A stretch of DNA of 64,000 nt from Cytophagaceae bacterium. Its GTDB lineage: Bacteria > Bacteroidota > Bacteroidia > Cytophagales > Cytophagaceae. Each line of letters starts with the position of its first letter. Within the stretch, counting starts at the first letter, position 1. Below the pieces are notes generated by a model. That model made no database searches, had not been told where the DNA came from, and was given only the letters and a program-made list of their open reading frames with translations. Of the stretch, positions 1-64,000 are shown piece after piece. The translations under genes were made by a program, and so were the position numbers. Location of the stretch: contig JALONH010000001.1 of assembly GCA_025455005.1 (NCBI GenBank), positions 248,001 to 312,000 of the forward strand, written 5' to 3'.

Positions 1-244
1 CTATACTGGCAGCTATAAATTCTATTTTACCATGACCATAGGGATGGTTTTGATCTTTTGGAGTATGTGAAAGTCGAAGACTATATAATGTGAATCCGGC
101 AGCAATTATATTAACAATGCTTTCCAATGCATCAGTCAAAATGGAAGTAGAGCGAGTGAACCACCAAGCTACTATTTTTATAAAAAACAATACCACTCCC
201 GTTATAAAAACAAATCGTTGAATGGAGATAGGTCCGGATAGCAT
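1..244 (-). CDS. Cation diffusion facilitator (CDF) transporter, N-terminal part
   Basis: The minus strand is open from an ATG at 244 to the window edge, giving the first 81 residues of a protein. It begins with a hydrophobic segment, then has TDALESIVNIIAAG and a later HPYGHGK motif followed by E. Those are hallmarks of the CDF family: the conserved Asp and Ser/Asn of transmembrane segment 2, and the HPYGHGKxE loop between the second and third segments. CDF proteins export Zn2+, Co2+, Fe2+ or Mn2+ from the cytoplasm in exchange for protons. The metal cannot be told from this fragment; the rest lies to the left of the window. Confidence 0.88.
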   Translation of the reverse strand, partial: MLSGPISIQRFVFITGVVLFFIKIVAWWFTRSTSILTDALESIVNIIAAGFTLYSLRLSHTPKDQNHPYGHGKIEFIAASI

Positions 245-263
245 AATAGTAAAGATAAAAAAA

Positions 264-2105
264 CTATTCAGGATGTAGTAAAAGAATTTTAAGTGTATAA
301 AAGGTGGTTTCGCATTTTATATTGATATAATAAAATCCACTGCTCCAGAGATGTGTTTGTACTTGAAGAGTTCCCCAAAAATTTCCTTTTTCAACTTCTT
401 TTCCTTCATTGGTATACAGGGTATAAGAATAAAACGTATTCGGCAGGCCTTCCAATATTATATAGTCTTGCGCAGGATTAGGATAAGCTCGAACCAAAGC
501 AGGAGAGGAGACGGCGAGTATTCTTAACGAAACCCAATGATTAGATGTCGTTTTTTCGATGAGTTGTATATAATTATAATAAGAAGGAATCGTTCCTGAG
601 TACGTTTGTATAGAAGAGGCATACAGAGGTAGAATGGAATCAACCGCATCGAATTGTATCCCATCAATGCTACCTAAAATATAATACCCCTCTATAGAAT
701 GTTCATGTAAAGTGCGAAACGTATACTGAATGCCAGTTGTATTTTTATTAGCTGAAAATTCGAGAAGAGTCAAGGGAAGTAAACACGTATTGTTTATTAT
801 TCCGAAGGGTACAGTAGTGCTGAACAACGTAGTACCGGATGCGCCTGCAGTAGCATTCCGATTGCCGTTAAGGGAAGGATCTAAAGCATTAGTAGAAAAG
901 CCCGGTAAACCACCGGTAGTTTGAATCGTTAATCCTACGGGTAATGTAGCAACAGATAAATAGACTACGCCTCCACTTCCGCCTCCTCCAGGTCCTAAGC
1001 TCCTATTAGGACTATTGGTATCGCCCCCCATCCCTCCGTTAGACTGTACAATCGTGTTCGTAAAGGTGTTACTTTGAAGTAGTATAGAGCCTCCACTACC
1101 CCCACCACCTGCTCCGTCTCCACCCCCATCGGGAGCAGCTTCGCCATTACCGGAGATTAAAAACCCATTTCCAATTATATTGTCCGCAATCAAGAGTATA
1201 ATACCTCCTCCATTACCTCCGCGAGTTCCTTGGCCATTATTCTGATGACCGCCACCACCACCGCCACCTAAAAACAATCGAGTAGGGATTTGGGTATTTA
1301 AAGCAATTCCCCCTTGTGCATTCGTTGCAGCATTATTACATCCATTAGATTGATTGCCACCTTGACCTCCGGTTCCCCATAGTCCACCACCGCCTCCACC
1401 TGCATTGTGGTTGTTACCGCCTCCGCCACCTATGGTATTTTTAGCTCTTCCCGAGGACTCATTTAAAGGTATAGAATAGATACCTTCCCCTTTTTGAGAT
1501 ACTAAGGTACTTGCTGGTAATGAAAAATTATTTAAAAAGAAACTGCAACTGACCGAAGGGTCATTCAAACTTGCATTTCCTCCCCTGAATCCTATACCAT
1601 CGGCTGCTATAGGTGCGTTTAACGTTATGGTTCCACTCGCCCTAATGGCTACAATACCACCGGTGGTTCCGTTCCAATTCGAACCGGTTAGGGTTCCATT
1701 AACGGAAACGTTAGTATATTCCGGAACACGAACTAATTGAACAGACCCACTAATAGTATAGGTTTTTAATAGGGCATGAACAAAATAAATATCGTTCCCG
1801 GTGATAGCTAATATGCGTTGTAATTCGTAATTACCCGCATCATTTATTGAAGTCAATGATCCATATGCAGCAGACGTTACGGTAGTGTTAATGGACGCCC
1901 CTTTCATTTGAATGAGCACCACCAAATCTCCTACAGCATAACCCGAAGCGGAACTAACCGTTACTCTATGGCAAGCATAATCTATTGCAGTAACGTCTAT
2001 ATACGTATTCACTACACCGGATATTTGACCGAAACAAGTATAACCCCAAAGAGTTACCCCTATACAGCAATATCGTATAAATGAGAAGAAGAAACGTATA
2101 TTCAT
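264..2105 (-). CDS. Glycine-rich secreted protein with T9SS type A sorting domain
   Basis: About 613 residues. I chose the ATG at 2105 rather than one 24 bases upstream because a signal peptide starts there (MNIRFFFSFIRYCC then hydrophobic, ending near CFGQ). The middle third holds repeated GGGGGG blocks separated by short N/Q/S/T stretches and by beta-strand-like segments such as GGIILLIADNI and GGSILLQSN. The last 75 or so residues have the YPNPAQDY motif, strands and a final Tyr/Lys-rich strand of a T9SS C-terminal domain, so secretion through T9SS is inferred. The N-terminal part has no family I recognise. It probably coats or adheres to the cell surface. It is divergent from the lipoprotein gene at 2224. 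Confidence 0.82.
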   Translation of the reverse strand: MNIRFFFSFIRYCCIGVTLWGYTCFGQISGVVNTYIDVTAIDYACHRVTVSSASGYAVGDLVVLIQMKGASINTTVTSAAYGSLTSINDAGNYELQRILAITGNDIYFVHALLKTYTISGSVQLVRVPEYTNVSVNGTLTGSNWNGTTGGIVAIRASGTITLNAPIAADGIGFRGGNASLNDPSVSCSFFLNNFSLPASTLVSQKGEGIYSIPLNESSGRAKNTIGGGGGNNHNAGGGGGGLWGTGGQGGNQSNGCNNAATNAQGGIALNTQIPTRLFLGGGGGGGHQNNGQGTRGGNGGGIILLIADNIIGNGFLISGNGEAAPDGGGDGAGGGGSGGSILLQSNTFTNTIVQSNGGMGGDTNSPNRSLGPGGGGSGGVVYLSVATLPVGLTIQTTGGLPGFSTNALDPSLNGNRNATAGASGTTLFSTTVPFGIINNTCLLPLTLLEFSANKNTTGIQYTFRTLHEHSIEGYYILGSIDGIQFDAVDSILPLYASSIQTYSGTIPSYYNYIQLIEKTTSNHWVSLRILAVSSPALVRAYPNPAQDYIILEGLPNTFYSYTLYTNEGKEVEKGNFWGTLQVQTHLWSSGFYYINIKCETTFYTLKILLLHPE

Positions 2106-2223
2106 TACTTTGTATAGACTTACGTACAAGTTAATACGTTAAAGTTACGGTATTGTAACTAAAATAAAGGTATTATTAATTTACTATATAATTTACTACA
2201 TTTAATATTCATTTTAATATAAT

Positions 2224-4317
2224 ATGCATTCAAAAAATAGCCGAGCACTCCTTTGGGGATTATTATCAATCGGAGCCTTATTATGGGCATGCCAACGGGA
2301 GTTTGAGCGTCCGAGATGGGATACGAATGTGTTAGCTCCCTTGGTAAAAACAAAATTAAACTTGGCAAACTTATCGACCGATACCAGTATAAAAGTAGAA
2401 TCGGATAATTCTTTAACTCTTGTTCAACGAAAAAAGTTATTTACCTATACCATAGATTCGTTAGTAACTTTGGAAGCGCCACAGTTTAAAAGAACAGTAA
2501 AACTTTCCACTTTAGTTTTAGCGAATCAAACCCTTACGCGTAGAATATCTCTCGGTGAAATAGCGCGCCAATTAAAAGCACAAGGTAGTCCTCTTGGGGA
2601 TCAAATATTTCTAGCACACAATTTAGGTCGTTTGGGAATTCCGGCTACTATTCCGAATATAGATAACATCACAGCTGGTCCGGTCGATATAGATGTAAAT
2701 GATTTTTTCAGAACGGCTACCTTACTTCAAGGGACCCTTACAATACAAGCGCTTAATCGATTACCCTTAACATTAAGTAATATACAATTGCAGTTAAGAA
2801 ATAAAAATGGCAATGAGATCATAACGAATCAACAATTTATAAATTTAACGCCTAATAGTACTCAAACGAATACGGAAGATTTAGCCGGTAAAACAATTGA
2901 GGGGAACTTGGTCGCTTCTATTGCTGATTTGGATATTCAAGGAGCCAGTGTAATTGTTGATACAGCCTCTGCTATTGTGATTACCTTGACAGTTTCCAAT
3001 TTACAAGTATTTGAAGCAACGGCTATTTTCCCGGCTCAGGAAGTGGTAAACGAAACCTCTGATGTAACGCTATTAGGCTTAGACGATGTTCGTTTAACCT
3101 TAGCAACAATTCGTCAAGGTCGAGTTCGGGCAGACGTGTATTCGACAGCCGAAGATACGGTTCGATTTTCGTATGAAATTCCATCTGCAACTAAAAATGG
3201 AGAAACATTTATATTTTATGCGGAAGTACCACCGGCTCCTCCAGGTGGAACTTCATACAAACAATTTGTATCTGATTTTAGTGGCTATAACTTGGAATTG
3301 ACGGGTGTAAATCGAGATACCTTTAATACCTTTTACGGGACACTGGTAGGCCGTATAGATTATACCGGTAGAGTGGTTAATTTATCCTTAGCAGACAGTT
3401 TAGATATAACCCTTACACTGGAAGATGCTAAACCTTCTTATATCAAAGGATACCTAGGACAAGACACTATTGCCTTTGGACCGGAAGAAATCGATATCGA
3501 TGTCTTTAAAAATGTTCAAGCGAATTATTTAGCATTTGATAGTATTCGGATAGTAGCCAGTGTTGAAAATAGTTTAGGCATTCCATCTCAAGGTAAGATT
3601 ACACATTTACAAACCGTAAATACTCAAACTTCTCAATCCGCAACCTTAACAGGACCTATTCTAAATACCTATCAAGCTATTCAAGAAGCAACCGATAATC
3701 CACTTACCCCCCAAACTACCGTAATAGACTTGTCTTCGAATACCAACGCTGTAGATTTAATTAATATACAGCCTGATAAATTGTATTATATAGGAGATTT
3801 TACAACTAACCCATTGGGTAATGATCAATCGTATGAAGACTTTGCCCGTTCCGGTGTTAGTTTAAATGCTACGATTGATGTTGAGATACCACTTCAAGTT
3901 CAAGCAGAACAATTAGTCTTATCGGACACAGCAGCGTTTGATGCTTCGTCACTTCGCACCACCGGAGCCCGTTCCGGTACCTTGCGCTTATTGGTAGATA
4001 ATATGTATCCTTTGGATATTCAAGTAGAACTCTTGTTTTTAGATAACAACGGACTGCTTATTGATTCGGAATTGACTAGTCCTGTAGTACCTGCCGGGGT
4101 TGTTAATGCCAATGGAATTGTAGAAGTTCCCTCTTCAGCCGTTATTCCGATTTATTTTTCGGAAGGAAGATTGAATGCCCTTATCGATCGATGCACCGAC
4201 GTGGTATTCAAAGTGCAAGTCGATTCTAAACCCAATAACTCGTTTGTTAAATTATATAGTACGTACTTTATTGATTTAAAAATATCAGGAGATTTAACAA
4301 TAGGAATTAATCAATGA
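2224..4317 (+). CDS. Large outer-membrane lipoprotein of unknown function
   Basis: 697 residues. The N-terminus is a lipoprotein signal with lipobox LLWAC (Cys at residue 23), so the mature protein is expected to be lipid-anchored in the envelope. The rest is rich in Thr, Asn and alternating hydrophobic residues, suggesting a series of beta-sandwich domains; no catalytic motif is visible. Its stop codon overlaps the next ATG (ATGA), which points to translational coupling with the barrel protein at 4314. That pairing suggests a surface complex of lipoprotein plus outer-membrane protein. I do not recognise the family. Confidence 0.8.
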   Translation: MHSKNSRALLWGLLSIGALLWACQREFERPRWDTNVLAPLVKTKLNLANLSTDTSIKVESDNSLTLVQRKKLFTYTIDSLVTLEAPQFKRTVKLSTLVLANQTLTRRISLGEIARQLKAQGSPLGDQIFLAHNLGRLGIPATIPNIDNITAGPVDIDVNDFFRTATLLQGTLTIQALNRLPLTLSNIQLQLRNKNGNEIITNQQFINLTPNSTQTNTEDLAGKTIEGNLVASIADLDIQGASVIVDTASAIVITLTVSNLQVFEATAIFPAQEVVNETSDVTLLGLDDVRLTLATIRQGRVRADVYSTAEDTVRFSYEIPSATKNGETFIFYAEVPPAPPGGTSYKQFVSDFSGYNLELTGVNRDTFNTFYGTLVGRIDYTGRVVNLSLADSLDITLTLEDAKPSYIKGYLGQDTIAFGPEEIDIDVFKNVQANYLAFDSIRIVASVENSLGIPSQGKITHLQTVNTQTSQSATLTGPILNTYQAIQEATDNPLTPQTTVIDLSSNTNAVDLINIQPDKLYYIGDFTTNPLGNDQSYEDFARSGVSLNATIDVEIPLQVQAEQLVLSDTAAFDASSLRTTGARSGTLRLLVDNMYPLDIQVELLFLDNNGLLIDSELTSPVVPAGVVNANGIVEVPSSAVIPIYFSEGRLNALIDRCTDVVFKVQVDSKPNNSFVKLYSTYFIDLKISGDLTIGINQ

Positions 4318-5579
4318 TACTTACTAGAATTACTTTAGGTCTATTTATATTCTGTGTTGCTTCTGTTCCAGTTGTTTTAGGACAATATGAGGTGGATCGA
4401 CCGGAGATGTTTTTATTGGAAAGAAAAAATGCATCATTCAGTACTTCAAGTGAATACAAACACTTTGTTTCCTCATGGGCCGGAGGAGATATAAACAGTT
4501 CTTTTATTACTAATACTTTCTTTACCGAATTTTTATACAAACGCTCTTTTATTGATGCGGATTTAATCGATGATCAATTAGATAGGGCAGGTCCGTCGAA
4601 TAGATTAGGTTCATGCATACAAGGAGGACTTTATGGTTTCCTTCAAACGGCTAAGGGAAAATGGGAAGCCGGCATTACCTATAAAGATTTTTATAGTGGT
4701 AATTTTAGCAAAGACGCCTTTACCTTAGTCTTTAAGGGCAATGCATCATATGCCGGATCGTCCGCTTCATTGGAGCCCTTATCGATACTTGGTCTTACGA
4801 CACAAAATATTTTCATTGGGTATAGAAAATCGATAGGAAAAGCTGCTACTGCTGAAATCGGTTGTAGATTCGGCGTTTCCAGAGCATCTAATATACTTAA
4901 AGTTAAAATGGAACAAGGCGCTTTGTTTACAGAACAAAATGGCGCGTACCTAGAATTAAGTGGAGATATACAAGCATTCTATTCCAACGCTTCTTCCAAA
5001 GCGGGATTAGGAGCCTTTACCGATTTATATTTTCAAACGAAGTGGAAGAAGTGGAACATATCGGCTGAAATTCGGGATATAGGTTTTATTCGTTCCGGGC
5101 AATTGACCTCTTACAATGAAAGTGGAACTTTTCGATATGAAGGGATTGCGGTAGACAATATTTTTGGTGAAGAAGGCTTTAAGCTTACCGGTATTACAAT
5201 AGATACGATTTTGCAAAATTTTGGAATTCAACCGAAAATAGAAAACAAACTAATATTAATGCCCTCTACGTTTCATTTAGGAGGCTCAAAAGATTTTGGT
5301 AAAAAGTGGACATCATTCTTTGGAGTTAAGATGATAGCAGCACCGGGTTATATGCCGAAGCTCTATACTCGTTGGGCTTACTATTTCTCCAAAAGCCTAG
5401 CTATTCAACCTGGCCTATCTTTCGGTGGATTCGGCAATCTTGATGTAGAATTAGGTGTGGCGAAATCCTTTGCAGATAAATATTTTATTTCCACACAATT
5501 GTTTTGGATAGAATACCTGGTAGCTCCTTCTATTACATCAGGTCAGGGTATGTCGGTAGCATTAAGTATGCGATGGTAA
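4314..5579 (+). CDS. Outer-membrane beta-barrel protein, DUF5723-like
   Basis: 421 residues with a cleavable signal (ends near VVLGQ) and many amphipathic beta strands ending in an aromatic residue (terminal SMRW), as expected of an outer-membrane barrel. The segment around AEIRDIGFI and overall size recall the DUF5723 group of Bacteroidota barrels; that assignment is from memory of the family and is tentative. The start overlaps the stop of the upstream lipoprotein gene by four bases, and its own stop overlaps the start of the radical SAM gene. No function is known to me. Confidence 0.75.
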   Translation: MILTRITLGLFIFCVASVPVVLGQYEVDRPEMFLLERKNASFSTSSEYKHFVSSWAGGDINSSFITNTFFTEFLYKRSFIDADLIDDQLDRAGPSNRLGSCIQGGLYGFLQTAKGKWEAGITYKDFYSGNFSKDAFTLVFKGNASYAGSSASLEPLSILGLTTQNIFIGYRKSIGKAATAEIGCRFGVSRASNILKVKMEQGALFTEQNGAYLELSGDIQAFYSNASSKAGLGAFTDLYFQTKWKKWNISAEIRDIGFIRSGQLTSYNESGTFRYEGIAVDNIFGEEGFKLTGITIDTILQNFGIQPKIENKLILMPSTFHLGGSKDFGKKWTSFFGVKMIAAPGYMPKLYTRWAYYFSKSLAIQPGLSFGGFGNLDVELGVAKSFADKYFISTQLFWIEYLVAPSITSGQGMSVALSMRW

Positions 5580-6598
5580 TGTGGGTATCAAAAGATACAT
5601 GGAATATACTTTCTCATTTTACTTTACGAAGAAGTATCAATGCTATCTTGGTAGTCGTTAGTTTTTATATAGCAAAATGGTTTAAGCTTACCTTTCATCC
5701 GGCTATGCCAATAGCGATCTCCATTGAGCCTACAACATCGTGTAATCTGCGTTGTCCGGAGTGTCCAAGTGGCTTACGCTCTTTTACTCGTCCTACCGGA
5801 ATGTTGGAATTGGGAAATTTCAAACAATGTATCGATACCATTGCAAAAGATATTTGGTATATCCTTTTTTATTTTCAAGGCGAACCTTATTTGAATCCAT
5901 CCTTTTTAGAACAAGTGGCATATGCCAAAAAAAGAAATCTATACACCGCAACGTCTACCAATGCACATTATTTAACATCGGAAATGGCAAAGAAGACAGT
6001 GGAATCCGGTTTGGACCGAATCATTATATCTATTGACGGAGTTTCTCAAGATACCTATGAACAGTATCGGGTAGGAGGAAGTCTTTCAAAGGTTATAGAT
6101 GGAACAAAACAACTCTTGTATTGGAAAAAAGAACTACAGTCCTCTACCCCACATATCATATTTCAATTTTTAGTAGTAGCTCCCAATGAAAAAGATATTC
6201 CGGCTGTAATAGAATTAGGCTCTGCACTAGGTGTAGATGAGGTGCGATTAAAAACGGCACAAATCTATCAATATGAACAAGGTTCTCCCTTGATTCCTAC
6301 TCAAGAAAAGTATTCGAGATACAAACGCATGTCGGATGGTTCCTATCGGTTAAAGAATGCTTTAGATAATCAGTGTTGGAAAATGTGGCACCAATGTGTT
6401 ATTACTTGGGATGGCAAAGTAGTGCCTTGTTGTTTTGACAAGGATGCACACTATAGTATGGGGAATGTTTTTACCCATTCTTTGTATTCGATTTGGAACA
6501 ATACTTCTTATCGAGATTTCAGAGCGCAATTGTTAACCAGTAGAAGTAGTATTGATATGTGTCGTAATTGTACAGAAGGAACTAAAATCTGGGCGTAA
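5579..6598 (+). CDS. Radical SAM/SPASM domain protein
   Basis: 339 residues from the ATG overlapping the previous stop (TAATG); another ATG lies six bases upstream. The iron-sulfur motif TSCNLRCPEC (Cys 55, 59 and 62) is the CX3CX2C signature that binds the [4Fe-4S] cluster reducing S-adenosylmethionine. The C-terminal part has Cys-containing motifs around CWKMWHQC, VVPCCFD and MCRNC, typical of a SPASM auxiliary-cluster domain. SPASM enzymes often modify peptides, but related ones act on other substrates, and no precursor peptide is visible nearby. A short hydrophobic helix precedes the catalytic domain, so membrane association is possible. It is followed after four bases by a methyltransferase. 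Confidence 0.9.
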   Translation: MWVSKDTWNILSHFTLRRSINAILVVVSFYIAKWFKLTFHPAMPIAISIEPTTSCNLRCPECPSGLRSFTRPTGMLELGNFKQCIDTIAKDIWYILFYFQGEPYLNPSFLEQVAYAKKRNLYTATSTNAHYLTSEMAKKTVESGLDRIIISIDGVSQDTYEQYRVGGSLSKVIDGTKQLLYWKKELQSSTPHIIFQFLVVAPNEKDIPAVIELGSALGVDEVRLKTAQIYQYEQGSPLIPTQEKYSRYKRMSDGSYRLKNALDNQCWKMWHQCVITWDGKVVPCCFDKDAHYSMGNVFTHSLYSIWNNTSYRDFRAQLLTSRSSIDMCRNCTEGTKIWA

Positions 6599-6602
6599 GG
6601 GG

Positions 6603-7463
6603 ATGAATAAAAAAGTCTTTTCTTCAGATCAAATCGCTCAATATTATCATGTCAGCGAGGACCATTATCGATTTTTTTGGAAATTACAAAAAGCACACGC
6701 GTTGCATTACGGTTATTGGGACGACACGACTAAATCCTTTGTGCAAGCCTTAAATAAGATTAATGATGTAATGGCAACCTCGGTTAGTATACAACCGGGT
6801 GAAAAAGTAGTAGATGCAGGATGCGGAATAGGAGGATCTGTTGTATGGTTAGCCACTCATCGTCAAGCAAAAGTTACCGGAATTACCTTAAGTGATAAAC
6901 AATGTGCTCAAGGAAATAAAAGGATACAAAGGTTAGGCATAGGATACTTAGCTGAATTAAAAGTAGATGATTTTACTTCCATGAATATAGAGGACCAATC
7001 CGTCGATGTCGTTTGGGCTATTGAAAGTATATGTCATGCTGCCGACAAACAACTTTTTTTGAAAGAAGCCTATCGAGTTTTGAAACCGGGTGGCCGCTTA
7101 GTGATGGCTGATTTTTTTATTATACAAACTCCGTCACCTAAAGGGGCTAAACAGTTAGATGCTTGGGCTCACGGATGGGCCGTTCCTTTTTTTGAAACGA
7201 AAGATAATTTTGATGCATTTGCGCACCAAGTGGGATTCGTACATTTAGATTGGAATAACATTACAGAAAATATTCGACCATCGGCAAAACGCCTATATAG
7301 AGCATTCTTCCTCGGTTGGATGGTTTCTTGGTTCTATAATATATTCCACCCGAAGGTTACGGAAGCATCCAAAAAAAATGTTCTTACGGCATATTATCAA
7401 TATACGACGCTTAAAGCGGGATGGTGGAATTATTTTATTTTTTCGGCTCAAAAGCCTTTTTAG
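6603..7463 (+). CDS. Class I SAM-dependent methyltransferase
   Basis: 286 residues from the ATG four bases after the radical SAM stop. Residues 70-79 hold the SAM-binding motif VDAGCGIGGS, followed by the acidic GITLSDKQ strand end and the VLKPGGRLVMADFF strand-loop typical of small-molecule methyltransferases related to sterol, tocopherol and ubiquinone types. The N-terminal HYGYWDD motif is also common in that group. The substrate is unknown. The C-terminus contains a hydrophobic stretch (FFLGWMVSWFYNIF) that could touch the membrane or a lipid substrate. Its last 29 bases overlap a small gene on the other strand. Confidence 0.88.
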   Translation: MNKKVFSSDQIAQYYHVSEDHYRFFWKLQKAHALHYGYWDDTTKSFVQALNKINDVMATSVSIQPGEKVVDAGCGIGGSVVWLATHRQAKVTGITLSDKQCAQGNKRIQRLGIGYLAELKVDDFTSMNIEDQSVDVVWAIESICHAADKQLFLKEAYRVLKPGGRLVMADFFIIQTPSPKGAKQLDAWAHGWAVPFFETKDNFDAFAHQVGFVHLDWNNITENIRPSAKRLYRAFFLGWMVSWFYNIFHPKVTEASKKNVLTAYYQYTTLKAGWWNYFIFSAQKPF

Positions 7464-7605
7464 GAGGTGAAGCCGCACAGCCACAACTAATGCAGGCCGT
7501 ATCTTTTTTTGAAAACAAGGATTTGCGGATTCTAAACATCCAATAAAGGACCGCTATCGTCACCAGCACAAAAACAATTAGGTCTTGAAATCCGTAGGAT
7601 AACAT
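7435..7605 (-). CDS. FeoB-associated Cys-rich membrane protein, small
   Basis: A 56-codon reading frame. ATG at 7605, TAA at 7437-7435. The protein starts MLSYGFQDLIVFVLV, forming one transmembrane helix, followed by basic residues and a cysteine cluster CISCGCAAS, then a Lys-rich tail. This layout (one helix, then K/R, then Cys-rich tail of about 50 residues) matches the small FeoB-associated family found beside ferrous iron transporters. No feoB or feoA is in the window, so the gene is an orphan here. The 3' end overlaps the methyltransferase gene convergently by 29 bases. Confidence 0.75.
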   Translation of the reverse strand: MLSYGFQDLIVFVLVTIAVLYWMFRIRKSLFSKKDTACISCGCAASPPKKAFEPKK

Positions 7606-7729
7606 GTTGTTCTATTTATTTCTTTCAAAAATACAGAATTAGGCCCGATTTACACTTGTATTAACATTGTTTATTTAAATTGGCATGGTTTTATGGGTTT
7701 TAACAAATGCCCACTATTTATTAAAGTAT

Positions 7730-10700
7730 ATGAAACGTTTTTTACAGATTGGAATTGCAGTTTTGTTCTTATTTCTCCAAATGCAACAAACCTATGCACA
7801 AGGCAGCGAAATCACTTTCGGGAAATGGAGTGTAGGGGCCAATTGGGGAGGTGCTTGGCAAAAATCCGATGTGCGAGCCCGCATGGGTACTGGTTGGGGG
7901 ATGACCTTGGAGCGTGCCATCATACAAAATAATACCAGTCTTTTTGGATTTTCTTTAAGAGGTCGATACCTACGAACCTGGATGTATGGACAAGATATTC
8001 AACGAAGCACCGGCATTCTTAACAATCCGGCATTGAATGGAACGTACAATCCTTTGTTAGATTATTCCGGCCTTGGGTACGTATTTCAAAATCATTATAC
8101 CAAAACGGATGAGTGGTCTTTAGAAGGTATGCTTATTTTGAATAGGCTTAGAGCTCGGTCTCATTTTAAATTTTATGCATTCGGAGGAATAGGAACAACC
8201 GGTTATACAACTCGGATTGATCAATTGGATGGTATAGGAAATACTTATAATTATAATCTAGTGAATACGGGCATTAGCAATAGTTTTACTCGAAATGATT
8301 TAGCCGCTTTGAGGGATTATAATTTTGAATCGTATGCTGAAAACAAACGATTACCACATTGGGTCTTTTCTTCTGCTTTCGGACTAGGTATGGGTATTCG
8401 GATGGGTACGAGAACATATATGACCTTTGAGCATAAAGTAACGTTTACCAAAACAGATTTATTAGATGGCAATCGTTGGGATAATCTAAATCAACCTACA
8501 TTGAAAAATGATCTCTATCATTACACTAGTCTTGGGATTAGTGTAGGTATAGGAAAAGGATGGGGAAGAGTGAGAGGTGCTACCACCGTTCAACAAAGCA
8601 CTGTAACGACACCGGAATATGTACGTGCGCCGGAAGTAAGCATTATCTATCCAAGAACGAATCCGGCTCAAGTCACTAATTGCAGAGTAGAAATTCGCGC
8701 ATTAATAAAAAATGTAACAGGTAAAGAACAAATCTATGTTTACCTGGATAATACCTTGCTGGATGACAATGCCTACTATTACAATAAATCGACACAAGAA
8801 TTAGTAATACAGACGACGGTAGCCTCAATGTTGGAAGTAGAGATTGAAGCCCGAAATAGTGCCGGTGAGGACTCTAAGAAACTAACGATTCAATGTATAG
8901 AGCCACCACCACCCCCTGTTGTTCTTCCAGTTCCGGTGATAGAAGTACTCTCTCAAAGTACTACAGATTGTTTTGTCAATGCTATGTTGAGAATACAACA
9001 TGTCAATAGCATAACAGATGTTACCGTCCTGGCAAATGGAGCTACAGTACCATCCTCCCGTTATAGCTTTAACGCGGCTAGTCAACAACTAACGTTAAAC
9101 TTTCCTATTCAAGCGACAACGAATGTAGTCATTCGAGCACAAAACGCTTCGGGAACAAACACCCAAACGTTAACCTTTGCCTGTGCACCAGTTCCTAGAA
9201 CTATTCCCACTCCAACACCGGTGCCTACCCCTGTTCCGGTTCCAACACCGGTACCCACTCCTGTCCCTGTACCCACTCCGGCTCCCAGAAGTGCTCCGTC
9301 AATACGAATTGTTACACCTGCTACAAATTCAACTTTGCCGAATTGCCAAATCAATTTGGTAGCCGTGTCAACCGGAATAACAGATAAAAATCAACTAACC
9401 ATTTATGATAATCGTCTACCTATTGACCCATCCAATTATACATTCAATGCGGCAACAGGAGATATCGTTCTGAATTATACGCTGTCACCAGGAATTCATA
9501 AACTTTCTATAACTGTTCAAAATAGCGTAAGTCTTCGAACGGCCTCAGTTGATGTACAGTGTGCAGCCTCTACTCCACCGCCAATTGGCGCTTTACCTGT
9601 CATACGGTTATTAGTTCCAGCAACGTCTCCCTATACTAGTCCATCTTGTAGTTACACGGTAGTAGTAACGATTGAAAATATTCAATCGGCTACTCAAGTA
9701 CTCGTTCGAAATAATACAGTACCTGTGGCCTCCGGTGATATTATCTATAACCCTTCAGACAAAACGGTGCGGTTCCCGGTGAGTATACAGACAACTTCAA
9801 CCATTCAGATTGAAGCAGTAAATTCCTTAGGTAAAGCGACTCAAACCATACAATTAACTTGTAATCCTGCTATTGCACCTGATATTACGATGGTGTCTCC
9901 TTCAAATGGAATAGTAGCGACTACTGATTGTAGATCAACAATAATAGCTCGAGTTAGCGGAATCACATCGATACAACAAATTCAGTTTATTTTAAATGGA
10001 ACTAAATATACAGCTACAGATGCTACGCTCAGTACGACCGGTGAACTTACCGTTCCGATTCGTTTTACCGGAACGTCTACATTTGATATAATCATCAATA
10101 CAGCAGGTGGCTATGTCAAACGCTCCATACAATTATTGTGTCAACAAGTGAATCCTCCTCAAATAGTACTACTTCAACCTACATCTAGTCCGTGGATTTC
10201 TACTACTTGTAATGAGACCATAACAGCAACGCTGCGTTATGTTACCTCATCTGCTCAAATACAAGTACTAGTAGATGGGAATATTTTACCCTCTACTCAA
10301 TGGCGCTTTGATACTGCTACTACGAAACTAACTATTCCCATTCGGTTTACCGGTTCTAAAATAGTCCAAATACAAGCGTCTACTTCCGGAGGTTCTGATG
10401 TTAAAACGATTGCATTGGAATGTAAACCATTAATACCTCCGACCTTGGTATTGGTTAGTCCAACTGCATCCCCATACATATCTAAGTCTTGCACGGAAGT
10501 AATACAACTAAAAACTATACACGTAGATTCTATCCAACAAATCTCCGTCTTTAAGAACAATACCCAGATAACTATGGGGTCTCTTGCATGGGATAGAACA
10601 ACCGGTTTGTTGTCTTTCCCTGTAGAGTTTACAGGAACAGTAACGTACACCGTAAAAGTAAAAACAGCAGCCGGTTCAACATCGACACCTATACAGTTAA

Positions 10701-13381
10701 CCTGTAAGCCTACTGTAATTCCTACAGTTACGCTGCTACATCCTACTACTACATCCGTCAGTTCCAGAAACTGTAGTGATACTGTAAAGGCCATTGTTCG
10801 AAATGTACTCTATAACCGGGAAATAGAAATCACAGTAGGATCTACCACTTTAGATTCCACTCAATACACCTTCACATCGTCTACCGGTAAAATCGATCTA
10901 CCTATTCAGTACACCGGAACTACTTCCGTACACATTAAAGTACGTACAAATGACGGAAGTGACGTAAAAAGTATAGCCTACACTTGTATTCCTCCAACGC
11001 CTCCAACGGTAACGATACTTTCACCAATGGCACCAAGTGTAACTTCTGAATCGTGTGCAGAACAATTTGTAGTTCAATTGACAAATATCAACTCGCTGAA
11101 TGATGTTACAGTATGGGCTAATCAAACAGCCATACCTGCCACTGCATTATCGTTTCAACCTACTACCGGAGAATTACGATTCACCACTACGTTCACTCAG
11201 CCCACAACGATAACCATTCAGGTCCGAAATCAAGATGGAGAAGCACAAGCCAGTCGACAATTAATTTGTGCTCCTATTTTGATACCTGAAATTCAATTTA
11301 TAACACCGAGCACCACAGCCTCTACCTCTACTACCTGTAAAGAAGAAGTAGCCTTGTATGTTCGAAATATTTCTTCTAAAGATAGTGTATCCGTTTGGGT
11401 GAATAATCAACCTCTATCATCGGATAGCATTACATATAACGAAGCAACGCATATCGTTAAATTTACTTTATCGATTATGGGTACTACTACTATCAAAGTA
11501 GTCGCTAGAAATAAAACGAAGAAAATAGAAAAGAGTATTAGTATTCAATGTACTCCAATTCCAAATCCGGAGTTAACCTGGATATTCCCAACGGGAAACG
11601 GTATGGCACTTCCCGGTTGTACTACACGTGTACGATTACAAGTAAGACATATACAAACACTGCAACAACTTCAAGTACAAGTTGGGAACACCTATATCCA
11701 AAATCAAAACTTGACATTCGCTAATTCAGTATTAGAATTTCCTGTACAGATCGAAGGAGAAACGCTAATAAAAGTTACCGCAACGAATACAAGTGGACAA
11801 GTTGTAGCCGAGAGAACGGTTACGTGTACGCCACAGGTATCTATACAAACAGGGCCAACGCGAAATGATTGTTTAGGAAGAAATGAGCCTACCTTTACCA
11901 ATTGCTCGACGTGTCATACAACAGTCGATGCTGCAGCAACCCAAATTACCGTTGCAGAAGGTGAAAAAGTATGTATAGCATCGAACTTCAACGGTAGCAT
12001 AGATATGAATGGAGGACAATTGGTTATTTGTTCTAATGCTACCATTAACAATATTAACTTTAATAAAGGTCAAATTATTGTGAATGGAGAGGCGACATTT
12101 AGTAATATGAATATGAATAATCCGAGCTCCGATTTCCGGAACTTTGGAACAGTTCATTTCGGCAATATTACATTTAATGGACGATTTGAAAATCATGGTC
12201 AAGCGTCTGTTTCCGGTGATTTTAATATAAATGCTAATGCGATTTTTAGAAATACCGGAACGATGACGGTTAATAGTAGTTTTAATAATAACAATATCGG
12301 ATGTAATTCCGGAGTCTTAACGGTAAACGGAAATTTCAAAATTAATGGCTCTGCTCAGTTTACGAATGCTTGTAAAATAACTGTCACCGGAGATTTTCAT
12401 ATTGATCATATGTTGGATCATACCGGAACCATTCAAGTAGGTAACGCGACATTTGTAAATGGTAATGGTATATTAACAATGAATGGAGGATCTAAATGGA
12501 TTACCAAAGACATTACCGTAAATGGTAGTATTCAAAGTTCAAGTACGACATGTACCGCACTCTCTATATCCGGAAGAACGACCATAAATGGAAATGGGAA
12601 AATTAGAGGGGTAGTGGGGATATGCGATATCAATGGCATTGAGGCTAACTTAGGTACCATAGAATCTACGGTCACGACAGATTGTTCTTGTAATCTTTCC
12701 AACACATCTGAATGTGGAAACAACAGTGATTTAGATGACAAAATTACGATTTGTCATATCCCACCCGGTAATACCGGAAATCCACAAACGATAACGGTTG
12801 GACGTACTGCGTTGAAAGCGCACTTGGATCATGGCGATCACATTGGTCCATGTAATGGGAATGATTTACTAAAGCATACAGTACCGGCGGTGATACAACA
12901 AATTCCACAAGTTATTCAACAACAGCCGCAGCCGCAGCAGCCGCAGCAACCGCAACAACCGCAGCAGCAACCGCAACAACAACCGACTACTCCATCGACG
13001 GATAATGAGTATATATGGATTTGTCATTATCCACCGGGGAATACGGGTAACCCACAATCCATCCGTATACCAAGAAGTGCTTTACAAGCACATTTAAATC
13101 ATGGAGATAAAATAGGTGGATGTACACAAGAAGATCTAGAAAGTGGTCGTGTGCAACCCCAACAGCCACAGAAGTCCCAACCTCAACCACAAGAACCGAG
13201 TAGACCACAAGTGCCTGTTCCTACACCACAGCAGGAGCCTTCTCCACAACAGCCAAGACAACAGGAGCAACCGCAACCTGTTCCTGCACCACAACAGCAG
13301 ACACAACCCAGTCAACCGGTTACACCACCGTCAACTCCACAGCCTTCTACCGGAACAGCACCTAGGGAGAGCACAAGGTAA
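7730..13381 (+). CDS. Giant multidomain surface protein: barrel-like N-terminus, 11 Cys-bounded repeats, beta-helix, PQ-rich tail
   Basis: 1883 residues from the ATG at 7730, chosen because the signal peptide MKRFLQIGIAVLF...TYAQ begins there. About residues 25-290 look like an outer-membrane barrel or OmpA-type N-terminal domain. Then come eleven repeats of about 88 residues, each starting P-x-hydrophobic and having two Cys, one near residue 17 and one at the end. A Pro-Val-Thr linker separates repeats 2 and 3. Next is a region of short NGN/NGG strands resembling a right-handed beta-helix, then two CHxPPGNTGNPQ modules separated by Gln/Pro-rich linkers. The open frame stops at 13381 in the middle of what would be a third module (see the entry at 13378). 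No T9SS sorting domain is visible. Adhesin or wall-scaffold function is an inference. Confidence 0.85.
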   Translation: MKRFLQIGIAVLFLFLQMQQTYAQGSEITFGKWSVGANWGGAWQKSDVRARMGTGWGMTLERAIIQNNTSLFGFSLRGRYLRTWMYGQDIQRSTGILNNPALNGTYNPLLDYSGLGYVFQNHYTKTDEWSLEGMLILNRLRARSHFKFYAFGGIGTTGYTTRIDQLDGIGNTYNYNLVNTGISNSFTRNDLAALRDYNFESYAENKRLPHWVFSSAFGLGMGIRMGTRTYMTFEHKVTFTKTDLLDGNRWDNLNQPTLKNDLYHYTSLGISVGIGKGWGRVRGATTVQQSTVTTPEYVRAPEVSIIYPRTNPAQVTNCRVEIRALIKNVTGKEQIYVYLDNTLLDDNAYYYNKSTQELVIQTTVASMLEVEIEARNSAGEDSKKLTIQCIEPPPPPVVLPVPVIEVLSQSTTDCFVNAMLRIQHVNSITDVTVLANGATVPSSRYSFNAASQQLTLNFPIQATTNVVIRAQNASGTNTQTLTFACAPVPRTIPTPTPVPTPVPVPTPVPTPVPVPTPAPRSAPSIRIVTPATNSTLPNCQINLVAVSTGITDKNQLTIYDNRLPIDPSNYTFNAATGDIVLNYTLSPGIHKLSITVQNSVSLRTASVDVQCAASTPPPIGALPVIRLLVPATSPYTSPSCSYTVVVTIENIQSATQVLVRNNTVPVASGDIIYNPSDKTVRFPVSIQTTSTIQIEAVNSLGKATQTIQLTCNPAIAPDITMVSPSNGIVATTDCRSTIIARVSGITSIQQIQFILNGTKYTATDATLSTTGELTVPIRFTGTSTFDIIINTAGGYVKRSIQLLCQQVNPPQIVLLQPTSSPWISTTCNETITATLRYVTSSAQIQVLVDGNILPSTQWRFDTATTKLTIPIRFTGSKIVQIQASTSGGSDVKTIALECKPLIPPTLVLVSPTASPYISKSCTEVIQLKTIHVDSIQQISVFKNNTQITMGSLAWDRTTGLLSFPVEFTGTVTYTVKVKTAAGSTSTPIQLTCKPTVIPTVTLLHPTTTSVSSRNCSDTVKAIVRNVLYNREIEITVGSTTLDSTQYTFTSSTGKIDLPIQYTGTTSVHIKVRTNDGSDVKSIAYTCIPPTPPTVTILSPMAPSVTSESCAEQFVVQLTNINSLNDVTVWANQTAIPATALSFQPTTGELRFTTTFTQPTTITIQVRNQDGEAQASRQLICAPILIPEIQFITPSTTASTSTTCKEEVALYVRNISSKDSVSVWVNNQPLSSDSITYNEATHIVKFTLSIMGTTTIKVVARNKTKKIEKSISIQCTPIPNPELTWIFPTGNGMALPGCTTRVRLQVRHIQTLQQLQVQVGNTYIQNQNLTFANSVLEFPVQIEGETLIKVTATNTSGQVVAERTVTCTPQVSIQTGPTRNDCLGRNEPTFTNCSTCHTTVDAAATQITVAEGEKVCIASNFNGSIDMNGGQLVICSNATINNINFNKGQIIVNGEATFSNMNMNNPSSDFRNFGTVHFGNITFNGRFENHGQASVSGDFNINANAIFRNTGTMTVNSSFNNNNIGCNSGVLTVNGNFKINGSAQFTNACKITVTGDFHIDHMLDHTGTIQVGNATFVNGNGILTMNGGSKWITKDITVNGSIQSSSTTCTALSISGRTTINGNGKIRGVVGICDINGIEANLGTIESTVTTDCSCNLSNTSECGNNSDLDDKITICHIPPGNTGNPQTITVGRTALKAHLDHGDHIGPCNGNDLLKHTVPAVIQQIPQVIQQQPQPQQPQQPQQPQQQPQQQPTTPSTDNEYIWICHYPPGNTGNPQSIRIPRSALQAHLNHGDKIGGCTQEDLESGRVQPQQPQKSQPQPQEPSRPQVPVPTPQQEPSPQQPRQQEQPQPVPAPQQQTQPSQPVTPPSTPQPSTGTAPRESTR
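8630..11827 (+). repeat. Eleven tandem ~265-bp coding repeats (Ig-like, two Cys each)
   Basis: The eleven repeat units inside the giant protein begin at a P-x-I/V-x-hydrophobic strand and end at a Cys, usually written as (L/T)xC before the next Pro. Recurrent internal landmarks are a Cys about 17 residues in, a xVxVxxNxxx strand, a Y/F-x-F/Y-xxxTgxL turn and a xIxVxAxNxxG strand. The units are diverged at DNA level, so this is an old expansion. A run of PTPVP codons (9206-9286) interrupts units 2 and 3. The paired Cys probably form one disulfide per unit. Confidence 0.8.
11870..12690 (+). other. Region encoding a beta-helix-like domain
   Basis: Within the giant protein, about 270 residues alternate short hydrophobic strands with N-G, G-N and N-N turns (for example NFNGSIDMNGGQLVICSN and FNINANAIFRNTGTMTV). 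This periodicity is what one expects of a parallel beta-helix or polymer-forming fold. It starts after a Cys-rich CSTCHTTV segment and ends at CSCNLSN. No catalytic residues are apparent. Confidence 0.6.
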
Positions 13382-13487
13382 CGATTTGTCATTTTCCCCC
13401 GGGAACACCGGAAATCCACAAACCATAACAGTGGGAGCGAGTGCGGTGCCCGCGCATTTAAAACATGGCGATCCTATAGGACCTTGT
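12743..13487 (+). repeat. Three copies of a CHxPPGNTGNPQ...AHLxHGDxxGxC module
   Basis: Copies at 12743-12853, 13019-13123 and 13378-13487. Each is about 37 residues, opening with (I)CHxPPGNTGNPQ and closing with AHLxHGDxIGxC, so each unit has two Cys and three His at fixed positions. Gln/Pro-rich linkers separate them. Modules of this pattern occur in other secreted bacterial proteins, but I know no assigned function. The fixed Cys/His set suggests a disulfide and perhaps metal binding. The third copy is split over reading frames. Confidence 0.8.
12918..12984 (+). repeat. CAG/CCG-rich tandem codons encoding a poly-PQ linker
   Basis: About 67 bases of repeated cagcag, ccgcag and ccgcaa units give alternating Gln and Pro between modules 1 and 2 of the giant protein. 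Similar but less regular PQ-rich DNA follows at 13155-13330. Such low-complexity DNA can change length by slippage. Confidence 0.75.
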
Positions 13488-13613
13488 ACAGCTAAAGATT
13501 TAGAACGAGCGAAAACCAATCCCTCTGGTAATTCTAGCAACCCACAGAACACAACCGATCCGCCTAGTACTCCTAACGGAAATAATAACAATCAAGGCTC
13601 TAATGGTCGTTAA
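13378..13613 (+). pseudogene. Out-of-frame C-terminal continuation of the giant protein
   Basis: After the upstream frame stops at 13381, the sequence still encodes the third CHxPPGNTGNPQ module, but in two other frames: VTICHFPPG in one frame (13378-13401), then NTGNPQTITVGASAV...GDPIGPC in another (from 13404), continuing to a TAA at 13611. Each change equals loss of one base, at a short A run near 13375 and at the GGG of cccccggg (13401-13403). Restoring both would extend the protein by about 77 residues ending in an Asn/Ser/Pro-rich tail. Sequencing error at homopolymers and true decay are both possible. Confidence 0.75.
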
Positions 13614-13619
13614 ATTAAG

Positions 13620-13647
13620 AAAGGAGCGAAGTATTCTTCGCTCCTTT
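13620..13647 (+). terminator. Rho-independent terminator after the giant gene
   Basis: Perfect 12-base arms (aaaggagcgaag and its complement) around a TATT loop, followed by an AT-rich, T-containing stretch (agatttttaatttttt). It sits seven bases after the frame-restored stop at 13613, which supports the idea that the real gene end is 13613 and not 13381. Confidence 0.85.
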
Positions 13648-13833
13648 AGATTTTTAATTTTTTATTCTAATCGCGGATATAAACGCAGGGATTTTTAAAA
13701 CATCTTGGTGACGTTGTATGGTTTTCCTTTTCATTATAACTCAACTGTTAGCGGCTAAACACCTGTTTGTGCGGGAGCTAATATTGAAGTAGGAGGTGCT
13801 TATTAAAAAAGTATTTCCGCTCGTTACTTTATT
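13648..13833. other. Intergenic region with no recognised gene
   Basis: 186 bases between the terminator of the giant gene and the end of the convergent inositol monophosphatase-like gene. The minus strand has only a 26-codon open frame with no recognisable content, so I do not call a gene. Confidence 0.6.
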
Positions 13834-14640
13834 TCAACTTATCCATTTACTTTCTATCACATCCATACAGGCTGGATGTATTCCTCCATTGGATGCTACA
13901 ACCTCTCTACCTTCGATTACCCCTTCTTCACTGCCCATAAAGTTGCTTACCTTACCGCCCGCCTCTTGTACGATAAGGATACCGGCGGCTACATCCCATG
14001 TTTTTAAATTAAATTCAAAGTACATTTCAAAACGTCCTGCAGCCACATAACACAAATCTATCGCCGCACTTCCTAAACGTCGCACACCATGAGTACGCTC
14101 TACAAATTCTTTTATAATAGAAAAATAAGCCTCACTTTTATTGAGTAAAGAATACGGAAAACCGGTTGCGACTAATGCTGTATTCAAAGTAGTTTGTCGA
14201 GAAACATGAATCGGCTCTCCGTTCAACCAACTTCCTCCTCCGGACCAGGCATAAAAACATTCATTTAAATACGGTACATATACAACACCTAAAAGAATGT
14301 TTTGCTTATACAGTAATCCTATACTAACAGAAAATAAGGGGAGTTGATGCAAATAATTAGTAGTACCGTCCAGGGGGTCGATAACCCATTGATACGCTTT
14401 ATCTGAAGTAACCATTGTACCTTCTTCTGTAATAAAGCCGGCTTCGGGTAGTAAGGATTGAAGTTGACTTGTAATTAATAATTCGGTTTCTTTATCAACA
14501 TACGAGACCAAATCATTACTTCCTTTGTATTCTATGATAGAAGGATCAAATTTCCGAGCTTCTACTAACTGAAAATCTCCTGCACTACGGGCTACTTTCG
14601 TAACGTGTAAGCAAAGTTGTTTTAACGCTTCCGGTGTCAT
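13834..14640 (-). CDS. Inositol monophosphatase family protein (SuhB/CysQ-like)
   Basis: 268 residues. It has the family's metal-binding motifs: the ITEEG segment (Glu ligand), DPLDGTTNY (DPxDGT core), and WDVAAGILIVQEAGG near the C-terminus. Members hydrolyse inositol 1-phosphate, or 3'-phosphoadenosine 5'-phosphate in the CysQ branch, using Mg2+. The sequence resembles the inositol-1-monophosphatase side more, but the substrate cannot be fixed here. The start codon overlaps the stop of lnt (ATGA), so the two genes form a translationally coupled pair with lnt first. Confidence 0.9.
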   Translation of the reverse strand: MTPEALKQLCLHVTKVARSAGDFQLVEARKFDPSIIEYKGSNDLVSYVDKETELLITSQLQSLLPEAGFITEEGTMVTSDKAYQWVIDPLDGTTNYLHQLPLFSVSIGLLYKQNILLGVVYVPYLNECFYAWSGGGSWLNGEPIHVSRQTTLNTALVATGFPYSLLNKSEAYFSIIKEFVERTHGVRRLGSAAIDLCYVAAGRFEMYFEFNLKTWDVAAGILIVQEAGGKVSNFMGSEEGVIEGREVVASNGGIHPACMDVIESKWIS

Positions 14641-16235
14641 TTTTTTACAAAGAATGAAACAATGAATACTAGCAAACTAATCCAAATACTAATTCTTCCT
14701 AAATAGTCTCCCTGTTTTGTATAGAAAGTTGTATCCTTGTTTACGTGTAGAAGGTGCGCGCGCACATCTTTTACCCAATACGATGTTTCTTCTAAAATAT
14801 CACCTCTACTATTTATAAAACCGGAAATCCCTGTGTTAGCAGCTCGAGCTATCGGTTTTCTGTTTTCGATAGCTCTTAGTCGAGCATAATGCCAATGCTG
14901 TTGATGTCCCGGTGTTTTCCCCCACCAACCATCGTTTGTGATAATGCCTATAATAGAACTCCCTCCGGCTACAAATTTTCGAACGTAATCTCCGAAAATA
15001 GATTCATAACAAATCACAGGACTAACACCTATTCCATCTTTTGTAAAATAGGTGGTCGTAGTTGTGTCATATCCTAAAGTGCTGACGATACCACCCAAGT
15101 TAGCCGTTAAGCCACCGAATATTTCCGGGTAAGGCAAACTCTCTACACCGGGTACTAATTTCGATTTATGGTAGATACGAAAATTATCTTGTGCTTGAAA
15201 TCCAATAGCAGCATTATAAGTATCGTAATAACTAACTCCATCTATACTAGATATTTTTGCAGTAGCACTTCCTTTTTCGGATCCATAATATTTATAGGAA
15301 TCAATTCCACTTATCAATAGTATTCGTTCGGCTCTGGCAAAGGAGTCTAAATATAGCAATAGTTTTTGTTGTCGAATATTCGTTTCGTCTACATACAGGG
15401 GAAGAGCCGTTTCCGGCCATAACACAATAGGAGTAGAAGTAGTAGGAAGGGATTGTTGAAGTCCTTGTTTAGTCAAAGAGATAAAGCGTTCTATTTGTTT
15501 TCCTTCAGCAATAAATTGAGACGAGCCTGGAAATTTTTCTAGGTAAGGGTCAATATTGGGTTGTACAACGACTACTTTAACCCCTATACCTGTCTCTTCT
15601 GTAGTATAATAGAGTAGAAATGATAGGGCAACCGGTAAAACAAGCACCATCGAAACAATAGTCGTGTTGATTCTTGATGGAAATTTTAAAGCATGAAAAA
15701 GAACTAGATTAGAAACTAAAATCCAAATACTACCTCCTAAGACACCGGTATACTCATACCATTGAACAAGATAGGGCATTTTGGCAAAACAGTTCCCGAG
15801 TGTTAACCATGGCCATGATAATTCCCAATTCAAATGCCAATATTCAAACGTGATGTAGAAGCTTACCCAGGCGACATAACTTAAAACAATGGAACCTTTT
15901 TTATAGAGTAGAATAAAAAAGACAAATGGGATTAACATCAACAATGCATTTACTAATAAAGCAAAGACGGCACCCGCAGCTGTAGCATTATAAATCCACC
16001 ATGTAGTCGAAACATTCCACAAAGCTAATACACTATAAATATATAAGACAATTTTTGCTGTCGAATATTGTTGATTTACACATTTGTCGATTAACATCAA
16101 GATGGGTACGAAGGCCAATACACTTAGAAATGAGGCGTGTATCGGCGGCCAACTTAAATAGATAAGAGAAGCAGCACTAATAATTAAATAGCCGATGGGA
16201 GAGGAAATAAATGTTTGATAAATTCTTCCGTACAT
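14637..16235 (-). CDS. lnt: Apolipoprotein N-acyltransferase
   Basis: 532 residues. The first 210 contain several transmembrane helices; the rest is a nitrilase-type domain. The catalytic triad of the family is visible: Glu275 in LWPETALPL, Lys357 in YHKSKLVPG and Cys409 in PVICYESIF. NDGWWGKTPGHQQH and RAIENRKPIARAANTGISG are also classic Lnt motifs. The enzyme adds the third acyl chain to the N-terminal Cys of lipoproteins in the inner membrane, which fits a window with several lipoproteins. Length is normal. The suhB-like gene follows with a four-base overlap. Confidence 0.96.
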   Translation of the reverse strand: MYGRIYQTFISSPIGYLIISAASLIYLSWPPIHASFLSVLAFVPILMLIDKCVNQQYSTAKIVLYIYSVLALWNVSTTWWIYNATAAGAVFALLVNALLMLIPFVFFILLYKKGSIVLSYVAWVSFYITFEYWHLNWELSWPWLTLGNCFAKMPYLVQWYEYTGVLGGSIWILVSNLVLFHALKFPSRINTTIVSMVLVLPVALSFLLYYTTEETGIGVKVVVVQPNIDPYLEKFPGSSQFIAEGKQIERFISLTKQGLQQSLPTTSTPIVLWPETALPLYVDETNIRQQKLLLYLDSFARAERILLISGIDSYKYYGSEKGSATAKISSIDGVSYYDTYNAAIGFQAQDNFRIYHKSKLVPGVESLPYPEIFGGLTANLGGIVSTLGYDTTTTTYFTKDGIGVSPVICYESIFGDYVRKFVAGGSSIIGIITNDGWWGKTPGHQQHWHYARLRAIENRKPIARAANTGISGFINSRGDILEETSYWVKDVRAHLLHVNKDTTFYTKQGDYLGRISIWISLLVFIVSFFVKK

Positions 16236-16276
16236 AGTTACTTTGTAAATCCATACAAGTTACTAAAACTATTCTA

Positions 16277-16747
16277 ATGCAGAAATTAAAACCTTGGGAG
16301 AATACTTGGGTACAAGCGCATTCGCAACATTTAGTAAAAAGTTACCAAAAAATAACAGGAAATAATTTGTTTCCGCATTGTAATACCTTACAGGATTTGG
16401 CCTATCTCTTATACCACGCTCCATTTGTAGTGGTTTCTCATGGACTAGAAGCTATACCGGTATTCAACTATGGTAATCAGATGGCATTACAACTGTGGGA
16501 ACTATCGTGGGATGCTTTTACTCAACTTCCTTCAAAATATTCAGCACCGGAAGTTAGTCAAGAAGAACGAAATTACTTATTACAACAAGCCGCAGAGAAA
16601 GGATATATAGAAGATTATCATGGTATCCGAATATCTTCTACAGGTAACCTGTTTACTATACAAAGAGTCTTGTTATGGAATGTTACAATAGAAGGAGACC
16701 CAAAAGGTCAAGCTGCTTTGTTTAGACATTGGGAACCGATGGTATAG
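16277..16747 (+). CDS. MEKHLA domain protein
   Basis: 156 residues. The segment NYGNQMALQLWELSWD followed by LPSKYSAP is the MEKHLA-domain signature, a PAS-related domain. In bacteria it occurs as a stand-alone small soluble protein, as here. No signal peptide or DNA-binding part is present, and its biochemical role is unknown to me. The gene is divergent from lnt and its last 26 bases overlap the convergent thioredoxin-like gene. Confidence 0.85.
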   Translation: MQKLKPWENTWVQAHSQHLVKSYQKITGNNLFPHCNTLQDLAYLLYHAPFVVVSHGLEAIPVFNYGNQMALQLWELSWDAFTQLPSKYSAPEVSQEERNYLLQQAAEKGYIEDYHGIRISSTGNLFTIQRVLLWNVTIEGDPKGQAALFRHWEPMV

Positions 16748-17351
16748 CAATGGATTGCTCGAGTAATTGAGAAATTTCTTCCAATACCAATTGGTTTTTA
16801 TTTTGACTATACCATTTAAATACATCGTTCACCATGGCTTCTTTTGTATAGTCCGGGCGTTTTTTATGATCCCATACTAATTCTTGCGCTGCTGCAGGTC
16901 TAGGGCCCCAGTGAAAAAGTTCTTCTAAGGTATCTTGACGAAGTACTATCAGCATGGGAATGGCTTTTCCTCCTTTGGTTAAATAAGCATTCATCAAGTC
17001 CGTTTGTTCGTCTCGAAGAAAGATACGCAGTTCGGAATTCTTTACAGCATCAACCAGTTGAGCTATTCCCGGTACGGAATGTGCCGCATCACCACACCAT
17101 GGTTCAGTAATCAATACAAAGTATAAAGGAGTTGTAATCGAGTTCAATCTATCTTTTAAAGCATCCGGAAGGATTGTCACTTTGTTCATTCGATGAGAGC
17201 GCACCAAGTTCATTTTAGTGTATTCTATCATGGCAGAAGATTGGTCTGCTCCAGTGGTAGCGCCTTCTTTGACTAATCGTTCAAATAATTGGGTATATTC
17301 CGTATAGGTTAAACCGGATGAGAGAAAAGAGGAAGTAAAGGGAAAGGACAT
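16722..17351 (-). CDS. Thioredoxin-like protein with a single active-site Cys
   Basis: 209 residues, no signal peptide, so cytoplasmic. The central domain has the thioredoxin-fold strand YFVLITEPWCGDAAHSVP, then GGKAIPMLIVL with the conserved cis-Pro loop. The usual CxxC is reduced to CGDA, so only the first Cys remains. This matches the family of thioredoxin-fold proteins seen in Firmicutes and Bacteroidota whose members keep WCGD. Classic disulfide reductase cycling is unlikely with one Cys; a monothiol mechanism or another role is possible. Convergent overlap with the MEKHLA gene. Confidence 0.75.
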   Translation of the reverse strand: MSFPFTSSFLSSGLTYTEYTQLFERLVKEGATTGADQSSAMIEYTKMNLVRSHRMNKVTILPDALKDRLNSITTPLYFVLITEPWCGDAAHSVPGIAQLVDAVKNSELRIFLRDEQTDLMNAYLTKGGKAIPMLIVLRQDTLEELFHWGPRPAAAQELVWDHKKRPDYTKEAMVNDVFKWYSQNKNQLVLEEISQLLEQSIAIPSVPNV

Positions 17352-17415
17352 ATTATGAAGTAATGGATTTACTATACTACAGTAAAATGCTTCAAAAAAT
17401 TCCCCTACCGAGTAT

Positions 17416-18591
17416 TTATTCTTTTACACGTACTACTTTTTTACCTTCATACAATTCATATTCTAATAAACGACATTCAATTCGGGCATTATGAAAAATC
17501 ATTTTTTTAGATGTTCGAAGACCTATGTGTTTCGCCAAATCCATATTTCCGGTAAATACATATCCTATATACCCACTACCTTTCTTTTTAAAGAAATCAC
17601 CAATTTCTTTATAAGTAGTCATAAGTTTTTCTTCCTCACCTAATCGTTCTCCGTATTCCGGATTAAGTACGATAACACCTTTTTTTCCTCTAGGAACCAC
17701 TACATCTTTAAAGTCTTGAACACTAAATTCTATCAAGTGATCTACACCTGCTTTTTTAGCATTTTCTTTTGCAGCAGTAATAGCTTCTTCTGCTATATCA
17801 CTGGCGTATATAGGAAAGGGAATACGTAAACGAATGTACTTTAATGCTTCATCTTTCAACGCATACCATTGTGCTGCAACGTATCCTTTTAGATGCATAA
17901 AACCAAAGTTCCTACGTATATGTCCATTGGTCTTCCCACTGGAAAGCAAAGCTGCTTCGATGGCTAATGTTCCACTTCCACACATAGGATTAATAAACAA
18001 ACTATTCTGGTCCCATTGGGTAGACTGAATGACAGCAGCCGCCAATGATTCAATCATTGGGGCTTTCCATGGATGAATTCGATAGCCATGTTTGGTTAAC
18101 GGTTCTCCGGATAAATCTAAATAGATAACGGCATCGTTCTGTTTCCAAAATAAAAACAAAACGATTTTATCTTTTTCAGGACCTGTATTAGGACGTTTGC
18201 CATATAAGGCACTAAAATAATCGACAATACCGTCTTTACATTTTTGATTGGCAAATCGACTATCGCGTATGGTGTCGTTTTGTATAAAGGATTCTATACT
18301 AAAGTAATCTTGAATGGTAAAAAAGGTGTTCCATTCTATTTTATTAACCCATTGGTATAATTGATCCGGGTTATGAGCAGAACCGGTAGCTACTTGATAC
18401 AATACTTTACTCGCAGTTCTTAAATACAAACAAAGACGCATACCATCCGTTGCAGTGCCATGCAAACGAATACCGGATGGAGTACTATCCAATATCGAAT
18501 ATCCTAAGCGGGTAATTTCTTTCTCCGTAATCGATTTTACATCCGGAGCACATGTAATCAAGAGTGTAGAAGGGGAATCAAATGCAGACAT
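17416..18591 (-). CDS. THUMP-domain class I RNA methyltransferase (RlmL/YpsC type)
   Basis: 391 residues. An N-terminal ferredoxin-like and THUMP region (about 1-160) is followed by the methyltransferase domain, with FINPMCGSGTLAIEAA as the SAM-binding motif and NPEYGER as the catalytic motif IV. Homologues methylate guanine N2 in 23S rRNA (position 2445 in E. coli RlmL) or similar sites. The second Pro of the usual NPPY is Glu here, an unusual change at the base-binding position. Length fits the short Bacteroidota and Firmicutes form that lacks the RlmK half. It runs divergent from the DUF983 gene. Confidence 0.85.
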   Translation of the reverse strand: MSAFDSPSTLLITCAPDVKSITEKEITRLGYSILDSTPSGIRLHGTATDGMRLCLYLRTASKVLYQVATGSAHNPDQLYQWVNKIEWNTFFTIQDYFSIESFIQNDTIRDSRFANQKCKDGIVDYFSALYGKRPNTGPEKDKIVLFLFWKQNDAVIYLDLSGEPLTKHGYRIHPWKAPMIESLAAAVIQSTQWDQNSLFINPMCGSGTLAIEAALLSSGKTNGHIRRNFGFMHLKGYVAAQWYALKDEALKYIRLRIPFPIYASDIAEEAITAAKENAKKAGVDHLIEFSVQDFKDVVVPRGKKGVIVLNPEYGERLGEEEKLMTTYKEIGDFFKKKGSGYIGYVFTGNMDLAKHIGLRTSKKMIFHNARIECRLLEYELYEGKKVVRVKE

Positions 18592-18610
18592 AGGGTTAAA
18601 GATACAACTA

Positions 18611-18643
18611 TTTTATCATCTTGATGAAATATTCGTACCTTAG
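18611..18643 (+). promoter_or_regulatory. Candidate promoter of the DUF983 gene
   Basis: TACCTTAG at 18636-18643 resembles the Bacteroidota -7 box TAnnTTTG (one mismatch), with a TTTT at 18611-18614 as a possible -33 element 21 bases upstream. The ATG follows 20 bases after the box. Weak but correctly placed. Confidence 0.35.
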
Positions 18644-18663
18644 CACATAGAAACAAAATCTAT

Positions 18664-19041
18664 ATGTTTGGTTTTATTTGGAGTGTCGTTCGGTTAAAAT
18701 GTCCCAAGTGTCGTAAAGGGAATATGTTTGTAAAGTCCTCCTTGTTTGCGATACGGGATGGACATAAAATGGTAGAACACTGCAGTTGTTGCGGATTGAA
18801 AATGGAACCCGAACCCGGATTTTATTATGGAGGGATGTATGTAAGTTATATGTTGAACGTAGCTTTTTTTATGCCCTTATTTTTAGCGTATGCTATTTGG
18901 TTGCAACCGTATGTCAACGCCTTTCTTTATTTCGTTTTATTAGTGTTGGTACTCTTAGCCTTATCTCCCTATATATTTCGATTATCTCGGGCTTTGTATC
19001 TCGCTTTTTTTGTTAGCTATGATCCTGAAAAAAATAGATAA
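18664..19041 (+). CDS. DUF983 membrane protein
   Basis: 125 residues. The N-terminus carries LKCPKCRKG and later HCSCCGLKMEPEPGFYYGGMYVSY, that is two CxxC-type zinc-ribbon halves and the PGFYYGGMYVSY motif typical of DUF983. Two hydrophobic helices follow (AFFMPLFLAYAIW and FVLLVLVLLALSPY). The family is widespread in Bacteroidota and Proteobacteria, with no firmly assigned role. It ends at a strong hairpin shared with the convergent pheS gene. Confidence 0.88.
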   Translation: MFGFIWSVVRLKCPKCRKGNMFVKSSLFAIRDGHKMVEHCSCCGLKMEPEPGFYYGGMYVSYMLNVAFFMPLFLAYAIWLQPYVNAFLYFVLLVLVLLALSPYIFRLSRALYLAFFVSYDPEKNR

Positions 19042-19045
19042 AAAA

Positions 19046-19070
19046 AACCTCGAAGGAAGTCTTCGAGGTT
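19046..19070. terminator. Bidirectional terminator between DUF983 gene and pheS
   Basis: Ten-base arms (aacctcgaag and its complement) with a GAAGT loop, preceded by a run of seven or more A and followed by eight T. Because A and T tracts flank both sides, it can terminate transcription from either strand. It lies between two convergent stop codons. Confidence 0.9.
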
Positions 19071-19074
19071 TTTT

Positions 19075-20103
19075 TTATTGAATATGTTTAAACTGTCGTA
19101 AAAAACGTATGTCGTTTTCAGTAAACAAACGCAAATCTTTAATTTGATACTTCAACATTGTTATTCGTTCTACTCCCATACCAAAGGCAAAGCCGCTGTA
19201 TTTTTTAGGATCGATACCATTGTTTTGTAAAACGTTCGGATCTACCATGCCTGCACCGCCAATTTCAACCCAACCACTTTGTTTACACACTCCGCACCCT
19301 TTACCATTACAAATAAAACAACTTACATCAATCTCCGCACTCGGTTCTGTAAATGGAAAGTAAGAAGGACGAAATCGTATTTGAGTTTCTGCGCCAAATA
19401 ATTCTTTAGCAAAATGATATAAAGTATTTTTTAAATCGGAGAAGCTTACTTGCTTATCGATATACAACCCTTCAATCTGATGAAACATGCAATGGGCGCG
19501 GGCTGAAATGGCTTCATTCCGATAGACTCTTCCGGGAGAAATCGTCCGTATCGGAGGTTTTTCGTTTTCCATTACACGTACTTGCACGCTTGAGGTATGG
19601 GTCCGCAATACGACATCCGGATTTTTCTCAATAAAAAAAGTATCCTGCATTTCCCTGGCAGGATGGTTCTCCGGAAAGTTTAATGCAGAAAAGTTATGCC
19701 AATCGTCTTCTATCTCCGGGCCTTCCGATAAGTTGAATCCCATACGTTCAAATACTTCCACGATGCGGTCGTGGACGACAGATATCGGGTGTTTTCCTCC
19801 TAATTGGTTTGGAATAACCGGCAACGTCAAATCTGTTGCTCGTAGTGTATGTTTACTATCGGTCGATTGTTCGAATTGTTCCTGTATGGAATCAAACCGA
19901 TTTTGAGCCGCTACTTTTAATTTATTCAATTCTTGCCCAACGGCTCTTTTAATATCCGGTGCTACGGTTTTAAAATCATCAAACAGCGCGGTGATTTCAC
20001 CCTTACGACTCAAAAACTCTAAACGGAATTGCTCCAATTGGTCTTTGGTTTCAATGGTATACGCTTCAATGCGTTCGCTGATGGTCTTTATTTTATCTAA
20101 CAT
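19075..20103 (-). CDS. pheS: Phenylalanine--tRNA ligase alpha subunit
   Basis: 342 residues from the ATG at 20103; a TTG nine bases further up is less likely. The N-terminal coiled-coil tRNA-binding arm is followed by class II synthetase motifs: HPISVVHDRIVEVFERMGF, then the motif 2 region RTHTSSVQVRVM and ISPGRVYRNE, and motif 3 GFAFGMGVERITML. A Cys-rich CFICNGKGCGVCKQSGW insertion is typical of many bacterial PheS. The enzyme charges tRNA-Phe together with PheT, which is not in this window. Confidence 0.97.
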   Translation of the reverse strand: MLDKIKTISERIEAYTIETKDQLEQFRLEFLSRKGEITALFDDFKTVAPDIKRAVGQELNKLKVAAQNRFDSIQEQFEQSTDSKHTLRATDLTLPVIPNQLGGKHPISVVHDRIVEVFERMGFNLSEGPEIEDDWHNFSALNFPENHPAREMQDTFFIEKNPDVVLRTHTSSVQVRVMENEKPPIRTISPGRVYRNEAISARAHCMFHQIEGLYIDKQVSFSDLKNTLYHFAKELFGAETQIRFRPSYFPFTEPSAEIDVSCFICNGKGCGVCKQSGWVEIGGAGMVDPNVLQNNGIDPKKYSGFAFGMGVERITMLKYQIKDLRLFTENDIRFLRQFKHIQ

Positions 20104-20109
20104 GGGATG

Positions 20110-20143
20110 CAAAAATACTAAATTCAGATTAACTTGCTACAAA
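20110..20143 (-). promoter_or_regulatory. Candidate pheS promoter
   Basis: On the minus strand, TTTG (20143-20140) and TATTTTTG (20117-20110) match the Bacteroidota -33 TTTG and -7 TAnnTTTG elements with a 22-base spacer. The pheS ATG at 20103 is only six bases after the -7 box, so the transcript would have almost no leader. Confidence 0.55.
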
Positions 20144-20157
20144 ATTATAGGATCGGA

Positions 20158-20829
20158 ATGCCCTTACTACGACAAATTTACCTCTTACTTCGAAAAGAAT
20201 GTATCTTAGAATTCCGGGTGAAGTACATGTTACAAGCTGTTTTGGTGTATTTAATTGGAGCGGTACTGATTACATATTATGCTTTTTATGGTCGCTCCGG
20301 TGATTTAAGCCCATCTACCTGGAATGCTGTATTTTGGATTTTATTATTGTTTTCCTCCTTAAATGCGGCTGCACGAAGTTTTTTGCTCGAACGTAACGAA
20401 CGATTTAATTATTATTACTTTGTTACCTCGCCTGCTGCAGTGATTCTATCGAAACAACTATATAATTTTATTTTGTTGACTATCATGACCTTAATTGGTT
20501 TCGCGGCCTACACTTTGTGGATGGGAAACCCGGCTCAAGATATACCGATGTACCTATTCATTTTAGTATTGGGATCCGCTACGCTTTCTGCCGCTCTTAC
20601 CCTCATTGCCGGTATTGCAGCACAAACCAAACATAGCATGACCTTAATGGCTATCTTAAGTTTCCCCATTGTAATTCCCCTTTTGATGTTATTGTTACGG
20701 GTTTCCAGACAAGCATTGGATGGGTTAGACCGATCTGTTTTATGGGATGATATCCTATTAATATCAGGGATTAAACTGATATTAGTAGGCGTTTCTTTTC
20801 TATTATTTCCGTACCTTTGGAGGAATTAA
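20158..20829 (+). CDS. ccmB: Heme exporter subunit CcmB
   Basis: 223 residues from the ATG at 20158, with six predicted transmembrane helices. The pattern LLRKECILEFRVKYML at the N-terminus, FWILLLFSSLNAAARSFLLER and the FPIVIPLLMLLLRVSR helix are typical of CcmB, the membrane subunit of the CcmAB ABC transporter. CcmAB powers release of holo-CcmE from CcmC in cytochrome c maturation. The ATPase gene ccmA is not next to it. ccmC follows after 55 bases, and the run continues to ccmF. Confidence 0.92.
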   Translation: MPLLRQIYLLLRKECILEFRVKYMLQAVLVYLIGAVLITYYAFYGRSGDLSPSTWNAVFWILLLFSSLNAAARSFLLERNERFNYYYFVTSPAAVILSKQLYNFILLTIMTLIGFAAYTLWMGNPAQDIPMYLFILVLGSATLSAALTLIAGIAAQTKHSMTLMAILSFPIVIPLLMLLLRVSRQALDGLDRSVLWDDILLISGIKLILVGVSFLLFPYLWRN

Positions 20830-20884
20830 AAAGAGGTTTCGTAAGAACTAAACACGAACGTCTTTTGAATTGTTGTATTGCTAT

Positions 20885-21613
20885 ATGTTTCAACCGTTGT
20901 TTCGACATAGTTCCCCCTTTGCTTGGTGGAAATTGCTCTCTTTCGTATTGTTGCTGTATGCGTGTGTTATGGGTTTCTTGGGAAACGTCCCTCGTTTAGC
21001 CATATTGAATGAAACCATACGAAATCTCTACTTCCACGTACCCATGTGGTTTTCTATGACATTATTTCTTTTCGTTTCGGTTCTTTATTCCATTGCTTAT
21101 CTACGAAATCCCTCTTTACGAAACGATACGATTTCCTATTCTTTTGCGGTATCCGGTATGTGGTTTGGTATTCTGGGAATACTAACGGGTATGCTCTGGG
21201 CAAAATTTACATGGGGTACTTGGTGGACAAAAGATCCGAAACTCAATGCTGCAGCTATAGGTTTATTAATGTATGTGGCATATATGATTTTGCGAAATGC
21301 AGTAGAAGATTTAGATAAAAGCGCTCGTATAGCTTCTATTTATAACATTTTTGCTTTCCCCATTTTTATAGCACTTATCTATATCATGCCTCGATTAACA
21401 GATTCCTTACATCCCGGTAATGGAGGTAATCCCGGATTTAATACATATGATCGAGACCGTGAAATGAACCTTATTTTCTATAGCTCGATTATAGGTTTTA
21501 TGTTACTGGGAGTATGGATGACTACCTTATACATTCGATTGCAAGAATGGAAAAATAAAAAAGATTTATATACCAAAGAACCTGTTACACATGAATCGAG
21601 TTTGGGTAATTAG
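20885..21613 (+). CDS. ccmC: Cytochrome c biogenesis protein CcmC (CcsA family)
   Basis: 242 residues from the ATG at 20885. It has about six transmembrane helices and the tryptophan-rich WWD-type signature AKFTWGTWWTKDPK, which binds heme, plus conserved His in YFHVPMWF and near the C-terminal helices. CcmC delivers heme to CcmE at the outer face of the inner membrane. Its last 23 bases overlap the ccmD-like gene, which implies coupled translation. Confidence 0.94.
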   Translation: MFQPLFRHSSPFAWWKLLSFVLLLYACVMGFLGNVPRLAILNETIRNLYFHVPMWFSMTLFLFVSVLYSIAYLRNPSLRNDTISYSFAVSGMWFGILGILTGMLWAKFTWGTWWTKDPKLNAAAIGLLMYVAYMILRNAVEDLDKSARIASIYNIFAFPIFIALIYIMPRLTDSLHPGNGGNPGFNTYDRDREMNLIFYSSIIGFMLLGVWMTTLYIRLQEWKNKKDLYTKEPVTHESSLGN

Positions 21614-21806
21614 CCTGTATCTTTTAACTATGGTGTCATCGTTTGCACAAAACAATAACACTGTAGAGATGGCGGATACTTTCCGTCAAGAGGGTAAAAT
21701 TTATGTAGTGGTAGGCGTATTCGCTATCATTTTAACCGGATTAATAGCCTATCTGATGCGTTTAGATGCAAAAATAGGGGCTCTTGAAAACGAAGAGAAA
21801 GAGTAA
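21591..21806 (+). CDS. ccmD: Small CcmD-like protein
   Basis: 71 residues: a signal-like N-terminus ending near SSFAQ, then one transmembrane helix (YVVVGVFAIILTGLIAYLMRLD) and a charged tail. Size, single helix with following RLD, and position between ccmC and ccmE identify it as the CcmD-like component that stabilises the CcmC-CcmE complex. Sequence identity to the E. coli protein is not expected, so the name rests on topology and context. It overlaps ccmC by 23 bases and ends one base before ccmE. Confidence 0.8.
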   Translation: MNRVWVISLYLLTMVSSFAQNNNTVEMADTFRQEGKIYVVVGVFAIILTGLIAYLMRLDAKIGALENEEKE

Positions 21807-21807
21807 T

Positions 21808-22221
21808 ATGAAAGTAAGTTACATCATTGCATTAGTAGCCATAGCAGTAGGTATAGGCGTTATTTTGTCGACTAGTGGAAGCACCAGTGAATACGTTAAT
21901 TTTGAACGTGCTGCTGCTTTAGAGAAAGAGGGAGACGACAGCGAAGTACATGTGGTAGGAAAACTTCCAAAAAATACGGTAGGTGACATAACAGGATTGG
22001 TATACAATCCATTAATGGATGCTAATTATTTTGAGTTTCAACTAATCGATCATTCCAACCAACAAATGAAAGTAGTTTACCTGCAACCAAAACCTCAGGA
22101 CTTCGAAAAGTCAGAGCAGGTTGTAGTGATTGGAAAGATGTCCAAAGGTGTATTTGTTGCTGAAAAAATTTTAATGAAGTGCCCTTCTAAATACGAAGAT
22201 AAAGAAGTAAAAGGAGTATAA
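21808..22221 (+). CDS. ccmE: Cytochrome c maturation protein CcmE, CxxxY variant
   Basis: 137 residues from the ATG at 21808. One N-terminal membrane helix is followed by an OB-fold domain with VVGKLPKNTVGDI and LVYNPLMDANYFEF strands. The heme-attachment segment reads LMKCPSKYEDKE, with Cys where E. coli and most proteobacterial proteins have His (HxxxY). A CxxxY type of CcmE is known from other bacteria and archaea; it still carries heme to apocytochromes. The gene is one base after ccmD-like and four bases before ccmF. Confidence 0.9.
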   Translation: MKVSYIIALVAIAVGIGVILSTSGSTSEYVNFERAAALEKEGDDSEVHVVGKLPKNTVGDITGLVYNPLMDANYFEFQLIDHSNQQMKVVYLQPKPQDFEKSEQVVVIGKMSKGVFVAEKILMKCPSKYEDKEVKGV

Positions 22222-22224
22222 AAC

Positions 22225-24807
22225 ATGTCATTTGCCATCGGAGACTTCGGTCATTTATCAGTTATCATTGCCTTTTTCTCATCTATCGTTTCTGCTATTG
22301 CTTATTGGAGATACGCATCGGGTCTTTCACAAACTCCCGATAAAGACTGGTTACGTATAGGTCGTATCGCCTTCTATGTTCATGCTGTTGCAGTAGTAGC
22401 AATCGTTTCGGCATTGTTTACTATTCTTTACCAACATCGCTACGAATACTATTATGCGTGGAGTCACTCCTCTAATCAACTTCCTATCTACTACATGATT
22501 TCTTGTTTTTGGGAAGGACAAGAAGGAAGTTTTCTATTATGGATTTTTTGGCATGTTACCTTAGCCCTTATTTTACGCTTCGTTAATAAAGTGTGGGAAG
22601 CACCGGTATTGATGATGGTCATGTCCGTTCAAGCGTTTTTAACGTCTATGATTTTAGGAGTTGTGATCCCTTGGTTAGAACTTAAAATTGGATCTTCTCC
22701 TTTTATTATTTTCAAAGAAGCGATGCCCGATTTACCGGTATGGTCCTCTAACCCTGATTATATTCCGGAAGACGGTAACGGACTGAATCCGTTATTACAA
22801 AACTATTGGATGGTCATTCATCCGCCTACTCTATTCTTAGGTTTTGCTGCCACTATAGTGCCGTTCGCGTATTGCATCGGAGGGTTATATCAAGGTTGGA
22901 TAAAAGAATGGATTCGACCTGCTCTACCTTGGGCTTTATTTGCAGCGGTTGTATTAGGCACCGGGATTTTAATGGGAGGCTATTGGGCTTATGAAACATT
23001 AAACTTTGGAGGATATTGGAATTGGGATCCGGTTGAAAATGCAGTGTATGTTCCTTGGTTAATTTTAATCGCTTCGATTCATTTAATGATTAGCTATAGA
23101 AGCAGCGGTACAGCTTTATTTTGGGCGGCAGTGTTAGCTGTTCTTACCTTTCTGCTGATCTTATATTCTACTTTCTTAACGCGCAGTGGAATTTTAGGAA
23201 ACGCATCTGTACATTCGTTTACGGATTTAGGTTTAAGTGGACAGTTGTTGATCTACCTTGCCTTTTTTGTTTTACTTTCCGTAGTTCTATTTTATTACCG
23301 TAGAAAAGAATTTCCTGAGGATTCGAGTGAGCCTTCTGTATACTCCAGAGAATTTTGGATTTTTATAGGTGTACTGATATTGAGCTTAGCAGCATTCCAA
23401 GTCATCGCTATGACCTCTATCCCCGTATACAATAGCATCTTCAGTGCGTTCGGTTGGGAGTCCAATATTGCACCTCCGTCTAAGCCGGAAGTGGTGTATA
23501 GTTTTTGGCAGTTAGGTTTTGCAGTGGGCATAGCCATATTATCCGGAATTGGTCAGTTTTTTTGGTGGCGCATGGCAGAGAAAAAAGCCGTATGGGATGC
23601 TTTATACTTACCTATTTTGATTGCGTTAATTCTGACCAGTATCGTTTTACTTCTTGGTTGGTTACAACCTAATACCGGTGAAGAAATGTCATATTGGGAA
23701 ATGATAGCTTACATCACTCTGTTGCTTACTTCTATATTTTCTGTAGTAAGTAATAGTTTTATTTTTATTAAAGTAATTAAAAATAATTACCAACTCACCG
23801 GTGGTGCTATAGCGCATATCGGCATTGCCTTAATGTTGATAGGTATTTTATTTTCTGCCGGATATTCTAAAATAGTTTCATTAAATACCACCGGGCTTTT
23901 ATATAACAAAGATTTTGATACTGAAACCAACCGAGACAATTTACTCCTTTTCCGAGATGCACCGGAGACTATGTTGGATATGAAATTACAGTACAAAGGT
24001 CAACGTGTAGAAATAAAAGGATGGAGCGGATTTGTAGATAAAGAACAATTATTACCAACGCCAAATCCCTATCGTTGGATTACTAAAAAAGCATTGGTGA
24101 AAGAGGGTAAATCGATTTTTGCTTCCGGAGATACGGTAGAGTTAAACCCGGAAAATACTTTTTATGAAATCCTTTATTCTAAAGCGAATGGCGATACGTT
24201 CACTTTATTTCCTCGAGTACAACAAAATCCTCGAATGGGGAATGTCGTATCTCCGGATATAAAGCGCTTTTGGACACGTGACTTATATTCTCACCTATCG
24301 GCACTTCCTTTAGACCCGGACGACCGCCAATGGAGCCCGACACAGGTCTACACCGCTACTCCGGGAGACACCTTGTTCATTAATGATTATGTGGTGTTCT
24401 TTCAAAAGATAGAAATCTTAAAATCCTTACCGGGTGTAAAAATGAAACCGAATGATGTAGCGTTTAAAGCGCATATGACTTTGTTAGGTCCTAATAACAC
24501 GCCTTACGCCATTACGCCTACTCTTGTGATAGATGTGGATCAAATGCAGACGGGTTCTACCGTGGAATTGAATGAAGCATTAGGGGTTCGAATCGTACTT
24601 ACTGAAATTAAGGATATTGACCAACAGAAATATACCTTTGAAGTGAATACCTGCCAAAAAGATTATATCGTCCTTAAAGTCATTGAAAAACCCGGCATTA
24701 ACATTTTATGGATTGGAACGTTATTAGTAGTCTTAGGGATTTCAATGGCAGCCTATAGACGGTATAAAGAATTTATATTGATGCGCGATAAAGGAATGGA
24801 AGTGTAA
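22225..24807 (+). CDS. ccmF: Cytochrome c heme lyase CcmF (CcsA family)
   Basis: 860 residues with about fourteen transmembrane helices in the first 600, then a periplasmic domain and a final anchor (ILWIGTLLVVLGISMAAY). The WWD signature is visible as GGYWAYETLNFGGYWNWDPVENA, along with MVIHPPTLFLGF and FLTRSGILGNASVHSF. CcmF with CcmH ligates heme to the CXXCH of apocytochrome c. No ccmG or ccmH gene is in the window. It ends inside a palindrome shared with the convergent M16-like gene. Confidence 0.95.
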   Translation: MSFAIGDFGHLSVIIAFFSSIVSAIAYWRYASGLSQTPDKDWLRIGRIAFYVHAVAVVAIVSALFTILYQHRYEYYYAWSHSSNQLPIYYMISCFWEGQEGSFLLWIFWHVTLALILRFVNKVWEAPVLMMVMSVQAFLTSMILGVVIPWLELKIGSSPFIIFKEAMPDLPVWSSNPDYIPEDGNGLNPLLQNYWMVIHPPTLFLGFAATIVPFAYCIGGLYQGWIKEWIRPALPWALFAAVVLGTGILMGGYWAYETLNFGGYWNWDPVENAVYVPWLILIASIHLMISYRSSGTALFWAAVLAVLTFLLILYSTFLTRSGILGNASVHSFTDLGLSGQLLIYLAFFVLLSVVLFYYRRKEFPEDSSEPSVYSREFWIFIGVLILSLAAFQVIAMTSIPVYNSIFSAFGWESNIAPPSKPEVVYSFWQLGFAVGIAILSGIGQFFWWRMAEKKAVWDALYLPILIALILTSIVLLLGWLQPNTGEEMSYWEMIAYITLLLTSIFSVVSNSFIFIKVIKNNYQLTGGAIAHIGIALMLIGILFSAGYSKIVSLNTTGLLYNKDFDTETNRDNLLLFRDAPETMLDMKLQYKGQRVEIKGWSGFVDKEQLLPTPNPYRWITKKALVKEGKSIFASGDTVELNPENTFYEILYSKANGDTFTLFPRVQQNPRMGNVVSPDIKRFWTRDLYSHLSALPLDPDDRQWSPTQVYTATPGDTLFINDYVVFFQKIEILKSLPGVKMKPNDVAFKAHMTLLGPNNTPYAITPTLVIDVDQMQTGSTVELNEALGVRIVLTEIKDIDQQKYTFEVNTCQKDYIVLKVIEKPGINILWIGTLLVVLGISMAAYRRYKEFILMRDKGMEV

Positions 24808-24824
24808 CGTTACTCTTCCATTCC
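24793..24824. terminator. 32-bp palindrome spanning two convergent stop codons
   Basis: Ten-base perfect arms (ggaatggaag and complement) enclose a second palindrome, GTAACGTTAC, with a single T/T mismatch between. Both genes end GGA-ATG-GAA-GNG-TAA, so the hairpin is coded symmetrically by the last codons of ccmF and of the M16-like gene. No T tract follows, so an intrinsic terminator is only possible; an mRNA-protecting 3' hairpin on both transcripts is equally likely. Confidence 0.5.
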
Positions 24825-26102
24825 TCCCGCAATAACCATCGTCATGTCGTCTTCTTGAAAATGGGTTTGCGCTATTTTTAGTATATCCTCTGAAGTAATG
24901 ACTTGAATTCGATGGAAGAAATCTTGGTAGTGTTGGTATTCTAATCCTTGGAAATAAATAGATTTAAATTTATCGGCAATAGCGAAAGGTGTTTGTATAG
25001 AATTGATAAAACTTCCCAATAAGTATTGTTGAACATTTTGAAGCTCATCGCTTGGTACCGGTTCGCTGCGCAACAATTTCATTTCTTTTTTCACTTCTTC
25101 GATCGTTGCCGCAGTATGTGCGCGCTTAACATCTGTCCCAATTACAAAATAACCTAAGTGTTGTAAATTAACCATTGAGGCATGAATGCCATATGTATAA
25201 CCTTTATCTTCCCTAATATTTTGCATAAGTCGGGAACCAAAATATCCTCCTAATATTTCAGTATAAATGGAGGCATCAAAATAATCTGGGTGTGCCGCAG
25301 CGAAGGTCGGTCGTCCGATTCGAATAGAAGATTGTACACTCCCCTCTACCGGTACGGTCGTTAATGAGGTAGAAGTAAGCACTGGACTTGGAATCGTTCG
25401 AACTGAACTGGGTAATGTTGGAGTTGTACCAAAAAATGCCTGAATGCTTTCTATACTTTTTTCACTATAACCACCGGTGATAAATATATCTGTAACGTTG
25501 TTTTGTATAGCGGTTGAATAAACTTCTTTAATATCATCGATTGAAAGGGCTTGAATGGCATTAACATCTAAATGCCTTCCATAAAGATGCTCTTTCCCGA
25601 ACAATATGGATCGAAAATGGGTAGAAGCAATATAAGATGTTTTCTTTAAGTTGACTTCTACAGTTTGTATTTGAATACGACGTAATTTTTCAAATTCGCT
25701 TTCCGGAAGAGTGGATTCGGACAACAAGTGGTGTACAAAAGAAACGAGTGCCGGGATATGTTTATCCAAAGCATAAAGGGTGAAAAGTAGTCGCTCTGTT
25801 CCCGGTGTTACTTCTATGAATGCTCCTAACTCCGCAAAATAATCTTGAATCTCTACTGAAGAATACCGGTTTGTTCCTTCCGTTAACATTTTAGCAGCAA
25901 AGAAGGCAGCACCTTGTTTGTTTTCTGCTACACTTCCGGCCGGCAATCCCCATTCCAGACGAACTACAGGTTGTTGACCCATAGCTAAGGTATGAAGGTG
26001 AACACCATTTAAAAGCGAAACCGTTTTCACTTGTGGTAAATGAAAACGGTCGATAGCTTGTAATTCAGGAGCAATAGCCCTGTTTAATATTGTGGATGAC
26101 AT
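24810..26102 (-). CDS. M16 peptidase family protein, probably non-catalytic subunit
   Basis: 430 residues from the ATG at 26102, four bases after the porV stop. The protein has the two M16 halves. In the first half the zinc motif HxxEH is replaced by FFAAK (in AAFFAAKMLTEGT), so it should not bind zinc. The second half keeps SRLMQNIREDKGYTYGIHAS with the Arg/Tyr pair used in substrate binding. Such proteins usually pair with an active M16 partner, which is not adjacent here. No signal peptide is visible. Its position suggests it is transcribed with porU and porV. Confidence 0.88.
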   Translation of the reverse strand: MSSTILNRAIAPELQAIDRFHLPQVKTVSLLNGVHLHTLAMGQQPVVRLEWGLPAGSVAENKQGAAFFAAKMLTEGTNRYSSVEIQDYFAELGAFIEVTPGTERLLFTLYALDKHIPALVSFVHHLLSESTLPESEFEKLRRIQIQTVEVNLKKTSYIASTHFRSILFGKEHLYGRHLDVNAIQALSIDDIKEVYSTAIQNNVTDIFITGGYSEKSIESIQAFFGTTPTLPSSVRTIPSPVLTSTSLTTVPVEGSVQSSIRIGRPTFAAAHPDYFDASIYTEILGGYFGSRLMQNIREDKGYTYGIHASMVNLQHLGYFVIGTDVKRAHTAATIEEVKKEMKLLRSEPVPSDELQNVQQYLLGSFINSIQTPFAIADKFKSIYFQGLEYQHYQDFFHRIQVITSEDILKIAQTHFQEDDMTMVIAGGMEE

Positions 26103-26106
26103 GTAC

Positions 26107-27306
26107 TTATTCTTGAACCGATTCTGTTTTACGTTTGGCGTCAAATTGGAATAATAGGGCCATGCGTATGGATTCAGCTAATGGGTTGTTTTGTTGAACC
26201 GGAATTAAATAGGCCAGGTCAAGTCCGAATACTTGATACCGCACACCTAAACCAACCGTAACGTATCTTCTATTTCCTTTTTCCGGACTTTCATAATGAT
26301 AACCGGCACGTACAGCAAATAAATCATTATACCAATATTCGCCGGCAATACAGAGTATAAGTTCTTGCAATTCTTCTTTCAAGCCACCGGGTGCATCAGC
26401 AAATGAAGAGAACATACCTCCTAATACGCCTTTGTCTGAACTTTCATTTCCTTGGTAAATTAAATTACCGGAGGAGTCCGCAACGAATAAGGGCTGAGGC
26501 GTAGGCACCATTAATTTATTAATATCAAAGGCAAATGTAAATTTGTTGTATGCATCCACATTGGTACTGATGGCAGTACCGATTCGTAAATTGGTAGGAA
26601 TGAAATCTCTGTTGTCTGCCGTTGTATACGTAACTTTTGGTCCTATATCGGAGATGTTGGCACCTAGCCCTAAATTATATTTTCTCCCTCCTAAGAATAC
26701 CTCTTTCTGATAATAACAACCAATATCTACACTGGCAGAATTAATAGCTTTAGAAATTTGACCGGTAGAATTATTGGTGAAATTGCCGGCTAAATCAGAA
26801 CGAATATATTTTAATCCTAATCCTACTGAAAAAGACTTTGATAACATACGTGCATAATGTATCCCAACACTTAATTCATTAGGGCTAAAATCCCGAATGA
26901 CACTTCCATTATTATCTGTAAAAGTAACTTGTCCTAAATCAAAATATTTAAAGCTGAACCCAACGGCATCTTCCTTTCTTATTTTTTTATAACCGGATAA
27001 ATAGGAAAGGGACATGTCGTTTACCAACTTGCGGAGCCAAGGGTTATAGGAAACACCAAACCCTACCGGCTTTTCTGCAAAGGCCAACTTGGCAACATTC
27101 CAATAAGTTGAATTAACATCCGGTGTTGTAGCCACTCCGGCGTCTGCTAATGCTCCACCACGAGCATCCGGGGTAATGGTAAGAAAAGGGACAGCTGTAG
27201 TAATCGTTTTTAAATAATCTTCTTTATCTGATTGCGCCCATGTAATAGCAGGTAACAACATTATAAAAAGTAGCGAATAAAGTCGACTAACGGTAATATA
27301 CTTCAT
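26107..27306 (-). CDS. porV: T9SS outer-membrane protein PorV
   Basis: 399 residues from the ATG at 27306, where the signal peptide MKYITVSRLYSLLF...WAQ begins. Features typical of PorV (LptO) are the ITTAVPFLTITPDARGGALADAGVATTPD segment, the NPWLR box soon after and repeated GLGLKYIRSDL-like strands of a 14-stranded FadL-type barrel. PorV escorts T9SS cargo from the translocon SprA to the PorU sortase. It follows porU after 43 bases on the same strand, the usual arrangement. Confidence 0.95.
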   Translation of the reverse strand: MKYITVSRLYSLLFIMLLPAITWAQSDKEDYLKTITTAVPFLTITPDARGGALADAGVATTPDVNSTYWNVAKLAFAEKPVGFGVSYNPWLRKLVNDMSLSYLSGYKKIRKEDAVGFSFKYFDLGQVTFTDNNGSVIRDFSPNELSVGIHYARMLSKSFSVGLGLKYIRSDLAGNFTNNSTGQISKAINSASVDIGCYYQKEVFLGGRKYNLGLGANISDIGPKVTYTTADNRDFIPTNLRIGTAISTNVDAYNKFTFAFDINKLMVPTPQPLFVADSSGNLIYQGNESSDKGVLGGMFSSFADAPGGLKEELQELILCIAGEYWYNDLFAVRAGYHYESPEKGNRRYVTVGLGVRYQVFGLDLAYLIPVQQNNPLAESIRMALLFQFDAKRKTESVQE

Positions 27307-27349
27307 GATAGACATTAATTGGAGGTCAAATATACACATTTTGAATAGT

Positions 27350-30300
27350 TTAATTCAACAAAACAAGTTTTTGGAAGGCTTGAGCCGTTGAACCATCGGT
27401 CATAGAACGAACTTTGATTCGATAAACGTATACGCCTCTACCTATTTTATCACCGAAATCGTCCAAGCCATTCCAATTCAGCCCGTTAATATGTCCCGGA
27501 GCATTGTAAAATGTCTCTTCCAAGGTTTTGATCAAGGTACCGGCTACTGTAAATATTTGTACTTGAACTTGAAGATTATCCCCTGATTTGTTATGGTCAA
27601 AATGAAAATCTGTTTGTGTACTGAATGGGTTGGGATAATTTAATACTTGGGATAAGGTTAATTTTTCCGGATTAACTACAGTAAAATCCAGCGTTTCTTC
27701 ACTTGAATTGTTATAGGTATCCCACACCTTAAATCGTATGGTATAATTCCCCGGTGCTAATTGACCTAAAGGATAACGGATTTTACCACTGGTAAAATCA
27801 TTCACGTTGGAGGTGTAATATCGGTTGAGTACGATGACATCTGTACTTCCACTCATTTGTAATGTTATCTCATGACCTACACCGGAACTCGACACATTTA
27901 TACCATTATCATCCGATACATCTGCTAAAAAAACCGGGATAGTATTGGAGATACCGCCATTCACGAAAGAAGGATCATTAATATATAAGCGAACTTTAGG
28001 CGGAATATTATCCGGAGGGGCATTTGGATTAGAGCCGCCTACAACTACTGTATTATTATTCCCGGCCGCGTCTACTATTGATGCTCCGGGTTGAGCATAT
28101 AAACTTATTTTCCCATTGGCAAAGGTGTAAGAAATATCCTTCGGTACTACAAAGGTCACTTTAAACGCTCCATTAGTTACGGTCGCTTTACCTATAAATA
28201 TATAACTGTTTTGAAGTTCAAAATTCGTAATCACCGAACCGGGATTACCAAGAGTAGTAATAATATTAGGCTTATCGAAGATGGTAATACTAAGCTCTCC
28301 TGTATAGTTGGATAACAATTGACCTTGTACATTCCGCACTTCACCATCTAAGGTCATACGACTTAATGCTTTCATGGTATCGTTGAATGCAGCTATAGGT
28401 TTATTATTGATTTTAGTTAATACAATATTTTCCGGTGGGAAGGCCAATACCATAGAAGGATCGGCTAATAAGGTATAATTCCTATTATAGATTCCAATGT
28501 TACTACTATTCTTAACTCGTTTAAAAGACTCTCCTAATGGGATGCGTTGCCCCTCCGAGTCTATAGAATATATATGTCGAAAGATACTTTCATTAAGAAC
28601 AATATTACTGAATTGAAATACCGTACGCGTGGAGGTGTAAACTCCACAGGAACCGCCACGTTCGGATAATAAGGATTGTTCAGCCCCCGAGAAACGGCTT
28701 GGGTCATCAAATCGTCCAAAATCACAGGTAGCAGTTATTAAAAAGGTTAAGTGATTATAGTTAGTCCAATTGGCAATACTATTGGGCGTAACAATTCCTT
28801 CTTGTGCTAAATTAAGCACGCCTCCATGCCCACTGTAATTGGTAATCAAACTACCTTCGTTGATACTTCGATTAACAGCATCTTCTACCATTCGGGCGGT
28901 TTCTCCGGCCGGTGTCGATTCTTGAGGATAAGCATCAATATATATTTTGTTAACGTTAAGAATAGGATTGAATACACTACTCAATGTTGAAACTGATTCA
29001 GCATCATTTAAATGTAAATTACCATCCCCATCATCGGCAATAAATGTTGCCATATTTTTCCAGTCACCTAAAATGGTGGTAGAGGTTTCATAGTGAATAA
29101 TTTTTTGCACCAGGATGGAGGCTTCTCCCGGGCTACGAACTGGGAGTCGACCTACACCGATGTCCGTAAACTCAATGGAAACAGGATTCTCCGACCATCC
29201 ACCGTCACTATCATCCAGTAGAGCAAAATAGTCATCGGAGGAGTAGGATTCTAATGGTTTTAGCGATTCATACGATTGATAGGTAGGCACCCAATTCGTA
29301 TTAGCGGTAATTCGATCCTTATAATCATACGACGCATCTCCAAATAATAAAACATACTTTAAACTATCGGTTGCTGTACTTCTATCATAGAGCATTTTTA
29401 AAAAATCTCGCAGTGCACTTACGTCTTGTCTACCGGAAGAAAATTCATTATAAATCATCTCCGGTGTGACAACGGTTACATCTAGTCCACTTTTGATACT
29501 TCGGTGTTGTGCTAATTGTTGCGCTTGAATTAAAAAGGCCGGATGGGTGATGATTACTAAATCCGGTATATTCGGTGATTGTATGGAGTGTAAATTTTGA
29601 TTAGGTACATTTCCTATAAAAACCGGATAAGGGAAATTATTCCCTCTGCCTACTACATATTCTTGTATACTCCCACCGGTTTCATCTTGAAAGGTTAACA
29701 CAGAAGCAGCATACGAATACGTTTTGGCTCTTATATTCCCTGGGTCTGTTACGTTCCACACCCATTCGTTTCCTTGTGTATTATCAATTACATATTCCAC
29801 AAGCCCTTCGTTTCGGGAGGCCGGAACACGAAACGAGAGTTGAGAACCGTTAAATCTTAATTGAGCTTCGGTTTGAATTTGCAAAGCATCAATATGTGCC
29901 ACGGCTAAGTTATTGCTTCCTCTATTAAAGTTTAGGGTTAAGGTGTTACCGGTCGGGAAAAGAAGACTATTCGATAGGGTGTAATTGGCTACACCAAGTA
30001 CTCCTTCGGGATGATAGACAAACGAGGGCATGACAGGAAGCGTTTGGGTGCCGATTACAGAGCCATTCCATACATATTGCATCGTAGTAGTGGAACTGGT
30101 TCGACTGAGTATCTTAGTCGTGAAGAGTGTATTCCCGCCGGGTTTAGGATGGGGAATAGTAAACGTAACGGAACGTTGGAGATTGAATTGATTAAAAATT
30201 TCTCCATACCAATCTCTTCCGGAATAAATAAAATTCGTTAGATCATTTTCAATGGCTGACCTGAAAATATAATCATTGTAACTTTGAGTAGGGGACCCAA

Positions 30301-31201
30301 CGCTTGTCTCGTTAACGATCCGTTTTCCAGATGTTTGATTAAAGGTTAGAAAATAGAAATTTTGTTCATCGTATAGATTTTTAACATAATCATACCGATC
30401 GGTAGCACTTGTATATACCCATTCGTGGGCGCCTTGAGCGTAAAATAAAATATACTCACCCGGCTCTACTATATTATCATTATCGCCTACAAAAAGTATG
30501 GGATTTTCAATTAAATCGTCTGGTCGGGCGCTACTATTTGCTTGTGGTAACATACCTCCCTGGTTACCAAATAACTGAATACTTGCAGGATCTATGTTAT
30601 CCGGATTGATACCGATGCTCTGTAAAAAAGTATAATCCAATTTGTATATTCCGTCAGAAGGGATACTGAATTTATACCATTGACCAGTACTTAATACGGA
30701 ATTTCCACTCAGTGTCGTACGCGCTGCATATCCGGAAAACATTGAAGTATGGTTGGGGGTAACCTTTGGAACTGTAGGATAGGATTCTAAAGTAAACGTA
30801 TACGTAATGGTTCCTTCTGTTAATTTTTCCCATGTAAGACCGGTATTTCTAAGCAGGGGTACTTGAAGCATGGTCCAACGTTGGCCTTTGTCCCAATACG
30901 GTATGGTTTGAATCGAAATAGGTGAAAAGTGAGCCGGGATGGAATCAATGGGAGCATAAGTAGACGTGTTCCAATTGACTTTTGAAACAGAACCCTGAAT
31001 AGAAAAGGTTAAATAGGGGAAACCATCTTTGTAATGTTGAGCGGATTGTGCATGGGGTACGGTAACGATTCCATTAGACGTCGTTGGAAAGACAATTGCC
31101 TTTGTCCATTTAGGTGTACAATGAATTGTTCCTTCATTGGATCCATAGACAGAAAGTAAACTGCTGAATAAAATTAAAAATATGCTGAGTGTATAGTTCA
31201 T
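27350..31201 (-). CDS. porU: T9SS C-terminal sortase PorU
   Basis: 1283 residues from the ATG at 31201 (signal peptide MNYTLSIFLILFSSLLSV). The middle is a gingipain-type C25 peptidase domain: VLLFGDASYDYKDR, DIGVGRLPVRSPGEA, the catalytic His in NYSGHGG (about 28825) and the catalytic Cys in ATCDFGRFDDP (about 28723). The C-terminus has YPNPFSTQTDFHF and the other strands of a sorting domain, ending RGVYVYRIKV then KLVLLN. PorU removes C-terminal domains of T9SS cargo and joins them to A-LPS. A full-length gene argues that T9SS is active. Confidence 0.96.
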   Translation of the reverse strand: MNYTLSIFLILFSSLLSVYGSNEGTIHCTPKWTKAIVFPTTSNGIVTVPHAQSAQHYKDGFPYLTFSIQGSVSKVNWNTSTYAPIDSIPAHFSPISIQTIPYWDKGQRWTMLQVPLLRNTGLTWEKLTEGTITYTFTLESYPTVPKVTPNHTSMFSGYAARTTLSGNSVLSTGQWYKFSIPSDGIYKLDYTFLQSIGINPDNIDPASIQLFGNQGGMLPQANSSARPDDLIENPILFVGDNDNIVEPGEYILFYAQGAHEWVYTSATDRYDYVKNLYDEQNFYFLTFNQTSGKRIVNETSVGSPTQSYNDYIFRSAIENDLTNFIYSGRDWYGEIFNQFNLQRSVTFTIPHPKPGGNTLFTTKILSRTSSTTTMQYVWNGSVIGTQTLPVMPSFVYHPEGVLGVANYTLSNSLLFPTGNTLTLNFNRGSNNLAVAHIDALQIQTEAQLRFNGSQLSFRVPASRNEGLVEYVIDNTQGNEWVWNVTDPGNIRAKTYSYAASVLTFQDETGGSIQEYVVGRGNNFPYPVFIGNVPNQNLHSIQSPNIPDLVIITHPAFLIQAQQLAQHRSIKSGLDVTVVTPEMIYNEFSSGRQDVSALRDFLKMLYDRSTATDSLKYVLLFGDASYDYKDRITANTNWVPTYQSYESLKPLESYSSDDYFALLDDSDGGWSENPVSIEFTDIGVGRLPVRSPGEASILVQKIIHYETSTTILGDWKNMATFIADDGDGNLHLNDAESVSTLSSVFNPILNVNKIYIDAYPQESTPAGETARMVEDAVNRSINEGSLITNYSGHGGVLNLAQEGIVTPNSIANWTNYNHLTFLITATCDFGRFDDPSRFSGAEQSLLSERGGSCGVYTSTRTVFQFSNIVLNESIFRHIYSIDSEGQRIPLGESFKRVKNSSNIGIYNRNYTLLADPSMVLAFPPENIVLTKINNKPIAAFNDTMKALSRMTLDGEVRNVQGQLLSNYTGELSITIFDKPNIITTLGNPGSVITNFELQNSYIFIGKATVTNGAFKVTFVVPKDISYTFANGKISLYAQPGASIVDAAGNNNTVVVGGSNPNAPPDNIPPKVRLYINDPSFVNGGISNTIPVFLADVSDDNGINVSSSGVGHEITLQMSGSTDVIVLNRYYTSNVNDFTSGKIRYPLGQLAPGNYTIRFKVWDTYNNSSEETLDFTVVNPEKLTLSQVLNYPNPFSTQTDFHFDHNKSGDNLQVQVQIFTVAGTLIKTLEETFYNAPGHINGLNWNGLDDFGDKIGRGVYVYRIKVRSMTDGSTAQAFQKLVLLN

Positions 31202-31232
31202 TATTAAAGTAAAATATAAACGTTTCTGCTGT

Positions 31233-31982
31233 CTATTTAGTATGTTGACTACGTTCTTCAATGATTGATAGAAGTATATACGCAAACAAGATAAAAAGTA
31301 ATGCTTCAAAACCCATTATGAGTAATGAGGGGACGGATATTAGGAGCAACAAATAACGAAAACGATTGTTTCTCCATGACCAATCTTTAAATTTTAATGC
31401 AATTAAAGGTATTTCCGAAACCAATAAGTAGGACATTAGTAATGTATAGCCTAAAATGAAATAAGGTGTGATAACGATAGCCAGTTCCGATGGTGTAGGT
31501 TGTAAAGCTATTAAATGAAAGGAAAGAACTACCATGCCGTTCATAGGGGTTGGTACTCCTATAAATCGATCCGATTGTCTCGTATCTAAGTTGAATTTAG
31601 CCAAACGATAAGCTGAGCTACCGGCAATAATAAATACAATAAAAGTCCAAGGATACTCACGAGTTAACGCTGGTAAGGAAAGGTATAAGTCTGTATAGGA
31701 ATGGACACTTATGCCACTTATCAATAATAACCATAATATAACCGCCGGAAGGGCTCCAAAGCTGATAACGTCTGCTAATGAATCGAGTTCTTTTCCGATT
31801 GGTGAGGCGGCTCCAACCCATCGTGCTACAAAACCATCTAGAAAATCAGCTATCAAAGAAAGCAGTACACAATATAACACCCATTCCGGGTAACCGATTA
31901 GACTAAATAGAATTCCCGCTAAACCACTGCAAAGATTCAGTAAGGTTAAACCATTGGGTAATTGTAGTAATAAAGATTTCAT
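31233..31982 (-). CDS. pssA: CDP-diacylglycerol--serine O-phosphatidyltransferase
   Basis: 249 residues, multi-pass membrane protein. The CDP-alcohol phosphotransferase signature is complete: DGFVARWVGAAS followed by GKELDSLAD, matching DGxxAR(x)8GxxxDxxxD. The N-terminal LPNGLTLLNLCSGLAG motif is characteristic of type II PssA. It makes phosphatidylserine, the precursor of phosphatidylethanolamine. Its start overlaps the stop of the MBL hydrolase gene by four bases, and porU starts 31 bases downstream of it. Confidence 0.93.
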   Translation of the reverse strand: MKSLLLQLPNGLTLLNLCSGLAGILFSLIGYPEWVLYCVLLSLIADFLDGFVARWVGAASPIGKELDSLADVISFGALPAVILWLLLISGISVHSYTDLYLSLPALTREYPWTFIVFIIAGSSAYRLAKFNLDTRQSDRFIGVPTPMNGMVVLSFHLIALQPTPSELAIVITPYFILGYTLLMSYLLVSEIPLIALKFKDWSWRNNRFRYLLLLISVPSLLIMGFEALLFILFAYILLSIIEERSQHTK

Positions 31983-32617
31983 TGTAAAAATGGATTAAAT
32001 TTTTTTTCATAACCAATAGTAGTCGTAGGACCATGACCGGGATATATGGTTACGGAATCCGGAAGTGTAAAGAGGGAAGTACGAATGCTATTTAGCAAGG
32101 TAGGTAAGTGTCCACCCGGTAAATCCGGACGTCCTATACTTTCTTTAAATAAAACATCCCCACTGATACAACATTGCGCTGTTTTGTTTATAAGTGCTAT
32201 GTGTCCTGGTGCATGTCCCGGAACCCATACGATATCCCAAGACATTGAACCTACTACAAACGGTTGTTCCAAAGTTAAGTAAGAGTCAAACAATTTTTCT
32301 TGATATCCATGAAATCCATAGGATGGAGCGTAGACTTGAACCGAGCGCAATGTATCTTCATCTTTTTTGAAACCCCATAATGGAATATTCCATCGAGATG
32401 TAACGAAATAATTTCCTAACACATGATCAATGTGCCCATGAGTATTAATTACAGCCTGTAAACGAATGTCAGATGAAATAATAAATTGCTCTAAAGCGTC
32501 TTGTTCCTCTGAATCATAACATCCGGGATCTACAATAAAGCCATTTTTCAGCTCATCATACACTACATACGTATTCTCTTGAAGGGCATTGAAGGTAAAG
32601 GTCTGTATCGTTAACAT
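31979..32617 (-). CDS. MBL-fold metallo-hydrolase (glyoxalase II-like)
   Basis: 212 residues. It has the zinc-binding set of the metallo-beta-lactamase fold: THGHIDHVLG, then WVPGHAPGH, SGDVLF and the final PGHGPTTT. Size and sequence match the short cytoplasmic GloB-like hydrolases common in Bacteroidota, which act on thioesters or related compounds. The true substrate is unknown. It is first in a minus-strand run with pssA and porU-porV. Confidence 0.9.
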   Translation of the reverse strand: MLTIQTFTFNALQENTYVVYDELKNGFIVDPGCYDSEEQDALEQFIISSDIRLQAVINTHGHIDHVLGNYFVTSRWNIPLWGFKKDEDTLRSVQVYAPSYGFHGYQEKLFDSYLTLEQPFVVGSMSWDIVWVPGHAPGHIALINKTAQCCISGDVLFKESIGRPDLPGGHLPTLLNSIRTSLFTLPDSVTIYPGHGPTTTIGYEKKFNPFLQ

Positions 32618-32707
32618 AGATGCGGAAAATCGAATCCCTAAAATAGGGAAAACTATTGATTATATCTCTAAAAAAAAGGGCATTCAGCAGTTTAAAAAAG
32701 TACACTT

Positions 32708-32734
32708 GACTCTGATAATATTATTGTAAATTGG
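32708..32734 (+). promoter_or_regulatory. Candidate promoter of the FAD oxidoreductase gene
   Basis: A TTG ending at 32708 and TAAATTGG at 32727-32734 with an 18-base spacer resemble the TTTG / TAnnTTTG pair. The ATG at 32740 is five bases after the box. A short inverted repeat, ccctaaaataggg, lies upstream at 32636-32648 between the divergent genes. Confidence 0.4.
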
Positions 32735-32739
32735 GCTTT

Positions 32740-33801
32740 ATGCAACGCATTCAATTAAGTATTGTAGGACAAGGATTGGCAGGCTCTGTTTTAGCCTTAC
32801 AGAGCTTGCGCAGAGGGTTGAGTATTCGAGTATTTGCCTCTAAAGAACAGCCTCAAGCTACCCGTATAGCAGCCGGGTTATACCATCCTTTCTTGGCTCA
32901 AAAAAATCAATTGATACGTTCGGCATCGGAGAAATGGAGAGATTTAATAGATTTTTATACTTATGCAGAAAAACTTCTAGGGGAGCACTTTTTTTATCCC
33001 TTGCCTATGTACCGTCCTTTTATAGAAAAAAACAAAGAAGATATCACGTCGGATCATCCTTTCTATCCATGGATAGAAAAACAGGTAGATGAATCCCTTT
33101 ATTCAAAATGGTTGGATAATTCTAAAGGTGGCATACTGACTACACACGCCGGTTATGTGGATACTGCTGTTTTTTTAGAAGCAGTTAAAAAATACCTTAT
33201 TCAACTCGACTGTTATCAAGAAGTTTCATTGAAGGAAAAAGATTTCGAATGGTTATCAAATGGTGTTTGTATATCCGGAGTAGAGTCTGATAAAGTAGTT
33301 TTTTGTACCGGTGCATCGTATCGAATGCATAGCTTATTTCAATGGTTACCAATCTCCCTTTTGAAAGGAGATGTTTTTAAAATAAAATTGAAAGAACAAT
33401 CATTTCCTCATATCATTAATAAAAAGTATTTTATTATACCATTACAACAACATATTTATAGAGCCGGCTCTACTTATCATCGCTCATTTCAAGATGCTAC
33501 CCCTACTCCGGAAGGTAAAGAGGAATTAGAAAAAGGACTACAAGATATGTTGTACCCCGACTTTGAAGTGGTCGAACATGTAGCCGGAATTCGGCCTAAT
33601 TCAGGAGACCACCATCCTATAGTTGGGCCTCATCCCTTTTATAAACAATGTTTTTGTGTGAATGGTTTTGGATCCAAAGGAATAGCCTATGCCCCCTATA
33701 CAATAAATGCCTTACTTGATTATATTTGTATTCATAAACCTATCGACGCTTTTATATCAGTTGAACGGTTTTACTCGTTGTATTATAAAAATTTAAAATA
33801 A
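32740..33801 (+). CDS. FAD-dependent oxidoreductase (DAO family)
   Basis: 353 residues from the ATG at 32740. The N-terminus has a dinucleotide-binding motif, IVGQGLAGSVLALQSLRRG (GxGxxG), and the C-terminal part has AGIRPNSGDHHPIVGPHP and GFGSKGIAYAP, which are the flavin-contact segments of D-amino acid oxidase-type enzymes such as ThiO and MnmC. No signal peptide is present. The substrate is unknown. It stands alone on its strand and its stop is followed after four bases by the large TolB-like gene. Confidence 0.88.
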   Translation: MQRIQLSIVGQGLAGSVLALQSLRRGLSIRVFASKEQPQATRIAAGLYHPFLAQKNQLIRSASEKWRDLIDFYTYAEKLLGEHFFYPLPMYRPFIEKNKEDITSDHPFYPWIEKQVDESLYSKWLDNSKGGILTTHAGYVDTAVFLEAVKKYLIQLDCYQEVSLKEKDFEWLSNGVCISGVESDKVVFCTGASYRMHSLFQWLPISLLKGDVFKIKLKEQSFPHIINKKYFIIPLQQHIYRAGSTYHRSFQDATPTPEGKEELEKGLQDMLYPDFEVVEHVAGIRPNSGDHHPIVGPHPFYKQCFCVNGFGSKGIAYAPYTINALLDYICIHKPIDAFISVERFYSLYYKNLK

Positions 33802-33805
33802 TCTC

Positions 33806-36800
33806 ATGCGCTTAGCTTCTTTCGTTTTTTTTATACTGAGTTTTCTTGGCTTAGGAAAGTACAGCTATGCTCAAATGACACAGGAACCTTTTGGCAAAAA
33901 TAGGGTTCAATACAAAAAATTTAATTGGAATTACAGCACAACTGAAAATTTTGAAGTGTATTATTATTTAGGAGGGGAGGGTGTTGCACCGCATGTACTG
34001 ACGCATGCCGAAAATGTCTTTTCTAAACTTACACAATGGACAGGGTATTCCAGTATTCATAAAACAAAAATAATCTTATACAACTCTGTAAAAGATTTAC
34101 AACAAAGCAATATTGGCTTACAACAAGGCACGTACTTAGGTGGTAAAACAAACTTAGTAAAATCTGTAGTTGAAATTGCTTTTACCGGAGACTATGAGGT
34201 ATTAAGAAAAGAACTGAGTTACGGTATTGCCAAAACATGGATTATAGTTAATCTGTATGGAGGATCCTTTAAAGAGGTGTTGCAAAGTTCGTATTTTTTA
34301 TCGCTTCCTGATTGGTATATAGATGGTGCTGCGCGTTATATGGCAGAAGGTTGGTCCGCTGAAATGGATAATTTTATGCGAGACATGACTCTTCATTCCA
34401 AATTAAATAATCCGGCTTCTTATTCCGGTAAAAATGCAGAATATATAGGACAATCGATTTGGCATTATATAGCTGAAAAGTATGGTAAAGATATGGTAAC
34501 CTCTGTACTTCAAATCACGCATGTGTATAGAAGTGAACGAGCCTCCATTGAAGGTGCTTTAAATAAATATTACTCTGATGTAATAAATGATTGGAGGGCG
34601 TATTACCAAAGCAAAAACGAACGCTACCAAAACGACCAAGCTTTACTGTCTACAGCAAATCGGTTGTCCTTGCAATGGAATAAAAGCCTCTATTTTTCTT
34701 CCGCTTGCTTTAGTAAAGACGGAACATACTTGGCATATACGTCCAATACAAAAGGGAAATACAAAGTAATAGTACGTCATGTGGAATCCGGTAAACAAAA
34801 AACGATTGTATCCGGCGGCTACAAATTGAACGATCAACAATTTGATGTGCGTAATCCTATTCTTAGTTGGCAAAATAATACAACATTAGGTATTGCCGTT
34901 TCTAAAAGGGGTAAAATACTCTTTACATTGGTAGAGGTAGAAACCAATAAGAAAGAATCAAGAGTAATCGAAGTGTTTCAACAAATACATTCCTTTTCAT
35001 TTAATGCTACCGGAGAGTTTATTGCATTTAGTGCGGACGAAAAAGGACAATCAGATATTTGGTTGTATGACCTTAAACGTAGTAAATATTTACAAATCAC
35101 GAATGATGAATACGATGATTTGGAGCCGAGTTGGAGTCCTAATAACGACGTTATCTTTTCATCTAATCGAGCGGATGATACATTAACAACTACCCGTTTT
35201 ATTTCTGAATCCTATCGTTCATTATTTATCTATTCTTCCGGTAAAAAAATTCTTCGACGGTTTTCGCTTCCCGAAGAAAATCTAAGGCAGCCTAAATACC
35301 TAAGTTCTAGCACTATTGTTTTTCTTTCAGATAAGGGAGGTATTCAACAGCTCTATCGACATGACTTTTCCACTTCCACTACTCAACTTTGGTATACATC
35401 GATTTCAGATATTCAATCGTATGATATTCATCCGTCTAAGACACATCTTATCTGGACATCTAGAGTTAAAGGACGAGAACAAGTTTGGTTAAAAGATAGC
35501 ATAAACGATAAAATCGTACCTGAAATGTTGGAATCTACCGCTCGGGTAGAAGCTAAAATTCAAGCCGATAAACAAGCTAAACAAATCAAAAATAATGGTA
35601 ATGAATTTATTAGTATTCCTGTAAAACCAAAAGAAGAAGAGATCAATTTAGATGCAGTATTTTTTGAATCGGATACAACTAAGAAAGTGGTAAAACCTAA
35701 AGAGTCTAGTACTGCTTCCTCTACGGCTTGGTTAGCAAAGGCTAAAAACAGACGAAAAGTAATTCCTTTTTACGGACCATATTCGTACAAACATTTATTC
35801 GGAACAGATAATTTTGCTTCAACGCTTCAAATAGATCCATTACGAGGATTTGGTTTATTGCTGGAATCGAATATGTCGGATTTAATGTCTAATCATAGAG
35901 TTAACATGGGGTTATTTGGATTGATGGATTTTAAGAGTAGTAGTATTTTTGGAGAATATAAATATTTAAAAAAACGAACAGATATAGGTGCACGATTCGA
36001 CAGAGTAACTTATGTTGCCAATAGTTCTTCAGTAAATCAAAAGTACCACGTAAACAAACTTCAAATAACGTTCTCCTATCCCTTGTCAGTCTATGCACGC
36101 ATTAGTGTGTCACCTACTTTTACTAACCAAACAGCATATGATTTGTCCGATACCCGCACGATAGCGGAAGTTCCTACTATCAAAGAAAATTATTTAGGAC
36201 ATTATTCGGAATGGGTGTACGATAATACCACCACCTTTGGAATGAATATGATGGAAGGGATGCGGGCAAAAGTTGTGTTGGAATCGCATTGGAATGCCCA
36301 ACAGTCCGACCGTTCATTTTCGAGATTTATGGTGGATATCAGAAGATATCAAAAAATAAATAGAGGTCTTGTCCTAGCATTAAGAGGAACGTATGGAACT
36401 TCATTTGGAGCGGCACCTAAACAGTTTAGTTTAGGTGGCATGGACAATTGGTTTTTTAATTCAAAAGGAGATGGCGGAGAGGTAAACCCTTTTACTTTAA
36501 CAAATGGAGACCCCAATATGGACATCATGTTTACCCGTTTTGTGACCAATATGAGAGGATTCCGTTACAATACTCAGAGCGGTACCAGTTATTTATTGGG
36601 TTCTGTAGAATTACGTTTACCAATCATTAAGTATTTTTATAGTGGAACCGTTACCTCTACATTTTTTAGAAATTTGCAGTTAACCGGCTTCTTTGATATG
36701 GGTGCCGCATGGACAGGAAAAAGTCCCTTCTCTACTAACAATAGTTTGAATACAAAAACCATCACCTCTCCACCAAGTTTCAGTGCGGAAGTTACCAATT

Positions 36801-36946
36801 ATAGAAACCCATTTATTGTAGCTTATGGTTTTGGTGCTCGTACATTATTACTTGGGTACTACGTCAAACTCGACGTCTCTTGGGGGATTCAAGATGGTCA
36901 GCGCTTAAATACACGTTATTTTCTAACGGTAGGATATGATTTTTAA
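33806..36946 (+). CDS. Envelope protein: degenerate metallopeptidase domain, TolB-type propeller, C-terminal barrel
   Basis: 1046 residues with a signal peptide ending YSYAQ. Residues about 30-270 look like a gluzincin peptidase domain, but the HExxH helix reads RKELSYG and the downstream WFxEGxA motif reads WYIDGAARY. So zinc ligands are missing. Residues about 290-590 contain PD40/TolB repeats such as FSKDGTYLAYTSNTKG, FIAFSADEKGQSDIWLYD and PSWSPNNDVIFSSNR, forming a beta-propeller. A Lys/Glu-rich linker leads to about 380 residues of amphipathic strands ending YDF, an outer-membrane barrel. The role is unknown; the layout suggests a surface-exposed or periplasmic binding module on a pore. 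Serine hydrolase gene overlaps by 11 bases. Confidence 0.75.
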   Translation: MRLASFVFFILSFLGLGKYSYAQMTQEPFGKNRVQYKKFNWNYSTTENFEVYYYLGGEGVAPHVLTHAENVFSKLTQWTGYSSIHKTKIILYNSVKDLQQSNIGLQQGTYLGGKTNLVKSVVEIAFTGDYEVLRKELSYGIAKTWIIVNLYGGSFKEVLQSSYFLSLPDWYIDGAARYMAEGWSAEMDNFMRDMTLHSKLNNPASYSGKNAEYIGQSIWHYIAEKYGKDMVTSVLQITHVYRSERASIEGALNKYYSDVINDWRAYYQSKNERYQNDQALLSTANRLSLQWNKSLYFSSACFSKDGTYLAYTSNTKGKYKVIVRHVESGKQKTIVSGGYKLNDQQFDVRNPILSWQNNTTLGIAVSKRGKILFTLVEVETNKKESRVIEVFQQIHSFSFNATGEFIAFSADEKGQSDIWLYDLKRSKYLQITNDEYDDLEPSWSPNNDVIFSSNRADDTLTTTRFISESYRSLFIYSSGKKILRRFSLPEENLRQPKYLSSSTIVFLSDKGGIQQLYRHDFSTSTTQLWYTSISDIQSYDIHPSKTHLIWTSRVKGREQVWLKDSINDKIVPEMLESTARVEAKIQADKQAKQIKNNGNEFISIPVKPKEEEINLDAVFFESDTTKKVVKPKESSTASSTAWLAKAKNRRKVIPFYGPYSYKHLFGTDNFASTLQIDPLRGFGLLLESNMSDLMSNHRVNMGLFGLMDFKSSSIFGEYKYLKKRTDIGARFDRVTYVANSSSVNQKYHVNKLQITFSYPLSVYARISVSPTFTNQTAYDLSDTRTIAEVPTIKENYLGHYSEWVYDNTTTFGMNMMEGMRAKVVLESHWNAQQSDRSFSRFMVDIRRYQKINRGLVLALRGTYGTSFGAAPKQFSLGGMDNWFFNSKGDGGEVNPFTLTNGDPNMDIMFTRFVTNMRGFRYNTQSGTSYLLGSVELRLPIIKYFYSGTVTSTFFRNLQLTGFFDMGAAWTGKSPFSTNNSLNTKTITSPPSFSAEVTNYRNPFIVAYGFGARTLLLGYYVKLDVSWGIQDGQRLNTRYFLTVGYDF

Positions 36947-38060
36947 TCCTCGAAAATGGAAACTTTACACCATGCTATTCATAGTAGGGCTTGTTGCATG
37001 TTTACCCCTATTTTTCAATAAAACCTATATCTATACTGCTCTACAGTATACTTACCCTGGAATTGAAGACGCTAGTATCTTTTATAATGATACGCTTACT
37101 ACGAAACCGAGCCCTCCTTTTTGGAAAGCAACTGCCCTACAACCGATCTCTCATCGTACACAAGCGATACTGGAACAGTGGGAAACGGATGTGTTTTTAG
37201 TCGCAAAAGGACAAGACATCCGGCAACTATACGTGAAGGATTCGGCTTATTTGCGGAGGACTACTAATTCTTTTTCGATGGCCAAAAGTGTTGTGAGTCT
37301 GGGAGTCGGAATAGCACTTCAACAAGGTAGTATAAAAAGTGTAGAACAGCCTATTAAAGCGTTCATTCCGGAATGGTCAGAGGATGCGAGAGGTAATATT
37401 ACTATTTTACAGTTGTTAAATATGACCTCCGGTCTCGATTGGGACGAGACCTATACTGGATTATGGAATACAACAACAGAAGCGTATTATGGGAGAGACG
37501 TTTTAGCTCTAGTACTGAAGACGCCACTTAAAGATAAGCCCGGAGATGTGTTCGAATATAAAGGATGCGATACACAATTATTGTGTTATATTCTAGAGCG
37601 TAGTACAGGTATGCGATGGACAGAGTGGTTGAGCCTAAACCTTTGGCAACCCTCCGGAATGGAATCAACAGCACTATGGTCCTTAGATCATGAAGGAGGG
37701 AATCCCAAAGCGTATTGTTGCCTTCATGCTACACCTTTTGATTATGCTAAACTTGGATATCTAATCAATCACAATGGAAAAATAAATAATGTACAAGTAG
37801 TTCCGGAAAGTTATATTCAAACAATAAAAAAAGAAATCCCGACAAATACCAACCAATATGCCTATCAGTTTTGGTTGCTATCACAATATAAAGGTTATGA
37901 TATACTTTATATGAGGGGAATACTCGGGCAATTTGTTGTATGTATACCGGAAAAAGATATTGTGATGGTTCGAATAGGGAATGAACGCAGTAAGGAAAAA
38001 ATAAATGGACATTATAAGGAAATGTTAATGTATATAGACGAAGCGCTTCAATTACATTAA
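36936..38060 (+). CDS. Serine hydrolase, class C beta-lactamase fold
   Basis: 374 residues. An N-terminal hydrophobic helix anchors it. FSMAKSVVSLG gives the SxxK catalytic pair, and NITILQLLNMTSGLDWDE is the usual following helix. The second motif is YKG rather than YxN (FEYKGCDTQ), and GILGQFVVCIPEKDIVMVRIGNER is the typical C-terminal strand. Members of this family act as esterases or peptidases, and few are true beta-lactamases. It overlaps the upstream gene by 11 bases and the convergent TolC-like gene by nine bases. Confidence 0.85.
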   Translation: MIFNPRKWKLYTMLFIVGLVACLPLFFNKTYIYTALQYTYPGIEDASIFYNDTLTTKPSPPFWKATALQPISHRTQAILEQWETDVFLVAKGQDIRQLYVKDSAYLRRTTNSFSMAKSVVSLGVGIALQQGSIKSVEQPIKAFIPEWSEDARGNITILQLLNMTSGLDWDETYTGLWNTTTEAYYGRDVLALVLKTPLKDKPGDVFEYKGCDTQLLCYILERSTGMRWTEWLSLNLWQPSGMESTALWSLDHEGGNPKAYCCLHATPFDYAKLGYLINHNGKINNVQVVPESYIQTIKKEIPTNTNQYAYQFWLLSQYKGYDILYMRGILGQFVVCIPEKDIVMVRIGNERSKEKINGHYKEMLMYIDEALQLH

Positions 38061-39290
38061 ATCAAAGTGACCGCTTGCTTTTAACAATTCTAGATAATAT
38101 TTTTTTAATTCATAATCCGTTTTATAATATAAGCGTAAGGTTTCATACCATGTTCTCTCTGCTTCAAAAATATCTAAATATCCTTTTTTATCATTTAGAT
38201 AATTTGTCCGAATCGTATTCAAAAGTTGAGTGGAAAGTAGTAACGCATCTTCCATTTTGGCCATTTTTAAAATTTGATTCTGATAATTGGAATACGCCAT
38301 TCTAACCTCTTTCTCAATCAATAATCGAGTAGATTCATAAGTCGATTGAGATTGTTGAAATAATAAACTTTGTTTTTGAATTGAAAATTGATTCCTATCA
38401 AATACAGGGAGTGGTTGTGTTAAAAATAAACCAATATAAGGCACTGTGTTTTGAGGGTTTGCTATCAATCCGATTTCCGGAGAAGGTATAACTTGAGATT
38501 TCGAAAGACTAATAGAGTTTTGATAGTAATGAATCATCGCTTTTTGATAGGCAATTTCATGTCTCAAATAATAAGCATGATGTAAAAGGCTATCTACAGA
38601 GACATCGATTTCTTTAAGTTCAAAAATGGAATCTTGTTGTATACTTAATAATTGAATATTACCAATAGATAATTCAAGAGATTCAAACGATTTTTGATAA
38701 TTTTGAACAGACTCTAAATATAACATATCATATTGGTCGTCTAAAATTAATAATCGTAGACGTTCCTCCGGATTAGTATCTGTAGTTAAAGTATGTGAAA
38801 TTAATGTATCTAGTGATTGGATCGATTGTAAAGCAAGGATTTGATTTTGTTGTGCATACCAGGTATCTAACCAAGCGATTGCGGTATTAAACAGTATCGC
38901 TCGTTTTTCTAGACAATAATTGGCAATACTGGCATCGTGAAGAAATTCTTCTGTTGCGATTTTCTCTTTTCGAATTCCATAAAGCTGAACTCGTTTTGTT
39001 AATTGAAACCAATCTTGTCGATTAATACTTGTGGTGAACAAAGCATAATCAGGATGATAGCTAGGGTCCGTTAAAGCTAAAAGTTGGGTGTTAAAGACGG
39101 GATTGGGACGTACTCCAGCTTGTTGAATTTCTGTAGCTTGAATAGAAATATCAAACGCTTTATATTTTAGTTCTATGTTGTTTTTGCTTGCTAGTTGAAT
39201 AGCTTCCTTCATGGAAAGATTCCGGATGCTATCTTGACCAACACAGATATTATAAACAAATACAATACTTAAAAGAAAACAACTTTTCAT
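38052..39290 (-). CDS. TolC family outer-membrane efflux protein
   Basis: 412 residues from the ATG at 39290, at the start of the signal peptide MKSCFLLSIVFVYNIC. Two halves of long amphipathic helices with LSMKEAIQLASKNN at the N-terminus and YESTRLLIEKEVRMAYSNYQNQ followed by YLDIFEAERTWYET near the C-terminus are typical of TolC/CzcC-type channels. No membrane-fusion or RND pump gene is adjacent, so its partner is elsewhere. The gene begins nine bases after the proS stop on the same strand and may be transcribed with it. Confidence 0.88.
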   Translation of the reverse strand: MKSCFLLSIVFVYNICVGQDSIRNLSMKEAIQLASKNNIELKYKAFDISIQATEIQQAGVRPNPVFNTQLLALTDPSYHPDYALFTTSINRQDWFQLTKRVQLYGIRKEKIATEEFLHDASIANYCLEKRAILFNTAIAWLDTWYAQQNQILALQSIQSLDTLISHTLTTDTNPEERLRLLILDDQYDMLYLESVQNYQKSFESLELSIGNIQLLSIQQDSIFELKEIDVSVDSLLHHAYYLRHEIAYQKAMIHYYQNSISLSKSQVIPSPEIGLIANPQNTVPYIGLFLTQPLPVFDRNQFSIQKQSLLFQQSQSTYESTRLLIEKEVRMAYSNYQNQILKMAKMEDALLLSTQLLNTIRTNYLNDKKGYLDIFEAERTWYETLRLYYKTDYELKKYYLELLKASGHFDLM

Positions 39291-39298
39291 AAAATGAA

Positions 39299-40774
39299 TT
39301 AATACGCTCGAGCAAACAATACTCTTCCCGCTGACGGTTTTCCTGTTACCATACAAACACCAGGCGCTCGATCTATGTCTAAAGGAATACAACGTATGGT
39401 GGCTTTGGTATCTTCTTTAATTTTCTCTTCTGTTTCAGACGTACCATCCCAGTGTGCCAGAATAAAGCCTCCCTTTTCGTCTAATACTTTTTGAAAGGTA
39501 ACATAATCGTCTACTGAATGCGTTTGAGATTCTCTATACGATAATGCTTTTTGATAGATGGAATTTTGTATTTCCTCTAACAAGCCCAGCACACGTTCTA
39601 CAAGCCCTTCTTGTGGAACGGATGTTTTTTCTTTGGTATCTCTTCGAGCTAATTCTACTGTTTTATTTTCTACATCCCTTGGTCCAATTGCGATTCGTAA
39701 GGGCACTCCTTTCAACTCATATTCGGCAAACTTATAACCGGGAGTAAATTTGTCATTGGTATCGAACTTCACAGCTATACCTTTTGATTTTAATGCTGCT
39801 ACCCATGGTTGGACACAAGCAGTTATTTGATTCAATTGATCTTCGTTTTTAAATATAGGCACTATGACAACCGGAATAGGCGCAAGCTTAGGAGGTAACA
39901 CTAATCCTTCATCGTCGGAATGTGCCATAATTAAAGCTCCCATCAATCGAGTACTTACACCCCATGATGTTCCCCAAACATACTCTAGACCGCCTTCTTT
40001 AGCGGCAAACTTTACATCAAAAGCCTTAGCAAAGTTTTGACCTAAAAAATGAGACGTTCCTGCCTGTAAGGCTTTTCCATCTTGCATTAAGGCTTCTATA
40101 CAATAAGTTTCTTCAGCTCCGGCAAAACGTTCGTTGGCTGATTTGATTCCTTTATGAACAGGTAACGCCATATATTCCTGTGCAAAGGTGGCATATACTT
40201 GCAACATTTGTTCGGTTTCTTGTATAGCTTCTACTTTAGTTGCGTGCGCCGTATGTCCTTCCTGCCATAAAAATTCAGCCGTTCTCAAAAACAGACGTGT
40301 GCGCATCTCCCAACGAACAACGTTAGCCCATTGGTTTACTAATATCGGTAAATCTCTATACGATTGAATCCAATTTTTATACGTATTCCAAATGACTGTT
40401 TCACTTGTAGGTCGAACGATTAGTTCTTCCTCCAATTTCGCTTCCGGATCTACTACGACTCCCTTACCGTTTGGATCATTTTTCAATCGATAATGAGTGA
40501 CAACGGCACATTCTTTTGCAAATCCTTCAACATGACTCGCTTCTTTACTCAAATACGATTTAGGTATAAACAAGGGGAAGTAAGCGTTGGTATGTCCGGT
40601 CTCTTTAAACATGCCATCTAAGACCTGTTGCATTTTCTCCCAAATTGAATATCCATATGGCTTAATGACCATGCAACCTCTTACAGCTGAATTTTCAGCT
40701 AAATCTGCCCTTTTTACCAACTCATTATACCATAAGGAATAATCATCTTGTCTTTTTGGTAACCCTTTACTCAT
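39299..40774 (-). CDS. proS: Proline--tRNA ligase, archaeal/eukaryote-like type
   Basis: 491 residues. It has no INS editing domain, and the C-terminal zinc-binding extension is of the type found in the archaeal-like ProS. Class II motifs are seen in [38 protein letters not shown] and the [14 protein letters not shown] segment, then [20 protein letters not shown] as motif 3. It charges tRNA-Pro. A TolC-like gene follows after nine bases. Confidence 0.97.
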
Positions 40775-40804
40775 TGTACAATTTTTAATAACGAAATCAA
40801 AAAG

Positions 40805-40812
40805 ACAAAAGT
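40805..40812 (-). promoter_or_regulatory. Possible -7 box of proS
   Basis: On the minus strand, TACTTTTG (40812-40805) fits TAnnTTTG exactly and lies 30 bases before the proS ATG. No good TTTG element is found at the expected -33 spacing. Confidence 0.35.
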
Positions 40813-40921
40813 ACGCTTTTTTATGAATTTAAGTAGAAAACAAAAAATATAGACTCTTTTTATCCCTAACTAAATTTTGGGTATGATTTGTGCCTAACAA
40901 AATGTATAACCCCATTTAGTC

Positions 40922-41974
40922 ATGAAACTAGTATCGATATTTAGCTTTTCCTTCTTCGGGTTGTGTTTTTTTTCGGCCTGTACGTCTACACCCACTTCCC
41001 GATCCGTGGAGCATGATGATGTTTACTTCACTCCTAAAGATTATAAAGCACACCATATAAAAAGGAATCCCGCCTATGATGTTGCTTATGTTGCGCCACC
41101 GGTAGCCCCTGCTGTTGCTGACCCGAATGAATACTATTTCCCAAGTACTCCTACACCTTCGTCAGCCCCTCCACCATCTTCTTCTGTTATCGTTCGAAAA
41201 AAAGAAAGAGCTACCAACAGATTACAAACAAATTATTCTGCCTCTTCTTCTATAGGTCCTGCTAGTTATATGGGGAATACGAACTCATTTAACTTTACTT
41301 GGTATTTTAGTAATTACTACGGGTACAATCAAATGTGGCAACCTTATCGGTATACCCCTTTTTATTATCAAACATTTATTAATCCTTATAACAATTATTG
41401 GAATAGCCCTATGGGTATAGGTCCTTTTTATAACGGGTTCGGTTGTGCTTCCTGTTGTTCATGGAATAACCCTTATGCTTTTACACCTCCTATATACTAT
41501 CAACCTTCTTACATCAATTATCCAAGTTACTATACCCCTCAAACCGGCAACGTAATCGTTGCACCTACGCGCACCCAATCTGCGGGACCTAAACCTATGG
41601 TTGGAACCAACCAAGCCACTTATAATCCTACACCTCCTTCTATATCTACCACACCCTCGACACAAAAGACCTATACTCCTGCGCCTACTTCACCTGAGCC
41701 AACCTATCCATCCGGCCAGCGTTCTTCCGGTTCTGCGACCTCTACACAACAGGCGCAGCGTTCATATGTACCTCCGGCACGTACTCCCGCACCTGCTCCA
41801 AATAGAAGTTATACCCCTCCACAACGGTATACTCCTCCTCAAAACAATTATACTCCGCCGCAACAAAGTTATACTCCGCCCCAACAGACGTATACGCCAC
41901 CTCAACGCTCGTATACACCTCCATCCGGAGGTGGTGGTGGTACATCCGGTACCCCAAACCCTAGAGCCCGATAA
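40922..41974 (+). CDS. Low-complexity lipoprotein rich in Tyr, Pro, Asn and Gln
   Basis: 350 residues. The signal ends with the lipobox FFSAC (Cys at about residue 20). The middle (about residues 115-220) is unusually rich in Tyr, Phe, Trp, Asn and Pro (for example FNFTWYFSNYYGYNQMWQPY), and the last 70 residues hold six or seven YTPPQ repeats ending in GGGGG. No catalytic motif is visible. I do not recognise a family. Its composition suggests an intrinsically disordered surface lipoprotein. An OmpP1/FadL-like barrel gene follows 27 bases later. Confidence 0.8.
   Translation: MKLVSIFSFSFFGLCFFSACTSTPTSRSVEHDDVYFTPKDYKAHHIKRNPAYDVAYVAPPVAPAVADPNEYYFPSTPTPSSAPPPSSSVIVRKKERATNRLQTNYSASSSIGPASYMGNTNSFNFTWYFSNYYGYNQMWQPYRYTPFYYQTFINPYNNYWNSPMGIGPFYNGFGCASCCSWNNPYAFTPPIYYQPSYINYPSYYTPQTGNVIVAPTRTQSAGPKPMVGTNQATYNPTPPSISTTPSTQKTYTPAPTSPEPTYPSGQRSSGSATSTQQAQRSYVPPARTPAPAPNRSYTPPQRYTPPQNNYTPPQQSYTPPQQTYTPPQRSYTPPSGGGGGTSGTPNPRAR
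41809..41932 (+). repeat. Tandem YTPPQ-coding repeats
   Basis: About 124 bases code for seven copies of the motif (S/R/N/T)YTPP(Q), with DNA of the form tatactcct/ccgccacaa. Codon choice varies between copies, so the units are not identical. Confidence 0.75.
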
Positions 41975-42001
41975 GTTTACTTTATTATTTTAATGTAGTG
42001 T

Positions 42002-43546
42002 ATGAAACAATGTTTAATTCTTTTGTGGGTTGGTCTTTTATTTACTACTAACCTGACCTATGCTCAATTTATAGATCCCACTGCGTATGGATACTATAAT
42101 TATACCAACCTCTTAACTCCTCGAGGTGTATACGGTAGCGCTCGAACACAAGCGACCGGTGGGGCAGGTGTAGCCATTGGAGCAGATGTCTCCGCCGGTT
42201 CTATTAATCCTGCAGGATTGGGAATGTATAACAAAAATGATATGGGCATTAGCTTAGCTTTAGGGTTTTCCAATAACCCTACTGAATATTTACAACAAGT
42301 TACGAAGGACGGTAAGTCTTGGGCCGGAATTCCTTCTATCGGTTTAACTTTTTACACCCCTCCTAAAAATGAAAACAGTACGTTTCAGGGAAGTACATTC
42401 TCCATTGGGTTTACTAAAACATCCAACTTGCAAAATGAATTTACTTATAATGGGACTAATACACGAAATTCTTTTACAGATTATTTAGCCGAAACATCGA
42501 ACGGTATTGCTTTATCTGATTTAAATAATCAAGACCCGGCATTTAACGGAGGTTTCGTACCTACTATTCCGGGATTAGGATATTATACTTATTTAACAGA
42601 AGTGCAGAATAATGGATTCAATACCTATAGACCGTTTACTTTCGTCCGTGGAGCACAGCAAACCGGCACCTATAGTACCGGTTCAGGGGTGTATCGGTGG
42701 GATGCGTCTTATGGTGTAAACCTTTCTAATAAAATTTATTTAGGAGCGTCCTTGGGTATTCAATCTACTCGATACAAAATGGAACACACCTATACGGAAC
42801 GTGTAACTAATCCGTCCAATGATACCCTCAATGCAATGTCGTTTACGGAGTATAACCAACATAGAGGTTCCGGCGTGAACTTCAGAATCGGGCTCATTTA
42901 TAAAGTGACAGATAGAGTTCGATTAGGTTTTACTGCCATCACCCCTACCGCAACCAAGATAAAGGAAGAATATAGTTTTAGAATGGGATCGGATTTTACC
43001 GGTAATAATGTCACGGTTCAAGGGTTTATGTTATCTTCTTTCGATTACAGTACTCCGCTGAATCAATACCGGTATCGTTTTGTTTCTCCGGCTCGTATTG
43101 AAGGTGGTATGGCCTATTTTTTCAATAAGAATGGCTTTGTAACTGTAGCGCTCGAATATGTTCCCTATACGATGTCTAAAGTAACGGATTATTCGGATGC
43201 GAATTTATTCCAAGGGGATAATGCTACCATCAAAAACATTTATAGAGATGTAATTAATATCAAAACCGGAGTTGAGTGGCGTAGAGATAACCTATATTAT
43301 AGAGCCGGATTTTCTTATTTCCCGGACCCTTACAATTCAAATTATGATAAGGTAAATCGAAACCAATACAACTTCTGTATTGGTATCGGTCATCGTACGG
43401 ATAAATTTTATATTGATGCCGCCTTAGTGAATACACGGACACAATCGGTATACGCACCGTATCAACTGGGTAATGGTTCTCATCCTCAGGCAGATATAAA
43501 AATGTCAAGCTATCAATTAACCATTAGCACCGGATTGCTTTATTAA
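42002..43546 (+). CDS. Outer-membrane protein, OmpP1/FadL/TodX-like
   Basis: 514 residues with a signal ending LTYAQ. RTQATGGAGVAIGADVSAGSINPAGLGMYNKNDMG is the N-terminal hatch segment typical of FadL-type transporters, with the NPAG motif, and the rest is amphipathic strands ending in Tyr. FadL homologues carry hydrophobic compounds across the outer membrane; the ligand here is unknown. A lipoprotein gene lies immediately upstream. Confidence 0.85.
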   Translation: MKQCLILLWVGLLFTTNLTYAQFIDPTAYGYYNYTNLLTPRGVYGSARTQATGGAGVAIGADVSAGSINPAGLGMYNKNDMGISLALGFSNNPTEYLQQVTKDGKSWAGIPSIGLTFYTPPKNENSTFQGSTFSIGFTKTSNLQNEFTYNGTNTRNSFTDYLAETSNGIALSDLNNQDPAFNGGFVPTIPGLGYYTYLTEVQNNGFNTYRPFTFVRGAQQTGTYSTGSGVYRWDASYGVNLSNKIYLGASLGIQSTRYKMEHTYTERVTNPSNDTLNAMSFTEYNQHRGSGVNFRIGLIYKVTDRVRLGFTAITPTATKIKEEYSFRMGSDFTGNNVTVQGFMLSSFDYSTPLNQYRYRFVSPARIEGGMAYFFNKNGFVTVALEYVPYTMSKVTDYSDANLFQGDNATIKNIYRDVINIKTGVEWRRDNLYYRAGFSYFPDPYNSNYDKVNRNQYNFCIGIGHRTDKFYIDAALVNTRTQSVYAPYQLGNGSHPQADIKMSSYQLTISTGLLY

Positions 43547-43562
43547 GTTTGTATCAATAATT

Positions 43563-43579
43563 AAAACCTGTGCGGTTTT
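43563..43579 (+). terminator. Weak hairpin after the FadL-like gene
   Basis: AAAACC-TGTGC-GGTTTT, six-base arms, followed by no T tract. A similar AAACC-GCGTT-GGTTT stem occurs at 43631-43645. Either could stop or stabilise the mRNA; neither is convincing. Confidence 0.3.
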
Positions 43580-43719
43580 AGTGTAGCAATTGAAGTGCTT
43601 TATTTAGAACCTATTAAGAGACTTCCATTTAAACCGCGTTGGTTTTCCCCCTTATCTATTGGATACCTATATTAAATATTAAAAGAGCAAGAAATAATAT
43701 AATTTTGTATATTCACCTT

Positions 43720-44613
43720 GTGAAAAATAATTTACTACCTAACACATTATTTTCTGTTCTATTGTTTTTTTTCATATCCATTACATCTTACGGATTGAAT
43801 GTAGGAGAACGAGCACCTGATTTTTCAGTAGTGGATCAGCACGGTAAAACCATCCACCTCAATCAATACCAAGGGAAGGTCGTATTGGTCGAGTTTTGGG
43901 CATCGTGGTGCGGATACTGTAAATTATTGAACGAGGAACTTATCGATATTTATAAGGCATATCATCCTCAAGGTTTTGAAATCATCAGCATTTCATTAGA
44001 TACGAAGCCGGAAGATTGGAAAAATGCCATACAGAAAGATTTGCTAAATTGGCCTTTACATGCCATTGACACTAAAGGATGGAATAGTACTTTAGTCCCT
44101 CTATATGGAGTAGATGGTCTACCTTCAACTTTTTTAATCGATGAAAATGGAATCTTGGTAGGTATCGATTTGTTCGAGGATCAAATCAATAAAAAGCTAC
44201 AATATCTTTATTACAATCAAGTACGAATGTATCCAACAGATGCCGTTACAAAAGTATATCTAACGGCAGAAGTGAAATATGAAATATACACAGATAAAGG
44301 AATTTTAAAATTAAAAGGTAAAGCAAAAGAAATAGATATTTCCTCTCTTGCAGAAGGTAAGTATGTAATTAAATACGACGGTAAAACAGAATATTTTTAT
44401 CGCAAACGCTACACCGTATCGCCACCTTCTTTTTATCCTACCAGAGTAGACGATAAAATTACTTTATCCAGAGAAGCGGATTATTATATTTATAATGTTC
44501 AAGGTAAATTAATGTTGAAAGGCCACGGTCTAACGATTGATATGTCACATCAACCCGCAGGAGTTTATTATTTAAGTACGGAAGGTGTGGTCCATACAGT
44601 TTACAAAAAATAA
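43720..44613 (+). CDS. TlpA-like thioredoxin with two tandem T9SS-CTD-like modules
   Basis: 297 residues. No ATG precedes the signal peptide; the best start is the GTG at 43720, giving (M)KNNLLPNTLFSVLLFFFISITSYG. The AhpC/TSA-Redoxin fold follows, with EFWASWCGYC (Cys64 and Cys67) and the GVDGLPSTFLID cis-Pro loop. After it come two homologous 60-residue units. Each starts with YPT, has an (I)Y(N/T)xxGxLxLKG strand pair, an IDxSxxxxGxY motif and a final short strand; this is the pattern of T9SS type A sorting domains, and here it is doubled. TlpA-like proteins reduce or isomerise disulfides in the periplasm or at the surface. The aroK stop lies directly beyond. Confidence 0.8.
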   Translation: MKNNLLPNTLFSVLLFFFISITSYGLNVGERAPDFSVVDQHGKTIHLNQYQGKVVLVEFWASWCGYCKLLNEELIDIYKAYHPQGFEIISISLDTKPEDWKNAIQKDLLNWPLHAIDTKGWNSTLVPLYGVDGLPSTFLIDENGILVGIDLFEDQINKKLQYLYYNQVRMYPTDAVTKVYLTAEVKYEIYTDKGILKLKGKAKEIDISSLAEGKYVIKYDGKTEYFYRKRYTVSPPSFYPTRVDDKITLSREADYYIYNVQGKLMLKGHGLTIDMSHQPAGVYYLSTEGVVHTVYKK

Positions 44614-45120
44614 TTAAAGTGTTTTAAGATATCGCAGGATATCACTCGCTTTAAGTTGATTAGAGGAAAAAGTTTTTTTAGCCAGTTCGTAAAAGGGACT
44701 TCGCTCATTGTATTTTTGCACAATAAAATCTTTGACTTGCTTATCGTTTTTACCTTTTAGTAAAGGTCTGTTTTCTCTGCCTTGACTCAATAATCGCTTT
44801 ACTAACTCATCTATATCCGGTTTTATATAAAGTGTAGTCCCATTTTCATTCATACGTTGCATGTTATCAAAATAACATGGAGCCCCTCCACCGGTTGAAA
44901 TGACACTGTTTTTTTTACTAAATGTTTGATGTAACACATGGTATTCCAACTCTCGAAAGTAATTTTCACCCTTGTGTTTAAAAATATCTTCAATGGTCAT
45001 TCCTTCTGAAGCTATAATGGCATCATCCAAATCTATGTACGTATATTGTAAGGAATCTGCGATTTGTCGACCTAATGTACTTTTCCCGGAACCGGGGAGA
45101 CCAACTAAATATATATTCAT
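44614..45120 (-). CDS. aroK: Shikimate kinase
   Basis: 168 residues. Walker A GLPGSGKSTLG is at residues 7-17, and DLDDAI (the shikimate-binding Asp pair), FRELEY, STGGGAPC and the later RENRPLL motif are those of AroK. It phosphorylates shikimate for aromatic amino acid synthesis. It lies three bases after the ABC permease gene on the same strand and runs convergent with the TlpA-like gene. Confidence 0.96.
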   Translation of the reverse strand: MNIYLVGLPGSGKSTLGRQIADSLQYTYIDLDDAIIASEGMTIEDIFKHKGENYFRELEYHVLHQTFSKKNSVISTGGGAPCYFDNMQRMNENGTTLYIKPDIDELVKRLLSQGRENRPLLKGKNDKQVKDFIVQKYNERSPFYELAKKTFSSNQLKASDILRYLKTL

Positions 45121-45123
45121 AGT

Positions 45124-46179
45124 TTATTTCAGGCGCACTCTAGGATCTATAAGTGCATATAATATGTCTACAAATATATTCATAAATATAAAAACGGTAG
45201 CAACAAAAATGGTTGCACCCATCACTACCGGGAAATCTAAATTCATAACGGCATGAATTGTTACGGCTCCTAATCCTTTCCAACCAAATATACTTTCGAC
45301 AAAAAAAGCACCAGCCATAAGTGAAGCTAACCATCCGGAAACTGCCGTAATCACAGGGTTTAATGCGTTTTTTAAAGCATGTTTTAAGATAATGACATAT
45401 CCATCTAATCCTTTAGCACGTGCCGTTCGAATATACTCTTGAGAAAGAACTTCCAACATTGAACTTCGTGTTAACTGAACAATGATTGCCATTGGACCTA
45501 GGCCTAAGGTAATCATCGGAAGGATCAAATTTTTAAGTTGTAAATGGTGCTCCCCAAAAATATCGGTCTCCCATAAGGTTCCGGAAGCATTCAACCCAGT
45601 ATAATCAGCTAATAGGTCGCCAAAAATCATAGCCATCAAGGCTCCAAATACAAAAGAAGGCATAGAAATCCCGATAACTGAAAACGATAATATAGAATGG
45701 TCTAATGTGGAATTCTGTTTCAAGGATGCCCAAATTCCTAAAGGTATACCAATTAACGTTGCAAACGTTATGGCTGCTAATGCTAACCAAAAAGTACCTT
45801 CAACATTTTCTATAATGATTTCGCTGACCGGTTTATTACTTTGGAAACTTCTACGCAGATAGGGCGATTTCCATACCATAGCCGTTTCGCCCATTCGAAT
45901 TAACTTATTATAGTTGTATTTTTTGGCGTTTGTTTCGTTGTCTTTATGGAAGGAGAGGGGGGATAAGTCGTTGACATAATGAAACAATTGTTGGTGAAGG
46001 GGTAAATCCAGACCCAATTCTTTGGCTATTGCTTCCCGAGTAGCTATATCTGTTCGTTGTCCGGCCATCATATTCACCGGATCGCCCGGTAAAACATTGA
46101 AAATAAAGAATACCACCACTACGGCTCCCATTAAAACCAAAAATCCGTACATCAATCGATTAAGAAGGAATTGCAACAT
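45124..46179 (-). CDS. ABC transporter permease, DppB/OppB type
   Basis: 351 residues from the ATG at 46179. It starts MLQFLLNRLMYGFLVLMGAVVVVFFIFNVLPGDPV, the usual opening of peptide/nickel permease subunits, and holds the EAA-type loop QEYIRTARAKGLDGYVIILKHALKNALNP. The companion permease (DppC), ATPases and binding protein are not in the window. In Bacteroidota such lone DppB genes next to aroK are not unusual. Substrate unknown. Confidence 0.9.
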   Translation of the reverse strand: MLQFLLNRLMYGFLVLMGAVVVVFFIFNVLPGDPVNMMAGQRTDIATREAIAKELGLDLPLHQQLFHYVNDLSPLSFHKDNETNAKKYNYNKLIRMGETAMVWKSPYLRRSFQSNKPVSEIIIENVEGTFWLALAAITFATLIGIPLGIWASLKQNSTLDHSILSFSVIGISMPSFVFGALMAMIFGDLLADYTGLNASGTLWETDIFGEHHLQLKNLILPMITLGLGPMAIIVQLTRSSMLEVLSQEYIRTARAKGLDGYVIILKHALKNALNPVITAVSGWLASLMAGAFFVESIFGWKGLGAVTIHAVMNLDFPVVMGATIFVATVFIFMNIFVDILYALIDPRVRLK

Positions 46180-46266
46180 AATAGGGGTATGTCCATACAA
46201 TGGACTTTAACTTATAAGCGTTTTAGGTGAAAAGGTTTCGTTTTTTTAAGTTTTTCTACCCACATT

Positions 46267-46809
46267 TTAGTGTGCAAAACCCATTTTGATTAAACAAAAT
46301 ACGGAATAGTTTAACATATCTTGGTAATTAGCGTCTATACCCTCCGAAATAATGGTTTGACCCTTATTGTCTTCAATTTGTTTAACTCTCAATAATTTCA
46401 TTAAAATAATATCCGTAATCGAAGACACCCTCATTTCTCTCCAAGCTTCACCATAATCATGGTTTTTTCGTAGCAATAAGTCTAGAGTAGAAGCAGCATA
46501 TTGGTTGTAAAGAGTCTCTACGGTAGCAGGTGGTAATTCTAAAGGACTATCTTCCGGAAGGTGATGTTGGATTAAAGCGATAATACTATAATTAACGATA
46601 GCAATAAATTCAGATGAAATGTCTTCTTCCACTAACATTGCTCCTTTTTCTTGAATGGATCGAATGCGTTGCGCTTTTATATAAATTTGATCGGTTAGCG
46701 ATGGTAAGCGTAAAATTCTCCATGCCGTACCGTAATCTTTAGTTTTCTTCAAAAAGATTTCTTTACATTGTTCTATGACCTTTCGGTATTCGTCTGCTGT
46801 TGTGGACAT
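46267..46809 (-). CDS. DUF1599 domain protein (two tandem units)
   Basis: 180 residues built from two similar halves. KKTKDYGTAWRILRLPSLTDQIYIKAQRIRSIQ in the first corresponds to RKNHDYGEAWREMRVSSITDIILMKLLRVKQIE in the second; both are DUF1599 motifs. It is soluble, with no signal peptide, and the function is unknown. It is divergent from folP, a position seen in other Bacteroidota genomes. A nucleotide-pyrophosphatase-like all-alpha fold is conceivable but unproved. Confidence 0.88.
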   Translation of the reverse strand: MSTTADEYRKVIEQCKEIFLKKTKDYGTAWRILRLPSLTDQIYIKAQRIRSIQEKGAMLVEEDISSEFIAIVNYSIIALIQHHLPEDSPLELPPATVETLYNQYAASTLDLLLRKNHDYGEAWREMRVSSITDIILMKLLRVKQIEDNKGQTIISEGIDANYQDMLNYSVFCLIKMGFAH

Positions 46810-46827
46810 GAAATGTTTCTATATTTG
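46799..46827 (+). promoter_or_regulatory. Promoter of folP
   Basis: TATATTTG at 46820-46827 fits the Bacteroidota -7 box TAnnTTTG exactly, with GTTG (46799-46802) at a 17-base spacing as a near-match to TTTG. The folP ATG is 26 bases downstream at 46853. The box overlaps the start region of the divergent DUF1599 gene. Confidence 0.5.
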
Positions 46828-46852
46828 TTGAGGTTTCTTCTTTACACAAACT

Positions 46853-47710
46853 ATGAGTTTTAAAGATACATTTTTTTATAAAAAATACACATTATCTCAA
46901 AAGGGATTCCTTTGGAGTGTGTACACACCTATGGTGATGGGTATTGTAAATTGCACTCCGGATTCTTTTTTTGATGGAGGTAATTATTCACAAGAAGATG
47001 CTTTAAAAATACATATCGATCGTTTGATAGCAGAAGGGGCTCAAGCATTGGATGTAGGTGGGTATTCTTCCAGACCGGGAGCTGCCGACGTTTCGATTTC
47101 AGTAGAATGGTCCAGGATAGCACCGGCTATTGAATACATTAGCAATCAATATCCGGATATCTTGCTATCGGTGGATACCTTTCGATCGGATATTGCGGCT
47201 CAAGCTTTGGCTGTCGGTGCCCATATGATCAACGATATATCTGCCGGAACCTATGATTCTAAGATGTATTCAGTAGTGGCGAATTACCAAGCCATCTATG
47301 CACTTATGCACATGAGGGGAACACCTCAAACCATGTCGGGTTTAACCAACTATTCAGATGTTGTGAATGAAGTGTTCGAATTTTTTATTCAGACCTTAGC
47401 TAAAACCAAAGCGGCCGGTATTAAAGATGTACTTATAGATCCCGGTTTCGGTTTTGCTAAAACGGTAGAACAGAACTATCAATTATTAAAACAATTGGAC
47501 ATTTTGAACCTATTGGAAGTGCCGTTGATGGTTGGGGTTTCGAGAAAATCGATGATTTATAAACCTCTACAAACAAGTCCTCAAGAAGCATTAAACGGAA
47601 CGTCTGTTTTACATACCATAGCCTTGACAAAACAAGCATCAATTCTTAGGGTGCATGATGTAAAAGCGGCACAAGAAACCATTTTATTAATGAAGCAATT
47701 GTATAATTAA
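46853..47710 (+). CDS. folP: Dihydropteroate synthase
   Basis: 285 residues. MGIVNCTPDSFFDGG is the pterin-binding signature, followed by DVGGYSSRPGA (second signature) and LLSVDTFRSDIAAQAL, HMINDISAGTYD, LMHMRGTPQTM, LIDPGFGFAKT and VGVSRKSMI. It condenses 4-aminobenzoate with hydroxymethyl-dihydropterin diphosphate in folate synthesis. It ends four bases into the convergent cdaA gene, sharing the stop region. Confidence 0.97.
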   Translation: MSFKDTFFYKKYTLSQKGFLWSVYTPMVMGIVNCTPDSFFDGGNYSQEDALKIHIDRLIAEGAQALDVGGYSSRPGAADVSISVEWSRIAPAIEYISNQYPDILLSVDTFRSDIAAQALAVGAHMINDISAGTYDSKMYSVVANYQAIYALMHMRGTPQTMSGLTNYSDVVNEVFEFFIQTLAKTKAAGIKDVLIDPGFGFAKTVEQNYQLLKQLDILNLLEVPLMVGVSRKSMIYKPLQTSPQEALNGTSVLHTIALTKQASILRVHDVKAAQETILLMKQLYN

Positions 47711-48546
47711 GCAGTATACAATACGTTTGCTTCCGGTCCTGTTTTTTCCATTACATCATACAATTCTTTACGAAGTAAGGATTTAATATCCGTTTTGTTG
47801 GTAGTGACAAAAATTTCAGATTGAGAAACAAGGGAAACATTTCCGGTTTCTTCTGAGACCACTACCACTACGGCGTCGGTCACTTCTGATAGGCCTACTG
47901 CTGCTCGGTGACGCAAGCCTAGATGTGCCGGTATTTGATCGTTTTCAGAAACAGGTAGAATACAACGAGCCGCTTTGATTTTATGTTGACTGATGATAAC
48001 GGCTCCATCGTGTAAAGGAGAGTTTTTATGAAAGATGGTTAACAGTAAACGTTTACTGATTTCAGCATCTAAAAAATCACCGGAGTCGGCATAAAACTTT
48101 AAATCAGAAGACTTTTGTAAAACAATTAAAGCACCTGTTTTCGTTTGAGACAGCACTTTGATGGCTTCCAGCAAAGGGGATAGATTCATTTCCGGAATGC
48201 CCGATGATTTATTTCTGGAAAATAAAGAGGGTAGTAAACTTTCTCGGAAAGTAGTGGATTTGCCAATTAAGAGTAAAAACTTCCGTATTTCTTGTTGAAA
48301 TAATATGATACCGGCTATAACCCCCACTCCCATAAACTGACTTAAAATGTTTCGGAGGAGTTCCATTCCGCTTGCCTTTACTAGTAGATAAAAGGTATAA
48401 AGGAATAATATCCCTATAAAAACTTTAACAGCAACACCGCCCTTAAGTAATTTGTAAAGATGGTAAACAATGAGTGAAACCAGTAGTATATCGGCAACAT
48501 CTACCCATGTAATTTTTATAAACGATATATAGAGTAACAATGTCAT
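47707..48546 (-). CDS. cdaA: Diadenylate cyclase CdaA
   Basis: 279 residues. Three N-terminal transmembrane helices (about 15-90) precede the DAC domain. The catalytic motifs are DGA at 180-182 (SPLHDGAVII) and RHR at 212-214 (LGLRHRAAVGLS), so the enzyme should make cyclic di-AMP from two ATP. c-di-AMP controls potassium and osmotic balance and envelope homeostasis. The gene sits beside folP as in many Bacteroidota; a 68-codon gene precedes it after four bases. Confidence 0.95.
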   Translation of the reverse strand: MTLLLYISFIKITWVDVADILLVSLIVYHLYKLLKGGVAVKVFIGILFLYTFYLLVKASGMELLRNILSQFMGVGVIAGIILFQQEIRKFLLLIGKSTTFRESLLPSLFSRNKSSGIPEMNLSPLLEAIKVLSQTKTGALIVLQKSSDLKFYADSGDFLDAEISKRLLLTIFHKNSPLHDGAVIISQHKIKAARCILPVSENDQIPAHLGLRHRAAVGLSEVTDAVVVVVSEETGNVSLVSQSEIFVTTNKTDIKSLLRKELYDVMEKTGPEANVLYTA

Positions 48547-48550
48547 AAAT

Positions 48551-48757
48551 TCAAACTGTAGAATCTTTTGGGTTGCTGTTTAGAGGGAATCTACGTCGGA
48601 TTGGGTTTAGGAGGAACTTTTTCTGTTCCGTAAAGGAATCCGGGTGTACTTGTAGAAATTCATGTTCCCATTGCAACCAAAGGGTTTTTTCATGTTCCTG
48701 GAATCGAACCGGGTCTATTTTTTTATGAATACAATATGCTTCAAGACTATCGAACAT
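48551..48757 (-). CDS. Small conserved protein upstream of cdaA
   Basis: 68 residues, soluble, with FDSLEAYCIHKKIDP at the N-terminus and PDSFTEQKKFLLNPIRRRFPL at the end. The gene is followed four bases later by cdaA on the same strand and is probably transcribed with it. The Ser/Phe/Leu pattern recalls a small conserved family in Bacteroidota near folP and cdaA, but I cannot name it. The reading frame looks protein-like, not random. Confidence 0.6.
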   Translation of the reverse strand: MFDSLEAYCIHKKIDPVRFQEHEKTLWLQWEHEFLQVHPDSFTEQKKFLLNPIRRRFPLNSNPKDSTV

Positions 48758-49249
48758 AGTACAAGTATACGAAATTAATGTTGTTAAATTAGGGGGGGCA
48801 ATCTAAGGAATCTTAATTAAAATAGGAGTATGGATTCTAGAAAAGGCATTTTAATGAAGGAATAAAGGCGAATGGGGTATTTATTGAACGACAAATGTAT
48901 AGGAGATAAGACAGAAAATAAGGTTACTAAATAGTAGGGAAAAGGTATTATGGGTAAGATACGGTATAAGAAATAGGGAGGTTTGGTTTATAAGTACGAA
49001 TTGTCTCCGTCTAGGTAGGTGTCACACGAACCCTTCGCCTTGATTCGTGTCTTCACGAACCAAATAAGACTAGTGGAATTCTAAAAAAGGGATAAAAATT
49101 CCAAACATAGAATTGTATATTTCCGTACAAACGGTTGATATTCTGGGCAACTTAAAAAAAAACTCTTTATGAACTAGTAAGGTTTTAGATAAAATTAGTA
49201 ATTTAAAGTCCAATTTTACATTAGGAAAGTAATAAACAAACAAAATAAT
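48758..49249. other. 492-bp intergenic region without a recognised gene
   Basis: No open frame of note and no tRNA-like structure. An inverted repeat, TTCGTG-TCTT-CACGAA (49044-49059), lies in the middle, with a related cacgaaccc segment just upstream. The last 150 bases are AT-rich and should hold the promoter of the giant adhesin gene, though I find no clear TAnnTTTG box. The region might contain remnants of a lost gene, but nothing is recognisable. Confidence 0.55.
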
Positions 49250-52200
49250 ATGAAACGTATGAAACAATTCTTACTCGTTTTCATCACTATTTTTTCTATA
49301 GTGTTTGCTACATCAGCGGCAACTTTTACAGTGACAAGCACGGCTGATGCTGGTGCAGGGACGTTACGCCAAGCGATTTCAAATGTAGCTAATACTACAG
49401 GTGGACCACATAATATTGTATTTGCGATTCCGGCTGGAAGCGTAATTACAATTTCAAGTTCCTTATCCATCTATAACGATCCTGACTTTAACGGATTAAC
49501 GATTAATGGATTTATAGATGCTGTTGCAGGTCCGGATGTAATTATAAGAGGAGGATTAAATGCATGTAATAATTCTGTAAATGGGTTTCATATTACTGCA
49601 CCAATTACAGGGCTAAGGTTTTATGGCCTTGTATTTCAAAGCTTGAGTAGAGGAATATTTTATGATGTTAATAACACTGGAACGGTATTAAGTTCTGAAG
49701 TTAAAGGTTGTTATTTTGGTACTACAGTGGATGGTACTGCTATTGGTGGTACGATTTGTAGAGACGGTATTAGCATTAGAGGAGCGAATACAATTCAAAT
49801 TGGAGGGTTTAGTACCACATTATCTAATGGTGCTGTGACTGCTTCCAATAATTCGGAGAGATGCATCTTTGGTGGAGTGGCTTGGGTTAGTGGTGAAAAT
49901 GAAGACGCTGCCATTCATTTGGGGGATGAGAATTCGTCATCTACTAATATCTCTATAATAAATAACTATGTTGGAGTTAATGTAAATGGTAATGTAAAAC
50001 TAAGTATAGGTGACCCTGCACTTAATTGGGCACGCTTTAAACACGGCATTCGAGTTAGAAACTCAACTAATACTTTAGTAGATAGGAATGTGATCTCAGG
50101 GGCAGTAGGTTGTGGAATGTATATTGATGGAAATTCTTCTAGTTTAAGAATTAAAGGTAATAAAATAGGTACGGATGCAACAGGGACTTTGGCTTATAAC
50201 TCTGCTGTACCTGCAAACTCTTTTGGTAATATGGCTACGGGTATTTATGCTGAAAGTTCTTCTTCGATTATTATAGGTTACGACGGAGGTATTTTAGCAA
50301 ATGAGCGTAATATCATTTCTGGTAACGGGGGTGCATTCCATACTTGGGGCGGTTGTGATAGATCGTGGGATTTCAACAATCAAATGGGAGTTTATTTTAA
50401 TAGTGTAACAAATTCAGTCATTCGTGGTAACTATGTAGGTACGGATGTAACGGGAATGACCAGTACTTCAGTTTCCGGTTTTATGTATAACCGTGCTGGG
50501 GGGATTAAATTGGTTGATGGTTGCTCTGGGAATATAATAGGAGGTAATGCTCCCGAACACATCAATGTCGTTTCAGGTCATGGTTTATTTTGGAATCTTA
50601 TTATTCCTATAACCAACCCTTGCGGTCAAGGTGGTTTCACAGCTCTTAATGGTATAGAAGGTGGTAATGGTATTATTTTACAATATGCAACTTGTACTAA
50701 CAATACCGTTTCTGGGAATTACATTGGCTTAGCTTCTGATGGTCTATCCGCATTAGGCAATTTTAACGCTGGTATTGATATTCAAGGTGCGAATGGAAAT
50801 ATTATTGGAGGTACATCGACAGCATTAAGAAATTATATTGGAGCTAACAAATGGGGGATTATGATGCAAGAAGATTTCTTAAATGGTAATTCTGCACAGT
50901 CAAATACAATATTAGGTAACTGGATTGGTTTAAACATAAACTCGGTTGCAGTAGGAAACGGTGTTACGTCATTAACAGAAGGTGGTGGTATTTGTTTGCA
51001 AATGGGCTCTAGAAATAATATCATTGGTACTACAGCTACTGGTGGTGGAAATGTAATTTCAGGTAATAAAACAGGAATTGCAATCAGAAGTAATGAACGG
51101 TCGGGTACGAATACAGGTCCTTCTCGCTTAAATACTATCCAAAGTAATATCATAGGTATGAATCCCACTTTGACTGCAGCTATTCCAAATACCTCTACTA
51201 CAGGTGGTTATGGATATGGTGTGCAAATTGAATTAGGGTCTACTTCTTCAACAACAACTTTTCCTCATGGAAACACTATTGGAGGATCTACTGTTGCTCA
51301 TCGAAACATCATAGCAGGTAACCAAAAATCGGGTATCTATATAAGTCATAGCACAGCTCTCATTTCCTCTAATCCTGGAAACCAAATTATTGGTAATTTT
51401 ATAGGTACTGCATCCGGTACAAATGATTTTGGGAATAATGAACAAGGTGTTGAAATAATAAACGTATCCGGCAATCCTTCAATTAGCGGTACTGGAACCA
51501 TTATTAGAGGTAACGTTATTTCAGGAAATACTCAAAATGGTATTGCATTAAATAATTCAGATGCAAATGTTATCCAAACCAATGTTATTGGGGGAACAGC
51601 TGCGGCTACTCCGGCAGCTTTGGCTAACGGTCAAAACGGTATTCAACTGACAAACGGCTCATCTAGTAATGTTATCGGTGGGGTAGCCGGAACACTAGCC
51701 CTTCCTACAGAAGCGAATTTTATAGGATTTAACGGAAGCAATGGGGTGTCTATAGCCGGAGCTACTTCCAATTTGAACTCCATTCACAGAAACTCTTTCC
51801 GGTGTAATACTTTAAGAGGTATCGAATTGAATGGCTCAGGAAACAACGCTTATGCGGCTCCTACTATTACGGGAAATTCTACTTCTATTACAGTAAATAC
51901 ACTAGTCCCAGGTTCAACCATTGAATTGTATTCAACGGATGGTTGTGCAACTTGTCCGGCTAATCCTGCTACTCGTTTACAAGGTTTAACATTAGTGGCT
52001 GTAGGGCCTTCTCCTTTAGCCTTTACTCCGGTTAATGGAGTGCTATATGTAGCGATCGCTCACGAAGCTAATACGACTACAGCACATAATTCTTCCGAAT
52101 TTTCACAGTGTTATTCTCTATGTACAGCTCCTACGCCTTCTATAAGTGGTGTTACATTATTGTGTGAAAATGTTACCGGTAGGGTATTTAGTACGCCAAA

Positions 52201-55200
52201 TGTTCCAAATAACACTTATATATGGACCGTACCTTCTGGTGTAACGATTACAAGCGGAGCCGGAACTAATTCCATTACTGTTTCTATTGGTAATTTCCCA
52301 TTAGCCAGCAATACTATTACTGTAGAAGAACGTTTTGAAGGTAGTACTACTTGTAGTAATACAGCAACAGCTACGCTTACCATTCGCGATTCACCGGTTC
52401 TTCCGGTCGTTTCCGGACCAACATTAATTTGTGGAGCAACTTCTACAACAGTATCTTCCTCAACTTCTCAACCAACAGGAACTACTGGGTCATGGACAAG
52501 AATAAGTGCTACTGCGGCTACCATAGCTACTCCTTCAGCAGCCTCTACTGTTGTAAATAACTTAACCGTCGGACAAACGCATACCTTCCGATATACCGTT
52601 AGTAGCGATGCGTCTACTTGTCCTTCTCAATCACAAGATATTTCTATAGTAAGTAGAAATTTACCAACTCCTGATATCACCGGAGTCAGTTTACTTTGTG
52701 AAAACGTTACTGGTAGAGTATTTACAACAGCAAATAATCCAGGTAGTAATTATAATTGGGTAGTACCTACAGGAGTGACCATAACTTCTGGGCAAGGCAC
52801 TAATTCCATCACTGTTTCGGTAGGCGCATTCCCTATAACAGGGGATGAAATAAGGGTTACTGAATCGGCCGGAGCAAGTTGTGACGGGTCAGACATTCTT
52901 ACTTTAACGGTTCGAGATTCGCCGATAGTTCCGGTATTAAACGCTCCGGCATTTTTGTGCGGAACTACTTCATCAACGGTGGCAGCTACTAATACTCAAC
53001 CAATCGGAACTAGTGGGTCATGGACAAGAATAAGTGCAACAGCTGCTACTATTGCAACTCCATCACAAGCCTCTACAGTAGTTAATAATTTAACTACTGG
53101 TCAAACGCATACCTTCCGTTATACTGTTAGTAGTGATGCTACCACTTGCCCTTCTCAGTCTCAAGATATTTCTATAGTTAGTCGAGCTAATCCATCCACA
53201 GCAGTGGCTATTGTTCCTACTGAGGGATGTTCCCCTACCACTCTTAATCTGACAGGTAATACTTTACTGTCCGGCGAAACGGGGCTTTGGTCTGTTACCT
53301 CCTCTACAGCACCTGCCTTGCCGGTTATTACTTCAGCTAGTAGCAGCTCTACAACAGCCACAAGTCTTATTCCAGGCCATACGTATAATTTTACTTGGAC
53401 GGTTAGTGTTCAAGATTGTGGCTCTACTTCAGATGTAAAATCTTTTAGAAATGTTGCGAACCCTACAGCTTCAAATGCTGGGCCAACACAAGAAGTGTGT
53501 AGTACAACCATCAACCTTTCAGGTAATGTACCTACTATTGGTGTGGGATCATGGTCTTTAGTTTCCGGTCCTGTAGGTCCTGTAATTGCGGATATTAATT
53601 CTCCAAATTCTAGTGTTATAAATTTAGTTGCTGGAAATGATTATACATTTAGATGGACTATTGCCAACGCCCCATGTGCGCCTAGTTTGAGCGATGTTAT
53701 TATACGCACGGATGTTCAACCATTAGCTTCCAACGCAGGTCCGGATGTATTTGGGTGTAAGATAAGTTCTGCTAACTTAAATGCTGTTGTACCATCTGTA
53801 GGTACCGCATTATGGAGAGTAGTTTCAGGTTCCGGTATTACATTAAACGATCCCACAAATAATAATGCAACCGTAAATGGGATTGTTACAGGTAATGAAT
53901 ATCGTTTGGTATGGGAAACATCTAGTACCTTAGGTAGATGTGAAGCAACCAGAGACACTGTAATCGTCCGTTCAGATAATGATCCTTCCAATGTATCTGC
54001 TGGTTCGGATATTGCCCTTTGTAATAGTTCTGTAGCCACTGTTACTGCTACCGGAAGTGCACCTGGTTTATGGACTGTTAAGTCCGGTAGTTCTGCGGAT
54101 ATCGCTAATCCATTAAACAACTCTACCTCAGTTACTATAAGTGGAAATTCTGCTACGTTGGTTTGGTCTGTAGGAAATGGTTCTTGTACTGCTTCTGCTG
54201 AAGTAACCATCTCGCGCACCGATTTACCTACTCCGGCTATTCTAGGTGATTTATCTCACTGTGCTTCTACTACGAATATTGAGTTAACGGCAACGCCGGA
54301 TGTTACCACTTCTGGTGGTAGTTATGTATGGGATATCATTACAGGCAGCGGCGACGCCTCCATTACAAGTTCAACTACAACCAATCCTATTAATGTCTCC
54401 TCCGGTTTAATCGGAGGTATTGTTCGCGTACGTATCACACAAGGAGGTTGTATAAACGTTGCTACGCAAGCGGCAATTACAATAGACTCTGATAATACGA
54501 TTGCCAATGCCGGTCCGGATTTGACGACTTGTTTAGACAGTGTTCGATTGGTAGGTAATACACCTCTTTTTGGTTCTCCGTCATGGTCTGTCATTAATGA
54601 ACCGTCTATCGTGTTTACACCTACGGCTAATAACGATACTACCTTTGCTGAAACGTTAGTATATGGTACTGTTTATCGATTTGTTTACACCATCTCCGGT
54701 GCTTGTGGGCTTCCATCTAGAGATACAGTAGTGGTTAATGCCGGCTTAACAGGATTTGTGTTGGCTGATGTGAATGGTCCTTCGGATACGTTATGCTCCA
54801 CTACTGCACGCACGTTGAGTGCAGTAGTTACTGGTGGATCTGGAGACTTTACATACGTATGGACTGGTTCTAATGGTTTTAGAACGACCACTAATAGCCC
54901 AATTTTATCTGTGGTTCCAAATGCTAATGTTGTAACGTATCAAGTATATGTTATAGACAATGCCAATACCGGCTGTCAAACCGGAACGGATGCAACTATC
55001 GTGTACGCAGTAGATAAACAAAACTTAGAAATAATGAACTTGGTTACTCCAAATAACGATGGTAAAAACGATATATTCATTGTTCGAGATAAAGTAACCT
55101 TGCAAGATTTAATTCCACAAGGTTCTTATTTAGAAGTTTACAACCGTTGGGGTGATCGTGTCTTCAAAGCAAATGACTATAAAAATAATTGGAATTGTGC

Positions 55201-55300
55201 CGAGTTATCTGATGGTATGTACTTCTACTTATTACAAACAGAATGCGGAAACCAGGAATACAAAGGTTGGGTTCACATCTTAGGAAACACAAACAACTAA
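49250..55300 (+). CDS. Giant T9SS-secreted beta-helix adhesin with type B sorting domain
   Basis: 2016 residues. A signal peptide is followed by ATFTVTSTADAGAGTLRQAI, the opening of secreted choice-of-anchor beta-helix proteins. Residues about 60-860 have repeated turns of the kind NTIGGS, NxIxGNxIG and NIISGN, typical of a right-handed parallel beta-helix. Residues about 960-1925 are a chain of PKD/Ig-like domains. The last 90 residues, from NLVTPNNDGKNDIF to NRWGDRVFKA and the final YKGWVHI strand, are a gliding-motility-associated (type B) C-terminal domain. It should be exported by T9SS and stay surface-attached. Adhesion or gliding is inferred. Confidence 0.9.
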   Translation: MKRMKQFLLVFITIFSIVFATSAATFTVTSTADAGAGTLRQAISNVANTTGGPHNIVFAIPAGSVITISSSLSIYNDPDFNGLTINGFIDAVAGPDVIIRGGLNACNNSVNGFHITAPITGLRFYGLVFQSLSRGIFYDVNNTGTVLSSEVKGCYFGTTVDGTAIGGTICRDGISIRGANTIQIGGFSTTLSNGAVTASNNSERCIFGGVAWVSGENEDAAIHLGDENSSSTNISIINNYVGVNVNGNVKLSIGDPALNWARFKHGIRVRNSTNTLVDRNVISGAVGCGMYIDGNSSSLRIKGNKIGTDATGTLAYNSAVPANSFGNMATGIYAESSSSIIIGYDGGILANERNIISGNGGAFHTWGGCDRSWDFNNQMGVYFNSVTNSVIRGNYVGTDVTGMTSTSVSGFMYNRAGGIKLVDGCSGNIIGGNAPEHINVVSGHGLFWNLIIPITNPCGQGGFTALNGIEGGNGIILQYATCTNNTVSGNYIGLASDGLSALGNFNAGIDIQGANGNIIGGTSTALRNYIGANKWGIMMQEDFLNGNSAQSNTILGNWIGLNINSVAVGNGVTSLTEGGGICLQMGSRNNIIGTTATGGGNVISGNKTGIAIRSNERSGTNTGPSRLNTIQSNIIGMNPTLTAAIPNTSTTGGYGYGVQIELGSTSSTTTFPHGNTIGGSTVAHRNIIAGNQKSGIYISHSTALISSNPGNQIIGNFIGTASGTNDFGNNEQGVEIINVSGNPSISGTGTIIRGNVISGNTQNGIALNNSDANVIQTNVIGGTAAATPAALANGQNGIQLTNGSSSNVIGGVAGTLALPTEANFIGFNGSNGVSIAGATSNLNSIHRNSFRCNTLRGIELNGSGNNAYAAPTITGNSTSITVNTLVPGSTIELYSTDGCATCPANPATRLQGLTLVAVGPSPLAFTPVNGVLYVAIAHEANTTTAHNSSEFSQCYSLCTAPTPSISGVTLLCENVTGRVFSTPNVPNNTYIWTVPSGVTITSGAGTNSITVSIGNFPLASNTITVEERFEGSTTCSNTATATLTIRDSPVLPVVSGPTLICGATSTTVSSSTSQPTGTTGSWTRISATAATIATPSAASTVVNNLTVGQTHTFRYTVSSDASTCPSQSQDISIVSRNLPTPDITGVSLLCENVTGRVFTTANNPGSNYNWVVPTGVTITSGQGTNSITVSVGAFPITGDEIRVTESAGASCDGSDILTLTVRDSPIVPVLNAPAFLCGTTSSTVAATNTQPIGTSGSWTRISATAATIATPSQASTVVNNLTTGQTHTFRYTVSSDATTCPSQSQDISIVSRANPSTAVAIVPTEGCSPTTLNLTGNTLLSGETGLWSVTSSTAPALPVITSASSSSTTATSLIPGHTYNFTWTVSVQDCGSTSDVKSFRNVANPTASNAGPTQEVCSTTINLSGNVPTIGVGSWSLVSGPVGPVIADINSPNSSVINLVAGNDYTFRWTIANAPCAPSLSDVIIRTDVQPLASNAGPDVFGCKISSANLNAVVPSVGTALWRVVSGSGITLNDPTNNNATVNGIVTGNEYRLVWETSSTLGRCEATRDTVIVRSDNDPSNVSAGSDIALCNSSVATVTATGSAPGLWTVKSGSSADIANPLNNSTSVTISGNSATLVWSVGNGSCTASAEVTISRTDLPTPAILGDLSHCASTTNIELTATPDVTTSGGSYVWDIITGSGDASITSSTTTNPINVSSGLIGGIVRVRITQGGCINVATQAAITIDSDNTIANAGPDLTTCLDSVRLVGNTPLFGSPSWSVINEPSIVFTPTANNDTTFAETLVYGTVYRFVYTISGACGLPSRDTVVVNAGLTGFVLADVNGPSDTLCSTTARTLSAVVTGGSGDFTYVWTGSNGFRTTTNSPILSVVPNANVVTYQVYVIDNANTGCQTGTDATIVYAVDKQNLEIMNLVTPNNDGKNDIFIVRDKVTLQDLIPQGSYLEVYNRWGDRVFKANDYKNNWNCAELSDGMYFYLLQTECGNQEYKGWVHILGNTNN
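52133..53185 (+). repeat. Two ~520-bp tandem repeats within the adhesin gene
   Basis: Units 52133-52657 and 52667-53185. Each encodes TP.I.GV.LLCENVTGRVF, then GVTITSG, then GSWTRISATAATIATPS and the near-identical block ending SQSQDISIVSR. The 3' half is the most conserved, with whole blocks of codons nearly the same. A recent duplication is indicated, because later PKD units are far more diverged. Confidence 0.8.
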
Positions 55301-55323
55301 GTCGTTACTTTCTTTTAATATTG

Positions 55324-55352
55324 AAAGCCCTAATTTACTGAATTAGGGCTTT
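55324..55352 (+). terminator. Terminator of the beta-helix adhesin gene
   Basis: Twelve-base arms (aaagccctaatt and its complement) with a TACTG loop, followed by seven T. It lies 24 bases after the stop codon. Strong intrinsic terminator; weaker in reverse because only three A precede the stem. Confidence 0.9.
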
Positions 55353-55579
55353 TTTATTGGTATAATACAATTTCGTAATTATTTTATTTTTTTTATTAAT
55401 TATATTAAAGTAATAATTAATAAAATAATATTAATAATATATGATAAATGTATTAGATAAAATATGTATAAAATTAAAAAAGTAATATAATTATCTTAAC
55501 CGTATTTTTATTGAATAATTTGAAAAGTTATATTTCGTATCTACTTTTACTTTGATTAATAATTAACCCATTATCTTAT

Positions 55580-56449
55580 ATGAAAAGAATTTTACTTTCT
55601 TTATCCGCTTCATTTTTATTTCAATGGATGTCTATGGCTCAGGTAAACGTAGACCTTAGTACCGTAACCATTGAAACTTTTCCAAATCCAAGTACAAGAG
55701 TAAGTGCTACTGTTGTAAGTGGAGAGCTAAGAATCAACTTTACTTCTCAAAATTTCTGGGGGGATGATTTGAAGATAGTGTTTGCAAATCCGATAAATAT
55801 GTCCGGTGTAACCTCTCCGTCTATTTCCTATGATGCGGCAGTAAGTGCAACAAATGGATTGTCTTTTGCTGGAACAGGAACTCAATGCAACAGTGCATCG
55901 TTAAACTTTATACCTCTTGGTATATCAGTAATCGATTCTGATAATGATTATTCTTCCAGTTCAGTCAGTAGCGGTATTTTTGACCAAGCGTTCTCAGCAT
56001 TTACAAACGCAGTAACCTTGGGTGGAGCTAACGTAAATTATGCGAGTATTACAGGTATTTCTATTAAACCATCTAGTTTCACTACACCAAGTGGTGTGGA
56101 TTGTGTACCTTCTACTGTCTCCGGAACTATTATTATTCGTAATCTAGTAGTACCGGGAACAGCAACCTCTATTTTATCCGCTGCTTCCAAGGTAGGGTCA
56201 TTTAATGTTTTCCCTAATCCTGTTACAACTGGAGTAAACGCTACGATTGAAGCCAGTGCTGTATCTTCTGCTTCTTCTTTACAAGTAATGGTGTATGACT
56301 TAACAGGTAAAATGGTACAAACTTCATCTATTTCTTCTGCAAGTATAACGGCACCCATTAACACCTCTTCATTAGCAAAAGGTAGTTATATCGTAAAATT
56401 AATGATAGATGGAGAAGCAGCAAAATCTTCTCTTCTCATAGTTCAATAA
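55580..56449 (+). CDS. Small T9SS type A sorting-domain protein
   Basis: 289 residues with a signal peptide ending MSMAQ. The middle 180 residues are Ser/Thr/Asn-rich with aromatic beta strands and no known motif. The last 75, FNVFPNPVTTGVNATIE to the GSYIVKLMIDGE strand and final SSLLIVQ, form a type A sorting domain. So it is a T9SS cargo, perhaps a sugar-binding jelly-roll protein. It follows the giant adhesin gene after a terminator and a 230-bp AT-rich gap, so probably has its own promoter. Confidence 0.85.
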   Translation: MKRILLSLSASFLFQWMSMAQVNVDLSTVTIETFPNPSTRVSATVVSGELRINFTSQNFWGDDLKIVFANPINMSGVTSPSISYDAAVSATNGLSFAGTGTQCNSASLNFIPLGISVIDSDNDYSSSSVSSGIFDQAFSAFTNAVTLGGANVNYASITGISIKPSSFTTPSGVDCVPSTVSGTIIIRNLVVPGTATSILSAASKVGSFNVFPNPVTTGVNATIEASAVSSASSLQVMVYDLTGKMVQTSSISSASITAPINTSSLAKGSYIVKLMIDGEAAKSSLLIVQ

Positions 56450-56469
56450 GTTAAGTAGTTTTGAAAAAC

Positions 56470-56510
56470 GAACAGGGCTCGTTCTGGTTTTCGGGTCCTG
56501 TTCTTTTTTT
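56470..56510. terminator. Terminator between the type A cargo gene and the ROK gene
   Basis: GAACAGG (56470-56476) and CCTGTTC (56497-56503) form a stem around a 20-base loop. AAAAAC precedes it and seven T follow, so it can serve both the plus-strand cargo gene and the convergent ROK gene. Confidence 0.65.
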
Positions 56511-57405
56511 ATATACCCAGCAAAGCCGCACCAATAACACCGGCAGAATCGCCCAATTTATTCCGGACGATAGGAGTCGTTAATCGATCATTAAAAATAT
56601 AGTCTTTTACTTTTTTTACTCCCTGAGTATACAGTTCACTAATATTACTTAAGCCTCCTCCTATTACAATGATATCCGGATCGAGTATCGTTATTAAATT
56701 AGAAATGGATTTTCCGAAATAATTAAAAAATTCTAACATGATCATTTCTGCAATTCCATCACCATTTCTGTATAATCGAACTATTTCAGGCATACTTAGT
56801 TCTTTTCCACTTGCTTCTGCATAACGTCTTTCAACGCCACGACCGCTAATAAAATTTTCGATACAGCCTATTTTACCACAATAACAAACTGGACCGGAAG
56901 AACTGATAATACTATGTCCCCATTCACCGGCTATAGATTGTAAGCCATTTATTAATTTCCCCTCATATACATAGCCACCGCCAATACCTGTTCCTAAAAT
57001 CGTACCAAATACTCTTTTTTTATTTTTACCGGCACCGAAATTGGCTTCTGCTATAGCAAAGCAGTTGGAGTCATTCTGTCTTGCGAATTTACGTTGAATG
57101 AGCTGCTCTAAATCATACACGAAATTTTGCCCATTCATGCATACAATATTGGAATTTTTCATCGCACCGGTTTCTTTTGAAACTGAGCCGGGAGTCCCAA
57201 TACCTAAAGTATGCGATTTATATTGACACACTTGTACCATTTCATTGTACAAGTTATGTATTTTATAAAGTAGAGCTTCATATCCTAAATCTTGTTCTGT
57301 AGGTATTCTTTTTCTAAAAATCTCAGAGCCGTCAGAATCTAATACAATCCCTTCGATTTTTGATCCGCCCAAGTCTATCCCGATTTTTTTTCGCTTTGGT
57401 CGCAT
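56509..57405 (-). CDS. ROK family sugar kinase
   Basis: 298 residues. The ATP-binding phosphate 1 motif IGIDLGGSKIEGIVLD opens the protein. GIGTPGSV and ILGTGIGGGYV are the sugar and phosphate 2 loops. The ROK zinc signature is GEWGH followed by CYCGKIGCIENFISG, and IIVIGGG closes the adenosine loop. Likely glucokinase, fructokinase or mannokinase; specificity is not readable. It lies 62 bases after the GH5 gene on the same strand, so a catabolic pair is suggested. Confidence 0.93.
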   Translation of the reverse strand: MRPKRKKIGIDLGGSKIEGIVLDSDGSEIFRKRIPTEQDLGYEALLYKIHNLYNEMVQVCQYKSHTLGIGTPGSVSKETGAMKNSNIVCMNGQNFVYDLEQLIQRKFARQNDSNCFAIAEANFGAGKNKKRVFGTILGTGIGGGYVYEGKLINGLQSIAGEWGHSIISSSGPVCYCGKIGCIENFISGRGVERRYAEASGKELSMPEIVRLYRNGDGIAEMIMLEFFNYFGKSISNLITILDPDIIVIGGGLSNISELYTQGVKKVKDYIFNDRLTTPIVRNKLGDSAGVIGAALLGI

Positions 57406-57467
57406 AAGAAAAGTTTGGTTTAACTGAGAGTTTAGGATAGTAACATATCTGTTAAGCTACATAAAAA

Positions 57468-58871
57468 TTATGGTTTAATAAATATAGGTGCAGAAAATGC
57501 GGTAAATCCTGATTTTTCTGTATACTTTATACGATAGTATCCAAATGCGCCTGATTTTATTTTATAAAAATACCGGGCATCACCATCCTCATTTAGAGGA
57601 ATGTTCTGAATCCAACGATAGGTTTTACCATCTACACTATATTCTATATCATACTCTTGAACACTCTTTGGCGATTCTGCATTCCATTGTAAAAATATTT
57701 TTTGACCACTGGTACGATAGTTTAATTGCAGGGTAGAAGAGGACAGGATTCGACAAGGAATAAAAGGAAAGATTTCGTCTGTGTGTGTTTCATAAAATGT
57801 TTTACATGCCATTTTAAAATCATCGAATGCACCGATACCATCGTAACCGTTATAGGACCAAAACATATGACCTGCATATTGATTGGTATACGCATGTTGA
57901 ACTTTCTCCTCATTGGTATACAAGGTGTCACGGGTTAAATTACCGGGTTGTTCTCCTATTAAACATGGTTTATCCAATTGCCAATAGGATAGAGGATAAT
58001 TTAAATCGAAAGGATCGGAATGGGAAGCATTCATGTAATCATAATAATGTATTTGATAAAAATCTACATAAGCCGCTGTGTCCGGGTACGAAGCTTGCAG
58101 TGCAGCATCGCTCCAAAAATTTCCTACAGCAGGTGCTACATCCGAGTTGTATTTCAATGCAGCAGACCCTGTAGTGACCATCTTAGAGCTATTTTTATGA
58201 ATAGCAGCAGCAATCATAGCTGTAAATCGTTGCATCTCATATAAGGCTACTGTTTTATCTGTTTTATACGTCCAAATAGTATCCATCGGTCGATCTATAG
58301 CCCATTCCGGCTCATTAATAATTTCCCAAGCCAGTAAATTGCATTGGTTGTCATATCGCTTAACCATTGGAACCAACACTTTATCGATATACGATTGGGT
58401 CTTTGTGGAGTCTTGAATTAAATCGTGGTGGGCTCCTGCATATTTACCGGCCGTAGCTCTTTCATCTTTACACATATCAAACGACCATAAACAAGGCATA
58501 ATCAGTATGCCATGATTTTTAGCTAACAAAAAAATATGATCAAAGTTGCTGTAAAAATCAGCATCTACACCGGTTACATAACCATCTGGAGAAAACTCCG
58601 GAGTTGCTCTGCCATCTGTATGTATCCAAAGTCGAACGCAATTAATTCCATATTGACGACAACGGGAAAATAAACTGTCAAACCAAATAGGATCATAATT
58701 TGACCCCCATAAAGTATGATTTCCAATATCCCCTCCAAAGTTATTCCACGCAACATTTATTCCATTGATGAAAAAGGGTTTACCCTCGTACTGGATTAAA
58801 TGTGTTTGAGCAAAACCGGAATGAACACAGAACGAAAATAGTACCAGTAGTAACCAATGCTTTAAGGACAT
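57468..58871 (-). CDS. Secreted GH5-type glycoside hydrolase
   Basis: 467 residues with a signal ending HSGFAQ. The (beta/alpha)8 domain has GINVAWNNFG, GINCVRLWIHTDG, then the acid/base Glu in WEIINEPEW, HYYDY, and the likely nucleophile Glu in CLIGEQPG. These are GH5 features, with likeness to beta-mannanases and related endoglycanases. About 100 C-terminal residues form an Ig/fibronectin-like module with no YPNP sorting motif, so T9SS anchoring is not evident. It is followed by a ROK kinase gene; together they suggest breakdown of a beta-glycan and phosphorylation of the product. Confidence 0.88.
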   Translation of the reverse strand: MSLKHWLLLVLFSFCVHSGFAQTHLIQYEGKPFFINGINVAWNNFGGDIGNHTLWGSNYDPIWFDSLFSRCRQYGINCVRLWIHTDGRATPEFSPDGYVTGVDADFYSNFDHIFLLAKNHGILIMPCLWSFDMCKDERATAGKYAGAHHDLIQDSTKTQSYIDKVLVPMVKRYDNQCNLLAWEIINEPEWAIDRPMDTIWTYKTDKTVALYEMQRFTAMIAAAIHKNSSKMVTTGSAALKYNSDVAPAVGNFWSDAALQASYPDTAAYVDFYQIHYYDYMNASHSDPFDLNYPLSYWQLDKPCLIGEQPGNLTRDTLYTNEEKVQHAYTNQYAGHMFWSYNGYDGIGAFDDFKMACKTFYETHTDEIFPFIPCRILSSSTLQLNYRTSGQKIFLQWNAESPKSVQEYDIEYSVDGKTYRWIQNIPLNEDGDARYFYKIKSGAFGYYRIKYTEKSGFTAFSAPIFIKP

Positions 58872-58893
58872 GTAAATGTAATGTTTAAGAGTT

Positions 58894-58901
58894 CAAAACT
58901 A
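58894..58901 (-). promoter_or_regulatory. Possible -7 box of the GH5 gene
   Basis: TAGTTTTG on the minus strand fits TAnnTTTG and lies 22 bases before the ATG at 58871. No TTTG at the -33 spacing. Confidence 0.35.
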
Positions 58902-59102
58902 CATTAAAAAAATTGTATTTAAATAAGGTTAAATTAATTTTTTTAAATAATCTTATAATCACTTTAATTTGTACTAAATATGGTAAATATATAATAATAA
59001 TTATAAATATTATTTAAAAGTATTTATAAAATGCAATAATAAATTTAATTAATTCAATATATTAACTTGTTGTTTTTATTTTATGATATGAAAATTATAT
59101 TG

Positions 59103-59110
59103 TAAGTTTG
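59103..59110 (+). promoter_or_regulatory. Possible -7 box of the barrel/lipoprotein operon
   Basis: TAAGTTTG fits TAnnTTTG; the first ATG is 71 bases downstream. A TTG upstream is 30 bases away, too far for a standard -33 element. Confidence 0.35.
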
Positions 59111-59181
59111 ACCCTTATAATTGTATTATTTGTATTTATTCGAATTAGCCTCCCTTGCCGTTGCGTTGATGAAGGGTGACC

Positions 59182-61062
59182 ATGAGTATGAAAAAAAATC
59201 TACCTTTTTATTGGATATACTTCTTGTTTTTGGCAGGAATCATCATTCCATTACCTGCTAATGCAGTTCGACCTGTAGGTGATTTTATAACCTTTAGTGG
59301 TTATGTTCGATTAAATGCAACTTACCGAAATTTAACACAAAATTACACTTCCGGTGGCGCTTACACGCCTAAATCTATTATTTTAAATGGCGTTTATCCG
59401 GACGACCCTTTAGGGAATGGTTTGTATACAGGATATAGGGAGCCCCTCTTTATGCTTCAAATGATAGCGAAGCCTACCCGAAATACTTCGTTTGATATTG
59501 ACTTTTTAATTGACAATCAATTAGCCGGAGAACTCTCTAATCCTAACAGTACATTATATCCAAAACGGATTCAAACGTATCGATTCTTAAATTTTACTTC
59601 TACAATAGAAAATAAATATGGCTTTTTTGAACTGAAAGCAGGGGGAGTGCTTTTCACTAGTATGTCTGTCGCTACGTTATGGAATTATGAATATAGAGAT
59701 GATATGTTTGAACGCTATCCATGGGAATGGCAAACGAATTCGTATAAACGTTACGTAACGTTTTACGAGGATAAAAATATCGCTCGTGATTCTCGTTGGG
59801 GAAGCGCTTCATTGCAAGGATTTTCACTTTCTGGTGTAGGTTTGCCGAAACGATTCCAATTCAAAATCGCCTACGGTAAAACAAATAATGTAGGAGGATT
59901 TCAAAGCTTCTTAAATAATAACAACTCTAATATTTTAGCAATACAAGTACAAAAAAAGATAGCTACCCATCTGATGGGTATGAATTATTACATTTCAAGA
60001 AATGTAATCAACGATAATTCTCTTCTATTAGATTATAGAAATATTGCTCGAGAGTTCATTTTATCTGCCGAAACAAAATGGAACTTTCAAAAATGGTCCG
60101 CTACAGCAGAAATAGGAACCGGTGCGGTAAGTAATCCTGTCGATGGACCTAATCAATGGGACCCACTTGTTATTACAAAATTTTCCTCTGCCAAAGGAAT
60201 GTTTCCTTTTATCGCCAATGCTCAGATGTACTACATTGGCGCTAACGTTGTGAATTTAAATAGTGGGATATTAAATACCTCTAATCGGAATATTCAAGCA
60301 GATTTCACTCAAGTTGATCCACAATATAATATTACAACTTTTGAAGGAGCTGTTACAGAGTTTGGTCAATTAGCAAATAATAGAAAAGGTATCAACCTTT
60401 CTATTGCTAAGGATATCAATGATTTAAAGGTGGTCGTGTCTCTTTCTTCCTCTCAAGAAATAGAACATATTTTTGATACTATAACCTATCAACACCGATT
60501 AAATGGAATCAACCGTTCTCAGTTTTTATTCTATCGTAATGGTGTAGGTCCTTATCAACGTCAAATGAATACCTGGCGCAGGAGCTGGGAAAAAATCGCT
60601 ATTACGGATTCAAACTCTACATCTTTAACATCCTTTAACCTTATAGATGTAGCCTTTAAATACAAGTTTGTATTAGGTAAAAAAGAAGTTATAGTATCGA
60701 ATTATACCAACTATAATTCGGTTCAAGATCAATTGGCTGCATTGGCATACTTTAGTAATAAAGCCTACTTAAGAACATTGTACAATGAATCCATGGTGTT
60801 CTATCCTGCACATCCTAAAGTCGTTTTAGTTGGTTTATTCGGAATTGAACGAAGTGTTGGTAATAGTCTTACTACCTTATCAGAGGAAGGGAAACCGGTG
60901 AACCAAACCGGCTATGGTTATGGTTTTGGTGTGGACTACGATATTAATAAAACAACCGGATTGTATTTCAGACAACGTTGGTATTCTTACCAGGATAAAA
61001 ATTTTGTACTTGACCGATTTAAAGGTTTTGAAACCAACTTGGAGTTAAAAATTTTCTTTTAA
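59182..61062 (+). CDS. Outer-membrane beta-barrel protein 1 of the right-edge locus
   Basis: 626 residues from the ATG at 59182; another ATG six bases later is equally possible, and a GTG upstream is less likely. The signal peptide ends PANA. The mature protein starts with FITFSGYVRLNATYR and then consists of amphipathic strands ending ELKIFF, typical of a porin-like barrel of 16 or more strands. No TonB box, plug domain or SusC signature is visible. It resembles the next gene's product in the GY.R opening and overall layout, so the two are likely paralogues. The family is unknown to me; glycan export or uptake is possible from the neighbouring GH5 gene. Confidence 0.78.
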   Translation: MSMKKNLPFYWIYFLFLAGIIIPLPANAVRPVGDFITFSGYVRLNATYRNLTQNYTSGGAYTPKSIILNGVYPDDPLGNGLYTGYREPLFMLQMIAKPTRNTSFDIDFLIDNQLAGELSNPNSTLYPKRIQTYRFLNFTSTIENKYGFFELKAGGVLFTSMSVATLWNYEYRDDMFERYPWEWQTNSYKRYVTFYEDKNIARDSRWGSASLQGFSLSGVGLPKRFQFKIAYGKTNNVGGFQSFLNNNNSNILAIQVQKKIATHLMGMNYYISRNVINDNSLLLDYRNIAREFILSAETKWNFQKWSATAEIGTGAVSNPVDGPNQWDPLVITKFSSAKGMFPFIANAQMYYIGANVVNLNSGILNTSNRNIQADFTQVDPQYNITTFEGAVTEFGQLANNRKGINLSIAKDINDLKVVVSLSSSQEIEHIFDTITYQHRLNGINRSQFLFYRNGVGPYQRQMNTWRRSWEKIAITDSNSTSLTSFNLIDVAFKYKFVLGKKEVIVSNYTNYNSVQDQLAALAYFSNKAYLRTLYNESMVFYPAHPKVVLVGLFGIERSVGNSLTTLSEEGKPVNQTGYGYGFGVDYDINKTTGLYFRQRWYSYQDKNFVLDRFKGFETNLELKIFF

Positions 61063-62799
61063 ATGCTAAACACAACATACATGTTTACCAAATATATCCT
61101 TCGTTTTGTATTATTCTGTAGTCTAACCTATACTGCTCTTGCACAGTCGCCGGTTTATTTTACTGGTTACGGTAGGGCGTTAATAGATGATAGTAGATTT
61201 TCATCTTCTTCGCCCTTTATAGAAAATGATACTACATCTGCGAAGAAAGCTCTAAGGGGTAATTTCATGTTTGATTTAGGAATTAACGTTAAACCGAATG
61301 ATAATTTTAGGGTGAACACGATACTCAGAGTAAACAATCAGTTTGGTGGATTCTTTAGTACGGGTTCCGATTTACAATTCAGACAGGTTCAAATCGAAGG
61401 AGTGCTAGCTAAAAAAGTATCCTATGGCATTGGTGATTTAGATTTTGGACTAACCAAGTATACTTTGTACAATTCGTTTGATCCAACCTATTCTCCGTTT
61501 GAAGCAGAAGCGATTAAAATCAGAAGAGATATTATGCACTATGAAAATTTTAATACCGAAAATAAATGGCGCTTACAAGGTGTTCGTTTAGGTACGGAAT
61601 TAACGGCTCAAAAATACATTCAATCAGTTCGATTACTAGGTTTTGCTACTCGCATTATTCCATCTAATTTCATGAATACACCGGATAGATTGTTATATGG
61701 TGGGAATATTCAAGTTGTTCAAAGTAAATACCTGACGGTAGGGGGGAATATAGCCGGTATATCGGATATTCAAGGGACCGTTATTGATACTGTTGTATTC
61801 TATCAAAACAACGTAGTTACGGGTGAATATAAATTAAACTACGCTTCTAAAACATACCGGTACCAACTATTTGGAGAATTAGGTCGATCTTTTTATAATT
61901 TTAATAAAGTAGATCAACAAGTACAAGTGAAAACGACTGACGGATTTTTTGAAGCCGGTGCTCAATTGAAGCATCGTTACCATCCCTTTCAATTAATGGC
62001 ATCTTATCGAGTAGTGGGTCCTGAATTTTATAGTCCGGGTGCTCAGACTAGACGGATTTATGATGATGGTACCCCTGGTTTACTTAACGATGGTGTTAAC
62101 GGTGTTGATTCAAGAAATCAAACTATTTACGATCGTATGACTGATCTCAACGTTTACAATCGTTCCATTGCCACTACCCTTATGTACTTTAATCCTATCT
62201 ATAATAATGCTACTCCTTATGGAGCGGCTACACCAAATAGAAAAGGACTCACACTAGATGTAATGTATGGTAATAAAGATTCATTGTTATATGCTTCTGC
62301 CAATGTACAAGTATTAAGTGAGGTATTGGGTGTTGGATTTCCTTCTAAACGTCAATTTATACTCGCTACCGGTGGGATAACAATAAATGTAAACAAGTGG
62401 ATACAACGTGAACGATTATTCGCTTTAAGTACGGGTGTTCGATACGAGCAAACAAAAGGTTCTTCATCTGCTGATATAAATTTAAATTCTCTAATGTTAG
62501 ATGCATCGCTTACGTATGAATGTCTTAGAAATTTTGATGTAATAGGAGGTATAAAGTATTTCACAGCATCCGGTAGTGATATAGTTAGTCTGAGAAATGA
62601 TTTTAATCAAATTGTCGATTATAGTAGATTCAATGCAGATGTTCGTCAGAATATTTGGACAGGTGGTGTTCGATACCGTTTCAGTAAACAAATGTTCTTT
62701 TCTGCAAACGTATTTGTTACATCTAATTCCGATGCCTTGGTTTCTTCAAACGGCTTTACTATACAACAATATTTCTTTAGTTATGTAATGAAATTCTAA
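61063..62799 (+). CDS. Outer-membrane beta-barrel protein 2 of the right-edge locus
   Basis: 578 residues. The ATG directly follows the previous stop; a second one at 61081 (MFTKYILRFVLFC) is also a good signal start. The signal ends TALAQ. The mature part opens VYFTGYGRALIDD, then strands such as FRVNTILRVNNQFGGFF and ends SYVMKF. It looks like a paralogue of the upstream barrel. Contiguous genes and TAATG overlap with the next gene suggest one operon. Function unknown. Confidence 0.78.
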   Translation: MLNTTYMFTKYILRFVLFCSLTYTALAQSPVYFTGYGRALIDDSRFSSSSPFIENDTTSAKKALRGNFMFDLGINVKPNDNFRVNTILRVNNQFGGFFSTGSDLQFRQVQIEGVLAKKVSYGIGDLDFGLTKYTLYNSFDPTYSPFEAEAIKIRRDIMHYENFNTENKWRLQGVRLGTELTAQKYIQSVRLLGFATRIIPSNFMNTPDRLLYGGNIQVVQSKYLTVGGNIAGISDIQGTVIDTVVFYQNNVVTGEYKLNYASKTYRYQLFGELGRSFYNFNKVDQQVQVKTTDGFFEAGAQLKHRYHPFQLMASYRVVGPEFYSPGAQTRRIYDDGTPGLLNDGVNGVDSRNQTIYDRMTDLNVYNRSIATTLMYFNPIYNNATPYGAATPNRKGLTLDVMYGNKDSLLYASANVQVLSEVLGVGFPSKRQFILATGGITINVNKWIQRERLFALSTGVRYEQTKGSSSADINLNSLMLDASLTYECLRNFDVIGGIKYFTASGSDIVSLRNDFNQIVDYSRFNADVRQNIWTGGVRYRFSKQMFFSANVFVTSNSDALVSSNGFTIQQYFFSYVMKF

Positions 62800-63830
62800 T
62801 GAAAGATTCTATGAAAAATATAATGTATTTCTTCTTTGCTGCTCTTATTTTGTTTCTTAATTGTAAACAATATAATCAAGAGTTTATAGGCGCCCCACTT
62901 GGAATAGCTACCGATAATTTTGAAGTAGTAGGCAATTCTTTTCAACCTAGTGCCCCCTCCGTGAATGTATTTAATCAAACCATGTATTTCCAATCGACCT
63001 TCACCGAAAATGTTTCTTGGACCATTAAATTGAAAGGTAGAACTTCTAGCGCTGTTAAAACTATAAAAGGAACTTCTCCTTTCTTAGATATGACAAATGC
63101 AATATGGGATGGCTCAGCTGATTCCCTTAGGTTGTTTTTACAGAATGAAACCATTGATGCAACTCTTACTGTTTTTGGATGGAGTAGTTCTTTGACAACA
63201 TCGTTCACCTTAGCGCAAGGCCGAAACCATGGATTAGTATTGGGAAGATTTGAAAGCATCAATAAATTTAGTTCCATAAGTTTTCAAGATACATATTTTT
63301 GGTTCTCTCAATTCGAAGCAAATGAAATGGTTTTTAATGATACTATTTTTGACGCATTCGCTCCACAAGGCAGACGAGCTTATCGTATTAATGGTAATGA
63401 CGCCAATAATAGTTTTTATATAGGTAAATTAGGATTGAGTCCCGATCCTGCAAATTATTTTGCTGTAGGATCTTCGGTACCTACCGATGTCTATTTTAAC
63501 TTATTTGTAAAAGGAGAAGGGGTAGCATCGAATGGCAAACTAGTTATAGAAACGTTTGAAGACGACAATCAAAACAATATCCAAGACTATACAGGTGCTG
63601 AGGACAAGTATTCGTATGAAATATTAGTGAATTATGATGGTTGGAAATTGCATACCATTCGGTATAGCAATTTTAGTAAAGTATCTTCCGGTGGTAACAA
63701 TAATAAAGAACCACATTTAATAAAGAACATTGGGTATTTCATAGCTCTCAATAGTTTGTCGGGAAGTAAAAATGTTAATGTATTAATTGATTATCCTACT
63801 ATTTCAGTGGGTGGTCCAATGGTCCCTTAA
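62799..63830 (+). CDS. Lipoprotein, possible carbohydrate-binding
   Basis: 343 residues. Its ATG overlaps the preceding stop (TAATG). A signal with lipobox LFLNC gives a Cys-anchored protein. Residues about 40-140 look like an Ig-type domain; the rest (for example NGKLVIETFEDDNQNNIQDYTG and WKLHTIRYSNF) has the look of a jelly-roll or carbohydrate-binding module. I do not recognise the family. It is flanked by barrel genes upstream and another lipoprotein downstream, which fits a surface complex. Confidence 0.75.
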   Translation: MKDSMKNIMYFFFAALILFLNCKQYNQEFIGAPLGIATDNFEVVGNSFQPSAPSVNVFNQTMYFQSTFTENVSWTIKLKGRTSSAVKTIKGTSPFLDMTNAIWDGSADSLRLFLQNETIDATLTVFGWSSSLTTSFTLAQGRNHGLVLGRFESINKFSSISFQDTYFWFSQFEANEMVFNDTIFDAFAPQGRRAYRINGNDANNSFYIGKLGLSPDPANYFAVGSSVPTDVYFNLFVKGEGVASNGKLVIETFEDDNQNNIQDYTGAEDKYSYEILVNYDGWKLHTIRYSNFSKVSSGGNNNKEPHLIKNIGYFIALNSLSGSKNVNVLIDYPTISVGGPMVP

Positions 63831-63835
63831 GGAGT

Positions 63836-64000
63836 ATGAAATATTATTCTGTAGTACTCATCGTTCTTCTTACCGCTTGTCGTTCTGTACAATGGTCAGA
63901 TGTATCTAGCTCTTCCTTTGATTCAATTGCGATCATTTCTGATTCAATACCTACACAACAATCGATACCTGTTCATTCTTATCATGGAGGTATCCTTTAT
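63836..64000 (+). CDS. Lipoprotein, N-terminal part (cut by the window end)
   Basis: The ATG lies five bases after the previous stop, with GGAG just before it as a possible ribosome binding site. The 55 codons seen start MKYYSVVLIVLLTACRS, a lipoprotein signal with lipobox LTAC, followed by a Ser/Asp-rich linker. The rest is outside the window. It continues the operon with the barrels and first lipoprotein. Confidence 0.7.
   Translation, partial: MKYYSVVLIVLLTACRSVQWSDVSSSSFDSIAIISDSIPTQQSIPVHSYHGGILY

Follow-up and report, generated by a model that had tools for sequence, protein, structure and literature searches.

The inverse autotransporters (intimin, invasin and YeeJ; type Ve) are built in the order signal peptide, barrel and Ig-like rod, the barrel of intimin having 12 strands. 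Passengers of type V systems contain few Cys residues, which lie close together (PMC8151025). Proteins of the OmpA/OprF kind, whose Bacteroidota members carry a TSP3 linker and a PF00691 domain after an eight-stranded barrel, expose four external loops and hold the C-terminal domain in the periplasm (PMC7371106). PorG (DUF6089), an outer-membrane barrel of the T9SS, consists of the barrel alone. CHU_3220 of C. hutchinsonii, a large protein of cellulose degradation, measures 198.9 kDa and is a T9SS cargo with a type B CTD (PMC5891637, PMC8564354).

In this work, we analysed a gene of a Cytophaga-like bacterium from a window of 64,000 nucleotides (the whole stretch of DNA under study), whose product, here called the rod protein, resembles each of these systems in part. 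With OmpA/OprF it shares a homologous N-terminal eight-stranded barrel of the same loop and turn pattern, but it has an Ig-like rod, a beta-helix-like segment and a Cys/His tail in place of PF00691 and is more than three times longer. Profile searches place its barrel in the PorG superfamily, although far below the PorG cut-off. Its domain order is that of the type Ve proteins; however, its barrel is unrelated and has 8 strands rather than 12, there is no LysM, the Cys pairs are 70 residues apart and the export route of the rod is putative. Neither the rod protein nor its orthologues matched any Pfam model of an intimin-type barrel at E<=1. As with CHU_3220, this is a very large envelope protein of the same bacterial family.

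Reading frame and domain order

The reading frame runs on the forward strand from the ATG at 7730 to the stop codon at 13379-13381, and encodes 1883 amino acids (204 kDa); the initial annotation had taken 7730-13613 as one open frame. A Sec signal peptide (residues 1-23, 7730-7798) precedes a predicted cleavage site between QTYA and QG, so that the mature protein would begin with Gln24; this fits the Bacteroidetes Q-rule, by which Gln follows the signal cleavage site (PMC10653852). The barrel follows (residues 24-274, 7799-8551), then eleven Cys-bounded Ig-like repeats, R1-R11 (residues 301-1367, 8630-11830), with a Pro-rich hinge between R2 and R3 (residues 487-522, 9188-9295), and an N/G-rich region with several Cys (residues about 1381-1662, 11870-12715), whose fold is predicted to be beta-helix-like. 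The tail comprises Cys/His module 1 (CHIPPGNTGNPQ...AHLDHGDHIGPC, 12740-12853), a Gln/Pro-rich linker (12854-13009), Cys/His module 2 (13010-13123) and a second Gln/Pro-rich linker that extends to the stop codon (13124-13378). All these features lie on the forward strand; the signal peptide, hinge and linkers were read from the sequence, and the modules were located with a Cys/His profile.

As proposed earlier, a beta-helix-like region and Gln/Pro linkers are both present. As to the three Cys/His modules of the initial annotation, two are in frame, and the third is downstream of the stop and out of frame. Here a three-frame view revealed a forward-strand remnant (13384-13613) made up of module 3 and a C-terminal tail, in which the module (about 13384-13487) is split over two other frames, first VTICHFPPG and then SPGNTGNPQTITV...HLKHGDPIGPC, and in the shifted frame past the stop it matches the Cys/His profile at E 5e-15. 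Two single-base frame shifts, about 20-30 bases apart and both adjoining short G or C runs, cut this module off from the gene; either assembly errors or real, recent decay may account for them, and no second genome of this genus was found.

No type A or type B T9SS sorting domain was matched at E<=1 by Pfam or NCBIfam models, whether in the in-frame protein or in its shifted end, in agreement with the earlier reading. NCBIfam matches to acyl-CoA synthetase and TonB lie in stretches rich in Pro and Gln and were put down to composition, and a sequence search of solved structures with the whole protein gave no match. No family model or paper describing the domain order was found, in line with the initial annotation, which knew it from no described family. 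The order is real, and the protein is a very large one, undescribed in the libraries searched.

Barrel homology and topology

The barrel-like, possibly OmpA-like N-terminus proposed in the initial annotation is borne out by the orthologues, whose barrels match PF19573 DUF6089 at 2.6e-7 and PF13505 OMP_b-brl at 6.7e-5. The barrel of the window protein itself matches the PorG model NF052316 at 8.4e-5 with 22.4 bits, below the cut-off of 130 bits, and a sequence search against solved structures gave chance matches only. When 19 barrels are aligned, long and variable stretches follow strands 1, 3, 5 and 7 (9-19, 26-56, 45-62 and 13-29 residues, respectively), and short ones follow strands 2, 4 and 6 (2-8, 6-10 and 4). 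Four long loops and three short turns imply eight strands, the two ends of the barrel both lying with the turns on the periplasmic side. By sequence comparison, this N-terminal part of ~270 residues belongs to the outer-membrane barrels of the OmpA/PorG kind.

A search of 395 sampled genomes of the phylum with barrel profile A2 identified relatives outside the family, these being proteins of 535-614 amino acids from other Bacteroidota that matched along the full barrel, over its positions 8-261, with E values down to 6e-41. The closest of them carry a peptidoglycan-binding OmpA domain at the place where the rod begins in the window protein: PF00691 was found in 9 of the 10 barrel relatives scanned, in 8 of these above the curated cut-off, and also in a more distant relative from the same order (L060). 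The rod protein itself had no PF00691 match at E<=1, and no known peptidoglycan-binding domain was found in its rod or tail. In a tree of the barrels, in which some inner supports are low, the barrels with an Ig rod form one group, sister to OmpA-type barrels, while other OmpA-type barrels and PorG fall outside. Since the Ig-rod barrels are nested among those of the OmpA type, a single domain swap suffices by parsimony, and the OmpA domain was apparently replaced by the rod once.

Ig-like repeats and location of the rod

The count of eleven two-Cys repeats was confirmed exactly by a repeat profile search, with 22 Cys in total. The repeats are about 90 amino acids long and all eleven were found by one profile, each at E 1e-19 to 1e-27, an array far beyond chance. 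Between the two Cys of a pair there are 70 residues in 8 of the 11 repeats and 68-71 in the others. Because of matches to Big_7 (PF17957), weak in the window protein and strong in its relatives, the repeats are taken as Ig-like. Among 98 aligned repeats from 15 sequences, both Cys are present in 82, both absent in 16 and a single one in 0, a distribution that sorts by clade and thus represents few independent events; one disulfide per repeat is probably formed.

The repeats of the window protein correspond position by position to those of C. hutchinsonii or C. aurantiaca, with a mean score of 125 or 128 against 101 or 103 expected (5000 permutations, none as high as observed). The repeats of the G001 protein also number 11, although homogenisation has left them 54% identical to one another. 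Exactly 11 repeats occur in four proteins of the family and in one Saprospiraceae-like protein; counts elsewhere are 8, 9 and 12+1, with 4 in one Cytophaga MAG, which weakens the idea of a strict 'ruler' of 11 repeats and leaves a fixed rod length as a suggestion only.

The initial annotation had reasoned that an OmpA-like anchor would put an extended rod on the cell surface; both ends of an OmpA-type barrel, however, lie in the periplasm. In a barrel whose strands are even in number and whose two ends lie with the turns, the C-terminal part should begin in the periplasm, and since relatives of the barrel hold a periplasmic OmpA domain at the position of the rod, the rod most likely starts and stays there. 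We infer a periplasmic location, together with disulfides and a rod shape, and lean slightly towards an outer-membrane anchored periplasmic rod as the nature of this protein. It would be exported by Sec, and the BAM machinery would insert the N-terminal eight-stranded barrel so that its four loops face outward and its two ends inward. Beyond the last barrel strand, the eleven Ig-like domains would form a stiff rod, hinged at one Pro-rich point, that reaches into the periplasm and is tipped by the beta-helix and then by flexible tails of small Cys/His modules. The rod would stand in for the peptidoglycan-binding OmpA domain of the ancestral protein, and its role is expected to lie in envelope architecture: it would act as a spacer or tie between outer membrane and cell wall, or keep modules that bind metal or glycan some way off; the binding partner is a guess.

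Length counts against the periplasmic rod. An Ig domain is about 4 nm long, and eleven would measure an estimated 45 nm, which exceeds the usual width of the periplasm, so that the rod could fit only by bending or by running along the wall. That length would suit a stalk on the cell surface, and Ig rods that end in modules are a typical feature of adhesins; an adhesin whose barrel acts as the anchor and whose rod is carried outside by a further route, as in intimin and invasin, is conceivable although rather unlikely. The tail agrees with it in two respects, as its modules are found on T9SS-secreted proteins and its Cys/His copy number varies from 2 to 10, like that of exposed tails. Nonetheless, the OmpA domain of the barrel relatives lies in the periplasm at the same place, eight strands are too narrow for a passenger, and neither a T9SS CTD nor a match to an intimin-type barrel model was found. 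To reach the outside, the rod would need threading through an eight-stranded barrel together with its eleven disulfide-type loops; 22 Cys in pairs 70 residues apart are unlike type V passengers and argue against threading in the style of autotransporters. The more specific proposal that an OmpA-type eight-stranded barrel itself displays an eleven-domain, disulfide-locked rod on the surface without the T9SS, as a new kind of self-presenting adhesin in Bacteroidota with an undescribed Cys/His (possibly metal-binding) module as its tip, appears improbable.

Tail modules, distribution and gene neighbourhood

The beta-helix-like segment is 40-48% identical to its orthologues (alignment A3) and had no Pfam or PDB sequence match. 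Giant proteins of the family contain it too, one of them with SprB and weak RHS matches. The Cys/His module, with invariant C, H, H, H and C around HGD, had no Pfam, NCBIfam or PDB match. A search of 296 Bacteroidota genomes at E<=1e-5 detected it in 20, where it precedes T9SS tails or forms part of lipoprotein-like or short pilin-like proteins. Among the module-bearing proteins is a conserved one of ~465 amino acids from one family of the phylum (L064, L066, L068, L069, L071 and L072), with a pilin-like N-terminus (MGGKAxxLLVLGFS) and one module near it. From these contexts, the module is a mobile unit in its own right, carried by exported proteins of Bacteroidota; that its Cys/His pattern forms a metal site is a guess. 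The modules or the beta-helix-like segment are also found on the T9SS-secreted L016 and on L073, L080, L083 and L086, judged to be secreted likewise by their tails, and both occur on giants of the SprB/RHS type; such company counts against the predicted periplasmic location.

The barrel of the rod protein is present in 7 of the 19 genomes of the taxonomic family, C. aurantiaca DSM 3654 among them, and the domain order, which the initial annotation had proposed to look for in homologues, is shared in large part or in full by orthologues in six other genomes of the family; several of the orthologues are truncated at contig edges. One of these genomes we take to be that of C. hutchinsonii ATCC 33406, where the number of Cys/His modules rises from the 2 of the window protein to 10. 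Its orthologue was considered as CHU_3220 and rejected, having 233.9 kDa, no CTD and a position about 24 kb beyond porU; counted from porU (CHU_3237), that distance should place the orthologue near CHU_325x. No paper naming a C. hutchinsonii gene number near CHU_325x was found in our literature search. Relatives with barrel and Ig repeats come from Microscillaceae, Saprospiraceae and Flavobacteriales, and the forms of the latter two are shorter, with neither Cys pairs, beta-helix nor modules in their visible part.

Tail composition varies among orthologues: the linkers are Gln/Pro-, Pro/Thr/Val- or Lys/Glu-rich, and G001, G006 and G008 have an extra domain between modules. Such variation would be expected of a generic structural or adhesive mosaic, its modules shuffling freely and with no conserved role, as would the Cytophaga MAG (L042, 9959-12508) in which four Ig repeats are followed by Cys/His modules with no beta-helix before the contig ends, where misassembly is possible. 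Against this reading, which we regard as distinctly improbable, stand the position-by-position orthology of the repeats and the synteny conserved in three relatives. Separately, an undescribed domain of ~165 amino acids (NNGSVVPSSCFTASVKVLGCALK...) was observed near Cys/His modules in three orthologues (L025/L041, L026/L045 and L008).

The conserved upstream genes encode two unassigned proteins, a radical SAM protein and a methyltransferase. An operon role was discarded, as these genes look unrelated, a gap of 270 bp separates them from the rod gene and synteny is limited to three relatives. The radical SAM/SPASM protein (5504-6598, forward strand) is conserved in this upstream position in Cytophaga and is most similar to a tungsten-cofactor oxidoreductase maturase, well below cut-off. 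Elsewhere in the window, a 2016-amino acid protein (49250-55300, forward strand) combines PKD-like domains with a CHU_C type B T9SS signal; a 289-amino acid protein with a type A T9SS tail comes next, at 55580.

An AgmC-like gliding protein (NF047640, 9.6e-66) with a type A T9SS tail (264-2129, reverse strand), the weak PorG similarity of the barrel and the reported contact of PorG with the PorK/N ring (PMC12704123) could together point to a component or partner of the T9SS/gliding machinery, that is, a PorG-like barrel fused to a periplasmic scaffold contacting that ring. This is highly unlikely: a true PorG lies elsewhere in the genome (C2:57703, 174 bits), no conserved T9SS gene was seen among the neighbours, and the rod protein is patchy, whereas the T9SS is general.

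Taken together, our results show that the common OmpA anchor has exchanged the domain that binds the cell wall for a long Ig rod; the exchange apparently took place once and left descendants in three Bacteroidota orders. The Cys/His module, found on many exported proteins, merits recognition as a separate family. A periplasmic rod, which we slightly favour, would make an unusually long spacer or tether of the envelope and could be tested in C. hutchinsonii, which is genetically tractable; a surface rod would imply a new route of export past an eight-stranded barrel.
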